A stretch of DNA of 51,065 bases. It comes from Nitrospirae bacterium GWC2_57_13 (lineage in GTDB: Bacteria; Nitrospirota; UBA9217). This document shows positions 1 to 51,065 of this stretch, one piece after another. Made by a program: the position numbers and the translations under genes. The notes beneath the pieces were generated by a model, which worked only from the letters and a program-made list of their open reading frames with translations, was not told where the DNA came from and made no database searches. The DNA lies in the NCBI GenBank assembly GCA_001805055.1, contig MHDZ01000039.1, forward strand, positions 18,112 through 69,176. The letters run 5' to 3'. Numbering within the stretch: the first letter of the stretch is position 1; each line of letters opens with the position of its first letter.

Positions 1-124
1 CGGATAAAATCTGGGACTGTTTCCCCCGTGCCCTCCGCGGCTCCGTGGGTAAATCCGTTGTTTACAATTTCATCAGATTTGATCCGTGTCCAATGGTTCC
101 TCTTCGACCGAACGGCGGGCAGGA

Positions 125-1456
125 TCACTGCCTTCCTGCGCTGCCTTGCATGGCCTGGTACAGGCGCTGCACAAGGGCCTGATTGTACCCGTGGGAGGTC
201 ATGTTGGCGGAAATGCGTCCCCTGATAGGAAGCCCGAGGAGATAAAGGTCCCCGATCATGTCCAATATCTTATGGCGAACGAACTCGTCGGGATAACGGA
301 GCTCCGTGTTGATGACCTTGCCGCCGTACATGATGATGTGGGAATGGAGATACCCGCCTCCAACCGTTCCCATCTTCTGGGCCATTTCGATGTTCTCAAA
401 GGTATTGAAGGAGCGGGCCGGAGCTATTTCCTTTGCAAAGGACGCTCGTGCAGGATCGAAGGAAAAAACCTGCTCACCTATGGGCGGAGGATAGTCAACC
501 CGCATGGATATCTCGAAGCCGTCAAAGGGCTCGGCAAAGAGATGTTTTTCCTGCGGCGACTCGGTCCCGACCCCGATCTTCCGGCGGATCACGGCAACCC
601 TGGTGGCAACGGACTGTTCCACGATCCCCGCCTCTTCTATGAGTGCGCAGAAATCCCTGGCCGAGCCGTCTATGTTCGGTATCTCCTCGTCGGCCTTGAT
701 GAGGACGTTGGTTATGCCGTACATGGAAAGGACGGCCATCAAATGTTCGACGGTGCGCACCCGCCGCCTGCCGCTTTCAAGAGTCGTGGAATTGGCGGAG
801 AAGGTCTTCGATGAGCCGGTCGGAGAAAAATTCTCCAGGGAAGTGATCTGTCCGCGGATGGTCTGGCCGTCGAGCGTTTGAAACAAGACCCCTTCGTTAA
901 TCCCCAGGGGGCTCAGGATCACGCCGGTGTTCCGGCCGCTCAGCAGCCCGATACCGTTCAGGACCACATTCCGCCTGAGGGTGCGCTGCGGTTCCGACGA
1001 ATCCACCACGTCCACCACGCCGGCAGGCATCGACAGATCGGCGCTCACGATCTCAAGCCTCGTATCAGAGGGAAGGTCCACGCCGCGCCCGGCAGGCCGG
1101 TGTTTCAGGGCAGATGCCACCTTGTCCAGCAAGACCTCGAGATGCAGCGGCTTTTCCAGGAAATCGTAGGCGCCGTTCTTTATGGCGGCAACAGCCGCAT
1201 CGATCCCGGCGTGTCCGCTCATCATGATCACCGGAAGCTGCGGGAGCCGGTCGCGCAGACGCTTCAGGAGCTGCATGCCGTCCATGCCCGGAAGCCAGAC
1301 GTCAAGCAGGACGAGCGAGGGCTCCAGGACATCGAGCCTCTCCCAGAAGCTCTCCGCATCTTCAAATGCGATGGCCTGATACCCCTCGTCCTTCAGGATG
1401 CTCGCCACCGTTGAAGTGATTGAGGCTTCGTCGTCTATTATGCAGATAGGGTTCAT
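125..1456 (-). CDS. lpxC: Response regulator receiver - LpxC fusion (UDP-3-O-acyl-GlcNAc deacetylase)
   Basis: A 443-residue two-domain protein. Residues 1-120 form a CheY-like receiver with acidic pair D8/D9, phosphoacceptor D52 (LLDVWLPGMDG), S80 and K102. Residues about 157-435 are LpxC, the zinc deacetylase that commits UDP-acyl-GlcNAc to lipid A synthesis in the cytoplasm. The zinc ligands are visible as H238 (TVEHLMAVL), H395 and D399 (RHKILDMIGD), with E237 and H422 (SHGYN) as catalytic residues. LpxC alone is about 300 residues, so the receiver is a true N-terminal addition. The fusion implies, by inference, that lipid A synthesis is gated by a histidine kinase; none is present nearby. 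The gene starts 7 nt after the toxin stop codon and has no clear Shine-Dalgarno, so it may depend on read-through from the toxin-antitoxin promoter. Family assignment is firm; regulation is inference. Confidence 0.93.
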   Translation of the reverse strand: MNPICIIDDEASITSTVASILKDEGYQAIAFEDAESFWERLDVLEPSLVLLDVWLPGMDGMQLLKRLRDRLPQLPVIMMSGHAGIDAAVAAIKNGAYDFLEKPLHLEVLLDKVASALKHRPAGRGVDLPSDTRLEIVSADLSMPAGVVDVVDSSEPQRTLRRNVVLNGIGLLSGRNTGVILSPLGINEGVLFQTLDGQTIRGQITSLENFSPTGSSKTFSANSTTLESGRRRVRTVEHLMAVLSMYGITNVLIKADEEIPNIDGSARDFCALIEEAGIVEQSVATRVAVIRRKIGVGTESPQEKHLFAEPFDGFEISMRVDYPPPIGEQVFSFDPARASFAKEIAPARSFNTFENIEMAQKMGTVGGGYLHSHIIMYGGKVINTELRYPDEFVRHKILDMIGDLYLLGLPIRGRISANMTSHGYNQALVQRLYQAMQGSAGRQ

Positions 1457-1463
1457 AAAAGGT

Positions 1464-1772
1464 CTAGAGCAAATTGACGTAGTCTCTCGCGCCGTGAATG
1501 ATCCGATGGATCAAGACCACCTGTGCGCTCACGGTGTAAAAGACAAGGTAGTTGTCAATGACGAGAAAACGATATCCAAGCCGGGCAAGCTCTTCTTCCC
1601 CGGGCATTCTTCCGAGAGAGGGGTGGTCCGCGAGCCTCGCGAGCCGCATTTCGATCTTCTCGGCCAGCTTTTCGGCAGCCGATGGATTATCCTCCGCAAT
1701 GTACGTAATGATCCCGGCAAGGTCGTCTTCCGCGATGCCGAGCAGCCTGACCGTGCGCTTATGAGGACTCAT
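1464..1772 (-). CDS. RelE/ParE-family toxin
   Basis: A 102-residue protein of the ParE/RelE plasmid-stabilisation fold. It has an N-terminal helical hairpin (DDLAGIITYIAEDNPSAAEK), then the typical LADHPSLGRMPG segment, the YRFLVIDNYLVFY strand pair and a C-terminal HRIIHGARDY motif. Length is normal for the family. Members either poison gyrase (ParE) or cleave mRNA on the ribosome (RelE); the RIIHGARDY ending is more ParE-like, but the sequence does not settle the target. Its start overlaps the antitoxin gene by 14 nt, the usual coupled antitoxin-first arrangement. Confidence 0.88.
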   Translation of the reverse strand: MSPHKRTVRLLGIAEDDLAGIITYIAEDNPSAAEKLAEKIEMRLARLADHPSLGRMPGEEELARLGYRFLVIDNYLVFYTVSAQVVLIHRIIHGARDYVNLL

Positions 1773-2031
1773 GCAGCCTTTTCCTGATGTCCGTCATGAC
1801 CTGCTTCAGCGTTCTTCCCTTGTCGCCGGCGGCGATCTGGTTCTGGGCTACGGCCAGCTTACTGAAGAGATCAAGCTTCAACTGGAGCTGTGCGTATCGG
1901 GCCATGGACATAACGACCATATCGCCTTCGCCGTTCTTTGTTATGAATATGGGTTCATTCAGGTTATGGGCGAGGTCCGATATCTCGTTCGCCTTGTTGC
2001 GCAGGTCTGAAATAGATTTTATCACCGGCAT
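1759..2031 (-). CDS. Phd/YefM-family antitoxin
   Basis: A 90-residue antitoxin. The N-terminal half (VIKSISDLRNKANEISDLA, then PIFITKNGEGDMVVMS) is the Phd/YefM DNA-binding fold. The C-terminal half is a helical toxin-binding tail rich in charged residues. It is preceded by a strong Shine-Dalgarno (AAGGAGG, 5 nt before ATG) and overlaps the ParE-like toxin gene by 14 nt. It is expected to neutralise the toxin and repress its own promoter, where a 20-bp palindrome overlaps the promoter elements. Confidence 0.88.
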   Translation of the reverse strand: MPVIKSISDLRNKANEISDLAHNLNEPIFITKNGEGDMVVMSMARYAQLQLKLDLFSKLAVAQNQIAAGDKGRTLKQVMTDIRKRLHESS

Positions 2032-2058
2032 AGAGCCTCCTTGTCAACCACACTGACA

Positions 2059-2087
2059 ATATTATATCATTTAAATGATATAGTCAA
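2059..2087 (-). promoter_or_regulatory. Toxin-antitoxin promoter with a perfect palindromic operator
   Basis: On the minus strand a -35-like TTGACT (2087-2082) is followed by TAATAT (2064-2059, 17-nt spacer) or TATAAT (2066-2061, 15-nt spacer). The spacer is almost wholly a perfect 20-bp palindrome, TATATCATTTAAATGATATA (2063-2082). This is what is expected of an autoregulated Phd/YefM operator blocking RNA polymerase. The antitoxin ATG lies about 28 nt downstream. Confidence 0.75.
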
Positions 2088-2192
2088 GGCGGATAACGGG
2101 ACGGATAACGGGACGGCGGGAGGTACGAGGAAGGATGTCGGAGGCGCGACAATATGATATCTCTCCTGAAGACTTTACCCAGCGAATCTTAC

Positions 2193-2230
2193 GATTGCGG
2201 CCATTCCGCAAATTTGCACTTTTCAATTTA
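2193..2230. repeat. Dispersed AT-rich spacer repeat, copy 1
   Basis: GATTGCGGCC, an 8-nt variable part, then AATTTGCACTTTTCAATTT. A close relative stands at 49774-49809 (GATCGCGGCC...AATTTACAATTTTCAATT), and a looser one at about 25529-25565 on the opposite strand. Both clear copies lie just beyond the 3' end of a minus-strand gene or immediately between genes. Function unknown. Confidence 0.55.
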
Positions 2231-2260
2231 CCACCATTTCCATTTTTCAATTCCGCTTTA

Positions 2261-2342
2261 GCCCTGTTAGAGCCGCCGTCTTTCAGAAGCTGCACGCAGT
2301 GAACCGGTTTTGAGCAGGCCGGCGGCAACGGCTCTAACGGGC
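2261..2342. repeat. Imperfect inverted repeat / long hairpin in a 327-nt gene-free spacer
   Basis: The spacer 2032-2358 holds the TA promoter, two direct copies of CGGATAACGGGA (about 2090-2113), a degenerate AT-rich repeat (2193-2230) and this hairpin. Arms GCCCTGTTAGAGCCG (2261-2275) and CGGCTCTAACGGGC (2329-2342) pair with a single bulge; GCCGCCG/CGGCGG could extend the stem and a small GCTGC/GCAGT hairpin sits inside. It lies just downstream of the TPR gene, so it may act as a terminator, but there is no T-tract. I see no credible gene in the spacer. Confidence 0.5.
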
Positions 2343-2358
2343 TTTATGCGGGTTAGGA

Positions 2359-3450
2359 CTATGGCTGTTTTGCCTCCTGACGCCGGATGAATTCCATCAG
2401 GTCCTGAACGTCCCGGCTCGCAGGACGTCCGGCCGAAGCTGTTTCGATCGACTTTCGGGCGTCGCTCATGGCCGGCCCGAGACTTCCCTGCGCCGCCAGA
2501 AGCCTGGCCCGGTTAAAATAAGCCATAGCAAAACGGGGCTCGATCTCGATCGCCCGGCTGTAGTCCCTGATCGCGCCCGAGATATCGGCCGTCAAATGAA
2601 GCACGACGCCGCGGTTATAGTGCAGGTCCGCAACGTTCGGTTTGAGCTCTATTGCCCGATCGAAGTCCTTGCTCGCCCGTGCAAAGGCCCTCTTGTTCAC
2701 GAGCGCCAGTCCGCGGCTTCGGTATGCAAGCGCATCGTTCGGATCGGCCGCAATGGCCCTGTCGTAATCGGCAACTGCGGCGTCAACGTCTCCGAGCGTT
2801 TCGCGCGCCTTGCCGCGATTATGATAGGCTGCGGCATACTTCGGGTCGACCTCAATGGCGCGAGTATAATCCTCTACGGCCTTCGCTCTATTCCCTTCCC
2901 GCAAATAGGCATTCCCGCGATTGAAATAAGCCGTTGAAAAACGCCGGTCCAGGCGCAGAGCCGTTGTATAATCGTCTATGGCCGCCTGCGTATTGCCCAG
3001 TTCCTGGTGTGCAAGCCCTCTATTATTATGGTTCATGGCGGAAGGAGGGCCGAGGTCGATCGCCCTGGTGAGATCTGAAAGGGCTTTCTTCGCCTTGCCT
3101 TGCGCCAACAGAGCGGTCCCGCGGCCCGCAAAGGCGGCCTGCGACAACGGATCCAGCCCTATGGCCGCCGAATAATCCGCTATCGCTCCCTGGTAATCGC
3201 CGGACCGTCGCCGCATATTACCCCGATCAACATACTCCGCCGCAGTCTGCGGTCCTTTCGGAACTGGTGCTGCCTGGTCAAGATTGTCAGACCCCGTCGC
3301 AGGCAACTGCCCGTGCCGCGTCTCCTGGACAGGCTCCCTTGAGGCAATGCCCGGCCTTTTCAGTTCGCTGCGCTGCCACAACAGCAAAAGAGCGGCAGCG
3401 ATCACGACAACCCCCAGAAACGCCCATGAATATTTTCGCTGAAATCTCAT
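2359..3450 (-). CDS. Membrane-anchored tetratricopeptide-repeat protein
   Basis: About 363 residues. The chosen ATG follows GGAGG by 9 nt and gives a short basic N-terminus followed by one hydrophobic helix (YSWAFLGVVVIAAALLLLW), a single anchor with the remainder outside the cytoplasm. About seven to eight TPR units of 34 residues follow, with typical W/N-x2-L/G-x2-Y and A-x3-F/Y-DP signatures (for example AYFNRGNAYLREGNRAKAVE). TPR arrays bind partner proteins; no enzymatic domain is seen. Neighbours give no clear partner. A longer start (TTG at 3489) is possible but lacks a ribosome-binding site. Confidence 0.85.
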   Translation of the reverse strand: MRFQRKYSWAFLGVVVIAAALLLLWQRSELKRPGIASREPVQETRHGQLPATGSDNLDQAAPVPKGPQTAAEYVDRGNMRRRSGDYQGAIADYSAAIGLDPLSQAAFAGRGTALLAQGKAKKALSDLTRAIDLGPPSAMNHNNRGLAHQELGNTQAAIDDYTTALRLDRRFSTAYFNRGNAYLREGNRAKAVEDYTRAIEVDPKYAAAYHNRGKARETLGDVDAAVADYDRAIAADPNDALAYRSRGLALVNKRAFARASKDFDRAIELKPNVADLHYNRGVVLHLTADISGAIRDYSRAIEIEPRFAMAYFNRARLLAAQGSLGPAMSDARKSIETASAGRPASRDVQDLMEFIRRQEAKQP

Positions 3451-3528
3451 CAAACTGCGCCTCCACAATGCCATACATCTACTTTGCAATCTGACATTTC
3501 CATTTTTCAGTTACGGCCAGAGACCGCG

Positions 3529-4086
3529 CTACGGATTCTTGGGACACCACGTCGCCGGTGTCGGCGTCATGACTTCTTTTTTGTAGGCGCCGTCTGCGCC
3601 CTGAACGATTTTGCTCAGCGTATAGGAGCAGAACTTCCGGGATGAACTGAATTCATAATCAGTCTCATAGTGTTCATCCTGGCCTGGTATGAACGTGAAT
3701 CCGATTGGTCCGCACTTGGTACTGATCACATAGCCCGGCGAGCTTAGCGTATCCTGAGAGGTTATATAGTAGGATATTGCCACGGGTACGCCTGCCGGCA
3801 GATAATATTCATTGAATGCTCCGCGCTTGGGCTTCATCGGGATTCCCAGCAGCCTGTTGCTGAGAAAAAAATTAGAGCCCCTTCCCACAAAGCCGTATGC
3901 GTCGTTGTCGTCATTGAAGCAACTGTCGCCTGGATAGATGCGCGTCTGCGCTCCGGCAAAGATCCTGATCTTGGCGCGCGGACCCTCAGTTGGTTCGCTG
4001 TATGATAGTAACGGGCGGACTATGCCGCAGCCGGTAAGGCTGAACAGCAAAACAAAACAGATAGCCGCTTGCAGAAAATGCTTCAT
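3529..4086 (-). CDS. Predicted lipoprotein of unknown function
   Basis: A 185-residue protein with a classical lipoprotein signal (KHFLQAAICFVLLFSLTGC, lipobox LTGC with the cysteine at about residue 20). ATG is preceded by GGAGG. The mature part contains several cysteines (PGDSCFNDD, STKCGP, SRKFC, ATWCPKNP) that could form disulphides outside the cytoplasm. I recognise no family. It precedes the TPR gene with a 78-nt gap, so they may be co-transcribed. It is probably exported and membrane-tethered; nothing more can be claimed. Confidence 0.8.
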   Translation of the reverse strand: MKHFLQAAICFVLLFSLTGCGIVRPLLSYSEPTEGPRAKIRIFAGAQTRIYPGDSCFNDDNDAYGFVGRGSNFFLSNRLLGIPMKPKRGAFNEYYLPAGVPVAISYYITSQDTLSSPGYVISTKCGPIGFTFIPGQDEHYETDYEFSSSRKFCSYTLSKIVQGADGAYKKEVMTPTPATWCPKNP

Positions 4087-4202
4087 TATGACCTCCTGTA
4101 TTTCGAGAACGTATTGTCAAAATTCTACGATTGAATCTTCTGCTTACTCTTTTTTCTCAACGACTTATTTAAAATCTGCTTGTCTCCCCCCTCGAAGAAT
4201 GT

Positions 4203-6535
4203 TTAACTGACCGTCCGCCTCACTCCCGCAACAACGAGCATTGCCGCCAAAAGAAGAAGCAAAAGGAGCGCCGGATACTTAACGCTGTACACCACAGGCG
4301 TAAGCGCCCACCGCGTGATGGTCCGCAGGGCTTCATGCTCGCGGATAAAATCCGCAATCGGCGGTGAATAGGCATAATAGAGGCTGACAAAAGCCGTACC
4401 GCCGTATTTGTCAGAAGACGCCTGTCTCTGAAGTCCCTCAGTACTTTGACATGCGGATCGAGGTACGAACCGTACGCTGCTGTGGCGATGAAGCATCCGC
4501 CACCGCCGCCGCTTGAAGGAGGCGGCGGATTTTGCACGGTAATTGTGATCGTTTTATTATCTGTTACTGCTGCATTTTCACTATCTGTTGCAACAAAGGA
4601 CACGGTGTAGCTGCCCAATGTGTCCGTGTTCGGCCAACTGAACACGCCCGTCAAGGGAGTGAATGTCGCGCCAACCGGCACACCGGCCGCACTCAAGATC
4701 GGTATCGTTCCATTGGCATCTGTAGCCGTGACAGTGAAGGTCAGGGTATTGCCCACGGTGACTGTTTTGTCGCCGATAGATGCTATCACAGGCGGTGCAT
4801 TGTTTAGCGTGACGTCGACAATATCCGTGCCGCTCAAACCCACGTCGTCGACTGCCGTTAACCGGAAGGTGAACAGCGTGCCTGTCAAGTCATTCGGCGC
4901 CGTGAAACTGGGGGTAGCGGTGCTTGAGCCGGACAGTGTGACTACCGCCCCGGCCGTCTGCACCCAGGTGTAACTGCTGATGGTGCCGTCATCGGAACTG
5001 GTGGAGCCATTCAGATTCACTGCAACTCCGGGATCAACGTTCTGATCCGGCCCGGCATTTACCGTAGGAACAGTGCTCACTGCCAGCACTGCTACTGCTG
5101 CGTTCACTATGCCCGCACCGCAGAGGGAGGTCGTGCAGTCTGAGCCAGAGGGAAAGGCGCGTGCCGTTCCCAGCAACTTCTCCGTCACCTTCGCCACGGT
5201 CAGCGTCGGATTTGCCGACAGCATCAGGGACACAACACCAGCCACGTGCGGAGCCGCCATGCTGGTTCCCTGATAGTACCGGTAGGTGTCAGCCAACGCA
5301 GTCGTCAGCCCTGTATTCAGCGTCGACAATATGCCGTTTGAATCATTCGTATAGCCCTGAGCACCGCCTGGGGCTGCGATCTTTACCACTGTGCCGTAGT
5401 TGCTATAGTAGCTCCTGCCGCCGGAACGATTCGTGGCAGCGACCGAGATCACACCTGTGCAGCTTGCCGGCGTATATCCCGATGCATCCATATCGCTATT
5501 TCCAGCGGCAACCACAACAACCTTGCCGGCAGCCAGAATTTCGTTTATTGCTGTTTGCGTAGCAGCGCTGCATACCACGGGCGCGCCCAAGCTGAGATTC
5601 AGCACTTTGGCAGGATTGGCATTTGCCGGCACTACCGGCACACTGGACACTGTCAAGCCCGCTGCCCAGCGTGCGCCGTCAATGGTGTCCGAGAGATAGC
5701 CTCCGCACTTGCCGAGCACGCGAACAGGCAATATCTTTGATACCCAGTTTACTCCTGCAACGCCGGTGCTATTATTGCCGATGGCACCGATGGTGCCTGC
5801 CACATGGGTGCCGTGCCAGGAACTGTTTACGTCTACCGTTGGCAAACCGCCACCACACTCACCGGCAGCCTCCCAATCTCCCGGATCAGTAGGGTTGCTG
5901 TCACGGCCATCTCCGTCGTTCGCGAAAAGCGTAGAACTTATAAAATCATATCCCGGAACGACCCGCCCGGTAGTATCCAGAATATTGCTGTCAATATCTG
6001 CGTGCGGCAGCAGGCCTGTATCAATGACTGCTACGACAATGCTTGATGAACCTGTGGTGATATCCCAGGCGCCGGGAAGATTTGCGCCTCCTGTTGCTTC
6101 ATAGTAATGCCATTGATTTAGATACTGCGTATCATTCGGCGTTAGCATCCGATGCACGATCACGTCCGGCTCAGCGTATTCCACGCCCGCATCGGCTTTC
6201 AATCTCGCAACAATGACTTCCAGCTCAGCCGGGGTCATGGCGTAGGGAAGCTTCAGCACCTGGGCATCGCCTGACATGGCGCGGAAATGGGTCAAGGGCA
6301 CGCCTGCTACTGCGCTCAGGGTATTTACACGGTCGTGGCTCAGGCGCGATGCCCGCGCAATGCTCCGGTCCCTGAATTTGACGATCAACTGATCGGTCCG
6401 GTCATAGCGCGGCGCAGACGCCAGTTGCGCATCATCCCCCACGCTGGCCCTGACCGCAGAAAACTGCGACAGCGCCAAGCCTAACAATATCACGAAAAAC
6501 AGCATTCCTTTGAGCACTGTTCGCATCTTGTTCAT
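4203..6535 (-). CDS. Secreted subtilisin-like serine protease (S8) with Ig-like repeats and CFI-box C-terminus; frameshifted
   Basis: Start chosen at 6535 (AAGAGGAG just upstream), giving a signal peptide ending near SQFSAVRAS. Order: I9-type propeptide (LIVKFRD...[13 protein letters not shown], about 48-130); S8 catalytic domain with D172 (VVAVIDTG), H241 ([11 protein letters not shown]), N346 (VVAAGNS) and S425 ([11 protein letters not shown]); two Ig/cadherin-like beta domains; Gly-rich linker; C-terminal [10 protein letters not shown] box followed by LRDFRDR and, in another frame, a membrane helix and RRTVS. The original frame runs on to 4220 with unrelated residues after LLTNT. One missing base near 4405 explains this, since the second frame (to 4203) continues with [17 protein letters not shown] and the helix typical of CFI-box proteins. 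It is either a real mutation, removing the anchor, or a sequencing error. Function: extracytoplasmic protein degradation or processing; substrate unknown. Confidence 0.88.
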
Positions 6536-6567
6536 AGATCTCCTCTTCATATAATTGCCCTTTGTCA

Positions 6568-6942
6568 TTATCTCATCTGATGACGCATGATACGGTCCTC
6601 TTCCACATACTCCACATCCGCCCTTTTTCCCAGGCGGCGGATCACTTCCTGCAATCGATCGGCATCGGAACTTTTTTGCAGGCGAAACACATGGGCTCCA
6701 CCCGACATGGGCCGAACGTAGATCAAAGCAGCGCCTGCATCGCGCGAAAGCTCCTGCACCAGATCATCCCGAAACGGACCGTTGCCGCTATCGCGAAACT
6801 TAATGATAAGCTGAACCGCCATCGGCGTCTCGGCAAACGACTGTGCCTGCGCATGATCAGCACTGATGCGCGCTGCCGGCCGGCTGCAGGCGGCTATCGT
6901 GATCAGGCTGATGAGCAGCAGTATGAGGATAAGATGTTGCAT
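6568..6942 (-). CDS. Stand-alone subtilase propeptide-like (I9) lipoprotein
   Basis: A 124-residue protein with a lipoprotein signal ([11 protein letters not shown], lipobox IAAC). The mature region matches the propeptide of the adjacent protease segment by segment: LIIKFRD with [19 protein letters not shown] with [12 protein letters not shown], and [16 protein letters not shown] with [15 protein letters not shown]. It has no catalytic domain. Its stop overlaps an ATG of the protease frame (TAATG), so translation is coupled. By analogy with I9 inhibitors it could act in trans as a membrane-tethered inhibitor or folding chaperone of the protease; this is inference, but the homology is visible directly. 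Confidence 0.82.
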
Positions 6943-7002
6943 TGGATTTCTCGATAATATCGTAAAAATTAACGAAACAGTCCTTGCGAGCAGGTCCCTT
7001 GT

Positions 7003-7091
7003 TTGTCATTGCGAGCGAATCGTAGCAATCTCGCAGTTCATAACCGCCTGGGAAACGAGATTGCCGCGTCGTGTTGCTCCACACAATGACA
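7003..7091. repeat. Palindromic TTGTCATTGCGAGCGA-type dispersed element
   Basis: Left arm TTGTCATTGCGAGCGAATCG (7003-7022, then TAGCAATCTCG) and right arm CGAGATTGCCGCGTCG (from 7056) ending CACAATGACA (to 7091) are imperfect inverted repeats. Elements of this wording (TCATTGCGAGCGAAGC...CGCAATGAC) are common non-coding palindromes in many bacterial genomes. It lies in the 553-nt gene-free spacer 6943-7495, which also holds two terminators and a 12-codon fhs-like remnant. The remainder shows no gene. Confidence 0.7.
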
Positions 7092-7262
7092 GCACTGGGG
7101 TTTTTTGCGATTGTGTCAACATTATGCCAAGACATATTGAACACGAAATTGGCAATCATGATGGCAACCAACTGAATTTATTGACATAACATCCGGACAC
7201 TGCAGATTTGATTTATGCCATGTTTTGGTTTGGAACGCTAAATTTTGTGTCAAGCAACCCGT

Positions 7263-7299
7263 AAAAAGCCCCTGGCCAGCTAGAACGGGACAGGGGCTT
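7263..7299 (-). terminator. Rho-independent terminator
   Basis: AAGCCCCTG (7266-7274) pairs with CAGGGGCTT (7291-7299). Read on the minus strand the stem is followed by a run of T. It sits just downstream of the fhs-like 3' remnant, as if it were the terminator of a lost gene copy. Confidence 0.75.
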
Positions 7300-7334
7300 G
7301 ATTACTGACTCCTGATCACTGACGCCTGACTTTT

Positions 7335-7373
7335 TTAGAACACTCCCTTGACCTTGCCCGTCTCCACATCCAT
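7335..7373 (-). pseudogene. 3' remnant resembling the end of fhs
   Basis: The minus strand reads MDVETGKVKGVF-stop, closely matching the last residues of the intact fhs next door ([13 protein letters not shown]-stop). It is followed, like the intact gene, by its own terminator. Upstream of the 12 matching codons the similarity is lost. The likely origin is a second or duplicated fhs that was deleted except for its tail. The match is short, so chance cannot be fully excluded. Confidence 0.5.
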
Positions 7374-7445
7374 AGAGTTATTTTTGTCTGTTGTTATCCA
7401 ATCGGATTTATCCGCGTCAAAATGCTCTTTTCAGGTTAACCGAAG

Positions 7446-7478
7446 AAAAAGCCTCCAGAATGAATATCTGGAGGCTTT
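7446..7478 (-). terminator. Rho-independent terminator of fhs / formate dehydrogenase operon
   Basis: AAGCCTCCAGA (7449-7459) and TCTGGAGGCTT (7467-7477) form an 11-bp perfect stem with a 7-nt loop, followed on the minus strand by TTTTTC. It lies 18 nt beyond the fhs stop codon and should end the long minus-strand transcript. Confidence 0.9.
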
Positions 7479-7495
7479 ATGCTTTTTAAACCTTC

Positions 7496-9259
7496 TTAAA
7501 ACAGTCCTGAGACCTTGCCGGTATTTACATCCACGTCCACGCGACGGAATGCCGGGTTGGAACTCGTTCCAGGCATCAGGCTGATCGTTCCCGCGCAGGG
7601 GCAGAGGAACTTGGCCCCCGAGTAGATCAACACATCCCTGATCGGCAGGGTCCAGCCCTTGGGCACTCCCTTGAGGGTCGGATCGTGGGAGAGGCTCAGG
7701 TGGGTCTTGACCATCATGGTGGCATAGTCTGCGTACTTTGGATCGTCTTCCAGCATCTTTGCTTTGGCTTCAGCTTCAGGCAGCCAGGAAACACCATCCG
7801 CCCCGTACACTTCCTTGGCGATCTTCGCCACCCGGTCGCGCAGCTTCATCTCAAGCGGATAGAGGAACTTGAAATCGGTCTTCTCGTTGCAGGCGTCAAT
7901 GACCGCATCGGCCAACTCAAGCGCTCCGTCGCCGCCTTTGAGCCAGTGCTGGGATTCCGCGCAGCGTGCGCCGGCTGCCTCGGCTGCCTTCTTGACCGCG
8001 GCCACTTCGGCATTCGTATCGGTGTAAAACCGGTTGACGCAGACCACCGGGTTTATACCGGACTTGCGGATGACGTTGATCATGTGGACCATGTTGGCGC
8101 AGCCCTTTTCGACCAGGCCCACATTCTCCTTGGTGTACTCTTCGGGCAGGGCCTTGCCGGGCACCACCTTGGGGCCGCCGCCGTGCATTTTCAGGGCGCG
8201 GACGGTGGTGGTGAGCACTGAAACATGGGGTTTCAGGCCGCTGAAACGGGACTTGACGTTCCAGAACTTCTCAAAGCCGATGTCCGCGGCAAAGCCGGAC
8301 TCGGTCACGTGGTAGTCGAACAGCTTCAGGCCGACGCGGTCGGCGATGATGGAGGACTGGCCCACGGCGATATTGGCGAAAGGACCGGCATGCACCAGGC
8401 AGGGGTTGTATTCAGCCGTGCACATGAGGGTGGGATTAATGGTATTGCGCATGAAGGCGGCCATGGCATTGCCGACTTCCAGATCGCCCGTGGTAACGGG
8501 TTTGCCGCTTTTGTCGAAGGCAACGGTGATGTTGTTCAGCCGCTGTTTCAGGTCAGCGAGGTCTTTGGCTATGGACAGGATGGCCATGCACTCGGACCCG
8601 ACCGCGATGCCGAACTTGGACTGCATCATGAAGCCGTCCGTGCGTCCGCCGATGCCGATGATGATATTACGGAGGCTCTGGGCGCAGAAGTCGATGATCC
8701 ACCCCATCTCCACGCGGGTGGGGTCTATTTCAAGACGCCGCATCTTGGTGAGGCGGGCCAGCTGCTCGTCGTTATAGTTGCGCTCGTGCTGCATCCGGGA
8801 GGTCATCGCCACCATGGCCAGGTTGTGGGAATTCATGATGTCGTTAATGTCGCCGGTGAGGCCCAGAGAAAACTCGGTCATGGGGATCAGCAGGGAGTTG
8901 CCGCCGCCGGCCGCCGTGCCCTTCACGTTCATGGTCGGACCGCCTGAAGGCTGACGCAGCGCCCCGCCCACGTTGACACCGCGCTTGCCCAGGCCTTCCA
9001 TCAACCCGCATGAAGTGGTGCTTTTGCCTTCGCCCAGGGGGGTCGGGGTGATGGCCGTGACCTCGATGTACTTGCCGTCGGGCTTCTTTTTGAGACGTTC
9101 GTTGACCTTGAGAAAGTCGATCTTGGACAGGCGGCCCATGGGCAGCATCTCGTCCTTTTGCAGGCCCAGTTTCTCGCGCCACTCTTCCGGCGTGGGCATG
9201 TTCTTTTCCGCTTCTTCAGAAATCTGCCAGTCCGCTAACTTCGTTGCATCATAGGGCAT
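7496..9259 (-). CDS. fhs: Formate--tetrahydrofolate ligase
   Basis: 587 residues from the ATG at 9259 (AAGGAGG 7 nt upstream; the in-frame extension to 9310 is not supported). The enzyme activates formate with ATP onto tetrahydrofolate, giving 10-formyl-THF, step two of the Wood-Ljungdahl methyl branch. Visible family features include the P-loop-like [20 protein letters not shown], the [19 protein letters not shown] segment, the FAxDIGxEKF-type region ([15 protein letters not shown]) and the terminal [17 protein letters not shown]. Length and order are normal for bacterial Fhs. It is the last gene after the formate dehydrogenase modules, so formate made from CO2 is used by the next gene product. 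A strong terminator follows. Confidence 0.97.
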
Positions 9260-9377
9260 AACAATTCCTCCTTTTGGTTTCTTTAAATATGCGAGCCTCG
9301 CATGGCCCACAGTGAAATGATGTCTTTAAGACCCGGATTATATGGAATTTAAGAATAGTTCCGTTCGCGCCCTGCCG

Positions 9378-9836
9378 CTAATAACTGATCAAGAGCTTCA
9401 TGAGTTTTTCGTTCATAGAGTGGACATTCCTGCTCGCGATGCGCGCAATGGTCTTCATGATCTTGTACATCATGTTCGCATCACTCTGCTCGAACGCCTT
9501 GAAATCCTCGGTCTTGAAACGGTAGGCCTCCGTATCATCGATCGCTGTCGCATCCGCACCGTGCGTTGCCTTGTTCTCAATCACCGAAAGCTCGCCGAAG
9601 AGGTGGTTTTCCGAGAGCACGGCGAGGGTCTGCTTCCATCCGTCGGGCGTGTTCTTCGATATCTCCACCTTCCCCTGTTTCACAAGATAGATGCCCTTGG
9701 TGGGCTCGCCTTCCTTGAAGATCGACTTTCCTTTGGCGTAGTTCTCGACCGTGACCTTCTGCGCGATCAAGCCGAGCTCGGCGTCTGTCAGATCGCTGAA
9801 GAGCATCTGTTTCTTGAGTTCAGCTTTGTCGATCAT
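9378..9836 (-). CDS. Cyclic nucleotide-binding-fold protein (FDH module 1)
   Basis: A 152-residue protein that is a single cNMP-binding beta-barrel with flanking helices (GKSIFKEGEPTKGIYLVKQGKVEI; HLFGELSVIENKATHGADATA). It lacks the helix-turn-helix of Crp/Fnr regulators, so it is not a DNA-binding activator. The phosphate-binding cassette keeps FGE but has H-G-A-D where cAMP binders carry R-S/T-A, so canonical cyclic nucleotide binding is doubtful. A paralogue (15109-15567) occupies the same position after the second fdhA, showing that it belongs to the duplicated module. By inference it may sense a ligand or bind and modulate the formate dehydrogenase. Confidence 0.85.
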   Translation of the reverse strand: MIDKAELKKQMLFSDLTDAELGLIAQKVTVENYAKGKSIFKEGEPTKGIYLVKQGKVEISKNTPDGWKQTLAVLSENHLFGELSVIENKATHGADATAIDDTEAYRFKTEDFKAFEQSDANMMYKIMKTIARIASRNVHSMNEKLMKLLISY

Positions 9837-9935
9837 GTCTCCTCCTCGGTGTTTAAGGCAGAGAGAATAGTGATTGAGCGACTCAGGAATAAAGATTTGC
9901 CTTAATCTCTCTTCTCCATTTTCTCTCGACTGCTT

Positions 9936-12608
9936 TTATGCCTTCTCGAGCCGCACCGCAGATACCTTGAAGGATGGTATCTTGGCGATGGGGTCGAGTG
10001 TAGTGCTGCTCGTGAGCACGTTGGCCGCCGCTTCCTTGAAGTGGAACGGGATGAAGACCATGCCCTTTGCGGGCCGCTTCGTCACGACCGCCTTTACGGT
10101 TATGGAGCCGCGGCGCGAGCTGACCTTGACCCGGGAGCCGCCCTCGATGGCGAGCGCACCGGCGTCCTCGGGATGGATCTCCACGTAGGCTTCCGGCGAT
10201 ATTGCGTCGATGGGCTTCACCCGCCTCGTCATGCTGCCGGTGTGGTACTGAAAAAGCTGCCGCCCCGTGGTCAGGATGAAGGGATACTCCTGGTCAGGCT
10301 GCTCCGCCGACGGTTTGAACATGACCGTGGTGAACCTTCCCTTGCCGCGCGGGAATCCGCCCTTGAACAAGTATTGCGTGCCCGGATGGTCCGGCGTGGG
10401 ACATGGCCACTGCAGGCCCCCGTCATCGAGCCGGGCATAGCTCATGCCTGCAAGAGCGGGCCAGACCTGGCCGATCTCGCGGAAGATCTCGACCGTGTGC
10501 GGATAGTTCATCTCGTAGCCCATCCGCTTCGAGAGCTCTATGATGATGAGCGAGTCCTTCATGGCGATGCCCGGCGAGTTCACTGCCCTCCTTACGCGCT
10601 GTACGCGACGCTCGGAATTCGTAAAGGTGCCGACCTTCTCGGCGAAGGACGAGCCGGGAAGGACCACATGCGCCAGCTCCGCTGTCTCGGTCATAAAGAT
10701 GTCCTGGACCACCAGGAGTTCCAGCTTCTTGAGCGCCTTGATCGTGTGCGTGCAGTCGGGGTCCGAGACCACGGGGTTTTCGCCCATGATGTACAGGGCC
10801 TTCAAGGACCCTTTTTCCGCCGCAGGGATCATCTCCGTGGCGGTCATGCCTTCCTTCTCCGACAGCTTGACCTTCCAGAGGGCCTCGAATTTCTCCCGGA
10901 TCGCCGCGATCGCGACCCGTTGATAGCCGGGATACATGTTCGGGATGCAGCCCATGTCCGTCGACCCCTGCACATTGTTCTGACCGCGAAGTGGATTCAC
11001 GCCCGCAGCCTCCTTGCCGAGGTTGCCGGTCAAGAGCGCCAGGTTGGCGATGGAAAACACGTTCTCCGTGCCGTGGGCGTGCTGGGTGATCCCCATGGTG
11101 TAATAGATGCCGGCGCGATCCGATCCCGCATACAGGCGCGCGGCCTCGATGATCTTCTCCTTCGGCGCACCGGTGATCTTCGCCGCGTTCTCGGGCGTGT
11201 ATTCTTCGAGGTTCTTCCGGAACTCCTCGTCGAAGCCCTCTGTCATGGACTCGATGAAGTCCTTCTTGAAAAGCCCTTCCTTCAGGATCACGTGCATCAT
11301 CCCGTTCAGGAGCGCCACGTCCGTGCCGGGCCGGTGCTGGATCCAGATATCGGCAAAGCGGACCATCGGCACCCGCCGGGGGTCCGCGACGATGATCTTG
11401 GCGCCTTTCCGCTTCGCCTTGATCATGCGGAGCGCGATGATGGGGTGGCTCTCCTTGGTGTTCGAACCGATGACGAAAAGTACGTCATTGTTCTCGATCT
11501 CCGCGAGCGAGTTCGTCATGGCCCCGGAACCGAACACAGTGGCCAGACCGGCCACGGTCGAACTGTGTCAGAGGCGCGCGCAGTGATCGACGTTGTTCGT
11601 GCCGATCGCCGCGCGCATGAACTTCTGGAAGAGGTAGTTCTCCTCGTTCGAGCACCTGGCGGAGGACAGGCCGCCGATGGCGTCCGGGCCGTGCTTGCTC
11701 TTGATGGCGCCGAGCCGGGTGGCGACGTAGTCGAATGTTTCCTCCCAGGTCGCCTCGGCGAATTTCCCGTCCTTTTTGATGAGCGGTGTCTTGAGCCGGT
11801 CCGGGCTGTTGATGAAGCTGTAGCCGAACCGCCCCTTGACGCAGAGCCAGCCTTCGTTGATCGTGTCCGGCCTCGAGGTCACGCGGACCACTTCGTTCCT
11901 GCTCACATGCAGCGTCAGATTGCATCCGCACCCGCAGTAGGGGCAGATCGTGTCCACTTCCTGCACGTCCTTCTGCCTGCCCTTGCCCAGGGACTGCTTG
12001 CTCATGAGGGCGCCCGTTGGGCAGACGCTGACACACTGGCCGCAGAACTCGCAGTCCAGGTCCTTCTCGAAGGGCGGGGCGATTTTCGCGGTGAACCCCC
12101 GGCTCGTAAAATCAATGGCGCCTACCCCCTGTATGTCATAGCAGGCGCGCACGCATTTACCGCAGAGGATGCACTTCTCCATGTCACGCTCGATAAAGGG
12201 ATTCTGGTCCTTCACGAGACGCTGGCTGCGCTGGCCGTAGAACCGGTTGGTCCGGAGATCGTAAAAATAGGCCAGCTCCTGCAGGTTGCAATCGCCTGCC
12301 TTTTCGCAGACCATGCAGTCGTTCGGATGGTCCGAGAGGATGAGCTCCACGATGGTCCTGCGCCGCCGTTCGATCTCCTCGTTTGTGGACTGCACTCTCA
12401 TGCCTTCCGCCACCGGAGTCGTGCAGGCCGTGACCAGGCGCGGGATCCCCTGCACCTGAACGACGCAGAGCCTGCACCCTCCGAAGGGCTCGAGCCTGGA
12501 ATCGTCGCAGAGGGTGGGGATGAAGATACCGCTCCGCCTCGCCGCCTCAAGGACCGTGATGCCCTCCGGAACCACTATCTCCTGGTCATCGAGTGTGAAT
12601 CTCACCAT
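9936..12608 (-). CDS. fdhA: Formate dehydrogenase catalytic subunit, selenocysteine-containing (copy 1)
   Basis: An 890-residue Mo/W-bis-MGD subunit read through an in-frame UGA at 11570-11568 (Sec347, context CARL-U-HSSTVAG). It interconverts CO2 and formate. Iron-sulphur sites from the N-terminus: [2Fe-2S] C34/C45/C48/C62; NuoG-like cluster H94/C98/C101/C107; two [4Fe-4S] at C146-C156 and C186-C196; cofactor-proximal cluster C222/C225/C229/C256 (CPYCGCGC). The C-terminal part holds the molybdopterin-binding LFQYHTGSMTRR. The N-terminal NuoG-like arm fits an NAD- or ferredoxin-linked soluble enzyme with the NuoF- and NuoE-like partners encoded immediately upstream; it overlaps fdhB1 by 23 nt. 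Splitting at UGA would give two proteins, each missing half the active site, so recoding is strongly supported. Confidence 0.96.
11535..11567 (-). promoter_or_regulatory. SECIS-like hairpin of fdhA copy 1
   Basis: On the minus strand, 13 nt after the UGA, TGGCC-GGTCT-GGCCA (11554-11540) forms a 5-bp stem with apical loop GGTCT. Flanking CACAG/CTGTG (11567-11563 with 11539-11535) can close a lower stem. The GU-containing loop and spacing resemble the E. coli fdhF SECIS read by SelB. Confidence 0.8.
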
Positions 12609-14391
12609 AGACCGCTCTCTTTCTTACCGCCTGAAACTTGCAGGTCGCGAAACAGGCCCCGCACTTGATGCAGACGTCCTGCACGATCCGGTGGGGTTTT
12701 TTCTTTTCACCCACGATGGCGCCGGACGGGCATACCCGCACGCAGGCCATGCAGCCCTTGCAGAACTCCTCGAGCACCGTGAACGCGATGAAGGACTTGC
12801 AGACCCCCGCCGGGCAGCGCCGTTCGATGATATGGGCATCGTACTCATCCTTGAAGTACCGGATCGTGCTGAGCACCGGGTTTGGCGCTGTCTGGCCGAG
12901 GCCGCAGAGGGACGTCATTTTTATGTCTTCGCTCAGCTCCTGCAGCAGCTCCACGTCTCCCGGCCTGCCCTTGCCGCTCGTTATCCGGGTAAGGATCTCC
13001 AGAAGCCGCATCGTCCCTACCCGGCAGGGTATGCATTTTCCGCAAGACTCGGACTTGGTGAACTCGAGAAAATACTTCGCCACGTTCACCATGCAATCCG
13101 TTTCGTCGAGGACCACCATGCCTCCCGAACCCACGATGGAACCGGCGCTGGCGAGCGATTCATAGTCCACGGATGTTTCCATCAGACTCGCGGGAATGCA
13201 GCCTCCCGAAGGGCCGCCGGTCTGGACCGCCTTGAGCTTCCGGTCTCCTTCGATGCCGCCCCCGATGTCAAAGATGATCTCCCTGAGGGAAATGCCGAAC
13301 GGCACTTCGATGAGGCCCGAGTTCCTGATCTTTCCGGTGAGCGCGAACACCTTGGTGCCCTTGCTCTTCTCCGTGCCGAAGCCCGCAAACCATCCGGACC
13401 CCTTCCGCATGATGTACGGGACGTTCGCCAGGGTCTCGACGTTATTGATCACCGTCGGCTTTCCCCACAACCCCTTCTGGGCGGGGAACGGTGGTTTAGC
13501 CCGCGGCATGCCGCGATTTCCCTCGATGGAAGCGATGAGCGCCGTTTCCTCCCCGCACACAAAGGCGCCTGCGCCGAGCTTGACCTTGATGTCGAAATCG
13601 AACCCCGTGTTCTGGATGTTCCTGCCGAGGAAGCCCCGCTCGCGCGCCTGGCCCAGCGCGATCGTAAGCCGCTGGACCGCCAGAGGATACTCGGCCCGGA
13701 TGTACACGTAGCCCCGCTGCGCTCCGATGGCATAGGCGCCGATGAGCATGCCCTCGATCACTGCATGAGGATTCCCTTCGACCAGGGAACGGTCCATGAA
13801 CGCGCCGGGGTCCCCCTCATCGGCGTTGCAGATAATGTACTTCGTGTCCCCGGGCTCGTTCCTCGCCATCTCCCACTTGAGGCCCGTGGGGAATCCCGCA
13901 CCGCCGCGGCCCCTCAGCCCTGATCGTTTCAGTTCTTCGATGATATCGGTCGGGGCCAGGGAGGTGAGCGACTTCAGGGCCGCCTCATACCCGCCGCGCC
14001 CGGCATAGGCCTCAATGTCCTCGGGATCCATCTCGCCGCAGTCGGCAAGCACCGCCCTCACCTGTTTGCCGTGGAAGGTATGGTAGTCTTCCTTGACGAG
14101 CCACTCCTGCACCGGCTGCCCCCCGGCGAGATGCTCCTCCACGATGCGTTTCACCATGTCCGGCTTGATGTACTCATAGGTGTGCTTGCCGCCGTTCTCG
14201 ATCACGTCCACCAGCACATCGCGGGCGCAGAATCCCCGGCAGCCCACTTTGTGGGCCGCGCAGTGTTTCTTCACCGAGGCGGCAATGTCCGCCGATGCCA
14301 GGGCATCCTCGAAGGCGGACATCACCGCTTCGCCGCCCGCGGCGATTCCGCCGGTGCCCATGCAGATGTTTATCGTTATATCTCCGGGCAT
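12586..14391 (-). CDS. fdhB: Formate dehydrogenase NuoF-like diaphorase subunit (copy 1)
   Basis: 601 residues. N-terminal thioredoxin-like [2Fe-2S] domain (INICMGTGGIAAGGEA; KKHCAAHKVGCRGFC), then the NuoF/HydB FMN-NADH domain with intact GLRGRGGAGFPTGLKW, CNADEGDPGAFMDR and CGEETALIASIEG, then the [4Fe-4S] motif ESCGKCIPCRVG...SLCGLG, and a C-terminal 2[4Fe-4S] ferredoxin (CKGCMACVRVC; CIKCGACFATC). It should pass electrons between NAD(H) and the formate dehydrogenase catalytic subunit; the extra ferredoxin domain allows ferredoxin coupling or electron bifurcation, which is inference. It overlaps fdhA1 and follows fdhC1 by 11 nt. Unlike copy 2, its FMN/NADH site is complete. Confidence 0.94.
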   Translation of the reverse strand: MPGDITINICMGTGGIAAGGEAVMSAFEDALASADIAASVKKHCAAHKVGCRGFCARDVLVDVIENGGKHTYEYIKPDMVKRIVEEHLAGGQPVQEWLVKEDYHTFHGKQVRAVLADCGEMDPEDIEAYAGRGGYEAALKSLTSLAPTDIIEELKRSGLRGRGGAGFPTGLKWEMARNEPGDTKYIICNADEGDPGAFMDRSLVEGNPHAVIEGMLIGAYAIGAQRGYVYIRAEYPLAVQRLTIALGQARERGFLGRNIQNTGFDFDIKVKLGAGAFVCGEETALIASIEGNRGMPRAKPPFPAQKGLWGKPTVINNVETLANVPYIMRKGSGWFAGFGTEKSKGTKVFALTGKIRNSGLIEVPFGISLREIIFDIGGGIEGDRKLKAVQTGGPSGGCIPASLMETSVDYESLASAGSIVGSGGMVVLDETDCMVNVAKYFLEFTKSESCGKCIPCRVGTMRLLEILTRITSGKGRPGDVELLQELSEDIKMTSLCGLGQTAPNPVLSTIRYFKDEYDAHIIERRCPAGVCKSFIAFTVLEEFCKGCMACVRVCPSGAIVGEKKKPHRIVQDVCIKCGACFATCKFQAVRKRAVYGEIHTR

Positions 14392-14402
14392 ATCGTTGGC
14401 CC

Positions 14403-14882
14403 CTAAGCCTTCTCCTTCTCAGACTCCTTTTTCTCGAGCTTCTTGACCAGTTTCATCAGGCGGTCCGAGGACATTTTTCCGTACACTTCCTTGTCGATGA
14501 CGACAACAGGCGCGATACTGCAGGCTCCGAGGCAATTGACCTTTTCGACGGTGAATTTTCGGTCTTCAGTGGTGTCTTCGTCGGGCAGAAGGTGAAGTTC
14601 GCTCGTGAGGCTGCTGATGAGCCATTCCGAGCCTTTCACGTGGCAGGCGGTGCCGGTGCAGGCCGTAATGCAGTGCTTTCCGCGCGGTTTGAGGTGGAAC
14701 TGGGAGTAGAACGTGGCGATTCCGTAAAAACGGGCGGGGGGGACATCGAGACGATCGGAGATCCAGGAGATCGCGTCTTCAGGCAGATACCCGAACTCGT
14801 TCTCGATGTCCTGCAGGATAGAGATAACGTTTCCCTCGTTCTGCAGATAATTGTTGAGTATTCCCTCGAGCCTCTGCTCCAT
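14403..14882 (-). CDS. fdhC: Formate dehydrogenase NuoE-like [2Fe-2S] subunit (copy 1)
   Basis: 159 residues of the NuoE/24-kDa thioredoxin-like family: N-terminal helical bundle (EQRLEGILNNYLQNEGNVIS) and [2Fe-2S] ligands in CTGTACHVKG and CLGACSIAP. It normally forms a heterodimer with the NuoF-like subunit and carries an electron-transfer or storage cluster. First gene of FDH module 1; the ATG follows GGGCGAGGCG. The charged C-terminal tail (KKLEKKESEKEKA) is not part of the fold. A 226-nt spacer to the preceding gene shows no coding sequence. Confidence 0.93.
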   Translation of the reverse strand: MEQRLEGILNNYLQNEGNVISILQDIENEFGYLPEDAISWISDRLDVPPARFYGIATFYSQFHLKPRGKHCITACTGTACHVKGSEWLISSLTSELHLLPDEDTTEDRKFTVEKVNCLGACSIAPVVVIDKEVYGKMSSDRLMKLVKKLEKKESEKEKA

Positions 14883-15108
14883 CGTTTTCGCCTCGCCCTG
14901 CCGGGGAATCGGGGGCCTTCCTATGGTTTCGAAGTGGCCTGCTCACAGCGTGGGCGGCTTTCCACGTCTGGATGAACGCCGAGGCCGCACGAGCACCAAA
15001 TTACACACTCACTTCTTGGAAGATGCAAACACGATAATATAGACGGGAAAAAATTGCAAGGACGAAGTAGGTATGAATAAAGGTCGCCCTGTCGCTTCCT
15101 GACTCGCA

Positions 15109-15567
15109 TCAGTAATTCACCAGGGCCTTCAGAAACTTCTCGTTCATCCGCCGCACGTTCAGTCCGCCGATAATGGCAATGTTCTTTATGATCTTGAGCA
15201 TCAGCACCGGGTCCGTCCGCTCAAGCTCCTCGAAGGCCGTATCGGCAAGAACATAGAGTTCGGCCGGATCGATTGCCCGCGCATCCGTGGCGTGATTCGA
15301 TCTTTCGAGCAGGGCGATCTCGCCGAGGAAGTGGTCGCGGGCCAGGAGGACCAGCGGCTGACGCCAGCCGTCCGCCGTGGTCTTGGAGATCTCGATTCTT
15401 CCCGACCGGATCATGTACACACCGCGGCAGGGCGTGCTCTCCTTGAACACATACTCGTCCTTTGCGAACCGTGCCGTTTCGAGCAGAGAAGCGATCTTCA
15501 CCACCTCGGCGTGCTCGAGCCCCCGCAAAAGCGACTGGGTCTTGATTTCCGTTGCCAGGTCCGGCAT
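15109..15567 (-). CDS. Cyclic nucleotide-binding-fold protein (FDH module 2)
   Basis: 152 residues, the same length and architecture as the copy at 9378-9836: a lone cNMP-binding barrel (DEYVFKESTPCRGVYMIRSG; HFLGEIALLERSNHATDARA) with a C-terminal MNEKFLKALVNY like MNEKLMKLLISY in the other copy. The usual cassette arginine is again absent (NHATDA). GGAGGGATAG, which includes the fdhA2 stop codon, serves as its ribosome-binding site, so it is co-transcribed with fdhA2. No DNA-binding domain. Proposed role: ligand-dependent accessory protein of the formate dehydrogenase, by context only. Confidence 0.85.
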   Translation of the reverse strand: MPDLATEIKTQSLLRGLEHAEVVKIASLLETARFAKDEYVFKESTPCRGVYMIRSGRIEISKTTADGWRQPLVLLARDHFLGEIALLERSNHATDARAIDPAELYVLADTAFEELERTDPVLMLKIIKNIAIIGGLNVRRMNEKFLKALVNY

Positions 15568-15570
15568 GAT

Positions 15571-18285
15571 CTATCCCTCCTGGGCGAGCCGTTCGACCTT
15601 CACGGCCGTGATCTTGAATTCCGGCGTCTTGGAAAAGGCATCCAGCGCCTCATTGTTCGTCAGGACGTTCACCGCAGCCTCGGCATAGTGCATAGGTATG
15701 AAGATCTCACCGCGCCTGACCCGTTCGGTGATGCGTGCCGTAAGCCTGATGCTCCCCCGGCGCGACGTCACGCGCACCGTCTCATCCTGGCTGATGCGCA
15801 TATGCTCCGCATCTTCGGGATGGATCTCGGCATAGGGCTTGCCGGCATGGGACTCGATCGGGGCCGCCCGCCTCGTCATGGAGCCGAAATGGTACTGAAA
15901 CAGATTTCGCCCTGTCGTAAGCACGAGAGGATACTCCCGATCCGCACGCTCCACGGGCGGCGCCATGGACACGGCAGTGAAGGACACCTTTCCGCGCGGG
16001 AACCCCCCTTTGTAGAGAAACTCAGTGCCGGGGTGGCTCCTCGTCGGGCAGGGCCACTGGATACCCCCCCGCTCAAGCCGTCCATAGGTGATCCCTTCAA
16101 GCGCAGGCCAGAGGCGCCCAAGCTCCTCAAAGATCTCTTCCGGAGATTCGTAACGCATCTCATACCCGAGACGCTTTGAAAGCTCCGCGATGACCCGCCA
16201 ATCCTCCCGCGCCTCGCCAGGGGGTTCCACGGCTTTCCTGACACGCTGGACGCGCCGATCGGTGTTTATGAAGGTCCCGTCCTTCTCGGCAAAGCACGTT
16301 GCAGGAAGCACTACATCGGCCAGCATCCCCGTCTCGGTGAGGAAAATGTCCTGCACCACGAGGAAATCGAGCTTCTGAAATCCTTTTCGCGTGTGCTCCG
16401 TGTTCGGGTCTCCGAGGACGGGGTTCTCGCCCATGACATAGAGCGCTTTGACAGCTCCCTCCAGGGCCTTTCCGGTGATCTCCGTCGCCGCGAGGCCGGG
16501 CCGGACCGAAAGCGGCATGGCCCAGGCCCTCTCGAAGGTTTGCTGCACCAGCGGGATGTCCACGCGCTGGTACCCGGGGTAGACGTTCGGCAGGCAACCG
16601 GCGTCGCAGGCGCCCTGCACGTTGTTCTGGCCCCGGAGCGGATTGATGCCGGTGAAGGGCCTGCCGATGTTCCCGGTGAGCAGCGCCAGGTTTGCCACGG
16701 CGTTCACGTTCGCTGTTCCCTGGGCGTGCTGCGTGATGCCCATGGTGTAATAGATGGCGGCGCGACGCGAGCAGCCGTAAATACGCGCGGCGCGTACGAG
16801 GTCGCCCTTCGGAACGCCGGTGAGCTTCTCGCCGGCTTCCGGCGTGAATGCATCGAGGGACGCCCTCCAGTCATTGAAGCCCGTGGTCTGCTCATTGATG
16901 AACTGTTCGTTGATCAGGCCCTCTTTCAGGATCACATGGGCCATGGTGTTGAGCAGCGCGATGTCCGTGCCAGGCCGCTGCTGCAGCCAGAGCTCCGCGA
17001 ACCTGACGAGCGGGACCCGCCGGGGGTCGGCGATGATGATCTTCGCTCCCTTTCTCCGCGCTTTCAGCATCATGTTCGCGATGACCGGGTGCGCCTCTTT
17101 CGTGTTCGATCCGGTAATGAAGAGCACTTCATTATCCTCAATCTCGCGCAGCGAGTTGGTCATGGCGCCGGAGCCGAATAGGGTGGCCAGACTGGCCACC
17201 GTGGCAGCGTGTCAGAGACGGGCGCAGTGGTCCACGTTGTTCGTTCCGACCGCTGCGCGCATGAATTTTTGGAAGAGGTAGTTGTCTTCAGTGGTGCAGC
17301 GGGCCGAGGAGAGCCCGGCGATGGCGTCAGGGCCGTATTGCTCCTTCACCCTCTTCAGTCGCGAAGCAACTACGCCCAGTGCCTCATCCCACGTTGCCGG
17401 CTCCAGGTCCCCGCCCTTCCTCCGCCGGATGAGCGGGGTCTTCAGTCGATCCGGGCTCGATACAAACTGGTATCCGAAGCGCCCCTTCACGCACAGCAGC
17501 CCGTCGTTCACACCCCGGCCTTCCTTTGCCGTGACACGGACGATCTCGTTCTCCTTCACATGGAGAGAGAGTGTGCATCCCACACCGCAATAGGGGCAGG
17601 TCGATTCGACCTCGCGCATGTTCCAGTACCGTCCCCGCGCGACCCAATTCTTTCCTATGAGAGCGCCGGTCGGGCAGACCATGACGCACTGGCCGCAAAA
17701 TTCGCAATTAAGGTCCTGCTCGAAGGGCGGACAGACCTTGGCCCAGAACCCCTTATAGGCGAAATCGATGGCGCCCACACCCTGCACCTCGTCGCAGATC
17801 TTGACGCACCGGCCGCAGAGAATGCACTTCTCCATGTCCCGATCGATGAACGGATTGCCGTCCTTCTGAGCGTACTGGCGCCGTTCGCCGCGGAACACGG
17901 GATTCCTGATGCTGTACTTGTAGGCCAGCTCCTGGAGCTCGCACTCGCCCGTCTTCTGGCAGACCATGCAGTCGTAGGGGTGGTCGGAAAGGATCAGATC
18001 GATAAGATCTCGCCGCATGTTCTCCACATAGGGAGAATTGGTGATTACCTCCATGCCCCCGGACACGGGCGTCGTACACGCGGTCACGAGCGTGCCGCCC
18101 ACTTCGACGATGCAGACCCTGCACGCCCCCGAACGCGAAACCTTCGGGTGGTAGCAGAGCGCGGGGATCGTAATGCCCACCTGTTTCGCTGCGTCCAGGA
18201 TGGTCGTGCCGGAAGGCACGGAGATCTGCTTGCCGTCGATGACAAGAGATATACTGTTTATGGGTTTTTCCATTGTTTTCGTCAC
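15571..18285 (-). CDS. fdhA: Formate dehydrogenase catalytic subunit, selenocysteine-containing (copy 2)
   Basis: 904 residues including Sec358 encoded by UGA at 17214-17212 (CARL-U-HAATVASLATLFGSG). The domain order is that of copy 1: N-terminal [2Fe-2S] C44/C55/C58/C70, NuoG-type His/Cys cluster (HPYDCMVCQKTGEC), two [4Fe-4S] repeats (CILCGRCVKIC; CEFCGQCVMVC), the cofactor cluster CPYCGVGC and LFQYHFGSMTRR. It starts with GTG in a GTGA overlap with the fdhB2 stop; an ATG four codons later is possible. It is clearly paralogous to copy 1 across its length, yet visibly diverged, so the duplication is not recent. It sits with a NuoF-like partner that has lost its FMN/NADH loop, so its electron acceptor may differ. 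Confidence 0.95.
17182..17200 (-). promoter_or_regulatory. SECIS-like hairpin of fdhA copy 2
   Basis: GGTGGCC and GGCCACC form a perfect 7-bp stem with loop AGTCT (minus strand), beginning 11 nt after the UGA. The 11-nt spacing and U-containing apical loop match what SelB needs in E. coli fdhF. Confidence 0.82.
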
Positions 18286-20045
18286 TGCTTCTTAATCGCC
18301 TTCAGCTTGCACACCTTGTAGCAGGCTCCGCATTTGATGCACAGCTCCTGATTGATGTCATGGGCCTTTTTGATCTCTCCCGTGACGGCGCCCGCGGGGC
18401 AGGCCTTGCGGCAGAGCCCGCAGCCCTTGCACTTCTCGGGAACTACCATGAACACGACAAGGGCGGGGCAGACGCCCGCGGGACACTTTTTGTCCCGAAT
18501 GTGCGCCAGGTATTCGTCGCGAAAATGATTGAAACTGGTGATGAAGGGATTTGACGCCGTCCTCCCGAGCCCGCAGAGCGACGACGCGGTCATAATGCCG
18601 CTTAGACGATTGAGCGTGTCCAGGTCCTCGATCTCTCCCGTGCCGTCGGTGATCTTTATGAGCAGCTCGAGCATGCGCTTCGTGCCGATCCTGCAGGGCG
18701 TGCACTCTCCGCAGGACTCGCGCTGCAGGAACTCAACGAAGAACTTCGTGACCGAGACGATGCAGTCCTCGTCGTCGAACACCACCATGCCGCCGGAGCC
18801 TACGATGCTACCCACCTTGCGGAGGCTCTCATAGTCCAAGCCCATGTCGATCATGGACTCCGGTATGATCCCTCCTGAGGGCCCACCCACCTGGACGGCC
18901 TTGAGCTTCCTGTTGCCCGCGATCCCGCCGCCGATGCTGTAGACGATCTCCCGGAGCGGCATTCCCATGGGGATCTCGACAAGCCCGTTGTTCTTCACCT
19001 TGCCCGAGAGCGTAAAGACCTTCGTGCCCTTGCTCTCGGCGGTACCGATGGAAGAGAACCAGTCCGCTCCCATGCCGATGATCAGGGGAATGTTCGAGAA
19101 GGTTTCGGCGTTATTGATGACCGTCGGCATCCCCCAGAGCCCTTTCTCGGCGGGAAAGGGCGGCCGGTAGCGCGGCATGGCCCGCTTCCCCTCGATGGAC
19201 TCCATCAGCGCCGTCTCTTCGCCGCAGATGAAGGACTCAGTGCCGAAGCTGAACTCGATATTGAAATCGAAGCCGGAGCCGAAGATGTCCTTCCCGATAA
19301 AGCCCTTGTCCCTCGCCTGGTCAAGGGCCGTGCGAAGCCGCTCCACCGAGAGGTGGTACCGCTCCCGGATGTAGAGATAGCCCTTTTGCGCGCCGATGGC
19401 ATAGCCGCCGATGAGCAGCCCCTCGATGATCGCGTGGGGGTTGCCTTCGGCCAGCGCCCGGTTCACTTCACCCACGTTGCCGATGATGTACCGGGTATCG
19501 TTCTTCTGGCCCCTGCAGATGCGCCACTTCTCACCTGTGGAGAAGCCGCTTCCGCCGCGCCCCCTGAGACCCGACTGCGTCACGACGTCGATCACGCCAT
19601 CGGGGGTCATTTTCGTCACGGCCTTCCGGGCGGCACGGTATCCGTTCATCCGGATGTAATCATCGATGTTCTCCGGGTCGATCTCGCCGCAGGGGCCAAG
19701 GATGATCTTGTATTGTTTCGAGTGAAAGGAAGTATACTCGTCGCCGGCCATCCATTCCGGGATCGGACCGCCGCCGACAATATGGTCGTCGACGATCCGT
19801 TCGACCATGATGGGCTTTACGGACTGGTAGGTCGTTTTGCTTCCGTTAATGATGACGTCGACCAGCACGTCCTTGGAACAGAACCCGCGGCAGCCGACCT
19901 TTCGGAACTCGCAGCGAGTCCCGATGCGCGCCTCGACAGCCCGGTCGAAGACGTAGTGCCGGAACAGCCGTAAAACCTCTTCGCCGCCGGCGGCATTCCC
20001 TGAGGTGCCAAGACAGACCTTTATCTCAACTGAGGATGTGCTCAT
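18282..20045 (-). CDS. fdhB: NuoF-like subunit of formate dehydrogenase with a deleted FMN/NADH loop (copy 2)
   Basis: 587 residues with the same layout as copy 1: thioredoxin-like [2Fe-2S] domain (KVCLGTSGNAAGG; CEFRKVGCRGFC), NuoF core, [4Fe-4S] site (ESCGECTPCRIG; SLCGLGRTASN) and C-terminal 2[4Fe-4S] ferredoxin (CKGCGLCRKAC; CIKCGACYKVC). The key difference is at about residue 190. Copy 1 reads CNADEGDPGAFMDRSLVEG; this copy reads GNVGEVNRALAEG, an in-frame loss of six residues plus replacement of the cysteine and the first aspartate. In NuoF this loop contacts FMN and NADH. All iron-sulphur ligands are kept. By inference the protein may conduct electrons without NAD reactivity, for example to ferredoxin. 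It overlaps fdhA2 by 4 nt. Confidence 0.92.
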   Translation of the reverse strand: MSTSSVEIKVCLGTSGNAAGGEEVLRLFRHYVFDRAVEARIGTRCEFRKVGCRGFCSKDVLVDVIINGSKTTYQSVKPIMVERIVDDHIVGGGPIPEWMAGDEYTSFHSKQYKIILGPCGEIDPENIDDYIRMNGYRAARKAVTKMTPDGVIDVVTQSGLRGRGGSGFSTGEKWRICRGQKNDTRYIIGNVGEVNRALAEGNPHAIIEGLLIGGYAIGAQKGYLYIRERYHLSVERLRTALDQARDKGFIGKDIFGSGFDFNIEFSFGTESFICGEETALMESIEGKRAMPRYRPPFPAEKGLWGMPTVINNAETFSNIPLIIGMGADWFSSIGTAESKGTKVFTLSGKVKNNGLVEIPMGMPLREIVYSIGGGIAGNRKLKAVQVGGPSGGIIPESMIDMGLDYESLRKVGSIVGSGGMVVFDDEDCIVSVTKFFVEFLQRESCGECTPCRIGTKRMLELLIKITDGTGEIEDLDTLNRLSGIMTASSLCGLGRTASNPFITSFNHFRDEYLAHIRDKKCPAGVCPALVVFMVVPEKCKGCGLCRKACPAGAVTGEIKKAHDINQELCIKCGACYKVCKLKAIKKQ

Positions 20046-20116
20046 AAAATTAACTGCTTTTCAAGATCGACAGTGTGGCCCTTCGGCGCACCCCGGGGTA
20101 CGCCTGCGCGTACCCA

Positions 20117-20593
20117 TCAATAGCCGATGAACTCATCTTCTTTGGCGAACCCGGTTAGCAGCTTCGTCACCTTTTCCGGATCCATTGCGCCGTGCACCTG
20201 CTTGTTCAGGATCACTACGGGCGCGATGTTGCACGCGCCGATGCAGGTCGCCTTCTCGACGGTGAACTTCAGGTCCTCCGTCGTATCCTCTCCTTTCGCA
20301 AGGCCCAGAGCCTCATGCGACGCATAGAGGAGCTGCTGCGCGCCCTTGATATGGCAGGCCGCGCCGCAGCAGACAGTGAGCGTGTTCTTCCCCGACGGCT
20401 TCATGCGGAACTTGGGATAGAAGGTGATGACGCCGAAAAACCTGCTTGCCGGAACGTCGAGGCGGTCGGAGAACCACTGCACGTTCTCCCTGGAGATGAA
20501 CCCGTAGGTCTCCTGGATGCGCTGCAGAAGAAGAATGAGATTCCCCTTCTCGCGCCGGTGCTCTTCCAATATCTTATTCAGTACTTTATCCAT
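20117..20593 (-). CDS. fdhC: Formate dehydrogenase NuoE-like [2Fe-2S] subunit (copy 2)
   Basis: 158 residues from ATG 20593 (upstream in-frame codons to 20734 run through a terminator and are not coding). NuoE family: helical N-terminus (DKVLNKILEEHRREKGNLIL) and ligands in CCGAACHIKG and CIGACNIAP. First gene of module 2 and the likely first gene of the whole formate dehydrogenase-fhs transcript, because the acsB terminator lies just upstream. No strong Shine-Dalgarno is visible. Paralogous to the NuoE-like subunit of module 1. Confidence 0.93.
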   Translation of the reverse strand: MDKVLNKILEEHRREKGNLILLLQRIQETYGFISRENVQWFSDRLDVPASRFFGVITFYPKFRMKPSGKNTLTVCCGAACHIKGAQQLLYASHEALGLAKGEDTTEDLKFTVEKATCIGACNIAPVVILNKQVHGAMDPEKVTKLLTGFAKEDEFIGY

Positions 20594-20640
20594 GGCCGTT
20601 GTTCGGTCTCGCAGGCGCCCCGCCCGGCGCGCCACCGGAC

Positions 20641-20674
20641 AAAAAAAGCCGCCTGACAATAATGACGGCGGCTT
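20641..20674 (-). terminator. Rho-independent terminator downstream of acsB
   Basis: AAGCCGCC (20646-20653) pairs with GGCGGCTT (20667-20674); on the minus strand the stem is followed by TTTTTTT. It lies between acsB and fdhC2 and separates the acs operon from the formate dehydrogenase operon. Confidence 0.92.
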
Positions 20675-20723
20675 GCTCGATTGTGCGATGCTGTACGCGT
20701 TATGTGGCCGGCCGGGAAGAGAA

Positions 20724-20762
20724 GGCGCGCCCATCAGCGGTCGTTCCGCTGAAAGGCGCGCC
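20724..20762. repeat. GC-rich nested palindrome 3' of acsB
   Basis: Arms GGCGCGCC (20724-20731... and 20755-20762) flank an inner hairpin CAGCGG-TCGTT-CCGCTG (20735-20751). It follows the acsB stop by about 24 nt and precedes the T-tract terminator, so it may protect the acsB mRNA 3' end or assist termination. Confidence 0.6.
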
Positions 20763-20785
20763 GGTTCAAGCCCACCTGAAACAGC

Positions 20786-22987
20786 TTAGAACATGGGGTC
20801 CATCGTGAGCGCCGGATGCTCCTTCGCGCCCAGGAACTCCATCAGTTTCTCCGAGTCCTCGGCGACCGACTCATCGGCGATCCTGTCGAGCAGGTCGGGC
20901 ATACCCTCTTCCTCGGCGCGCTTCTTGAAGTGCTCGGCAAAGGATTCCTTCAGGTTCTTGGTCATCCAGACGATCCGCTTGAACCCGCCGTCGGCGGAAA
21001 GGAACTTTTTGCTCGTAAGGAAGAACCTGCCGATGCCCATGAAGCCCGGAGTCTGGGCGCCGCCGCCCACGGTGCCGGCGAGGGTCGAGAACTTCATGCC
21101 GATGGGCGTCATGCCGGTATAGCCACGGTTCACGATCATCACACCGTTCGCCTCGGGCACGATGGCCACGATGCATTCGAAGCACCCGCAGGACGTCATC
21201 GGGTTGTCCATGATGGTATAGGCATTGAACGTCTCAAGGGCCTGATGAGAGTTCTTGTACACGTAGTCGTCCACGCCCTTCCAGCGGCCCTTCACCGCGT
21301 CGAGCGTCTCACCCTTGATCACGGGCTGGTTGGCGCCGTTCGGGTCGATCTCAAAGGCCGCCTTGGCGTCGAGCCAGTTGTAGGCGCCGCACAGGCCCAG
21401 CCGTTCGGGAGAAACAACGCACACATGGTTCGGCGCGAAGCTCTGGCAGAGAATGCAGGAATAGAACGTGTCTACCGACTCGTCGGTCATGGTGGCGAGC
21501 CGGACATCGCGCTCTGTATAAGCATGCCGCGCTTCGTCCAGCACTTTCTTGACGTCCCCCTCGTCCACGTAGAAGGTGACCTGCACCTTGTCCACGATGT
21601 TGGCAAACTTGTGTTTGAGCTGGGTCGAGAGGATGTCACCGAAATGACGGAGCTGAAAGCCGTCCTTCAGCGCGTTGATGCTGACACGGAGCCAGTTCTG
21701 GTCGCGCTGCCCCATGTGCCAGATCCCCTGCGCCTCGTTGACGAAGTGATGGATCTTGCGCTCCAGCACCGGCTCGAAGTCCTTCTGCATCTTGCGGCCT
21801 GCCACCTCGACCAGAATGCCGAGCGGCATCTGGCCGCCTTTCTGGTACCTGCCCTCGGGATCGTTCCCGACGATCTCGACCTTGCCGTCCTCCACCTTGT
21901 CAAGGGCGGCGGTCCTGAGCCACTCGAAGGCCGGCGTGCGCTGTCCGCCGAACTCGATATGCATGTCTTCCTTCCGGATGCGTTCGCCTTCGAAGGCCGG
22001 GCCGAAGGCAACCGGGATCGGGGGTTTGGACACGGTGATCTTGAGTCCGCGGACCTCGATGCAGCGCTCCACGATCTTCTTGGGATCAAGCTCCTTTTCC
22101 ACTTCCTCGTAGATCGTGACGCCTGTCGGATGGATCACGGGGATGTCGGTGTTGGCAATGGCCGGGAAGCCCATGTTGATCGCGCCGGCTCCCGTTGTCC
22201 AGATGCGGTCGTTCAGGGGGCCGAGCACCATGGCAAAAGCGAAGACCTTGTCCTTGGAATATTTAAGTATCTTCTTGAAATCTCCACCCTTCATGCCGCC
22301 GAAGGTGATGCCGGCGCGGGCCGCCCAGTTGAGGGCGTAGATCGCGTGCTCCACCTCGGGCCCCAGGGGGACCAGGCGGGTGTCCCAGCCGAGCTGTACG
22401 CCCTTGCGCAGGAGCTGCTTGGTCATGCTGTCGCCGTTCACGTTGCCGCACATGAGAGTAAGGATGTTCTTCTGCTGCAGTTCGCGGGCGATCTCAAGGG
22501 CGTGGTCGTCGTCATTCGCCGCGCCGATGATGCAGACATAGCCGGGCATGGACCCGTCCACGAGCTGAATGCCCAGGTTCCGGAGGATCGTGTCGGAGAT
22601 GAAACCATGGTACGTGAGGCCGATCGAATCGTCCTTCACCGGCTCCTGGCCGTAGATGTACCGTATGGCCATGATTATCTCCTGGGCAAACAGGGCGGCC
22701 ATGCCGGCGTCGAGCGCCTCCCCCAGGTAGGGTATGAAGAGGGCCTCAGTGGGCGCATCCGTCACGAGCGGCTTCACATGCTGCTCGAGGGCGGTTTTCA
22801 TGTCGCCCAGCGTCCTCACCTCGAATCCCGTCATGGCGAACATCTGGGGCAGAAAGTAGCCCGTGTCGGGGAATTCGAAGGCGAAGTCCGCCCCCTTCTC
22901 GCTGATGGCCTTCTCGACGAGGGCCTCAGCCTGCTTGACGTAGTACTGTGAGCCCAGGATGGCTCCGGTTGCTATAGCCTTTGACAT
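20786..22987 (-). CDS. acsB: CO dehydrogenase/acetyl-CoA synthase, acetyl-CoA synthase subunit
   Basis: 733 residues, the length of the Moorella alpha subunit. It joins CO, a methyl group from the corrinoid protein and CoA into acetyl-CoA. A-cluster ligands are all present: C-x2-C-x8-C-x9-C in SCILCQSFAPNHVC...GLCGAYNWLD and the nickel-site CGC in MTSCGCFEC. Other conserved blocks include FGPAFEGERIRKEDM, RTPAFEWLRT, FSTLAG(T)VGGGAQTPGFMGIGR and the terminal HPALTMDPMF. The ATG follows AAAGGAG. It is the last gene of the acs operon; a palindrome and terminator follow. The partner CODH subunit (acsA) is not encoded in the window. Confidence 0.98.
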   Translation of the reverse strand: MSKAIATGAILGSQYYVKQAEALVEKAISEKGADFAFEFPDTGYFLPQMFAMTGFEVRTLGDMKTALEQHVKPLVTDAPTEALFIPYLGEALDAGMAALFAQEIIMAIRYIYGQEPVKDDSIGLTYHGFISDTILRNLGIQLVDGSMPGYVCIIGAANDDDHALEIARELQQKNILTLMCGNVNGDSMTKQLLRKGVQLGWDTRLVPLGPEVEHAIYALNWAARAGITFGGMKGGDFKKILKYSKDKVFAFAMVLGPLNDRIWTTGAGAINMGFPAIANTDIPVIHPTGVTIYEEVEKELDPKKIVERCIEVRGLKITVSKPPIPVAFGPAFEGERIRKEDMHIEFGGQRTPAFEWLRTAALDKVEDGKVEIVGNDPEGRYQKGGQMPLGILVEVAGRKMQKDFEPVLERKIHHFVNEAQGIWHMGQRDQNWLRVSINALKDGFQLRHFGDILSTQLKHKFANIVDKVQVTFYVDEGDVKKVLDEARHAYTERDVRLATMTDESVDTFYSCILCQSFAPNHVCVVSPERLGLCGAYNWLDAKAAFEIDPNGANQPVIKGETLDAVKGRWKGVDDYVYKNSHQALETFNAYTIMDNPMTSCGCFECIVAIVPEANGVMIVNRGYTGMTPIGMKFSTLAGTVGGGAQTPGFMGIGRFFLTSKKFLSADGGFKRIVWMTKNLKESFAEHFKKRAEEEGMPDLLDRIADESVAEDSEKLMEFLGAKEHPALTMDPMF

Positions 22988-23009
22988 TGTATGCTCCTTT
23001 AAGGGTCAC

Positions 23010-23094
23010 GAAGGTAAGAAGATGAGAAGGTGGGAAGGTAGGAACAAACGTGCTCATCTTCGTACCTTCTTACCTTCTTAACCTCTTATCTTCC
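23010..23094. repeat. GAAGGTAAGAAG inverted repeat between acsC and acsB
   Basis: The spacer contains GAAGGTAAGAAGATGAGAAG (from 23010) with further GGTGGGAAGGTAGG, then the complementary words CGTACCTTCTTACCTTCTTA (from 23061) to 23094. These form a long imperfect hairpin. A sister element occupies the next spacer (24470-24561). Confidence 0.7.
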
Positions 23095-23103
23095 AGAATA
23101 GTA

Positions 23104-24444
23104 CTACGCTCTCGCCTTCAGGAAGGTCGGGAGCCCGTTCGCTTCGCGCGGCCCCACGGTGATCTTCCATCCCGGCAGCTTCTCCTCCAGCGATCCCGAG
23201 AGAATGGCGACATAGCCGGGAATGATCAGCTCCTTGTGGCTGATATTCTTCTCCACGCCGCTCTCGGTGATGAACTGGGCGATCTTGCTGGCCGTGAACT
23301 TTCCTGCTGCCCAGGCCGTAAGCACCGACAGGCCTTCATTGTCCATGACCGCAAGCCACGACGGCACCTTGCTGTTCTCCACTTCGCCGCGAACGATGAA
23401 GTAGGAGAGCGAGAAGTTGGTGGTGATCATGAGCGGAGACGATTCTTTTGCGTCGCCGACCTTGTAGACGTTCTGCGCCACCTGCATGGGTACCTGCGGG
23501 TCGGTGTAAATGTTCTGGCGCAGCGAAAGGAGCGCCAGCATCTTCCATTTCTCGACGTTGTTCAGGATGATGATGGAAGCGTACTTCATCACACCCACGG
23601 CCGCGGCTGCCGCCTCGGACAGGGCGTCGTCGCGGCCCACGAAGCTGATGATGGGATAGCCCAGGGGCTTGAAGCCCTTCTTGATCGCGGCCCGGCGGAT
23701 GATGGTGTACTGCTCGATCATGTCCTTGGCCTTGCGCGCGCCGGAGTCCAGAACGAGGTCTTCCACGCCCAGCCCCTTCACCTTCTCGGACAGCTCTGCC
23801 AGTGCATCGAGTCCGTCGGCGGCAACGACCAGCGACGCCTTTTTCTCCTTTGCGATCTTTGCCATGGCCTCGGCATTCTCGGCCGTAGCGGCATAGATGA
23901 GCGGCTTCTTGTCGGCGCAATGCGAGATGCCGGCCTCGATGACTGCGGGGTTCTTGCTCACAAGGATGATCGGCACGCCTGGCGCGCCGTCCACGACCTG
24001 CTTCACCACGCCGGCGAATTTGGCCGGGTCCCCTGCAGTTTCGATCACTGCAATTGCTTCAACACGAAGCTTCTGTCCCACCCGGTCGATCTCCGAGGTC
24101 TTGACGGCCTCGATCTTCTTTGCCGCGGCATCGCCCGCCTCGGTGTCCTTGATGGCCACGGCGAACACGCTGGGATTGAAGAACTTCTTCTCATGCCGGA
24201 ACAGGCAGATCTCATCGCCCACCTTCACGGCCTTGTCGCCCGTGCCGAGGGTGATCGCGCGGATCGGCGGCGCCGCTGCAGCGCCCAGCAGCTTCTTCGC
24301 GTCCTCCGACGCATCGGGGCAGGCGTCGAGGCTCGCCTGCTTCGCCGCCAGCTTCATGGCAAAGGCGAGGCAGGTGGGATGACCGCACTTCTTGCAGTTT
24401 GTTTTAGGCAGATGCTTGAATATTTCAACACCGGAGAGTGCCAT
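23104..24444 (-). CDS. acsC: Corrinoid iron-sulphur protein large subunit
   Basis: 446 residues. It carries the cobalamin that shuttles the methyl group from methyl-THF to AcsB. The N-terminal [4Fe-4S] motif is visible (C17, C20, C25 and C42 in KTNCKKCGHPTC...DACP), followed by a TIM-barrel domain (LGTGDKAVKVGDEICLFRHEK) and a C-terminal cobalamin-binding region. ATG is preceded by AAAGGAG. It lies between acsD and acsB in the canonical order, with hairpin-forming spacers on both sides. Length and N-terminus match the family. Confidence 0.97.
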   Translation of the reverse strand: MALSGVEIFKHLPKTNCKKCGHPTCLAFAMKLAAKQASLDACPDASEDAKKLLGAAAAPPIRAITLGTGDKAVKVGDEICLFRHEKKFFNPSVFAVAIKDTEAGDAAAKKIEAVKTSEIDRVGQKLRVEAIAVIETAGDPAKFAGVVKQVVDGAPGVPIILVSKNPAVIEAGISHCADKKPLIYAATAENAEAMAKIAKEKKASLVVAADGLDALAELSEKVKGLGVEDLVLDSGARKAKDMIEQYTIIRRAAIKKGFKPLGYPIISFVGRDDALSEAAAAAVGVMKYASIIILNNVEKWKMLALLSLRQNIYTDPQVPMQVAQNVYKVGDAKESSPLMITTNFSLSYFIVRGEVENSKVPSWLAVMDNEGLSVLTAWAAGKFTASKIAQFITESGVEKNISHKELIIPGYVAILSGSLEEKLPGWKITVGPREANGLPTFLKARA

Positions 24445-24469
24445 TATGAACTCCTTTCGGGTACAACAT

Positions 24470-24561
24470 GAAGTTGGGAAGTTGAGAAGGTAAGAAGGTA
24501 GGTGAGTTTGTCGGCGTTTCAGCCTTTTCTCACCTTCCCACCTTCGTACCTTCTTAACTTC
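24470..24561. repeat. GAAGGTAAGAAGGT inverted repeat between acsD and acsC
   Basis: GAAGTTGGGAAGTTGAGAAG (from 24470) plus GTAAGAAGGTAGGTGAG, then CTCACCTTCCCACCTTCGTA (from 24529) plus CCTTCTTAACTTC. The arms are imperfectly complementary and use the same words as the element at 23010-23094, so acsC is flanked on both sides by the same family. Confidence 0.72.
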
Positions 24562-24567
24562 GGTTTC

Positions 24568-25506
24568 TTACATCAGTTCGCTGATAAGCTCCTTGGTCTT
24601 TGCCATGGCGCCGGGGTGGCGCATGATCAGCAAGTCTGCTCCCGCTGCCAGCATGCCCGAGGCGGTGATGACCTCCCAGGCCCGTGCCCGATCCTCGAGT
24701 CCGCCCCATTCGGGCGCCTCGGCGTCGGGGGCCATGGTTTCCTTCACCTTCCAGACGTTCGCGCCGATGTCGCAGACGATGGGCGTCTGCATCATGGGGT
24801 CGTTCTGGAGCAGTGCTGCCTGGCGAATGCGCTCCATCACACTGTAGGTGTACTCGAGGCCGTACCCGAGGGCCGATGACATGGGGTCCATGATGATGCG
24901 CTCCTTGTCGAAGCCCATCTGGGAGAGCAGGATGTTGAGCTGCTTGGCCAGGTTCACGTCGAGCTGGCTCATGGCGATCAGCTTGTGGTCGTTCGCCATG
25001 GCCGCGGCGGCCACGGTCTTGTAGTTCTCCTCCACGGCCTTACCGATGGCGCAGTTCTTTCCGCGCGTAGCCGTAGCAACGGCCTGGAGCACCTGCGTGT
25101 CCTTCTCTGCGTGACCGCTGCCCAGTATAACGAGGGGAATGTCAATAGCGGCTGCCACGTCGGCCGCGACCTTTGCCGCCTCTTCGGGGCTCTTGTTCTG
25201 CTGGTCGGGATGGGTGCCGATGAGCCGCAGCGCCACGATGTCCGCTCCCTGCTCCTGGCAGAACTTGGCCCACTGCACGGGGTTGGCCGACACGCCGCCG
25301 ATGGCCTTCTTCAGGGTCTCGGGCCAGTCGTCAGGAGCAATGTCGGCGACTTCAAGCGCTACTGCCGGCCGGTTCGGGAAGGTGCCTTCGAAGCTCAGGA
25401 AGGGCAGCGCCGATGCGCCGCCAATCGTCACGGCCTTTGCGCCGGAGCCGAGCTGCACATTATAAATTTTACCGCTGTAGGTTTCCTTGGGTATCGTGAG
25501 TGCCAT
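24568..25506 (-). CDS. acsD: Corrinoid iron-sulphur protein small subunit
   Basis: 312 residues from ATG 25506 (AGGAGG nearby). A TIM-barrel protein that pairs with AcsC and positions the corrinoid. Recognisable family segments: YSGKIYNVQLGSGAKAVTIG, VALEVADIAPDDWPE, LILGSGHAEKDTQVLQAVA-type region and GYGLEYTYSVMERIRQAAL near the C-terminus. Canonical position between acsE and acsC. The ORF continues upstream into an AT-rich repeat that is not coding. Confidence 0.96.
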   Translation of the reverse strand: MALTIPKETYSGKIYNVQLGSGAKAVTIGGASALPFLSFEGTFPNRPAVALEVADIAPDDWPETLKKAIGGVSANPVQWAKFCQEQGADIVALRLIGTHPDQQNKSPEEAAKVAADVAAAIDIPLVILGSGHAEKDTQVLQAVATATRGKNCAIGKAVEENYKTVAAAAMANDHKLIAMSQLDVNLAKQLNILLSQMGFDKERIIMDPMSSALGYGLEYTYSVMERIRQAALLQNDPMMQTPIVCDIGANVWKVKETMAPDAEAPEWGGLEDRARAWEVITASGMLAAGADLLIMRHPGAMAKTKELISELM

Positions 25507-25528
25507 GCAAGCCTCCTTAAAAAATCCA

Positions 25529-25565
25529 ATTGCAAATATTAAATTGTAAATGTCAAATTGCAAAA
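25529..25565. repeat. AAATTG/TAAATTG spacer repeat between acsE and acsD
   Basis: The 109-nt spacer is AT-rich and built from variants of CAATTGCAAATATTAAATTG and TAAATGTCAAATTGCAAAA. It resembles, on the opposite strand, the repeats at 2193-2230 and 49774-49809. Confidence 0.5.
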
Positions 25566-25615
25566 AGAAAGGACATCATTATCTTTTATTTTAAAATTTC
25601 CAATGCCGTTCGTTC

Positions 25616-26404
25616 TTACATGTCCAGATACGAATGCGCGTACATGGTCTTGCCCAGGATCATCTCCACGGTCTTGACCGTATCCATCATATCCTTATCA
25701 AGAGGGTCGATGATGGCCGCCGAAAGCCCCTCGTAGAGCAGCATGGAGAGGAAGTTCCGGTTGATGATGGCCCGCACCGCCTTTGGCGCGCCGTTGGAGA
25801 TGTTCGAAAGCCCCACCACGGTCTGCATGGGTGGGTCGTTCAGTTCCTGGAACATCTTGACCGCGCGGATGGCCTGCTTTCCCTGGTCCTGCATGGTGCA
25901 GATCTGGAGGATGAGCGGGTCCAGGAAGATGTTCTCCATGGGAACGCCGAACTCCATGCCGCGCGCCATGATCTCCGAAGCGATGACGCAGCGGTCCTCG
26001 GCGTCGGCCGGGATGCTTCCCTTGCCGAGAGTGAGCGCGATGATCTTGGCGTTGTGCTTTCCAGCCAACTCCATCATGGGGAACCGCTCGGGCTCGTTGG
26101 ACGTGGAGTTGATGATCGGTGCGCCCCACTGGTTGTTATGGGCCTTGAGCCCGGCTTCCATTGCCTTAATGTTCGTGGTGTCCAGGCAGATGGGTTTCTG
26201 CACCACCTCCTGCACCACCTTCACCGCCCAGTCCATGAGCTCGGGGCCGTTCTCCTCGGCCGGGCCGATAGAGACGTCGATAAAATGGGCGCCCGCCTTG
26301 GCCTGCGCCACTGCCAGCTCCTGCAGCGGCTTGGGGTCATGGCTCATGAGCGCCTCGCGCACCTTCTTCGCGATAATGCTGATCTTTTCTCCGATAATTA
26401 TCAT
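25616..26404 (-). CDS. acsE: Methyltetrahydrofolate:corrinoid/iron-sulphur protein methyltransferase
   Basis: 262 residues, a pterin-binding TIM barrel that moves the methyl group of methyl-THF to the cobalt of AcsCD. Diagnostic stretches: MIIIGEKISIIAKKV at the start, AHFIDVSIGPAEENGPE, KPICLDTTNIKAMEAGL, PIINSTSNEPERFP, LTLGKGSIPADAEDR and VVGLSNISNGAP. Length equals that of Moorella AcsE. It heads the acsEDCB run and follows the DUF2520 gene by 86 nt. Confidence 0.97.
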   Translation of the reverse strand: MIIIGEKISIIAKKVREALMSHDPKPLQELAVAQAKAGAHFIDVSIGPAEENGPELMDWAVKVVQEVVQKPICLDTTNIKAMEAGLKAHNNQWGAPIINSTSNEPERFPMMELAGKHNAKIIALTLGKGSIPADAEDRCVIASEIMARGMEFGVPMENIFLDPLILQICTMQDQGKQAIRAVKMFQELNDPPMQTVVGLSNISNGAPKAVRAIINRNFLSMLLYEGLSAAIIDPLDKDMMDTVKTVEMILGKTMYAHSYLDM

Positions 26405-26490
26405 TCTGCGGGACCTCTTCCCTTGTGGAATTGAAAACGTTCGATCAGAGCGTGAAAAATGGACGCCTTTCCCGCTCTAATTTTCTATTT

Positions 26491-27381
26491 TCATTTTTTA
26501 ATAACCAGCAACAGCTCCCGGACCGACTCTTCGCTCAGGCTGCCGCGCTGCTGTGCCACGGCAACGGTCTGTGCTGCCAGTTGCCTGTACAGGTCCAGAA
26601 GCTCAGGCGCGCGCGCTTCCATGGCCGCGATATGGTCGCGCACCGTAGAAGCATCGCCGCGGGCGATCGGCCCCGTGAGGGCATCAGGGATGCCGACGGC
26701 CTCGATATTCCGGAGCGTTCCGCGGATCAGCGGGAGCACCGCGGTGAGCGCCTCGCTCCTGTCGGCGCCCAGCTTCTCATAGAACTTCAGCCCGTAATCA
26801 ACAAGGGCCACGAAATAATTCGATACCGCAACAGCGCCGGCGTGATACAGCATTGCCGAATGCGCGTCCGAAGTCCATCCCGGCATCTTCAGTTCGATGC
26901 CGCCCAGGGCCTTTACCAGTTCCCGCGCCGTTTCCAGCGCCCCTGCGTCAGCCTCGATGCGGAAATAGGAGCCCGGCAGGTTCGCCACGCCCTGTTCCCT
27001 GCTTGCCAGGGACTGGAGCGGGTGAAGCACCGCCCGGAAAGCCCCTGCTGTCGCCGCGGCATCAAGAAGATCAAGCGAATGCGCGCCGGACATGTGGACC
27101 ACGACCGTGCCTGCAACGAGCGCCTTGCCGGCAGCGAGCTTTTCGCTCACGTCCCGGATCGCCCGGTCCGGCGTGGTGATGAACACGATCCCGGCGCCTG
27201 TTGCGGCACCGACGGGGTCCGTTGCCGCTTCCTGCGCGCCGATGAAGGCCTGCGCCCCCTCGGCTGACCCCTTTGTCCGGGCGGTCACGGCCCGGATCAC
27301 GTACCCGGCCTTCGCAAGCAGGGCACCCACGGCGCTGCCCACGCGGCCCGCGCCGATGATGGCTACGGTTTTTTTGTTCAT
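26491..27381 (-). CDS. Rossmann-fold / DUF2520 dehydrogenase-like protein
   Basis: 296 residues from ATG 27381; the in-frame extension lies in a C-rich palindrome and is not real. The N-terminal NAD(P)-binding fold (KKTVAIIGAGRVGSAVGALL) is followed by an all-helical DUF2520 domain (HSAMLYHAGAVAVSNYFVAL). The architecture resembles beta-hydroxyacid dehydrogenases and ketopantoate reductases. No experimental function is known to me. DUF2520 genes are often found with pantothenate genes in anaerobes, and panB lies three genes upstream, so a ketopantoate reductase role is a reasonable but untested guess. Confidence 0.85.
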   Translation of the reverse strand: MNKKTVAIIGAGRVGSAVGALLAKAGYVIRAVTARTKGSAEGAQAFIGAQEAATDPVGAATGAGIVFITTPDRAIRDVSEKLAAGKALVAGTVVVHMSGAHSLDLLDAAATAGAFRAVLHPLQSLASREQGVANLPGSYFRIEADAGALETARELVKALGGIELKMPGWTSDAHSAMLYHAGAVAVSNYFVALVDYGLKFYEKLGADRSEALTAVLPLIRGTLRNIEAVGIPDALTGPIARGDASTVRDHIAAMEARAPELLDLYRQLAAQTVAVAQQRGSLSEESVRELLLVIKK

Positions 27382-27397
27382 CTGTAAATCCCCCCAG

Positions 27398-27462
27398 CCC
27401 CCCTTTGCCAAAGGGGGGTACAAATGCGTCCCCCTTAGAAAAAGCGGGACAGAGGGGGATTT
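27398..27462. repeat. CCCCCCTTTG/CAAAGGGGGG palindrome
   Basis: CCCCCCTTTG and CAAAGGGGGG face each other around one base (27398-27418), followed by a second, looser pair (TCCCCCTT ... AGGGGGAT). This wording is a common dispersed palindrome in bacteria. It lies just upstream of the DUF2520 gene start. Confidence 0.7.
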
Positions 27463-27604
27463 TCATCCTCCGGTGTGAACGTCAGTTCATGGACGATTCA
27501 TACTATATTTAGCCGCAGATTTCGCAGACGGCGCAGATCCTTAAAAACTCTTTCAATCTGAAAAAATCCTTTGGCCGCGGATTTAGCACGGACATAATTG
27601 AATG

Positions 27605-27662
27605 TACAGAGGGCATGGCGCATGGAGCAGAGGGTCATAAACGCTTTGCTCTCTGCTCTCTG
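27605..27662. repeat. GGCATGGCGCATGGAGCAGAG inverted repeat in a 378-nt gene-free spacer
   Basis: The spacer 27382-27759 between CooC1 and the DUF2520 gene has no credible gene. It holds the C-rich palindrome above, GCAGATTTCGCAGACGGCGC-type low-complexity words (about 27513-27545, again near 27720-27745), and this element: AGAGGGCATGGCGCATGGAG then AGAGGG, facing TTGCTCTCTGCTCTCTGC. A sister copy stands at 37566-37620. Confidence 0.6.
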
Positions 27663-27759
27663 CTTCTTCACGTGTTCATCAGTGGTTACAACTGCTGTTT
27701 TTAGGTTCAAGTTTCTTTGATCAGCGTGATCTGCGTAATCTGTGGATGCGTCCCGCGCT

Positions 27760-28527
27760 TTACAGGATCAACTTGTCCAGGATAGCGTAAAATCCCGCGA
27801 GGGCCTGTGAATCCGCCGGAAGCTGCACCAGCGGCCTGCCGTTCAGGTCATATTCAAAGATCATCTGGTCCACCGGAACGAAACCGGCGAACTCGACGTT
27901 CTGGTCCTTGATGGTCTTTCGCAGCGAGCCGTTCTCACCGCCCGCGGGCGTGCGGTTCACGATCAGCACGGTGCGCTTTACGTTCAGCTTCAGCTCTTCC
28001 ACGATGCCGGCGATGCGGCCCGCGGTCATGATGCCCCGCACCGTGGGGTCGCTGATGACCAGCAGCAGGTCCGTGTCCTGCGTGGTCCGGCGCGAGAGGT
28101 GTTCCAGGCCCGCCTCATTATCCATGACCGTGTAGGCATAGGTATCGGCGAGCTTGTCCATGTACTTGCGGATGATGTTGTTCGCAGCGCAGTAGCAGCC
28201 TGGCCCCTCGGGCCTGCCCATCACCAGGAGATCGAAGCCCTTTGCTTCGATCAGCGCCTGCTGGATCTGGTAGTCAAAGAGCTGCTCCATGCTCATGCCG
28301 CCGGGCCGCGGGGCCGTGGACTTCACGGCATTGAGGGAATCCTCCCGGAGCCCGCCGACGGTGGAGCGGATCTCCACGCCCAGGACCTGATGCAGGTTGG
28401 CATTGGCGTCCGCATCAACAGCCAGCACCGGACCCTTCTTCTTCTCTGTCAAATAGCGTACGGTCAGGCCGCAGAGGCTTGTCTTGCCCGTGCCGCCCTT
28501 CCCTGCAACTGCGATCGTGTAACCCAT
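27760..28527 (-). CDS. cooC: CooC/AcsF-type nickel-insertion ATPase (copy 1)
   Basis: 255 residues of the MinD/SIMIBI class. Deviant P-loop GKGGTGKTS at the N-terminus; DADANANLHQVLG; CooC-type metal-binding CXC in GPGCYCAANN; switch region VMDNEAGLEHLSRR. CooC proteins dimerise on ATP and insert nickel into CODH or acetyl-CoA synthase. Location directly upstream of acsEDCB points to maturation of AcsB or CODH. A second family member is at 38302-39081. Confidence 0.93.
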   Translation of the reverse strand: MGYTIAVAGKGGTGKTSLCGLTVRYLTEKKKGPVLAVDADANANLHQVLGVEIRSTVGGLREDSLNAVKSTAPRPGGMSMEQLFDYQIQQALIEAKGFDLLVMGRPEGPGCYCAANNIIRKYMDKLADTYAYTVMDNEAGLEHLSRRTTQDTDLLLVISDPTVRGIMTAGRIAGIVEELKLNVKRTVLIVNRTPAGGENGSLRKTIKDQNVEFAGFVPVDQMIFEYDLNGRPLVQLPADSQALAGFYAILDKLIL

Positions 28528-28581
28528 TATTATAACCCTCGGCTCAAACGGTTTAAACAGCTTAAACGGTTCAAACCGACT

Positions 28582-29310
28582 CTATTTTTTCACTCCGTAC
28601 TTCTTCCGGACCTCTTCGATCTTTCCGCAGGTCATCTTGCCTTCGGGGCAGGCTGCATGGAGGCAGCCGGGGCCGGCTTTTCCGAAGATCACGGGCGCCG
28701 CGGTCTTGACCAGGCCAAGCATCTGTTCCGCCATTGCGCGGATCTCCCACTGCGCCCGGTTGCAGCAGCGCACGCGGAAGAAGTGGAGCAGCTCCCGGGC
28801 GTTCATGGTCACGACGATCTTGGTCTCCGCCGCGTTCGGCAGCAGGTAGCGTGCGTCCTGCTGACCGGACTCGCCTGTGAGCCCCTTGTCTTCGAGTGTA
28901 GTAAGGATAGCCGTATAGCGCTTCTGCGCTTCGGCCATGAAGTCTTCGAATTCACGTGTCGCTTGAGGGTCCTGCTTGATGCTGGGCGGGATGATGTAGT
29001 CGAACTGCTCTTCCCGCACGTAGCGCTGGCTCTGCTGTGAATAAGACGCCACGCGGTGCCGGACGAGCTGATGGGAGCAGGCCCGCGAGATCCCTTCGAT
29101 CCCGAAGGTGAACGACACGTGCTCCACCGGGGACAGATGCCCCATGGTGGCGAGTTTTTCAACGAACGATGCCTGGTCCTTTGCCTCGATCTTCTGCTTC
29201 AACTCGTCCACACCTGCCGGGCTGTAGCAGAGCTTTGCGGCCATGGCCACAACCTCTTCCGGCCCGGGCGTGTACCGCAAAAGGACCACGTTCAATGCTG
29301 CTTCAGGCAT
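28582..29310 (-). CDS. thyX: Flavin-dependent thymidylate synthase
   Basis: 242 residues. ThyX methylates dUMP using methylene-THF and reduced FAD, regenerating THF directly rather than dihydrofolate. The signature RHRxxSxxxxSxR is present as RHRVASYSQQSQR, with the upstream LSPVEHVSFTFGIEGISRA and C-terminal ARELLHFFRVRCCNRAQWEI regions. Its cysteine-rich C-terminal extension (GCLHAACPEGKMTCG) is seen in many anaerobe ThyX proteins. ATG follows GGAGGGAG. A good promoter lies upstream, so thyX is probably the first gene of the thyX-cooC-DUF2520-acsEDCB transcript. A 50-nt spacer of AAACGGTTTAAACAGC-type repeats follows it. Confidence 0.97.
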   Translation of the reverse strand: MPEAALNVVLLRYTPGPEEVVAMAAKLCYSPAGVDELKQKIEAKDQASFVEKLATMGHLSPVEHVSFTFGIEGISRACSHQLVRHRVASYSQQSQRYVREEQFDYIIPPSIKQDPQATREFEDFMAEAQKRYTAILTTLEDKGLTGESGQQDARYLLPNAAETKIVVTMNARELLHFFRVRCCNRAQWEIRAMAEQMLGLVKTAAPVIFGKAGPGCLHAACPEGKMTCGKIEEVRKKYGVKK

Positions 29311-29393
29311 GTCTCCCTCCTCGCGTTGCGCCCCTCGGCACCCTGCAAAAACAGGGGGAAAAGGGGGAAGATGCCCGGAGGCAAGGGAAGTTT

Positions 29394-29423
29394 ATTATAG
29401 CGAGCGTATATCTCATCAGTCAA
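29394..29423 (-). promoter_or_regulatory. Sigma-70-type promoter upstream of thyX
   Basis: On the minus strand TTGACT (29423-29418) and a perfect TATAAT (29399-29394) are 18 nt apart. The start of transcription would lie about 75 nt before thyX. Upstream is an AT-rich tract (29436-29475). It may drive the whole thyX-to-acsB run, since no other clear promoter or terminator is seen until 20674. Confidence 0.75.
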
Positions 29424-29647
29424 GCGAAATTGAAATCAGTGCTGTCAAAATTTTTAATAAAATTATAAGTTTCGCTCATAGACGCAACAATCCGCTACAA
29501 AAAGTAACGGCCCGGGAATTACGATTCGGCACACAAATAAGAGCTCCTGCCTGCACATACTGAAGAGTTGGAACTGTCTGACATCCTGCTTTTTTCCGTT
29601 CCGGGTGCCGCGCATGGGCGCTGCAACGCTCCGGGCGGGATAATGCC
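29424..29647. other. Gene-free part of the panB-thyX spacer
   Basis: The 337-nt spacer 29311-29647 contains the thyX promoter and this AT-rich stretch. Apart from ATTTTTAATAAAATTATAAG near 29449 nothing stands out; no gene, terminator or repeat family was recognised. Confidence 0.5.
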
Positions 29648-30448
29648 CTATTTAAACCAGTGTTCTTCCGCCGGGAACGCGCCGGTTTCGACCTCATCTT
29701 TATACTGCCTGACAGCGTCGAGCGCAAGGCCTTTCAGCTTCACGTACTGCTTCACGAACTTGGGCGTGAAGCGGTCGAAAAGCCCCAGGAGATCGTGCAG
29801 CACCAGCACCTGGCCGTCGCAATCAGGGCCGGCCCCGATCCCGATGGTCGGGATGTGCAGCAGCTCATGGATCTCCTTTGCGAGCAAGGCCGGGATCGCC
29901 TCGATCACAACGGAGAAGGCCCCTGCCTCCTGCACGGCACGAGCGTCGGCAAGGACTTTCTGGCGTGTGGCCTCATCCTTGCCCTGGACCTTGAACCCGC
30001 CCAGGACATGGACATACTGGGGTGTCAGGCCGATGTGGGCCATGACCGGTATCCCGGCGTCCACGATCGCCCGAATGGTCTCGGCCATCTGGCTGCCGCC
30101 TTCGAGCTTCACGGCCTCGCAGCCCGCCTCTTTCAGGAAACGGCCCGCGTTCCGGACAGCCTCGGCCTTGTGGGTCTGATAGGAGAGAAAGGGCATGTCT
30201 CCCACAACCATGGCCGATGCGGTCGCCCGCGAGACCATCTTCGAATGATAGAGCATCTCGTCCATCGTGACGGGCAGGGTGCTCGATACGCCCTGCACGA
30301 CCATACCGAGGGAGTCACCCACGAGGATCATGTCGATCCCGGCCTGGTCCACGATCTGGGCCGTGGGGAAGTCATAAGCCGTGAGCATGGTGATCTTTTT
30401 GCCTTCGGCCTTTTTCTTATAGATGTCGAGAATGGTTGTTTTTGGCAT
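29648..30448 (-). CDS. panB: 3-methyl-2-oxobutanoate hydroxymethyltransferase
   Basis: 266 residues from ATG 30448. PanB transfers a hydroxymethyl group from methylene-THF to ketoisovalerate, giving ketopantoate, the first step to pantothenate and CoA. Family motifs: [55 protein letters not shown] and the [21 protein letters not shown] region. Normal length. It links C1-folate with CoA supply, and CoA is the substrate of AcsB. A perfect 21-bp inverted repeat lies just upstream. Confidence 0.96.
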
Positions 30449-30460
30449 AGTTTTATTTCG

Positions 30461-30586
30461 GATTGCGGAATGCGGATTGCGAAATAAAATCTGCAAACCC
30501 GAAAACCACAAAATCCTAACCTCAAATGTAGTCGTTTAGATATCTTGCTTCAGCTTTTTCCAATCCGCAATCCGCATTCCGCAATC
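30461..30586. repeat. Perfect 21-bp inverted repeat between metF and panB
   Basis: Arms at 30461-30481 (GATTGCGGAATGCGGATTGC plus G) and 30566-30586 are exact reverse complements across an 84-nt loop. The arms themselves repeat the word GCGGATTGCGGAAT. The right arm touches the metF stop codon. The transcript would fold into a strong hairpin between the two genes. Confidence 0.85.
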
Positions 30587-31556
30587 AAAATGAGGGTCTC
30601 GGATACAGCCCCGCCGCCTTCACGATGCCTTCGATGGCGCTCTCCCATTCAATGGCCTGGATATGCACACCCTTCACGCCCGGTGTCTCGAGGGCCTGAT
30701 GGATCAGCTCGATCGTGATCTTGATGCCTTCCTGCTCCTGCAGTTCCTTCATCTTCTTCTTGTCCTCGCCGGCAGCCGCCTTGGCCTTGCTCATGCGATC
30801 GATCATCGCCTTCGGCACGGAAACGCCGGCAACGGAAGAATCCATGTACTTCAGCATCATGGCGCTCTTCGGAACGATGATGCCGGCCAGGATGGCTGTC
30901 CGCTCATGCAGGCCCAGGTCCCGGATCTTGGCCATCTGGGCGCGGAAAAGCTCCATATCGTAGATGCCCTGGGTCTGGATGAAGTCGGCCCCGGCATTCA
31001 CCTTCTTCAGGAGGTTCATGGGACGGATGTCGATGGGGTCTCCCATGGGCGTCCAGGACGCACCGATGAAAAATTTCGGTGGGACCTCGATGGGATCGCC
31101 GCCTTCCTGCTTGCTCTCGTCGCGCATCTTTTTGAGCATGCTCACGAGCTGGCTGGTGTCGAGATCGTAGACGTTCTTTGCGCCCGGATGGCCCTTCAGC
31201 CTGCCTGCGGCGCTGAACTTCTGGTGGTCGCCGGCAAGGCAGAGGCAGTTCTTGAGCCCCAGCGCAGCAGCACCCAGCAGGTCCGCCTGTATGGCGATGC
31301 GGTTCCGGTCGCGGCAGGTCATCTGCATTACGGGCTCAAGGCCGTTCTGGAACGCGATGGCCGCCGCGGCAATGCTCGAGATGCGAACGACTGCGGTCTG
31401 GCAATCCGTGATGTTCGCCGCGTCGCAGAAGCCCTTCAGCTGCTTGGCCTTGTGCACCACTTCATGGGGATCGGCGCTCATGGGCGGCCCGAGTTCCGCC
31501 GTGACCGCGGGTTTGCCGCTGGCAAGGACTTTTTCCAGGTTGCTTCCGCTTTTCAT
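30585..31556 (-). CDS. metF: Methylenetetrahydrofolate reductase catalytic subunit
   Basis: 323 residues from ATG 31556 (GGAGGAACAGTA upstream; the extension to 31664 is not supported). It reduces methylene-THF to methyl-THF, the last methyl-branch step. TIM-barrel MetF features: PAVTAELGPPMSADP, QAVVRISS-like (CQTAVVRISSIAAA), MQMTCRDRNRIAIQADLLGA, LCLAGDH, FIQTQGIYDMELF. Acetogen-type MetF works with MetV, encoded 138 nt upstream. Flavin and electron donor cannot be read from the sequence. Confidence 0.94.
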   Translation of the reverse strand: MKSGSNLEKVLASGKPAVTAELGPPMSADPHEVVHKAKQLKGFCDAANITDCQTAVVRISSIAAAAIAFQNGLEPVMQMTCRDRNRIAIQADLLGAAALGLKNCLCLAGDHQKFSAAGRLKGHPGAKNVYDLDTSQLVSMLKKMRDESKQEGGDPIEVPPKFFIGASWTPMGDPIDIRPMNLLKKVNAGADFIQTQGIYDMELFRAQMAKIRDLGLHERTAILAGIIVPKSAMMLKYMDSSVAGVSVPKAMIDRMSKAKAAAGEDKKKMKELQEQEGIKITIELIHQALETPGVKGVHIQAIEWESAIEGIVKAAGLYPRPSF

Positions 31557-31694
31557 TACTGTTCCTCCAAAACTGAGAATCTTTGGGCGCAGATAAAAGA
31601 ATTTCCTTCTGCAATCCAGTCTTATCCGCGTAGAGCGAAGCTCTCTGCCTTTATCCGCGTCCAAAGGGTTGCTTTTTCTGCGATAGTAATATCT

Positions 31695-32396
31695 TTACTT
31701 CCCTGCTTTGGCTTCTTCCTTCTCCTCGTACTCCCTGATGTGCTCGACCGATATACGGCGCGGCCCGCCGTCGCGGGACGTGGCCCAGTTGCGCGGCGGC
31801 TGGATCTCGGCCAGCTTCTCCAGGGTGCCGAGCTTCTTCATCCGCTCGACGATGAGATACCAGGCGCAGTCGATCTCGTTGCTCACCTCGCACTTGCCCT
31901 TGTTCGTGCCGCCGCAGGGACCGTTCATCAGCGTCTTGGCGCAGCGCGCAATGGGGCAGATGCCTCCGGTCAGGTGCAGGATGCAGTTCCCGCAGCCCGC
32001 GCAAAGCTCCACGAACACACCGGGCTCCGGGACCGCTCCGTAGAAAGAGGTATTGATGCCCGGATAGACCGGGATGGTCCCGGTCCGGTCGGACAGGAAG
32101 TTCACACCCACGCCGCAGGCCGTGGAGAGCACGAGGTCGTACTTCTTTATCTCGTCCATGACCGGCTCGAAGTACTCGGGCTCGCAGTGGCGCATCACAC
32201 CGAGATGGTTGACCTCCATCTTCGTGCCTTCCTGCTGGGCCCGCATGCGGATGAGGGACGCGATGGTCTCGGCTTCCTTCTCCCCGCCCGCATGGCAGAT
32301 GGCCACGCAGGTGTTGCATCCGAACACAAGGACCTTCTTGAAGTCCTTTACCATGCTCCATATTTCATCGATTGGTTTCTGCGATCCAACGATCAT
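31695..32396 (-). CDS. metV: MetV, zinc/iron-sulphur partner of methylenetetrahydrofolate reductase
   Basis: 233 residues of the methylene-THF reductase C-terminal family. Cysteine-rich: FGCNTCVAICHAGGEKE at the N-terminus, ACGVGVN, CAGCGNC, CPIARCAKTLMNGPCGG and CEVSNEIDCAWY. MetV forms a tight complex with MetF in acetogens and conveys electrons to it. ATG is preceded by GAAGGAG. Its neighbour upstream, beyond small toxin-related genes, is a flavoprotein with an MvhD domain that could be the electron supplier. Confidence 0.93.
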   Translation of the reverse strand: MIVGSQKPIDEIWSMVKDFKKVLVFGCNTCVAICHAGGEKEAETIASLIRMRAQQEGTKMEVNHLGVMRHCEPEYFEPVMDEIKKYDLVLSTACGVGVNFLSDRTGTIPVYPGINTSFYGAVPEPGVFVELCAGCGNCILHLTGGICPIARCAKTLMNGPCGGTNKGKCEVSNEIDCAWYLIVERMKKLGTLEKLAEIQPPRNWATSRDGGPRRISVEHIREYEEKEEAKAGK

Positions 32397-32511
32397 ATTT
32401 TGTTACTCCTTCAGGCTCTTATTTGACGCGGCAACACGAGTAAAAATGTATCGTTCAAATCTGCCAAATGCCGTTACCTTATCCAGCACCTGCCACAAGC
32501 AACAATAGCCG

Positions 32512-32730
32512 TCATGCAGCATTGCGCTTTGCGATAAGTTCTCGCACAGCAGGAACAATGTCCGTGGGCACTTCCATGATCGTTTGTCCGGGCGTCTCGT
32601 AAGCAGCTTCATCCTCCGCTACTGCCTCGTCCTCGGACTGAGCCTCATAGTGCTCGAGAACTTTCTTGACGCGTTTCTCGTTCCAACTGGGTGCAAACCG
32701 GGATAGCTTCGATGACATTATTCTGGACAT
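32512..32730 (-). CDS. Small conserved-type hypothetical protein
   Basis: 72 residues: basic N-terminal SKLSRFAPSWNEKRVKKVLEH, acidic middle (SEDEAVAEDEAAYE), C-terminal PTDIVPAVRELIAKRN. The composition and its place beside a PIN-type toxin pair suggest an antitoxin-like protein, but I cannot assign a family. The start is uncertain (32730 or ATG 32718); neither has a good ribosome-binding site. Confidence 0.6.
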   Translation of the reverse strand: MSRIMSSKLSRFAPSWNEKRVKKVLEHYEAQSEDEAVAEDEAAYETPGQTIMEVPTDIVPAVRELIAKRNAA

Positions 32731-32868
32731 TTGTCTTATGCCGAAACCTCTCTTAGTTTTACCTCTTCAATAGATGGGTGGCTTCTCCATTTTTTCACAG
32801 AAACCAGGTCGCAATCATGGCAAAAAATCGGCATCGTTACTCATGGCTCACTCCTTTGAGAAATTCTC

Positions 32869-33051
32869 TTACCGTGAGCGTATTTGTTCCTTCGGCCGCA
32901 CAATCTTCAAACCTAATATATCGGCGGTCTGTTCCGTCGCCTGCTTTGTCCTTTCTATCAAGTCCTTCGGAGAGAGCCTTTTGGTCCGAGCATGGTTCTC
33001 CTCCCTGAACTTATGTATCCATTCCAATGATTTATATTCCTTCGTCGCCAT
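32869..33051 (-). CDS. Small protein paired with the PIN toxin, possible antitoxin
   Basis: 60 residues, charged and helical (YKSLEWIHKFREENHARTKR; KDLIERTKQATEQTADILGL). It overlaps the end of the PIN-domain gene by 20 nt, giving a toxin-first order. Proteins of this size and composition accompany PIN proteins of this type, so an antitoxin role is likely but not proven. Confidence 0.65.
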   Translation of the reverse strand: MATKEYKSLEWIHKFREENHARTKRLSPKDLIERTKQATEQTADILGLKIVRPKEQIRSR

Positions 33052-33517
33052 CTCCGGTCACCTCCTCGGGAGATATTATCTCGATTGGACTGTATCCCAT
33101 TCGGAGGTTGGTGCTGTTAATCAACCTCCTGACAGCGATATTTACCATATGCTTGTAATTCCATGAAACAATGTAATCAATCTCATAAAAGACTGCAACG
33201 GCAATGTGCCTCGCATCATCACGATATTTTTCCGGTTCGGCGCCGTCTCTGATATATGCGTCCGCCAAATTGATGCATTCTTCCGTTTCCTCCAATACGG
33301 CAAAACCGGCCTCTCGTATCTTGTCCTTTAACTTTTCCCGAATTTGCTCTGGCGCATTCATGACTTCTTCTATCGTCGGCCGGGAAATGAACCCTTCATA
33401 AACTCCATCTTTGATAAGCCGCAGCAGTCTCTCGGCAGTATCAACACGTTTGGGGTCTTCCGTGTCAAAGAGGCCGCCCAGGGCCGAGGTGTCAAGATAG
33501 AGTCTGAGCTTTTTCAT
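33032..33517 (-). CDS. PIN-domain protein, probable toxin ribonuclease
   Basis: 161 residues. PIN fold acidic residues are visible: D9 (LYLDTSALGG), E in SRPTIEEVMNAP, and D in KYRDDARHIAVAV; the fourth position carries W-N (DYIVSWNYKHMVN), as in the common variant of this subfamily. PIN toxins cleave RNA. The gene lies inside an otherwise metabolic minus-strand run, 39 nt after the NfnB-like gene, and its codon use appears less GC-rich than that of its neighbours, suggesting later insertion. Confidence 0.85.
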   Translation of the reverse strand: MKKLRLYLDTSALGGLFDTEDPKRVDTAERLLRLIKDGVYEGFISRPTIEEVMNAPEQIREKLKDKIREAGFAVLEETEECINLADAYIRDGAEPEKYRDDARHIAVAVFYEIDYIVSWNYKHMVNIAVRRLINSTNLRMGYSPIEIISPEEVTGDGDEGI

Positions 33518-33556
33518 TATTGTCGAGGAAAATCCTGTCAGATTTCTTATTCCGGA

Positions 33557-35656
33557 TCACTTCGCCCGCAGCCCGAGCGCCTTCACCTTTTCCGAAAACT
33601 CCACACAGGCCGCAGTGTAAGGATGCCCGCCGTTGTTTGTGACTGCGCTCAGGAGCGCAATGCGCTCCGGCTCCATGCCGAGGGCCTTGATCAGCTCCTG
33701 GCCGCGCTTCACCCGCGCCTTTACCCGCGGCTCGATCTTTTCGTATTTGCAGCTTCCCTCTCCGCAGCGCACCACGGCAACACCGTCCGCGCCGGTCTCA
33801 AAGGCCTTCAGGATGTCGAGCACGTCCACGCGGCTGGTGCAGTGCACCGGGAAGGGCCGGTAGTTGGCCGGAAGGTCGGCTCCGTGCACGCCCAGCCGGT
33901 TCGTGCAGACGAACGCGACGATGAGCGGGTCCGTGCGCTTTGCATCAACGCAGCCCACGGTAGTCACCATGGAGTTCCTGATCTCCTTCACATCATAGCC
34001 CACCATGGAGATGGCTCCGGCGGGGCACTCGGGCGCGCAGAGCCCGCAGGCCTGGCAGTAGTCAGGCCGGATCTCTGACCAGGCCTTCACCACCGGCGCT
34101 CCGTAGGGACAGACGCGCAGACAGGTGAGGCAGGCCATGCACTTGTTCGTGTCCACCACTGCGCCGGCGGCGCATCCGCGGCACCGGGACGCTTCCGCGA
34201 GAGCCTCCTTTTCGGTGTAGCCGCTCTCGAAGTGCTCCATGGTCTTGACGCGCACGGCAGGCGCAAGGTGCTGCACCTTCTGGCGCGGCATTTTGCAGAT
34301 CTTGGCCAGCACCTCCTGCGGCATCTCGTTCAGGCTGTCCTTCTCCTGAATCGGCAGCTTGCCTTCGATGGTCTCGCCCTGCATGAAGAGATGCATGGCC
34401 AGAGCCGCGCGATGGCCGTTCGCCACGGCCGCAATGGCCGAGCCGGGACCGGTCACGACCTCGCCGGCAACAAAAACGTTCTTCGCAGTGCTCTTGTGCG
34501 TTTTGGGGTCCCACTCCACGCGGCCGCGTTCGTCCGCCTTGACGCTGCTGTTCTTGAGCGGCGCAACGTTCGCCATCTGGCCGATAGTGATGATGATGGT
34601 ATCCGCCTCGAGCACCGTTGTCTGGTTCTCATCATAGGTCGGGCTGAACCGCTTGTTCGCGTCGAACACGGACAGGACCTTCTTCACCTCCAGGCCCAGC
34701 ACCTTGTCCTTGTCGCGCTTTACCGATTTCGGTCCCCAGCGGTAGTTGATCTTGACCGCTTCCTCCACGGCCTCGTCCACTTCCCATTTCCAGGCAGGGA
34801 TCTCCTGCTCGTTCTCGAGACAGACCATCTCGACATGATCCACGCCGAGGCGCCGCGCTGTGCGGGCCACGTCCATGGCCACGTTCCCGCCGCCGATGAC
34901 CAGAACCTTTTTCCCGAGCTTTGGCTTGCGGTCAAAGGCAACATCCTCAAGAAAGGGGATGGCGAGCAGCACATTCGGCCCATCCACGCCCGGGATCGGA
35001 AGCGATCGGCTGAGCGACAGACCGATGGCCAGCAGCACGGCATCGTGCTTTTTTGCCAGGTCGTCGAGCTTGGCATCTTTGCCGACCTCGAAGTTCGTCT
35101 TTACCTCGATGCCGCGGCTGACAACGTCGTCAATATCCTCCTTCAGCACCTCTCGCGGAAGCCGGTAGGGAGGGATGGCGGAAGAGAGCATACCGCCGAG
35201 CACAGGATGGCGCTCGTAGAGCGTGACGCTGTAGCCCAGGTCCGCAAGGTCGCGGGCAGCGGCAAGGCCCGAAGGGCCGGACCCGATTATGCCTGCGCTC
35301 TTGCCCTTGTTCTGCGCCACAAGCTTGCGTTTGCTGCGCCGGTATTCCTTCGCCTGTTCGATGGCAAACCGCTTCAGGTGCCTGACCGCCACAGCCTCGT
35401 CGATGCCGCAGCGCCTGCAGGACTGCTCGCAGGGATGGTGGCAGATCATGGAGCATACCGAGGCAATGGGGTTCGGCGCGGTGATCACCTCGAAGGCCTC
35501 GGTGTACCGGCCCTGGGCGATCAGGCCCACGTAGGCCTGCACGTCCGTATGCGCCGGGCATGCCGCGCGGCACGGCGAATAGGGCCTCGTTTCCTTTATC
35601 TCAGCGCCGTAGGGCCGGTAAGGCTCTATCAGCGTGCATGTGTCCTGCTTGGCCAT
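33557..35656 (-). CDS. NfnB/GltD-like flavoprotein fused to an MvhD domain
   Basis: 699 residues from ATG 35656 (AGGAG upstream). N-terminal iron-sulphur region (SPCRAACPAHTDVQAYVGLI; CSMICHHPCEQSCRRCG) as in the GltD/NfnB family; FAD fold (IIGSGPSGLAAARDLADLGY, about residue 125); NAD(P)H fold (VLVIGGGNVAMDVARTARRL, about 260); two [4Fe-4S] motifs (CMACLTCLRVC; CQACGLCAPEC); and from about 565 an MvhD-type [2Fe-2S] domain (VAFVCTNR, VHCTSRVD, VRCGEGSCKYEK). MvhD normally links hydrogenase to heterodisulphide reductase. Here it probably passes electrons from NAD(P)H or ferredoxin to a partner; MetFV, encoded downstream, is the obvious candidate. This coupling is inference from context; the domains are clear. 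Confidence 0.9.
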   Translation of the reverse strand: MAKQDTCTLIEPYRPYGAEIKETRPYSPCRAACPAHTDVQAYVGLIAQGRYTEAFEVITAPNPIASVCSMICHHPCEQSCRRCGIDEAVAVRHLKRFAIEQAKEYRRSKRKLVAQNKGKSAGIIGSGPSGLAAARDLADLGYSVTLYERHPVLGGMLSSAIPPYRLPREVLKEDIDDVVSRGIEVKTNFEVGKDAKLDDLAKKHDAVLLAIGLSLSRSLPIPGVDGPNVLLAIPFLEDVAFDRKPKLGKKVLVIGGGNVAMDVARTARRLGVDHVEMVCLENEQEIPAWKWEVDEAVEEAVKINYRWGPKSVKRDKDKVLGLEVKKVLSVFDANKRFSPTYDENQTTVLEADTIIITIGQMANVAPLKNSSVKADERGRVEWDPKTHKSTAKNVFVAGEVVTGPGSAIAAVANGHRAALAMHLFMQGETIEGKLPIQEKDSLNEMPQEVLAKICKMPRQKVQHLAPAVRVKTMEHFESGYTEKEALAEASRCRGCAAGAVVDTNKCMACLTCLRVCPYGAPVVKAWSEIRPDYCQACGLCAPECPAGAISMVGYDVKEIRNSMVTTVGCVDAKRTDPLIVAFVCTNRLGVHGADLPANYRPFPVHCTSRVDVLDILKAFETGADGVAVVRCGEGSCKYEKIEPRVKARVKRGQELIKALGMEPERIALLSAVTNNGGHPYTAACVEFSEKVKALGLRAK

Positions 35657-35719
35657 CAATCACTCCTGCTTTCGGATTCTGTACTGCATTGCGTCATGAA
35701 ATTTGCGTCAAGCTTAAGC

Positions 35720-35840
35720 CACCCCTCACCTTAATCCTCTCCCCTGATAGGAGAGGAATTTAAACCTCCCTCGCCCCTCCGGGGAGAGGGCCGGCCTGCC
35801 CCGTTATCCCGATCAATCGGGATTTCGGGGGGTGAGGGGC
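35720..35840. repeat. Nested CCCCTCACC...GGTGAGGGG palindrome
   Basis: Outer arms CACCCCTCACC (about 35720-35730) and GGTGAGGGGC (35831-35840) enclose inner hairpins (CCTCTCCCC/GGAGAGG, CCCTCC/GGAGAGGG, ATCCCGATCAATCGGGAT). This class of CCCTCACC...TCTCCC palindrome is found in many bacterial genomes. It fills most of the spacer between folD and the NfnB-like gene. Confidence 0.7.
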
Positions 35841-35893
35841 TTCGGGCATGCCTCGATGGACTGAATCAATACCTCGTTAATCACACGCAGCCG

Positions 35894-36802
35894 CTACTTG
35901 ATCCCCGCGTGCAGCTTCGCGGATTTCACCGTGTTCTTCATCAGCATCGTGATCGTCATGGGGCCCACGCCGCCCGGAACCGGCGTGATCGCGCCGGCGA
36001 TCTCCTTGGCCGCGTCAAAGTCCACGTCGCCCCGAAGGATCGGCACCATCTTGCCCGTCTTCTCGCTCTTCTTCTCGCCCACCCGGTTCACGCCCACGTC
36101 GATGACGCAGGAGCCCGGCTTGATCCATTCGGGCTTCACCAGGCCGGGAACGCCTGCCGCAACGATCAGGATGTCGGCCCGCTTGCAGTGATCAGCAAGG
36201 TTCTTCGTGCCCGTATGCACGATCGTCACCGTTGAGTTGGCCCCCTTGCCCTTCTGGAGCATGATGTTGGCGATGGGCTTGCCCACGATGTTCGACCGGC
36301 CCACCACGACGACCTCGGCGCCCGAGGTATTGAACCCGGCGCGCACGATCAGCTCCTGGATGCCCGCTGGCGTGCAGGGCAGGAACTTCACCTCGTCGCC
36401 GCCGATCATCAGACGTCCCACGTTCACCGGATGAAATCCGTCCACGTCCTTGTCCGGATCGATGGCGTTCAGGATCTTCTTCTCGTCAATATGCTTTGGC
36501 AACGGAAGCTGGACCAGGATACCGTGGATCTTCGGGTCCTTGTTATACTTGTCGACGAGCTTCAGCAGGTCGGCCTCGGAGAGGTCATCGGGCTGGTCAT
36601 CCTGTATCGAATTGAATCCCAGCTCGTGCGCAGTCTTCTGCTTGCCCGTGACGTAGCTGATGGACGCGGGATTCTCGCCCACGAGAATGGTCACCAGCCC
36701 CGGCACGACGCCGTGCTTGTCTTTCATCTCGGTGACTTCCTTCTTGAGTTCCTCTTTTATCTGTGCGGCGATCTCGGTGCCGCTGATGATTTTTGCTGCC
36801 AT
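35894..36802 (-). CDS. folD: Bifunctional methylene-THF dehydrogenase / methenyl-THF cyclohydrolase
   Basis: 302 residues from ATG 36802 (GGGAGG upstream; the longer frame to 37069 crosses a repeat). FolD converts formyl-derived methenyl-THF to methylene-THF, the middle of the methyl branch. Motifs: VGENPASISYVTGKQKTAHE (with catalytic Y-x3-K), VQLPLPKHIDE, DPDKDVDGFHPVNVGRL, VVVGRSNIVGKP and TPVPGGVGPMTITMLM. Slightly longer than the usual 280-290 residues, with a KKSEKTGKMVPILRGD insertion common in this group. Confidence 0.97.
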   Translation of the reverse strand: MAAKIISGTEIAAQIKEELKKEVTEMKDKHGVVPGLVTILVGENPASISYVTGKQKTAHELGFNSIQDDQPDDLSEADLLKLVDKYNKDPKIHGILVQLPLPKHIDEKKILNAIDPDKDVDGFHPVNVGRLMIGGDEVKFLPCTPAGIQELIVRAGFNTSGAEVVVVGRSNIVGKPIANIMLQKGKGANSTVTIVHTGTKNLADHCKRADILIVAAGVPGLVKPEWIKPGSCVIDVGVNRVGEKKSEKTGKMVPILRGDVDFDAAKEIAGAITPVPGGVGPMTITMLMKNTVKSAKLHAGIK

Positions 36803-36941
36803 AACACCTCCCGTAGTTCCTGTAGTAATATTATGATCGACGCTAAAGACCTTCCGTCGCCTCATCTGTAATCTTGAGTTACATTTGCAAACGTCAACAA
36901 GGATAAAAAGCGGGCTTTGCGCGAGACGCTTTTGCTTCTGA

Positions 36942-36980
36942 CAGGGACAGTCCCCCCGGGAACCAATGGGGACAGTCCCT
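36942..36980. repeat. GGGACAGTCCC dispersed repeat, copy A
   Basis: AGGGACAGTCCCC - CCGGGAACCAAT - GGGGACAGTCCCT, ending exactly at the folE stop codon. The same element with near-identical spacing is at 46649-46687, also directly after the stop of a minus-strand gene. Each half is nearly palindromic. It may act as a terminator; no long T-run is present. Confidence 0.7.
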
Positions 36981-37544
36981 TTAATCCCGTTTTCTGAGGA
37001 GCTCCAGCATCTCCGTGCGCGTGGACTCCTTGGTCCGGAAAATGCCCCTGACCGCCGACGTGACGACACGGGAGCCCGGTTTTTTCACACCCCGCATGCT
37101 CATGCAGAGATGTTCTGCGTCGATCACGACCATGGCGCCCTTGGGCTTCAGATGGCTCACGATAAGATCTGCGAACTGGGCCGTGAGCCGCTCCTGCACC
37201 TGGGGCCGCTTGGCCAGCACCTCAAGGGCCTTGGCCAATGAACTGATGCCCACGATCTTTCCCGCTCCGGGAATGTAGGCGATATGGGCCTTGCCGAAGA
37301 AGGGCAGCAGGTGGTGCTCACACATGGAATAGAACGGGATATCGCGGATCATCACCATCTCGTCGTGGCTCTCGCCCGCGATCGGCTTCATCAACGCCTC
37401 GGTATCGGCGCTGATGCCGGAAAAGACCTCCCCGTACATCTCGGCCACGCGCGCAGGCGTGTCCTTCAGCCCCGGTCTGTCCGGGTCCTCGCCGATGCCT
37501 TCCAGAAGCAGGCGAACGCCTTTTTCTATCTTTTTAGTATCCAT
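36981..37544 (-). CDS. folE: GTP cyclohydrolase I
   Basis: 187 residues from ATG 37544. It opens GTP to dihydroneopterin triphosphate, the first step of folate synthesis. Zinc and active-site residues are visible: [20 protein letters not shown] and [21 protein letters not shown]. Normal length. Its presence beside folD and the cyclo-ligase shows that folate cofactor supply is grouped with the folate-dependent C1 pathway. Confidence 0.97.
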
Positions 37545-37565
37545 GGATGTCCACGAATCTCGCAT

Positions 37566-37620
37566 GGGGCAGAGCGCATGGCGCATAGCGTAAAAGCCTT
37601 TGCTCTATGCCCTCTGCGTC
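37566..37620. repeat. GGCAGAGCGCATGGCGCATAG inverted repeat
   Basis: GGGGCAGAGCGCATGGCGCA then TAGCG, facing TTGCTCTATGCCCTCTGC. It is the same family as the element at 27605-27662. It lies between the cyclo-ligase gene and folE and overlaps the cyclo-ligase 3' end. Confidence 0.62.
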
Positions 37621-38216
37621 GTTATGACCCTTTTCTCCGTCACGATCCTCTTCACCGGCACGTCATGCTGCGCCGCGGGGACCTCGGGGACGATCTGGAG
37701 CTCGAAGGCGAGCGCCACGGTCGCGCCGTGATAGTCCGCAAGCAGCCGGTCGTAGAACCCCGCTCCGTATCCCAGCCGGTTGCCCCCTTCATCGAACACG
37801 GCGCCCGGCATGATGATGATGTCCACGGACCGCACATCCACCGGTTTCCCGTTCACGGGCTCCGGTATGTCCCAGGCGCCGGGAGCTACATCCTGGTCGA
37901 AGTCCCTGATCGCATAGAGCGCCAGTTCCTTTCCCTTCACCTTCGGGAGTACGACCCGCTTGCCCTCGTCAATGGCCCGGCGGATCATCGGCCCTGTCTC
38001 CACCTCGGTGCGGAAAGAGGCATAGAACATCACCGTTCGGGCAGCGCGAAATTCAGGAAGCGCAAAGAGCAGGCGCTCGATCCTGCTGCTCTTTGCCAGC
38101 CGCTCCTCGATGGGCAGATCGAATCGCGCTGCCAGGGCCTGCTTTCTGAGCTCTTTTTTCACCTGATGACCGCAGACGACCCCGTTCGGAATGATCGTGA
38201 ACAGCAGGGCTGGCAT
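37605..38216 (-). CDS. 5-formyltetrahydrofolate cyclo-ligase family protein
   Basis: About 203 residues from ATG 38216; a GTG at 38162 (VKKELRKQALAAR) fits the family start better, and neither has a strong ribosome-binding site. The enzyme recycles 5-formyl-THF to methenyl-THF with ATP. Family motifs: MFYASFRTEVETGPMI, KRVVLPKV, PVDIIIMPGAVFDEGGNRLGYGAGFYDRLL-type core (visible as IIIMPGAVFDEGG and RLGYGAGFYDR), and the C-terminal VPAAQHDVPVKRIVTEKRVI. It fits the folate-supply group with folE and folD. Confidence 0.92.
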   Translation of the reverse strand: MPALLFTIIPNGVVCGHQVKKELRKQALAARFDLPIEERLAKSSRIERLLFALPEFRAARTVMFYASFRTEVETGPMIRRAIDEGKRVVLPKVKGKELALYAIRDFDQDVAPGAWDIPEPVNGKPVDVRSVDIIIMPGAVFDEGGNRLGYGAGFYDRLLADYHGATVALAFELQIVPEVPAAQHDVPVKRIVTEKRVITTQRA

Positions 38217-38301
38217 GAACTCTCGCGGATGAAAAAAGAGTAGAAGCAAAATGCCTTTACTCTTTCGAGTGTTCCCTGGTGTCCCTCTGATGTCCGGACC
38301 G

Positions 38302-39081
38302 TTATTTTTTCAACAGCGCATCCAGCGCGGCCTTGATCACCTTTGCCTCCTCCACAGCGCCGGGAGAGGCGTCGTAGGCCGATCTGCCGTCGAGGTCCGC
38401 CTGCACGGTATCTGCTGCGTAGCGCATGAAACCCAGGAACTTCATGCCCGACAGGTGGTCTTTGATGAAAGCCTCGTCGGTCTCGCGCTGGATCTTGTTG
38501 CCCACGACAAAGACGCTCTTCACGCCCAGCCCCAAGGCGAGCCGCTCGATCTGGCGCGCAGTCTGCATGCTCCGCTGGCCCGGCTCCACCACGACGATGA
38601 AGGCATCGACGCTTCCGGCAGTGCCGCGCGTCAGGTGCTCGATGCCCGCTTCCATGTCGAGGATCACCACCTCGTCGTGCCGGAGGATCAGGTGGCTCAC
38701 GAGCCGCCGCAGCAGCACATGCTCGGGACAGTAGCACCCGGCCGCAGCCTCTTTCGACTTGCCCATGATCAGGAGGCGTACGCCCTCGTGGCGTATCCCG
38801 TAGGTATCGGGAATATCATCCACCTTCGGATTGATGCTGAACATGCCGCCCGGAGCTCCGGGCCGGGAGCCGGTGCGCTCCTCGATCATGTCGGACTGCT
38901 CGGCCAGCGGAAGGGCCTGTGCCGCCTTTTCCGGCGGAATGCCCAGGGCTGACGCGAGGTTGGCGTCGGGGTCCGCGTCCACGGCCAGGACCGTGCGGCC
39001 TTCCGCGGCATAGAGCCTTGCCAGCAGGCCGGACAGGGTCGTTTTGCCCACGCCGCCCTTGCCGGTTATCGCAATTTTCAC
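38302..39081 (-). CDS. cooC: CooC-type nickel-insertion ATPase (copy 2)
   Basis: 259 residues from GTG 39081 (CAGGAGAT upstream). P-loop GKGGVGKTTLSGLLARLY, DADPDANLASALG, CXC metal site in AAAGCYCPEHVLL, and VVILDMEAGIEHLTRGT. Distinct from copy 1 in sequence but the same family, so the two may serve different nickel enzymes (for example CODH and acetyl-CoA synthase). First gene of the minus-strand C1 block. Confidence 0.93.
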   Translation of the reverse strand: MKIAITGKGGVGKTTLSGLLARLYAAEGRTVLAVDADPDANLASALGIPPEKAAQALPLAEQSDMIEERTGSRPGAPGGMFSINPKVDDIPDTYGIRHEGVRLLIMGKSKEAAAGCYCPEHVLLRRLVSHLILRHDEVVILDMEAGIEHLTRGTAGSVDAFIVVVEPGQRSMQTARQIERLALGLGVKSVFVVGNKIQRETDEAFIKDHLSGMKFLGFMRYAADTVQADLDGRSAYDASPGAVEEAKVIKAALDALLKK

Positions 39082-39480
39082 AATGCCGATCTCCTGAAGG
39101 GTATCGGACAAAATAGCATCTATAAAGCTGGAGTGTCAAGGATTTTTTGTCGGGCTTGCTGGGCCGTGAACGCGGCGCGGGGAGCCGCCAATTCTGCCGG
39201 ATGCATCCCAGCTTCTGTCACGCCAATGGACCACCCGATGATTCGTCCTATGTAATCGGGCAGATCTGCTGCCAGTGCAGCAGGCGGTTCGTGAAGCAAT
39301 TTTTAGCATTCCCTGGTTCCCTGGGGAGTAACTTTATGCTATAAATATACCAGTGTGCTGCCCGCCGGTTCAAGTTTTCCAACCGGTCCGAGCCGCTCAT
39401 TCTTCCCGAGCGACCATGATCATTGCCGGGGCGGCAGCCCTTCTGTGCGGATTGACAATTGATGGAGGAGGCGTGTACTG
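39082..39480. other. Divergent gene-free region between CooC2 and the plus-strand membrane gene
   Basis: 399 nt with no credible gene. It must hold the promoters of the two divergent transcripts. GGAGGAGG (39464-39471) is the ribosome-binding site of the plus-strand gene. Two small inverted words are seen (CTGCTGCCAGTGCAGCAG near 39268; GGTTCCCTGGGGA near 39310). No clear sigma-70 promoter could be chosen. Confidence 0.5.
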
Positions 39481-41289
39481 ATGAGGAGTGTCTTGATAAA
39501 GAAAGAATGGGCATTCATTGCGTTAATGACCGTCGGGGGCCTCTTTGTCGGATTCTCTATCGCGTCCTTCTTCATCTATGTTATTAATCCGGGCCTTCCC
39601 GACCACCTCCTGACCCTGAGTGAAAAACTTGATGCAGATCTCATGTCCGCACGGGTCGGATGGCTGACGGAAAACATCACTCCCCTTATTGCCTGCTCGG
39701 CCGTCCTGGTTGTTCTCGGATTTATCCTTCTGCTCATTAATCTGAACGATCGCATCAGCATAGCGCTGTTCAAGGACAAAACCAGGGCGCTGAAGTTCCT
39801 CGCCATGGTCGCGGTCGAAGCCGTGCTCTTCTACCTGCTTTTTGCGCTTACTATCATTGAACCGATGGACAATCTTCTCAAGCTCTACGGCAGTGGGAAG
39901 ATTGCGACGGGCATTCTCCTCATAAAATTCGCGGCCTTCTTCCTGGTCGGCGGCCTCGCGTGGCTTGTGGCCGGGGAGGCGGGATGGGCGGGCGACTTTT
40001 CTTCCTGGAAGATGCGGCTGGCAGGAAGAGCTAAAGAGCTCACCACCATGTTTCTGCTCGGCGGTATCGCCGGCCTGTCCGGCGGCTTCCTGTACGTAAT
40101 GAACGACTGGATCTTCAGAAAATACTATGTGCTTGTTTCCGAAGTTCTGGACCGGTCGAGCGAGGTCTCCCTCGCGGGCATCAATCTCATAACCTATGAG
40201 CTGATGCTCATGACCAGCCTGTCCATGGGCATTCTGGCCGGACTGGCCGTGGCTCTTTCGCCCGCACAGCGAGACACCAGGATCAGGCTGAGCCGGCTCA
40301 CATTCCCGGGCGCCCTGCTCCTGATCGCCGTTATGATCGTCCTGCCGGCCTATCTCCACGCCGTGGTGAAATATGACCTTGGCAAGAAAAACCTTGCGGA
40401 GGCCGTCGGCATTCAAGGGACGACGGCGCCGAGCAAGACCGTTCTGTTCACCGGGCCCGGTGAAAAGGCGGTCGTGCAGAAATGGAATTTTCGCGCGGCA
40501 TACTATTCCACATCGGCGACCCATTCGATAGCGGTGACGTACCAGAACCTTGAAAAGGTCAGACAATATCTTGATCAGCGCGAAAATCGGTCGATATTTC
40601 AGTACGACGCGGAGGAGGCGCTCTACAGGGGATATGCAACACTCTGGGACACAGAACGGGCGCTGGAGCGGCAGTTCGTCGGCGCGCAGCGCATGCTCTC
40701 GCTCCGCATGATACTGCTGTCACGCATGCCGTCCCTGCCGGTCACATCGAAGAACCTCTCCTATCTCAGGAGTTTCACCGATGAATCGAACTGGTACGCG
40801 GGCAGAGATGCGGCCCTTCAGATGGCGGAAGCGTTCATCCATTTCGGCAGGTTCAAGGAAGCGCGGATGTGGCTCGGAAAGGCGAGGGCGCGGGGCGCGA
40901 AACGGTCAGAAGTGGCGCGCATCAAGATACCGTCTGCGCCGGTCCTCAGGAGCGGCGTTATCCGCGGAAGGATCACGGTGAATGGAACGCCCCTGGCTGG
41001 GGCGCGAGTGGCCCTTTTCACGGACGGATTCGACAAAAAGGAACTGCCGCACTGGGCAGCGGCGAAAAGAATGCTCGATGCCCGCACGCTCGGCCCGGCG
41101 GGGACGTTTACCTTCCGATACCTTGGCGAGGGCGAATATTCCCTTGCGATCATGACTGATAGCAAGACGGTCCCCTTTGACGTCTCTCCGAAGCGCATCA
41201 CCATCTCGGGCCTGCCCCGGCTCATCAGGATCAGCAAAATGGCGCCGACAGCGGATCTCGGCACAGTGGACATACATTTCTCGCGTTGA
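39481..41289 (+). CDS. Seven-helix membrane protein with a C-terminal extracytoplasmic-type beta domain, unknown function
   Basis: 602 residues. Seven hydrophobic helices lie at about 12-35, 68-88, 102-125, 140-165, 188-210, 238-262 and 273-296, then a soluble region. Residues about 370-480 are helical and TPR-like (AALQMAEAFIHFGRFKEARM). Residues about 500-600 resemble a carboxypeptidase-regulatory/Cna-B-type beta sandwich (VIRGRITVNGTPLAGARVAL; GTFTFRYLGEGEYSLAIM). ATG follows GGAGGAGG. I recognise no family as a whole. It is 27 nt upstream of the selenoprotein gene and surely co-transcribed with it, so it may be a membrane partner of that protein. Confidence 0.85.
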   Translation: MRSVLIKKEWAFIALMTVGGLFVGFSIASFFIYVINPGLPDHLLTLSEKLDADLMSARVGWLTENITPLIACSAVLVVLGFILLLINLNDRISIALFKDKTRALKFLAMVAVEAVLFYLLFALTIIEPMDNLLKLYGSGKIATGILLIKFAAFFLVGGLAWLVAGEAGWAGDFSSWKMRLAGRAKELTTMFLLGGIAGLSGGFLYVMNDWIFRKYYVLVSEVLDRSSEVSLAGINLITYELMLMTSLSMGILAGLAVALSPAQRDTRIRLSRLTFPGALLLIAVMIVLPAYLHAVVKYDLGKKNLAEAVGIQGTTAPSKTVLFTGPGEKAVVQKWNFRAAYYSTSATHSIAVTYQNLEKVRQYLDQRENRSIFQYDAEEALYRGYATLWDTERALERQFVGAQRMLSLRMILLSRMPSLPVTSKNLSYLRSFTDESNWYAGRDAALQMAEAFIHFGRFKEARMWLGKARARGAKRSEVARIKIPSAPVLRSGVIRGRITVNGTPLAGARVALFTDGFDKKELPHWAAAKRMLDARTLGPAGTFTFRYLGEGEYSLAIMTDSKTVPFDVSPKRITISGLPRLIRISKMAPTADLGTVDIHFSR

Positions 41290-41316
41290 GAGGGCTATAC
41301 CTCCAGGAAAGGAACC

Positions 41317-42183
41317 ATGGAATTCAGAAGACTGAAGAACCGCCTGATCGCAAAAGTGATCACTCGCTTCCCCTCCCTGGCAAAAGGAGTCATCGAATCC
41401 TACGCCCCCTGGGAGTCCGAGGACGTTCCCTGGACCCCGATGCGAAAACCCCTTGCCGAGGCGACCATCGCCGTTGTCACCACATCGGGCGTGCATCACC
41501 GGGACCAGAAACCCTTCGACATGAAGGACCATGACGGGGACCCCGAGTACCGGGTCATAGATCGTACGCGGCCCCTCGACACCCTGATGATCACGCACGA
41601 TTACTATGACCACAAGGACGCCGACTGCGACATCAATATCGTCTTTCCCGTAGAACGTCTGCGTGAGTTCGAGCGCGAGGGACTCATCGGGCGGCTCGCC
41701 GACCGGCATTACAGCTTTATGGGACATATCACCGGCCGTCATATCCCGACCCTGATCAGCGAAACAGCCCCCCAGGTGGCCGGGATGCTCAGGAAGGACA
41801 AGGTGGACGCCGTGCTGCTCACGCCCGGCTGAGGGATCTGCAACCAGTCCGTGGGACTGGTACAGCGCGAGATCGAGCGGGTGGGGATCCCGACGATCGG
41901 CATATCCATTGTGCGGAACTATTCCGAGAAGGTCAAGCCTCCCCGGACCGTTTTCCTGCGGTGGCCCTTCGGCCATCCTCTCGGCGAGCCCTTCAATGTG
42001 GCGCAGCAGCGCGCGGTGCTGGCCGACGCGCTGGCCGCGCTCTATACGATCGAGACTCCGGGCGCGATCATTGATCTTCCCTACCGGTGGAGGAGAGAGA
42101 ACTACGAGGGAAAGGACATTGACGGCCTGCTCCGCAACGCGGGGCCAAACAGAACGGGGGCCGTTGCCGGCCCCCGCGAATGA
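41317..42183 (+). CDS. GrdB-family selenoprotein (glycine/sarcosine/betaine reductase B-like), Sec172
   Basis: 288 residues read through an in-frame UGA at 41830-41832. The sequence on either side forms one continuous domain (VDAVLLTPG-U-GICNQSVGLVQREIE), giving a UxxC redox motif, Sec172/C175. The family is the B-type selenoprotein of glycine/betaine/proline reductases, but this protein is shorter (true GrdB is about 430 residues), and no grdA, grdC, grdD or grdE genes are nearby, so it is probably not a glycine reductase. A hairpin suitable as SECIS begins 11 nt after UGA. ATG is preceded by GGAAAGGAACC. It is co-transcribed with the membrane protein before it. Reaction unknown; a thiol/selenol redox role is inferred. 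Confidence 0.9.
41844..41860 (+). promoter_or_regulatory. SECIS-like hairpin of the GrdB-family selenoprotein
   Basis: CCAGTCC-GTG-GGACTGG is a perfect 7-bp stem with a GTG loop, starting 11 nt after the UGA. Spacing agrees with the two fdhA hairpins in the window. Confidence 0.8.
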
Positions 42184-42213
42184 ATGGTATTTTCCAATGG
42201 GATCAGGCGCGAT

Positions 42214-43449
42214 CTAGAACCCCACCTGCAGCATGGTGTTGATCGTCGTGAAATCCTTTGACCGAGGGTCGGACTCATCTTCAAAATCCGTCACCGAGTA
42301 CTCAAGCCCGATGCGCAGGTTCTGGCCGTTGATGAGGTAGTTGAGCCCGCCGCCGATCCAGGTGAGCTTCTGACTATACATGCCGGTCATCAGTTCGGCG
42401 TACTCCCACTTCTCGAACCGAACATAGGGCTGGATCTGGCCGGGGCCGATCTTGTTCTGATGCAGGTATCCTGCCTTCGCGTACCATCCTTTTTTCTCGC
42501 CATCTAAACCAACGCTGCCGGGATCGGGGTTGCTTCCCGTATAGGCCCCGTCGAAATCGGTTTTCAGGTACGCACCCGACAACGTGACCGTGCCCACCGA
42601 GCCGATGGGGTACTCAAAGAACAGGTCGGCTGTCCAGGCAGTGTAGTCCTTATCGCCTGTCTGGGCCGCCGTGTCGCTGTACGCTGCGCCGGGCTCGTAC
42701 TGGGCCGCGGCGCCGATGGTCAGGACCATTTTGTTTCCAAGGTAGGTGCCGCTGTAGCCGTAGGTGTCCTCGGGATCGAGCAGGGCCAGATGCACGCGGC
42801 CGCCATAGCGAGGAGAGCTCTTGGGCGCGTCAACGCTCTCCTGGCCGTCCATGGCCGAGAAAATGTATTGGATCTTGGATTTCAGCAGATTGCCCCAGAG
42901 CGCCACGCCTGTATCGCGGCTGCGCTGGTAAGGCGAGTAGATGAAAAGGGACCGGTCCAGGCTCAGGTTGCTGAAGCAACCTTCGAGGATCTCGCGCATA
43001 AAGGGAATCTTCATCTTGCCGGCATTGAACTTGACGGCGTCCGAGAGTTCGGCGATCACGAAGCCTTCGAGCACATTGAACTCGCCTACAGCCTCATCCA
43101 CAACCTCCACGGGAGCGATCTTCCGGTCGCCCGAGTGCTCCAGCATCAGGATGTAGCTCAGCTTGTCCGTGGCCACGCCGCTCACTGTCAGCCGGTTGCG
43201 GCGGAAAAAGAAGTCCGTGGTGGCATCGGTCCCGGCCGGGCCCGAGCCCGTGTCCCGCCATGCGCCGTAGAGCTGGAACTGGTAATTGATCCGCATATAG
43301 GCGGTATCGTCGATCTTGATCGTGGCCCCGCCCGAGGGCAGGCAGGACTGCGCCGCATAGGCGGAACCATTCATAAACACAACCGCACTGAAGGCGCAAA
43401 GCATCGCAAATAAAGCCAACCCCTTCTTCTTCATCCGAATAAACATCAT
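42214..43449 (-). CDS. extI: Outer-membrane porin, ExtI-like
   Basis: 411 residues from ATG 43449 (AAAGGAGG 5 nt upstream). Signal peptide (GLALFAMLCAFSAVVFMNGSAYA), then an all-beta porin of the phosphate-selective O/P type with alternating strands (AYMRINYQFQLYGAW; FFFRRNRLTVSGV) and a C-terminal aromatic residue (TMLQVGF) required for outer-membrane insertion. Followed in the genome by, and co-directional with, an upstream rhodanese lipoprotein; this pair recalls ExtI/ExtH of Geobacter, where ExtI is a porin linked to selenite and tellurite uptake. The symbol is given on that context; the transported solute is inferred. Confidence 0.75.
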   Translation of the reverse strand: MMFIRMKKKGLALFAMLCAFSAVVFMNGSAYAAQSCLPSGGATIKIDDTAYMRINYQFQLYGAWRDTGSGPAGTDATTDFFFRRNRLTVSGVATDKLSYILMLEHSGDRKIAPVEVVDEAVGEFNVLEGFVIAELSDAVKFNAGKMKIPFMREILEGCFSNLSLDRSLFIYSPYQRSRDTGVALWGNLLKSKIQYIFSAMDGQESVDAPKSSPRYGGRVHLALLDPEDTYGYSGTYLGNKMVLTIGAAAQYEPGAAYSDTAAQTGDKDYTAWTADLFFEYPIGSVGTVTLSGAYLKTDFDGAYTGSNPDPGSVGLDGEKKGWYAKAGYLHQNKIGPGQIQPYVRFEKWEYAELMTGMYSQKLTWIGGGLNYLINGQNLRIGLEYSVTDFEDESDPRSKDFTTINTMLQVGF

Positions 43450-43526
43450 GAAAGCCTCCTTTGTATAGTCAGCATAATTATTCTCAACAAATGCACCGCC
43501 TACACCTGACATTTGTAAAATCGTCC

Positions 43527-44894
43527 TTAGCAGCCACCACTGCCACCGCCGCCTCCGGAACCGCCTGAACCCGACTTCATGTATTCCATGTCGTCTCCCT
43601 CAATCTGATTGCCACTCGAGACGAGGGATTCAGGAGCACCTAACAGGGCGGGATCACTGTCACAGCCGGCAGGGGAATAAGTTATCGCGCCACTTGTGGC
43701 CAAGGTGCCTGAGCACTTGCTCCCATCATAGGAAAGCAGTTCGATGGCATAGTCGTAAGTACTGTCATTGTTCCAATCACGGTTGTAAACAATCAGTTCA
43801 CTCCGACTCGCTGTATCCGTCCGCCAGGGAGAATTAGCAGCCAGCGTTCCGCCCATAGATGCGTTTGCGGATAACTGACCCCACTGGGTCCATGATCCGT
43901 CATAGAAAGCTGCAGGCCAACCCAAAATTCCATCAAGAGCGAAAAATACAATGGGGCCGAGAAATCCGACCTTGCAGTAAAGATATGCGGTTTTTGTGCT
44001 GTCGAGGCCTAAAGGAGTGAAGTAGCCCGCAATCGTAGCAGGATCCTTGAAAATGCTTGCCGTGACGTATACATCAGAGTTTGTCATTGCCTTGGCGCCA
44101 TTTATATGGCCTTCAAAAACCGGCTGATCGGAAGCGCCAAAGGTAGACCCCGTAGAGCCAGCGGTGCCGGCATAAGAAGTGGTAGCGCCTCTGACGTCAA
44201 TTGCCAGTGCATTAGACACCTTGCCTTCGGCATAGTCAATCATTTCGCTGAGCGAAATCCTTAGGTCATTGCGCAACGTCCCATTATCTCTCACACTGTA
44301 AGCCGTGGCCACTGCAGGAGGCGGGGCATCGGTTCCATAATCAGTGTCGGGAAGAACCGGGGCGTACAAAGCCCTCCATGTGTTCGCCCCGGTGAGATTT
44401 ATCCCATCCAGAACTTTGAGCCTGTTCTTTGGAAACCCCCAATAGCGAAATGTATAGTAAGCACGTGACATTTGCCAGTAGGCGCTGCCGGTAAAAACTA
44501 AAGTCGTGTTTTTGGTTATCCCCAGTTCTCGTATGATCACATCCATATTCTCGCCTGTCACCATCTCGGTAGAGGAGACCGCAGGCCCTTCAAGTCTGTG
44601 CTGGGACATTCTGGTATAATCGAGAAAACGTGCGCCGGGAATGTGGCCTGTATTGTAATTTGCAGATGTATTCACATCCACAATAATCACCCTGTCAAAT
44701 CCCTCTCCGTTCACCAGCCCTGCGTCCATCCACGCCCTGAGCGTTGCCGGAGAGATCAGGGCTGTTGGCGTCTGGGTCGTTAACGGTTTCTCATACTCAT
44801 CGTCCCCGCAGCTTCCGAGCAGAAGCGGCAAACAGAGAGCGCAAACTGCCAGCCAAGCGGCTGCAAGCCTGGCCAATTTCGTCTTCCTTTCCAT
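43527..44894 (-). CDS. extH: Double-rhodanese lipoprotein, ExtH-like
   Basis: 455 residues from ATG 44894 (GGAGG 8 nt upstream). Lipoprotein signal with lipobox LGSC. Two rhodanese domains follow. In the first (VIIVDVNTSANYNTGHIPGA) the active-site loop reads LVFTGSAYWQ, with no cysteine. The second (NALAIDVRGATTSY) keeps the catalytic cysteine in YLYCKVGFLGP. The protein ends in a Gly/Ser-rich tail, SGSGGSGGGGGSGGC, with a terminal cysteine. Rhodaneses carry sulphur or selenium as a persulphide or selenide. It precedes the porin by 77 nt, so the two form an operon. Role in selenium or sulphur oxyanion handling is inferred from the ExtH/ExtI comparison. Confidence 0.78.
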   Translation of the reverse strand: MERKTKLARLAAAWLAVCALCLPLLLGSCGDDEYEKPLTTQTPTALISPATLRAWMDAGLVNGEGFDRVIIVDVNTSANYNTGHIPGARFLDYTRMSQHRLEGPAVSSTEMVTGENMDVIIRELGITKNTTLVFTGSAYWQMSRAYYTFRYWGFPKNRLKVLDGINLTGANTWRALYAPVLPDTDYGTDAPPPAVATAYSVRDNGTLRNDLRISLSEMIDYAEGKVSNALAIDVRGATTSYAGTAGSTGSTFGASDQPVFEGHINGAKAMTNSDVYVTASIFKDPATIAGYFTPLGLDSTKTAYLYCKVGFLGPIVFFALDGILGWPAAFYDGSWTQWGQLSANASMGGTLAANSPWRTDTASRSELIVYNRDWNNDSTYDYAIELLSYDGSKCSGTLATSGAITYSPAGCDSDPALLGAPESLVSSGNQIEGDDMEYMKSGSGGSGGGGGSGGC

Positions 44895-44987
44895 GTTCTT
44901 GACCTCCATGAATAATGACCATCAGGGCCCTGGTGCCCCTCCGGCAGGAATCCCCGCAGTCCCGCACTACGCGGGACGATCGCGGGG

Positions 44988-45437
44988 CTACTTGCCCATG
45001 GGATAGCCCGCTGCCTTCCAGGCCTTCAGCCCGCCCTGCATGTACACGGCGTTCTTGTACCCCGTCTCGTTCAGGGTCTTGACTGCCAGGGGCGCGCGGG
45101 TGTCGAACATGCAGTACACGATGATCGTTGCGTCCTTGTCCGTGGTGACCTTCTGCATGTGGTGCTCCAGCAGGCGGCCGGAAACGCTGGCGGCCCGCGA
45201 CATGTTCACGGCGCCCTCGATGTGCCCCCCCACGAAGTCTTTCATGTCCTGCGTGTCCAGGATCACGACCTGTTCCTTGCTATCCAGGGCCTTTTTCACC
45301 TCCTGAATAGACATGCTTTTCACGACCTTTCTCGCCTCTTCCAGCATCTGCTCCGTTGTCTTTTCCGCTGCTCCGGCAAGCCCCCCGGCGAACAGACAGA
45401 CTGCAATGACACTACTGATCCAAACCATTCTTCTCAT
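44988..45437 (-). CDS. Exported single-domain rhodanese
   Basis: 149 residues from ATG 45437. Signal peptide (VWISSVIAVCLFAGGLAGAA) then one rhodanese domain with IQEVKKALDSKEQVVILDTQ, FVGGHIEGAVN and an active-site loop IVYCMFDTRAP with the catalytic cysteine. Periplasmic sulphur (or selenium) transferase by family; substrate unknown. It lies 93 nt upstream of extH in the same direction and probably belongs to the same transcript. Confidence 0.88.
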   Translation of the reverse strand: MRRMVWISSVIAVCLFAGGLAGAAEKTTEQMLEEARKVVKSMSIQEVKKALDSKEQVVILDTQDMKDFVGGHIEGAVNMSRAASVSGRLLEHHMQKVTTDKDATIIVYCMFDTRAPLAVKTLNETGYKNAVYMQGGLKAWKAAGYPMGK

Positions 45438-45529
45438 TAACGTGTTCCCCCTTTCGAGATATCTCTTCCCCGCATTGGTCTGATCCGCCGTCTCGGGCCC
45501 CGGACTCCGGACGGCCAGTGTATAGAATA

Positions 45530-46597
45530 TCACATTTCTTGCACAATTTCCCGAGCAATTTCATGGAGCGGAACAACTCTGTCCACAGCCCCTTCTTCAA
45601 CAGCCGATTTCGGCATCCCATAGACGATACAGGTCTCTTCGCTCTCAGCCAGGGTCCTGCCTCCGGCGGCCTTGATGGCCTTCATTCCCCTGGCCCCGTC
45701 GCTCCCCATGCCGGTGAGCAGGACGCCGAGGCTCCGGCGCCCGCAGGCCCGGGCAACAGACTCCATCATCACATCCACCGAGGGCTTATGGAACAGGTCG
45801 GAAGGCTCCCGGTCCAGATGGACCACATACCGGCCGTTCTTTTTCAGCAATTTCAGGTGCTGTCCCGCAGGAGCGACGAGCACCCGGCCAGGTTCGACAC
45901 TGTCGCCCTCAGCGGCTTCCGACACAGGGATTAAACTCAAAGTATTCAGCCGCTCAGCGAGGGTGCGCGTGAACCCCGGCGGCATGTGCTGCACCACGAT
46001 GACAGCGGCCGGGAAATTGCGCGGCAGCCGCGGTATCGTAAGCTGCAGGGCTGTCGGTCCGCCCGTCGATGTTCCGATTGCGACCACGTCGATCTTTGCC
46101 GGCGTTGCGACCCGTGCAGCGGTTTCTCGCGGCGGTATCGGCACCTGCAGGGGGGGCGGGGGCGGCTCAACGGCCAGGGGCCTCAGCTTGCCCATATCGA
46201 CGCCGGCGATGGTCCGCACCTTGGTGACCAGTTCGTTCGCCAGCAGCGTGATGTCCATGGATGATTCGGCGCGCGTCTTGTCCAGAAAATCGACGGCTCC
46301 AAGGTCCAGGGCCTTGAGCGTGACGTCGGCCCCCTCCTGCGTGAGCGACGACAGCATCAGGACCGGCGTGGGGCAGTCGCGCATGATGCGCTCCAGCGCC
46401 GTCAGTCCGTCCATGCCTGCCATGCGCACATCAAGGGTCACGATGTCCGGCTTCAGGCGGCAGACCTTCTCCACCGCTTCGCGACCGTCAGCGGCTGCGT
46501 CCACCACTTCGATATCCGGCTCCGTGGAAAGCATGCGGCGGATGGCCTTGCGCACGAAGGCGGAGTCATCGACTATGAGAACTCGTATTTTTTTCAT
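45530..46597 (-). CDS. cheB: Chemotaxis protein-glutamate methylesterase/deamidase
   Basis: 355 residues from ATG 46597. Receiver domain with D10/D11, phosphoacceptor D56 (IVTLDVRMAGMDG) and K in FLDKTR, a Pro-rich linker, then the methylesterase domain with the catalytic serine in IGTSTGGPTAL, histidine in VVQHMPPGFT and aspartate in LLTGMGSDGARGM. It removes methyl groups from the chemoreceptor and, with two CheR proteins, sets adaptation. Final gene of the MCP-CheR-CheR-CheB run. Confidence 0.96.
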   Translation of the reverse strand: MKKIRVLIVDDSAFVRKAIRRMLSTEPDIEVVDAAADGREAVEKVCRLKPDIVTLDVRMAGMDGLTALERIMRDCPTPVLMLSSLTQEGADVTLKALDLGAVDFLDKTRAESSMDITLLANELVTKVRTIAGVDMGKLRPLAVEPPPPPLQVPIPPRETAARVATPAKIDVVAIGTSTGGPTALQLTIPRLPRNFPAAVIVVQHMPPGFTRTLAERLNTLSLIPVSEAAEGDSVEPGRVLVAPAGQHLKLLKKNGRYVVHLDREPSDLFHKPSVDVMMESVARACGRRSLGVLLTGMGSDGARGMKAIKAAGGRTLAESEETCIVYGMPKSAVEEGAVDRVVPLHEIAREIVQEM

Positions 46598-46648
46598 ACT
46601 TTTTGGACCAAGGCAACCGTGTTGCCGTTCTTTACGCCGTGTTCCTGA

Positions 46649-46687
46649 AAGGGACAGTCCCCCTGGAACCAAAGGGGACTGTCCCTT
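46649..46687. repeat. GGGACAGTCCC dispersed repeat, copy B
   Basis: AAGGGACAGTCCCC - CTGGAACCAAA - GGGGACTGTCCCTT, 9 nt beyond the stop of the HEAT-CheR gene. On the minus strand it matches copy A (36942-36980), including the central TTGGTTCC. Here the arms are true inverted repeats and would form a 13-14 bp stem. Confidence 0.75.
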
Positions 46688-46696
46688 TCTCCAGCC

Positions 46697-48760
46697 TCAC
46701 TGCTTCTGATACACCACTGCCCCCTCCAGGCGCAGCGGCGCGAGGTCCGTATTCACGCGACAGAAGGACTCGGAATGACCCAGGAGCAGCACCCCTCCGG
46801 GCACGAGCATCCGATGAAAATTCCTGGCTGCCCGGTCCATGGCGGCGTCGGAAAAATAGATCAGCACGTTCCTGCACAGGATCACGTGGAAGGCCTCTTC
46901 CATGACGACATCAAGGATATTCCCCTGCTGGAAGCGCACCGTGCTCCGGGTGGCTTCGTTCACTGCGTATCCACCATCGATCCGGGTGAAATATTTCTTG
47001 AGCCGGCCCTGCTCCCCGCCCCGGAAGGAGCGGGTGGAATACCGGCCCTTCTTCCCGGTATCGAGGGCCTCGGGGTCAATGTCCGTGGCAAGGATCTCGA
47101 CGCCCCCCTTTTCTACGATGCCTGACTCATCCAGCAGCATGGCCATGGTATAGGCCTCTTCACCCGTGGAGCATCCTGCCGACAGGATCTTCAGTTTTTT
47201 CGCCTGACCGGCCCCGAGCTTCTTGAGCAGCCCGGGCAGAACGTCGCGGATAACGGCGTTGATCTGCTCCGTCTCCCGGAAGAAATAGGTCTCATTATTG
47301 GTCAATTGGGCCGCGATGCGGTAGAGCGCTTCCGTTCCCTTGGGCCCGTTGACGAGATGCTGATAGTACCGGGTCAGGGACGTAAAGCCGCCGACAGCGG
47401 CCAGGGGGGCGAGACGGTGGTGCAGGACGTTCAGCCGGTCGTCGTCATAGTACAGCCCGAGCTTGTCGGAAATGAACTCCCGCAGCGGGATGACGTCGGC
47501 AAGGTCAAAAGCGAAAGGCGAGCCGGGCGCCGCGGACAGGGCGGCATAGGCGCTCATCGCCTTCTGTTCCGCTTCCCGGGCCGCTCCGGTCATGGTGGAA
47601 AGCGTCTTTGAAAGGGCCTTGCGGGCTACGTCGGTGCTGAACCGCGACAGGGCGAGCGCCGCCTCCATGCGCACCTCTTCCACCGCATCGCCGGCAAAGG
47701 GCAGGATAGCCTTCATGCTCCGCTCGGCGCCGATGCCGGCCATGGCGGCAACAGCGGCCCTGCGGACCAGGGGGTCGGGATGACTGCTGCACGCGGCGAG
47801 TCCTTCGATCGCCGTTTCATCGCCGATCCTGACGATCGCCTCCATAGCCTCCTCACGCATGTCCCGGTCGGCAAGCAGCGCGGTCAGCGCCGGCAGCGAA
47901 GCAGGGACCTTGAAAAACCCGAGCAGCAGGACGGCGTTGCGGCGCACTTTCAGGCTATCCGATGCGACCATGGCCACCAGGGAGTCGATGGCCTTCTGCG
48001 AAAGATCGATGCTGTACGTCTTGTCGCGGTGGCGCGAGACCAGTCCTGAAATTGCCTCGAGCGCCCATTCCCTGAGAGACTGCTCCTCTTCCTGCAGAAA
48101 TATGACGATATGCTTCAGCACCGAGAGATCGCCGAGCTTGCCCAGGGACTGGATGGCCGGAATGTTCGCTCCCGGCGTATCAAGCAGCGCTACGAGCGAC
48201 GGTACGGCGCGTGAATCGCCGATATCGCCCAGGGCCGCCGCAGCGGGGAACTGAAGCCACATGTCCGCCTGGAGCGCTTCGATGAGAGGCTCGACGGCGC
48301 GGGGGTCCCTGATCTTGCCGAGCGCCTCGGCGGCTCCGTGCTTCACGTTCAGGTCGGTGTCCGACAGGGCCTTGATCAGGTCCGGTACGGCGCTGCGGTC
48401 CCGCAGGTCGCCGAGCACCACGGTGACGAACTGCCGAATCTCCTCGTCAGTGTCGCGCAGCAGCGTAAGCAGCGGCGGCAGCGACCTTCCGCCGAGGGCA
48501 ACATAGGTCTCCATGGCCGCGTTCCGCATACTGGCGTTCTCTCCGTCCCGAAGCGCCCGCTCCAGCGCCGGATAGACGTCGGCATCGGGACGGCGGCTGA
48601 AGACCTCGATGGCCCGTTCCCGGCCTTTCCGCCCCTGTTCATAAAAGGCGGTCATGAGGGCCTGCAGGTCCTCGGTGCCTGCACCGGTGGCCTGAGCGCC
48701 TCTGCGCTCCGCGTTCTGCTTGTCAACTTCGGCGGCTGCTGCTCGTTCTGATGGCGACAT
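46697..48760 (-). CDS. HEAT-repeat - CheR methyltransferase fusion
   Basis: 687 residues from ATG 48760 (GAGGGAGC upstream; a GTG two codons earlier overlaps the preceding gene). Residues about 30-410 are 30-residue HEAT/PBS-lyase-type repeats (for example VPDLIKALSDTDLNVKHGAA and AVEPLIEALQADMWLQFPAA). Residues about 420-687 are CheR: N-terminal helical domain, then the SAM-dependent methyltransferase with NETYFFRE, LSAGCSTGEEAYTMAM, DIDPEAL and VILCRNVLIYF. It methylates receptor glutamates; the HEAT array may bind a receptor or adaptor. A stand-alone CheR is encoded directly upstream, so this chemosensory system has two methyltransferases. Confidence 0.92.
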   Translation of the reverse strand: MSPSERAAAAEVDKQNAERRGAQATGAGTEDLQALMTAFYEQGRKGRERAIEVFSRRPDADVYPALERALRDGENASMRNAAMETYVALGGRSLPPLLTLLRDTDEEIRQFVTVVLGDLRDRSAVPDLIKALSDTDLNVKHGAAEALGKIRDPRAVEPLIEALQADMWLQFPAAAALGDIGDSRAVPSLVALLDTPGANIPAIQSLGKLGDLSVLKHIVIFLQEEEQSLREWALEAISGLVSRHRDKTYSIDLSQKAIDSLVAMVASDSLKVRRNAVLLLGFFKVPASLPALTALLADRDMREEAMEAIVRIGDETAIEGLAACSSHPDPLVRRAAVAAMAGIGAERSMKAILPFAGDAVEEVRMEAALALSRFSTDVARKALSKTLSTMTGAAREAEQKAMSAYAALSAAPGSPFAFDLADVIPLREFISDKLGLYYDDDRLNVLHHRLAPLAAVGGFTSLTRYYQHLVNGPKGTEALYRIAAQLTNNETYFFRETEQINAVIRDVLPGLLKKLGAGQAKKLKILSAGCSTGEEAYTMAMLLDESGIVEKGGVEILATDIDPEALDTGKKGRYSTRSFRGGEQGRLKKYFTRIDGGYAVNEATRSTVRFQQGNILDVVMEEAFHVILCRNVLIYFSDAAMDRAARNFHRMLVPGGVLLLGHSESFCRVNTDLAPLRLEGAVVYQKQ

Positions 48761-48762
48761 AA

Positions 48763-49719
48763 TCACGCTCCCTCGGGTTTCTGATAGAAAATGGTGTTGC
48801 TCTTTTCCACAACGGTCAGTGAATGCTCGTAAAGATGCAGGACCTCTCCCTCGCCGGTGAACAGGTACCCCCCGGGCCTGAGACAGTCAGTCAGCGCCGC
48901 GATCAGGCGCTGCTGCGCTGAAAGGTCGAAATAGATCATGACATTACGACAAAAAATGATGTCAAACCGGCCTTTGAAACCGTCCATTGCCGGGAGGTTG
49001 CGAAGGTTCATGGTCTCGAAACGCGTCAGCTCCCGGACCTCTTCGGACAGCATGATCTCCTCCGGCGACAGGGGAATAAAGTATTTCTCAATGAACCGGG
49101 GCGGCGTCTTGCCGAGCCGGAGCGTGCCGTATCTGGCCTGCCGGGCTGTCTCAAGGGCGTCGGGATTGAGATCCGTTCCCGTTATGGTGATGTCCCATGC
49201 CTTCGGATACCTGATGCCGTCCAGGATCTGCATGGCGAGGGAATGGGTCTCCTGGCCTGTTGCGCAGCCCGCAGACAGCACCTCAAGCCGCATGCGGTAC
49301 TTCTCGCCGCGGGCCAGGCCGGTCATGGCCTTTTTCCCCTCGCGGTCCACGATCCCCGGAAGCACGATCTGCGCCAGCGCCTCGAAGTGCTCGGGCATCC
49401 TGAAAAAATAGGTCTCCCGCGTGGTTATCAGGACCAGAAGCTGCTCGAACTCCGCGGTGCTGGACGCAAGAGACTGATAGTAGTCGGCAAGGGAACGATG
49501 CCGACCCTCTTCGGCGCGCCGGGCGATCAAACGCCGGAACTGCGGCTCACGGCTCTCGGGGAACGTGAGGTGACACCGGTCGTACACCAGGTCTTTGAAT
49601 CGACCTATCGTGTCTGCGGTCATCTCCATCCCGTACCTGCCTGTGCCTTCGCGATCGCCGGTCTGGTCTCGGCGGCGCGTGTCGTCTTGATCACTGCCAT
49701 TGTTCGCTGCCTTCTTCAT
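48763..49719 (-). CDS. cheR: Chemotaxis protein methyltransferase CheR
   Basis: 318 residues, or about 288 if the internal ATG (EMTADTIGRFKD) is the start; the N-terminal 30 residues are charged and not part of the fold. CheR N-domain (YDRCHLTFPESREPQFRRLI), ITTRETYFFRMPEHF, SAM site VLSAGCATGQETHSLAM, TDLNPDAL and DIIFCRNVMIYFD. Transfers methyl groups from SAM to receptor glutamates. Lies between the MCP and the HEAT-CheR fusion with a short overlap, so the genes are translated together. Confidence 0.95.
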   Translation of the reverse strand: MKKAANNGSDQDDTRRRDQTGDREGTGRYGMEMTADTIGRFKDLVYDRCHLTFPESREPQFRRLIARRAEEGRHRSLADYYQSLASSTAEFEQLLVLITTRETYFFRMPEHFEALAQIVLPGIVDREGKKAMTGLARGEKYRMRLEVLSAGCATGQETHSLAMQILDGIRYPKAWDITITGTDLNPDALETARQARYGTLRLGKTPPRFIEKYFIPLSPEEIMLSEEVRELTRFETMNLRNLPAMDGFKGRFDIIFCRNVMIYFDLSAQQRLIAALTDCLRPGGYLFTGEGEVLHLYEHSLTVVEKSNTIFYQKPEGA

Positions 49720-49773
49720 CCCTTATGCATTGATATTTCTTTTCAGCATTTGACATAGCCACGATAATTTTAG

Positions 49774-49809
49774 GATCGCGGCCATACCTCAAATTTACAA
49801 TTTTCAATT
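49774..49809. repeat. Dispersed AT-rich spacer repeat, copy 2
   Basis: GATCGCGGCC then AAATTTACAATTTTCAATT, closely matching 2193-2230. It lies between the MCP stop codon and the CheR start. Confidence 0.55.
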
Positions 49810-49825
49810 GCTGCCGAAGGCCGCG

Positions 49826-51065
49826 CTAGGCTTTGAAGCTCGCCACTTGGTCCATCAGCGCCTTTGCAGCTGCCACCAGCTCCTCGGAGGACCTGGCCGT
49901 CTCGTCCACAGCAATGAGGTTCTCTTTCGCGATGCCGCTGATGTTCTCGGCGCTTTTGACCACGAGGTCGCCGCCCCGCTTCTGTTCGCTCGTGGCGATG
50001 GTCACCTGCTGCGTCATCCGGTTCATGCTCTCCACGGCGCTGATGATCTGCTTGCTGCCCGAAGCCTGCTCCCGGGACGCCTGGCTCACTTCCTGCATGA
50101 TCCGGTTCATGCTCTCGACTGCAAGACGGATCTGTCGGCCGCCCAGGGCCTGTTCGCGAACGGACTTTGCCACCTGCTGGGTAAGCTTGTTCATCTCTTC
50201 CACGGCTCGCCGGATCTGCTTGCCGCTCGTTGCCTGCTCAGACGTGGCGGTGCTGACCTGATCACCTGATGTCCGCATGGCCTCCGTGTATTTTAGCACT
50301 TCCCGGCTCCCGGCGATCTGCTCGGACACGGACCGGGTGATCATTCCCATGAGGTTTCCGGTCTGCTCGACGCCTTCGATGATTTTCTTGAGGGCATCAG
50401 AAGCACGGTCCGCCATGCCCATGGCCTCTGTGGCCTCACGGGACCCCAGCTCGGTGCTCTTGACCGCGTCCTCGGCCTCGGACTGGACGCGGCTGATCAC
50501 GTCGCCGATCTCCTTCGTGGCCTTCATGCTCCGCTCGGCAAGCTTGCGCACCTCGTCGGCGACCACCGCGAATCCCCGACCGGCATCGCCGGCCCGGGCA
50601 GCTTCAATGGCCGCGTTCAGGGCCAGCAGGTTGGTCTGGTCCGCGATCTCCTCGATCACTTCAACGATCTTGCCGATCTCCTGGGAACTCTTGCCCAGGC
50701 TCCGGATCAGGTCGGCCATGCCGCCCATGGTCACGGAGATGCTTTTCATACCCGTAAAGGCCCGGGTCAGGGCCTCGCCGCCCGCCTTGGCCTCGCCTAC
50801 AGCCTGCTGCGAGATGGCGTCGGCCTCCTGGATGTTCCTGCCCACCTCGCCAACGGAGCGAACGAGCCCTTCAACGCTCGTCGAAGTGTTCCGTACGAGC
50901 TGCGACAGGTCCCCGGCGTTCTTCGCCACCAGCTCGATGGAAACGGTAAGTTCTTCCACCGTCGACGACGTCTCGACCACGTTCGAGGCCAGGGTCTCCA
51001 TGTTCTTCGCCACCTGGTCCGTCGTGACCGTCATCTGCTCGATGGTGGACGACGTCTCCGACACG
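49826..51065 (-). CDS. Methyl-accepting chemotaxis protein, N-terminus cut by the window edge
   Basis: The last 412 or more residues of an MCP; its sensory domain and start lie beyond the window. The signalling hairpin tip is clear ([20 protein letters not shown] ... [21 protein letters not shown]). C-terminal to it the coiled coil contains a tandem 28-residue unit repeated about four times ([79 protein letters not shown]). Upstream arm repeats of the [16 protein letters not shown] type are also present. It signals to a CheA/CheW pair not seen here and is the substrate of the two CheR proteins and CheB encoded downstream. Confidence 0.95.

Follow-up and report, generated by a model that had tools for sequence, protein, structure and literature searches.

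At the catalytic residue in the second domain of ExtH, a lipoprotein with two rhodanese domains, Nitrospirota carry cysteine, selenocysteine (TGA) or neither, a variation seen across 27 ExtH proteins that is new. The DNA analysed here (the window, 51,065 nucleotides, G000:C39:18112-69176) encodes ExtH together with a second exported rhodanese and the porin-like ExtI, and we favour, with some reserve, the reading that these three proteins are a cell-envelope uptake module for sulfane sulfur and/or selenium species. How selenite and sulfane sulfur pass the bacterial outer membrane, and how the reactive atom is held safely, is poorly known. An ExtH that swaps Cys for Sec and bears a terminal Cys, with its fixed-order link to YeeE/TusA genes, makes a testable pathway out of what was a loose phenotype.

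The source genome (G000; 3.32 Mb, 96% complete) encodes Wood-Ljungdahl proteins (formate-THF ligase, CdhC), DsrA and, on contig C33, the selenocysteine elongation factor SelB. Two genes for Sec-containing FdhA are located in the window (9936-12608 and 15571-18285, both minus strand). Both contain the CARLUH motif, and with SelB encoded in the genome the original prediction was correct in deducing a high selenium demand from two Sec formate dehydrogenases. A search of the whole window with Rfam at the gathering threshold gave no match. The window also encodes a glutamate-synthase-like flavoprotein fused to a FlpD (hydrogenase delta) domain (33557-35659).

The rhodanese-ExtH-ExtI operon

The rhodanese/porin operon (44988-42214, minus strand) faces the genes for a membrane protein and a selenoprotein (39481-42183, plus strand). 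All five genes named in the original prediction are present at these positions and their identities were given correctly. The first gene of the trio (44988-45437, minus strand) encodes a single-domain rhodanese (PF00581, 69.6 bits) with the active-site loop YCMFDTRA; the signal peptide MRRMVWISSVIAVCLFAGGLAGAAEK, recognised by eye, agrees with the export that had been proposed for it. The second gene (43527-44909, minus strand) encodes ExtH (NF040901, 290 bits; cut-off 200), which has the lipobox LLGSC (by eye) and a predicted site in the outer membrane or periplasm. ExtH aligns as a tandem rhodanese to 1uar, with the Cys in the second domain and a first domain lacking it; alignment of the homologues places the codon of the catalytic Cys, TGC, at 43974-43976 (minus strand). 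The third gene (42214-43512, minus strand) encodes the outer-membrane porin-like ExtI (NF040900, 448 bits, cut-off 150; PF07396, 44.8 bits), whose start is likely near 43434 (MKKKGLALFAM). The assignment to ExtH and ExtI thus holds, both models being passed over their cut-offs. A PDB sequence search with ExtI returned nothing useful. Directly upstream of the single-domain rhodanese gene are cheB and a gene for a HEAT-repeat/CheR fusion (45530-46672 and 46697-48766).

ExtH was found over cut-off in 26 of 396 Nitrospirota genomes from about ten families. The trio is a unit in four genera of the window's family (G000, G003, G004 and G005), with the single-domain rhodanese always in the same place before extH; the flanks in G003 and G005 are unlike those in the window. 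In these two genomes a HAMP/sensor-like signalling protein (by eye) is encoded directly downstream of extI. One genome, G034, has ExtI and no match to ExtH. Among the matches listed for ExtH on plasmids there were only generic sulfurtransferases with less than 30% identity.

Cysteine and selenocysteine at the ExtH active site

Of the 27 Nitrospirota ExtH proteins surveyed, 20 have Cys as the catalytic residue of the second domain, five have Sec (TGA) and two have lost it. The two losses, to Gly or Asp, are both copies of a single genome (G191; L120 and L121). The Sec-type genes (L053, L103, L113, L114, L118) belong to four genomes, one of which (G353) has two copies, and all four encode SelB. 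All five in-frame TGAs fall exactly on the catalytic codon, for which the chance expectation is about 1e-13. In the ExtH tree Sec occurs in both main clades, and the well-supported branches require at least three changes. The RNA 3′ of the UGAs is more stable than that of synonymous recodings, with a median z of −2.2 compared to −0.7 for the Cys homologues (Mann-Whitney p 0.002). Because the in-frame TGA stands at the rhodanese catalytic codon, the respective ExtH proteins probably contain selenocysteine.

The C-terminal tail of ExtH

ExtH ends in a glycine-rich tail with a terminal Cys, which in the window reads SGSGGSGGGGGSGGC (43530-43574, minus strand; identified by comparison of homologues). 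The last residue is Cys in 14 and Tyr in 10 of the 27 proteins, and the two sort by clade; in the clade to which the window belongs, 14 of 15 members retain the terminal Cys. Since the other clade ends in Tyr, the tail need not carry sulfur. In L040 and L041 a TGA stands behind the terminal Cys; it was considered as a Sec codon and rejected as an ordinary stop: a second stop is directly next to it in L040, the stretch behind it in L041 is unrelated, and relatives have TAA or TAG.

A flexible Gly arm with a Cys at its end is reminiscent of SoxY, which carries its C-terminal Cys on a swinging arm; homology is not claimed. Several extHI operons additionally encode secreted proteins of about 165 amino acids with the exact ends LLPAGVGGC or ECMC/ECLC (L103:3372-3872, L104:6964-7443, L107:6757-7257, L122:11268-11777). 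Neither type had a Pfam or NCBIfam match of note; for the GGC-ending proteins the searches included SoxY and SoxZ. These proteins are possibly a family of periplasmic carriers with a terminal Cys.

YeeE/YedE and TusA genes at other ExtH loci

At 10 of 27 ExtH loci a YeeE/YedE gene precedes extH-extI in the same orientation and in a fixed order, and several of these loci add TusA-like genes, a sensor kinase and a sigma-54-type regulator before extH-extI. The gene order in many of the other ExtH genomes is given here as a composite, as no single locus has every gene together: YeeE/YedE, TusA-like, sensor kinase, sigma-54-type regulator, archaemetzincin-like and small membrane protein are followed by one, two or three secreted proteins with GVGGC or ECMC/ECLC at the C-terminus, then by a second YeeE/YedE, TusA, extH and extI. 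The archaemetzincin-like protein was seen within the operon at L107, L108, L054 and L106 (cluster C6). YeeE/YedE and TusA-type genes beside extHI were found in genomes of the families f19, f20 and f21, and at these loci no DsrE or chp genes were recognised. Within the family of the window itself, the trio has no YeeE/YedE or TusA gene next to it; the YeeE/YedE matches of the source genome are on other contigs.

YeeE/YedE proteins import thiosulfate or sulfane sulfur (PMC11582611). Those of the operons score far under the cut-offs of the selenium models (NF033796, 109 and 92 bits, cut-off 350; TIGR04112, 44 and 25 bits, cut-off 200) and equally far under those of the thiosulfate-specific models; the TusA proteins score under the cut-offs of the YedF models (TIGR03527). 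Some YeeE/YedE matches have an in-frame TGA (G000:C89, G015, G018, G002, G004, G005), and the encoded proteins possibly contain Sec.

The adjoining selenoprotein and membrane protein genes

The selenoprotein gene (41317-42183, plus strand) encodes a PrdB-like protein with a UxxC motif (PF07355, 52 bits; TIGR01918, 73 bits, cut-off 65; TIGR04483 PrdB, 186 bits, cut-off 300). Its in-frame UGA (41830-41832, plus strand; LLTPG-U-GICNQS) is a real selenocysteine codon, because all 15 homologues found in other genomes have TGA at the same codon. These homologues come from Nitrospirota and from MAGs labelled Rokuibacteriota, Proteobacteria, Deltaproteobacteria, Binatia and Acidobacteriota. Ten nucleotides from the UGA is a SECIS-like hairpin with covariation (41843-41861, plus strand), consisting of an 8-bp stem (ACCAGUCC/GGACUGGU) and a GUG loop. 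It has the same distance from the UGA in the homologues, 92% of cells are paired and two of the eight pairs are changed on both sides. Its covariation score exceeds that of all 500 shuffles, an imperfect control since the hairpin region is also protein-coding. Together with SelB in the genome, these data bear out the selenoprotein of the original prediction. The protein is without an evident signal peptide and is therefore probably cytoplasmic, apart from the exported trio.

PrdB, a subunit of D-proline reductase, shares about 40% identity, the UxxC motif and Sec with the selenoprotein, which differs in scoring under the PrdB cut-off and in standing alone: a PrdA-type gene was not found in the 96% complete source genome with PF09338, a model that does detect a true PrdA. 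In marine metagenomes few selenoproteins are more abundant than those of the PrdB type (PMC2398784), and the one in the window is an ordinary orphan PrdB-like selenoprotein. A PDB sequence search gave nothing useful. An AlphaFold2 model (pLDDT 74) had no PDB fold match at E <= 0.001, and therefore no function can be taken from the fold.

Neighbours of the selenoprotein gene differ between clades and none is conserved across them (the neighbour names ettA, ispG, ilvC and arsS were assigned from sequence by eye). In the window's family it is found elsewhere in G006, G007 and G013, in the latter two with an ettA-like gene next to it. In family f3 the genes preceding it are ispG-like or ilvC-like, and in L035 it lies among arsenosugar-type radical SAM genes. 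There (L035:7857-11788) its neighbours are, by eye, an ArsS-like radical SAM gene on one side and two glycosyltransferase-like genes on the other, which may be a clue to the function of the selenoprotein.

The multi-spanning membrane protein (602 amino acids; 39481-41289, plus strand) matches no family above cut-off, and its homologues in G001, G002 and G009 are encoded elsewhere, next to neither a selenoprotein gene nor ext genes. A survey of 148 relatives yielded ten with the selenoprotein and ten with ExtI over cut-off; three belong to both sets. The selenoprotein and ext operons adjoin in two genomes only, that of the window and G004 (UBA9217), and these two share the gene order throughout the 17 kb. 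Because cooC, the MTHF ligase gene, folE, cheB and HEAT-cheR are likewise collinear in G004, the shared adjacency is background synteny. With the operons rarely adjoining, the selenoprotein neighbours differing and the membrane protein occurring alone, the reading of the five genes as a single selenium island is unsupported; conservation of the neighbourhood counts against it, as the two operons occur apart in many genomes. Judged by their settings, the rhodanese/porin operon, the orphan selenoprotein and the membrane protein are three unrelated units with independent histories. Of the original prediction, the gene types, the ExtH/ExtI assignment, the export, the selenoprotein and the selenium demand stand, and the joint function of the five genes does not. 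Genes that are adjacent in one window should not be merged into one system without a test of synteny.

Sulfur, selenium or both

A module as we favour it would import group-16 species: thiosulfate, polysulfide, sulfane sulfur, and/or selenite or selane selenium. ExtI would pass the oxyanion or sulfane species across the outer membrane, and the exported rhodanese and ExtH would hold the S or Se atom as persulfide or selenopersulfide, in ExtH on the catalytic Cys (or Sec) of the second domain. In the window's clade the flexible Gly tail with its terminal Cys may serve as a swinging arm like that of SoxY. The arm would hand the atom to an inner-membrane YeeE/YedE permease, from which it would reach cytoplasmic TusA. 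The module is favoured by the matches to the curated ExtH and ExtI models, the recurrence of the trio, the Sec codons at the catalytic site, the terminal Cys kept in the window's clade, the YeeE/YedE and TusA genes at other loci and the impaired selenite and tellurite reduction of a Geobacter extI deletion (PMC5877670). Against it speak the lack of adjoining YeeE/YedE or TusA genes in the family of the window, the terminal Tyr of the other clade, the two G191 copies without the catalytic Cys and the presence of ExtI without an ExtH match in G034. A more specific version, which we regard as speculative and rather unlikely, is that the rhodanese site (Cys or Sec) charges ExtH's own Gly-rich arm, whose terminal Cys passes the atom to YeeE/YedE-type permeases, the Sec versions being tuned to this route. 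If true, a self-charging arm and a permease would make up a complete route for S or Se from the outer membrane to the cytoplasm.

The strongest competitor is that the trio is a purely sulfur device, which supplies the Dsr pathway with thiosulfate, polysulfide or sulfur and whose selenite/tellurite effect in Geobacter is a side reaction. We give it a considerable chance, though one short of even; it is a narrower form of the favoured uptake module, so that the confidences in the two overlap. DsrA is present in 26 of 30 ExtH-bearing genomes (22 of the 23 good ones), that of the window included, other YeeE-TusA clusters are sulfur clusters (PMC13047784), and the distance of the operon YeeE/YedE and TusA proteins from the selenium and YedF models points the same way. 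The YeeE/YedE proteins are however just as distant from the thiosulfate models, and four genomes encode ExtH as a selenoprotein. SelB is also enriched: it is encoded in 23 of 26 ExtH genomes compared to 20 of 55 relatives without ExtH (Fisher p 1e-5, for two samples drawn differently from related genomes), and by family in 10 of 10 with and 6 of 12 without ExtH (p 0.015). Of the SelB-negative ExtH genomes one has a SelB fragment at a contig edge and one is only 74% complete. ExtH was found almost only in company with SelB, which favours some link to selenium as originally proposed, but this is confounded by DsrA and by the YeeE/TusA genes. SelB and DsrA mark the same anaerobes, and therefore their co-occurrence cannot separate selenium from sulfur.

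A joint role of all five genes in taking up selenite, carrying it and reducing it to supply the formate dehydrogenases is highly improbable. Adjacency in two genera, the Sec formate dehydrogenases in the window and SelB in nearly all ExtH genomes would fit such an island; they are outweighed by the distribution among the 148 relatives, the collinear 17-kb stretch, the membrane protein found without the other genes and the selenoprotein neighbours varying by clade. Another proposal comes from Geobacter, where deletion of extI impairs the reduction of selenite and tellurite (PMC5877670) and the ext genes are clustered with cytochrome genes: ExtH-ExtI might be a redox conduit that reduces selenite or tellurite outside the cell, in detoxification or respiration. 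We consider this unlikely for the trio, which has no adjoining cytochrome gene in the window or in G003-G005; a scan of the ext loci for CxxCH found multihaem genes beside ExtI only in G034, the genome in which no ExtH was found.

Comparison with known systems

The YeeE/YedE and TusA-type genes beside extHI in f19, f20 and f21 resemble YeeE-YeeD (TsuA-TsuB) thiosulfate uptake, SoxT1A and the YTD cluster. The extHI loci differ in adding an outer-membrane porin and a lipoprotein rhodanese and in having no recognised DsrE or chp, and in the window the YeeE/TusA genes do not adjoin the trio. With the selenium transporter candidates YedE (TIGR04112) and YedF (TIGR03527) the operon YeeE/YedE and TusA proteins share the superfamilies, but they fall far under the curated cut-offs. 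Sec at the rhodanese catalytic position is known from the Sec-rhodanese families with UxxG forms (PMC13188914), and U-x-x-G is found in four of the five Sec-type ExtH proteins; ExtH is not named in that review and is set beside the listed families by motif alone.

The closest system is the Geobacter cluster extHIJKLMNOPQS (ExtH GSU2940, ExtI GSU2939). Its ExtI was described with the remark that no outer-membrane porin had earlier been implicated in selenite or tellurite uptake (PMC5877670). The NCBIfam models are passed, the order is extH then extI, and a rhodanese lipoprotein is paired with an outer-membrane porin in both. Unlike in Geobacter, no ExtJ and none of the cytochromes ExtKL/M/N/S were seen in the window and G003-G005, an extra exported single-domain rhodanese is encoded in front of extH in the window, other Nitrospirota have YeeE/YedE, TusA and a two-component system where Geobacter has cytochromes, and in some the active site of ExtH contains Sec. 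The trio in the window is a cytochrome-free variant of the Geobacter ExtH-ExtI pair and most likely serves in the uptake of sulfane sulfur or selenium.
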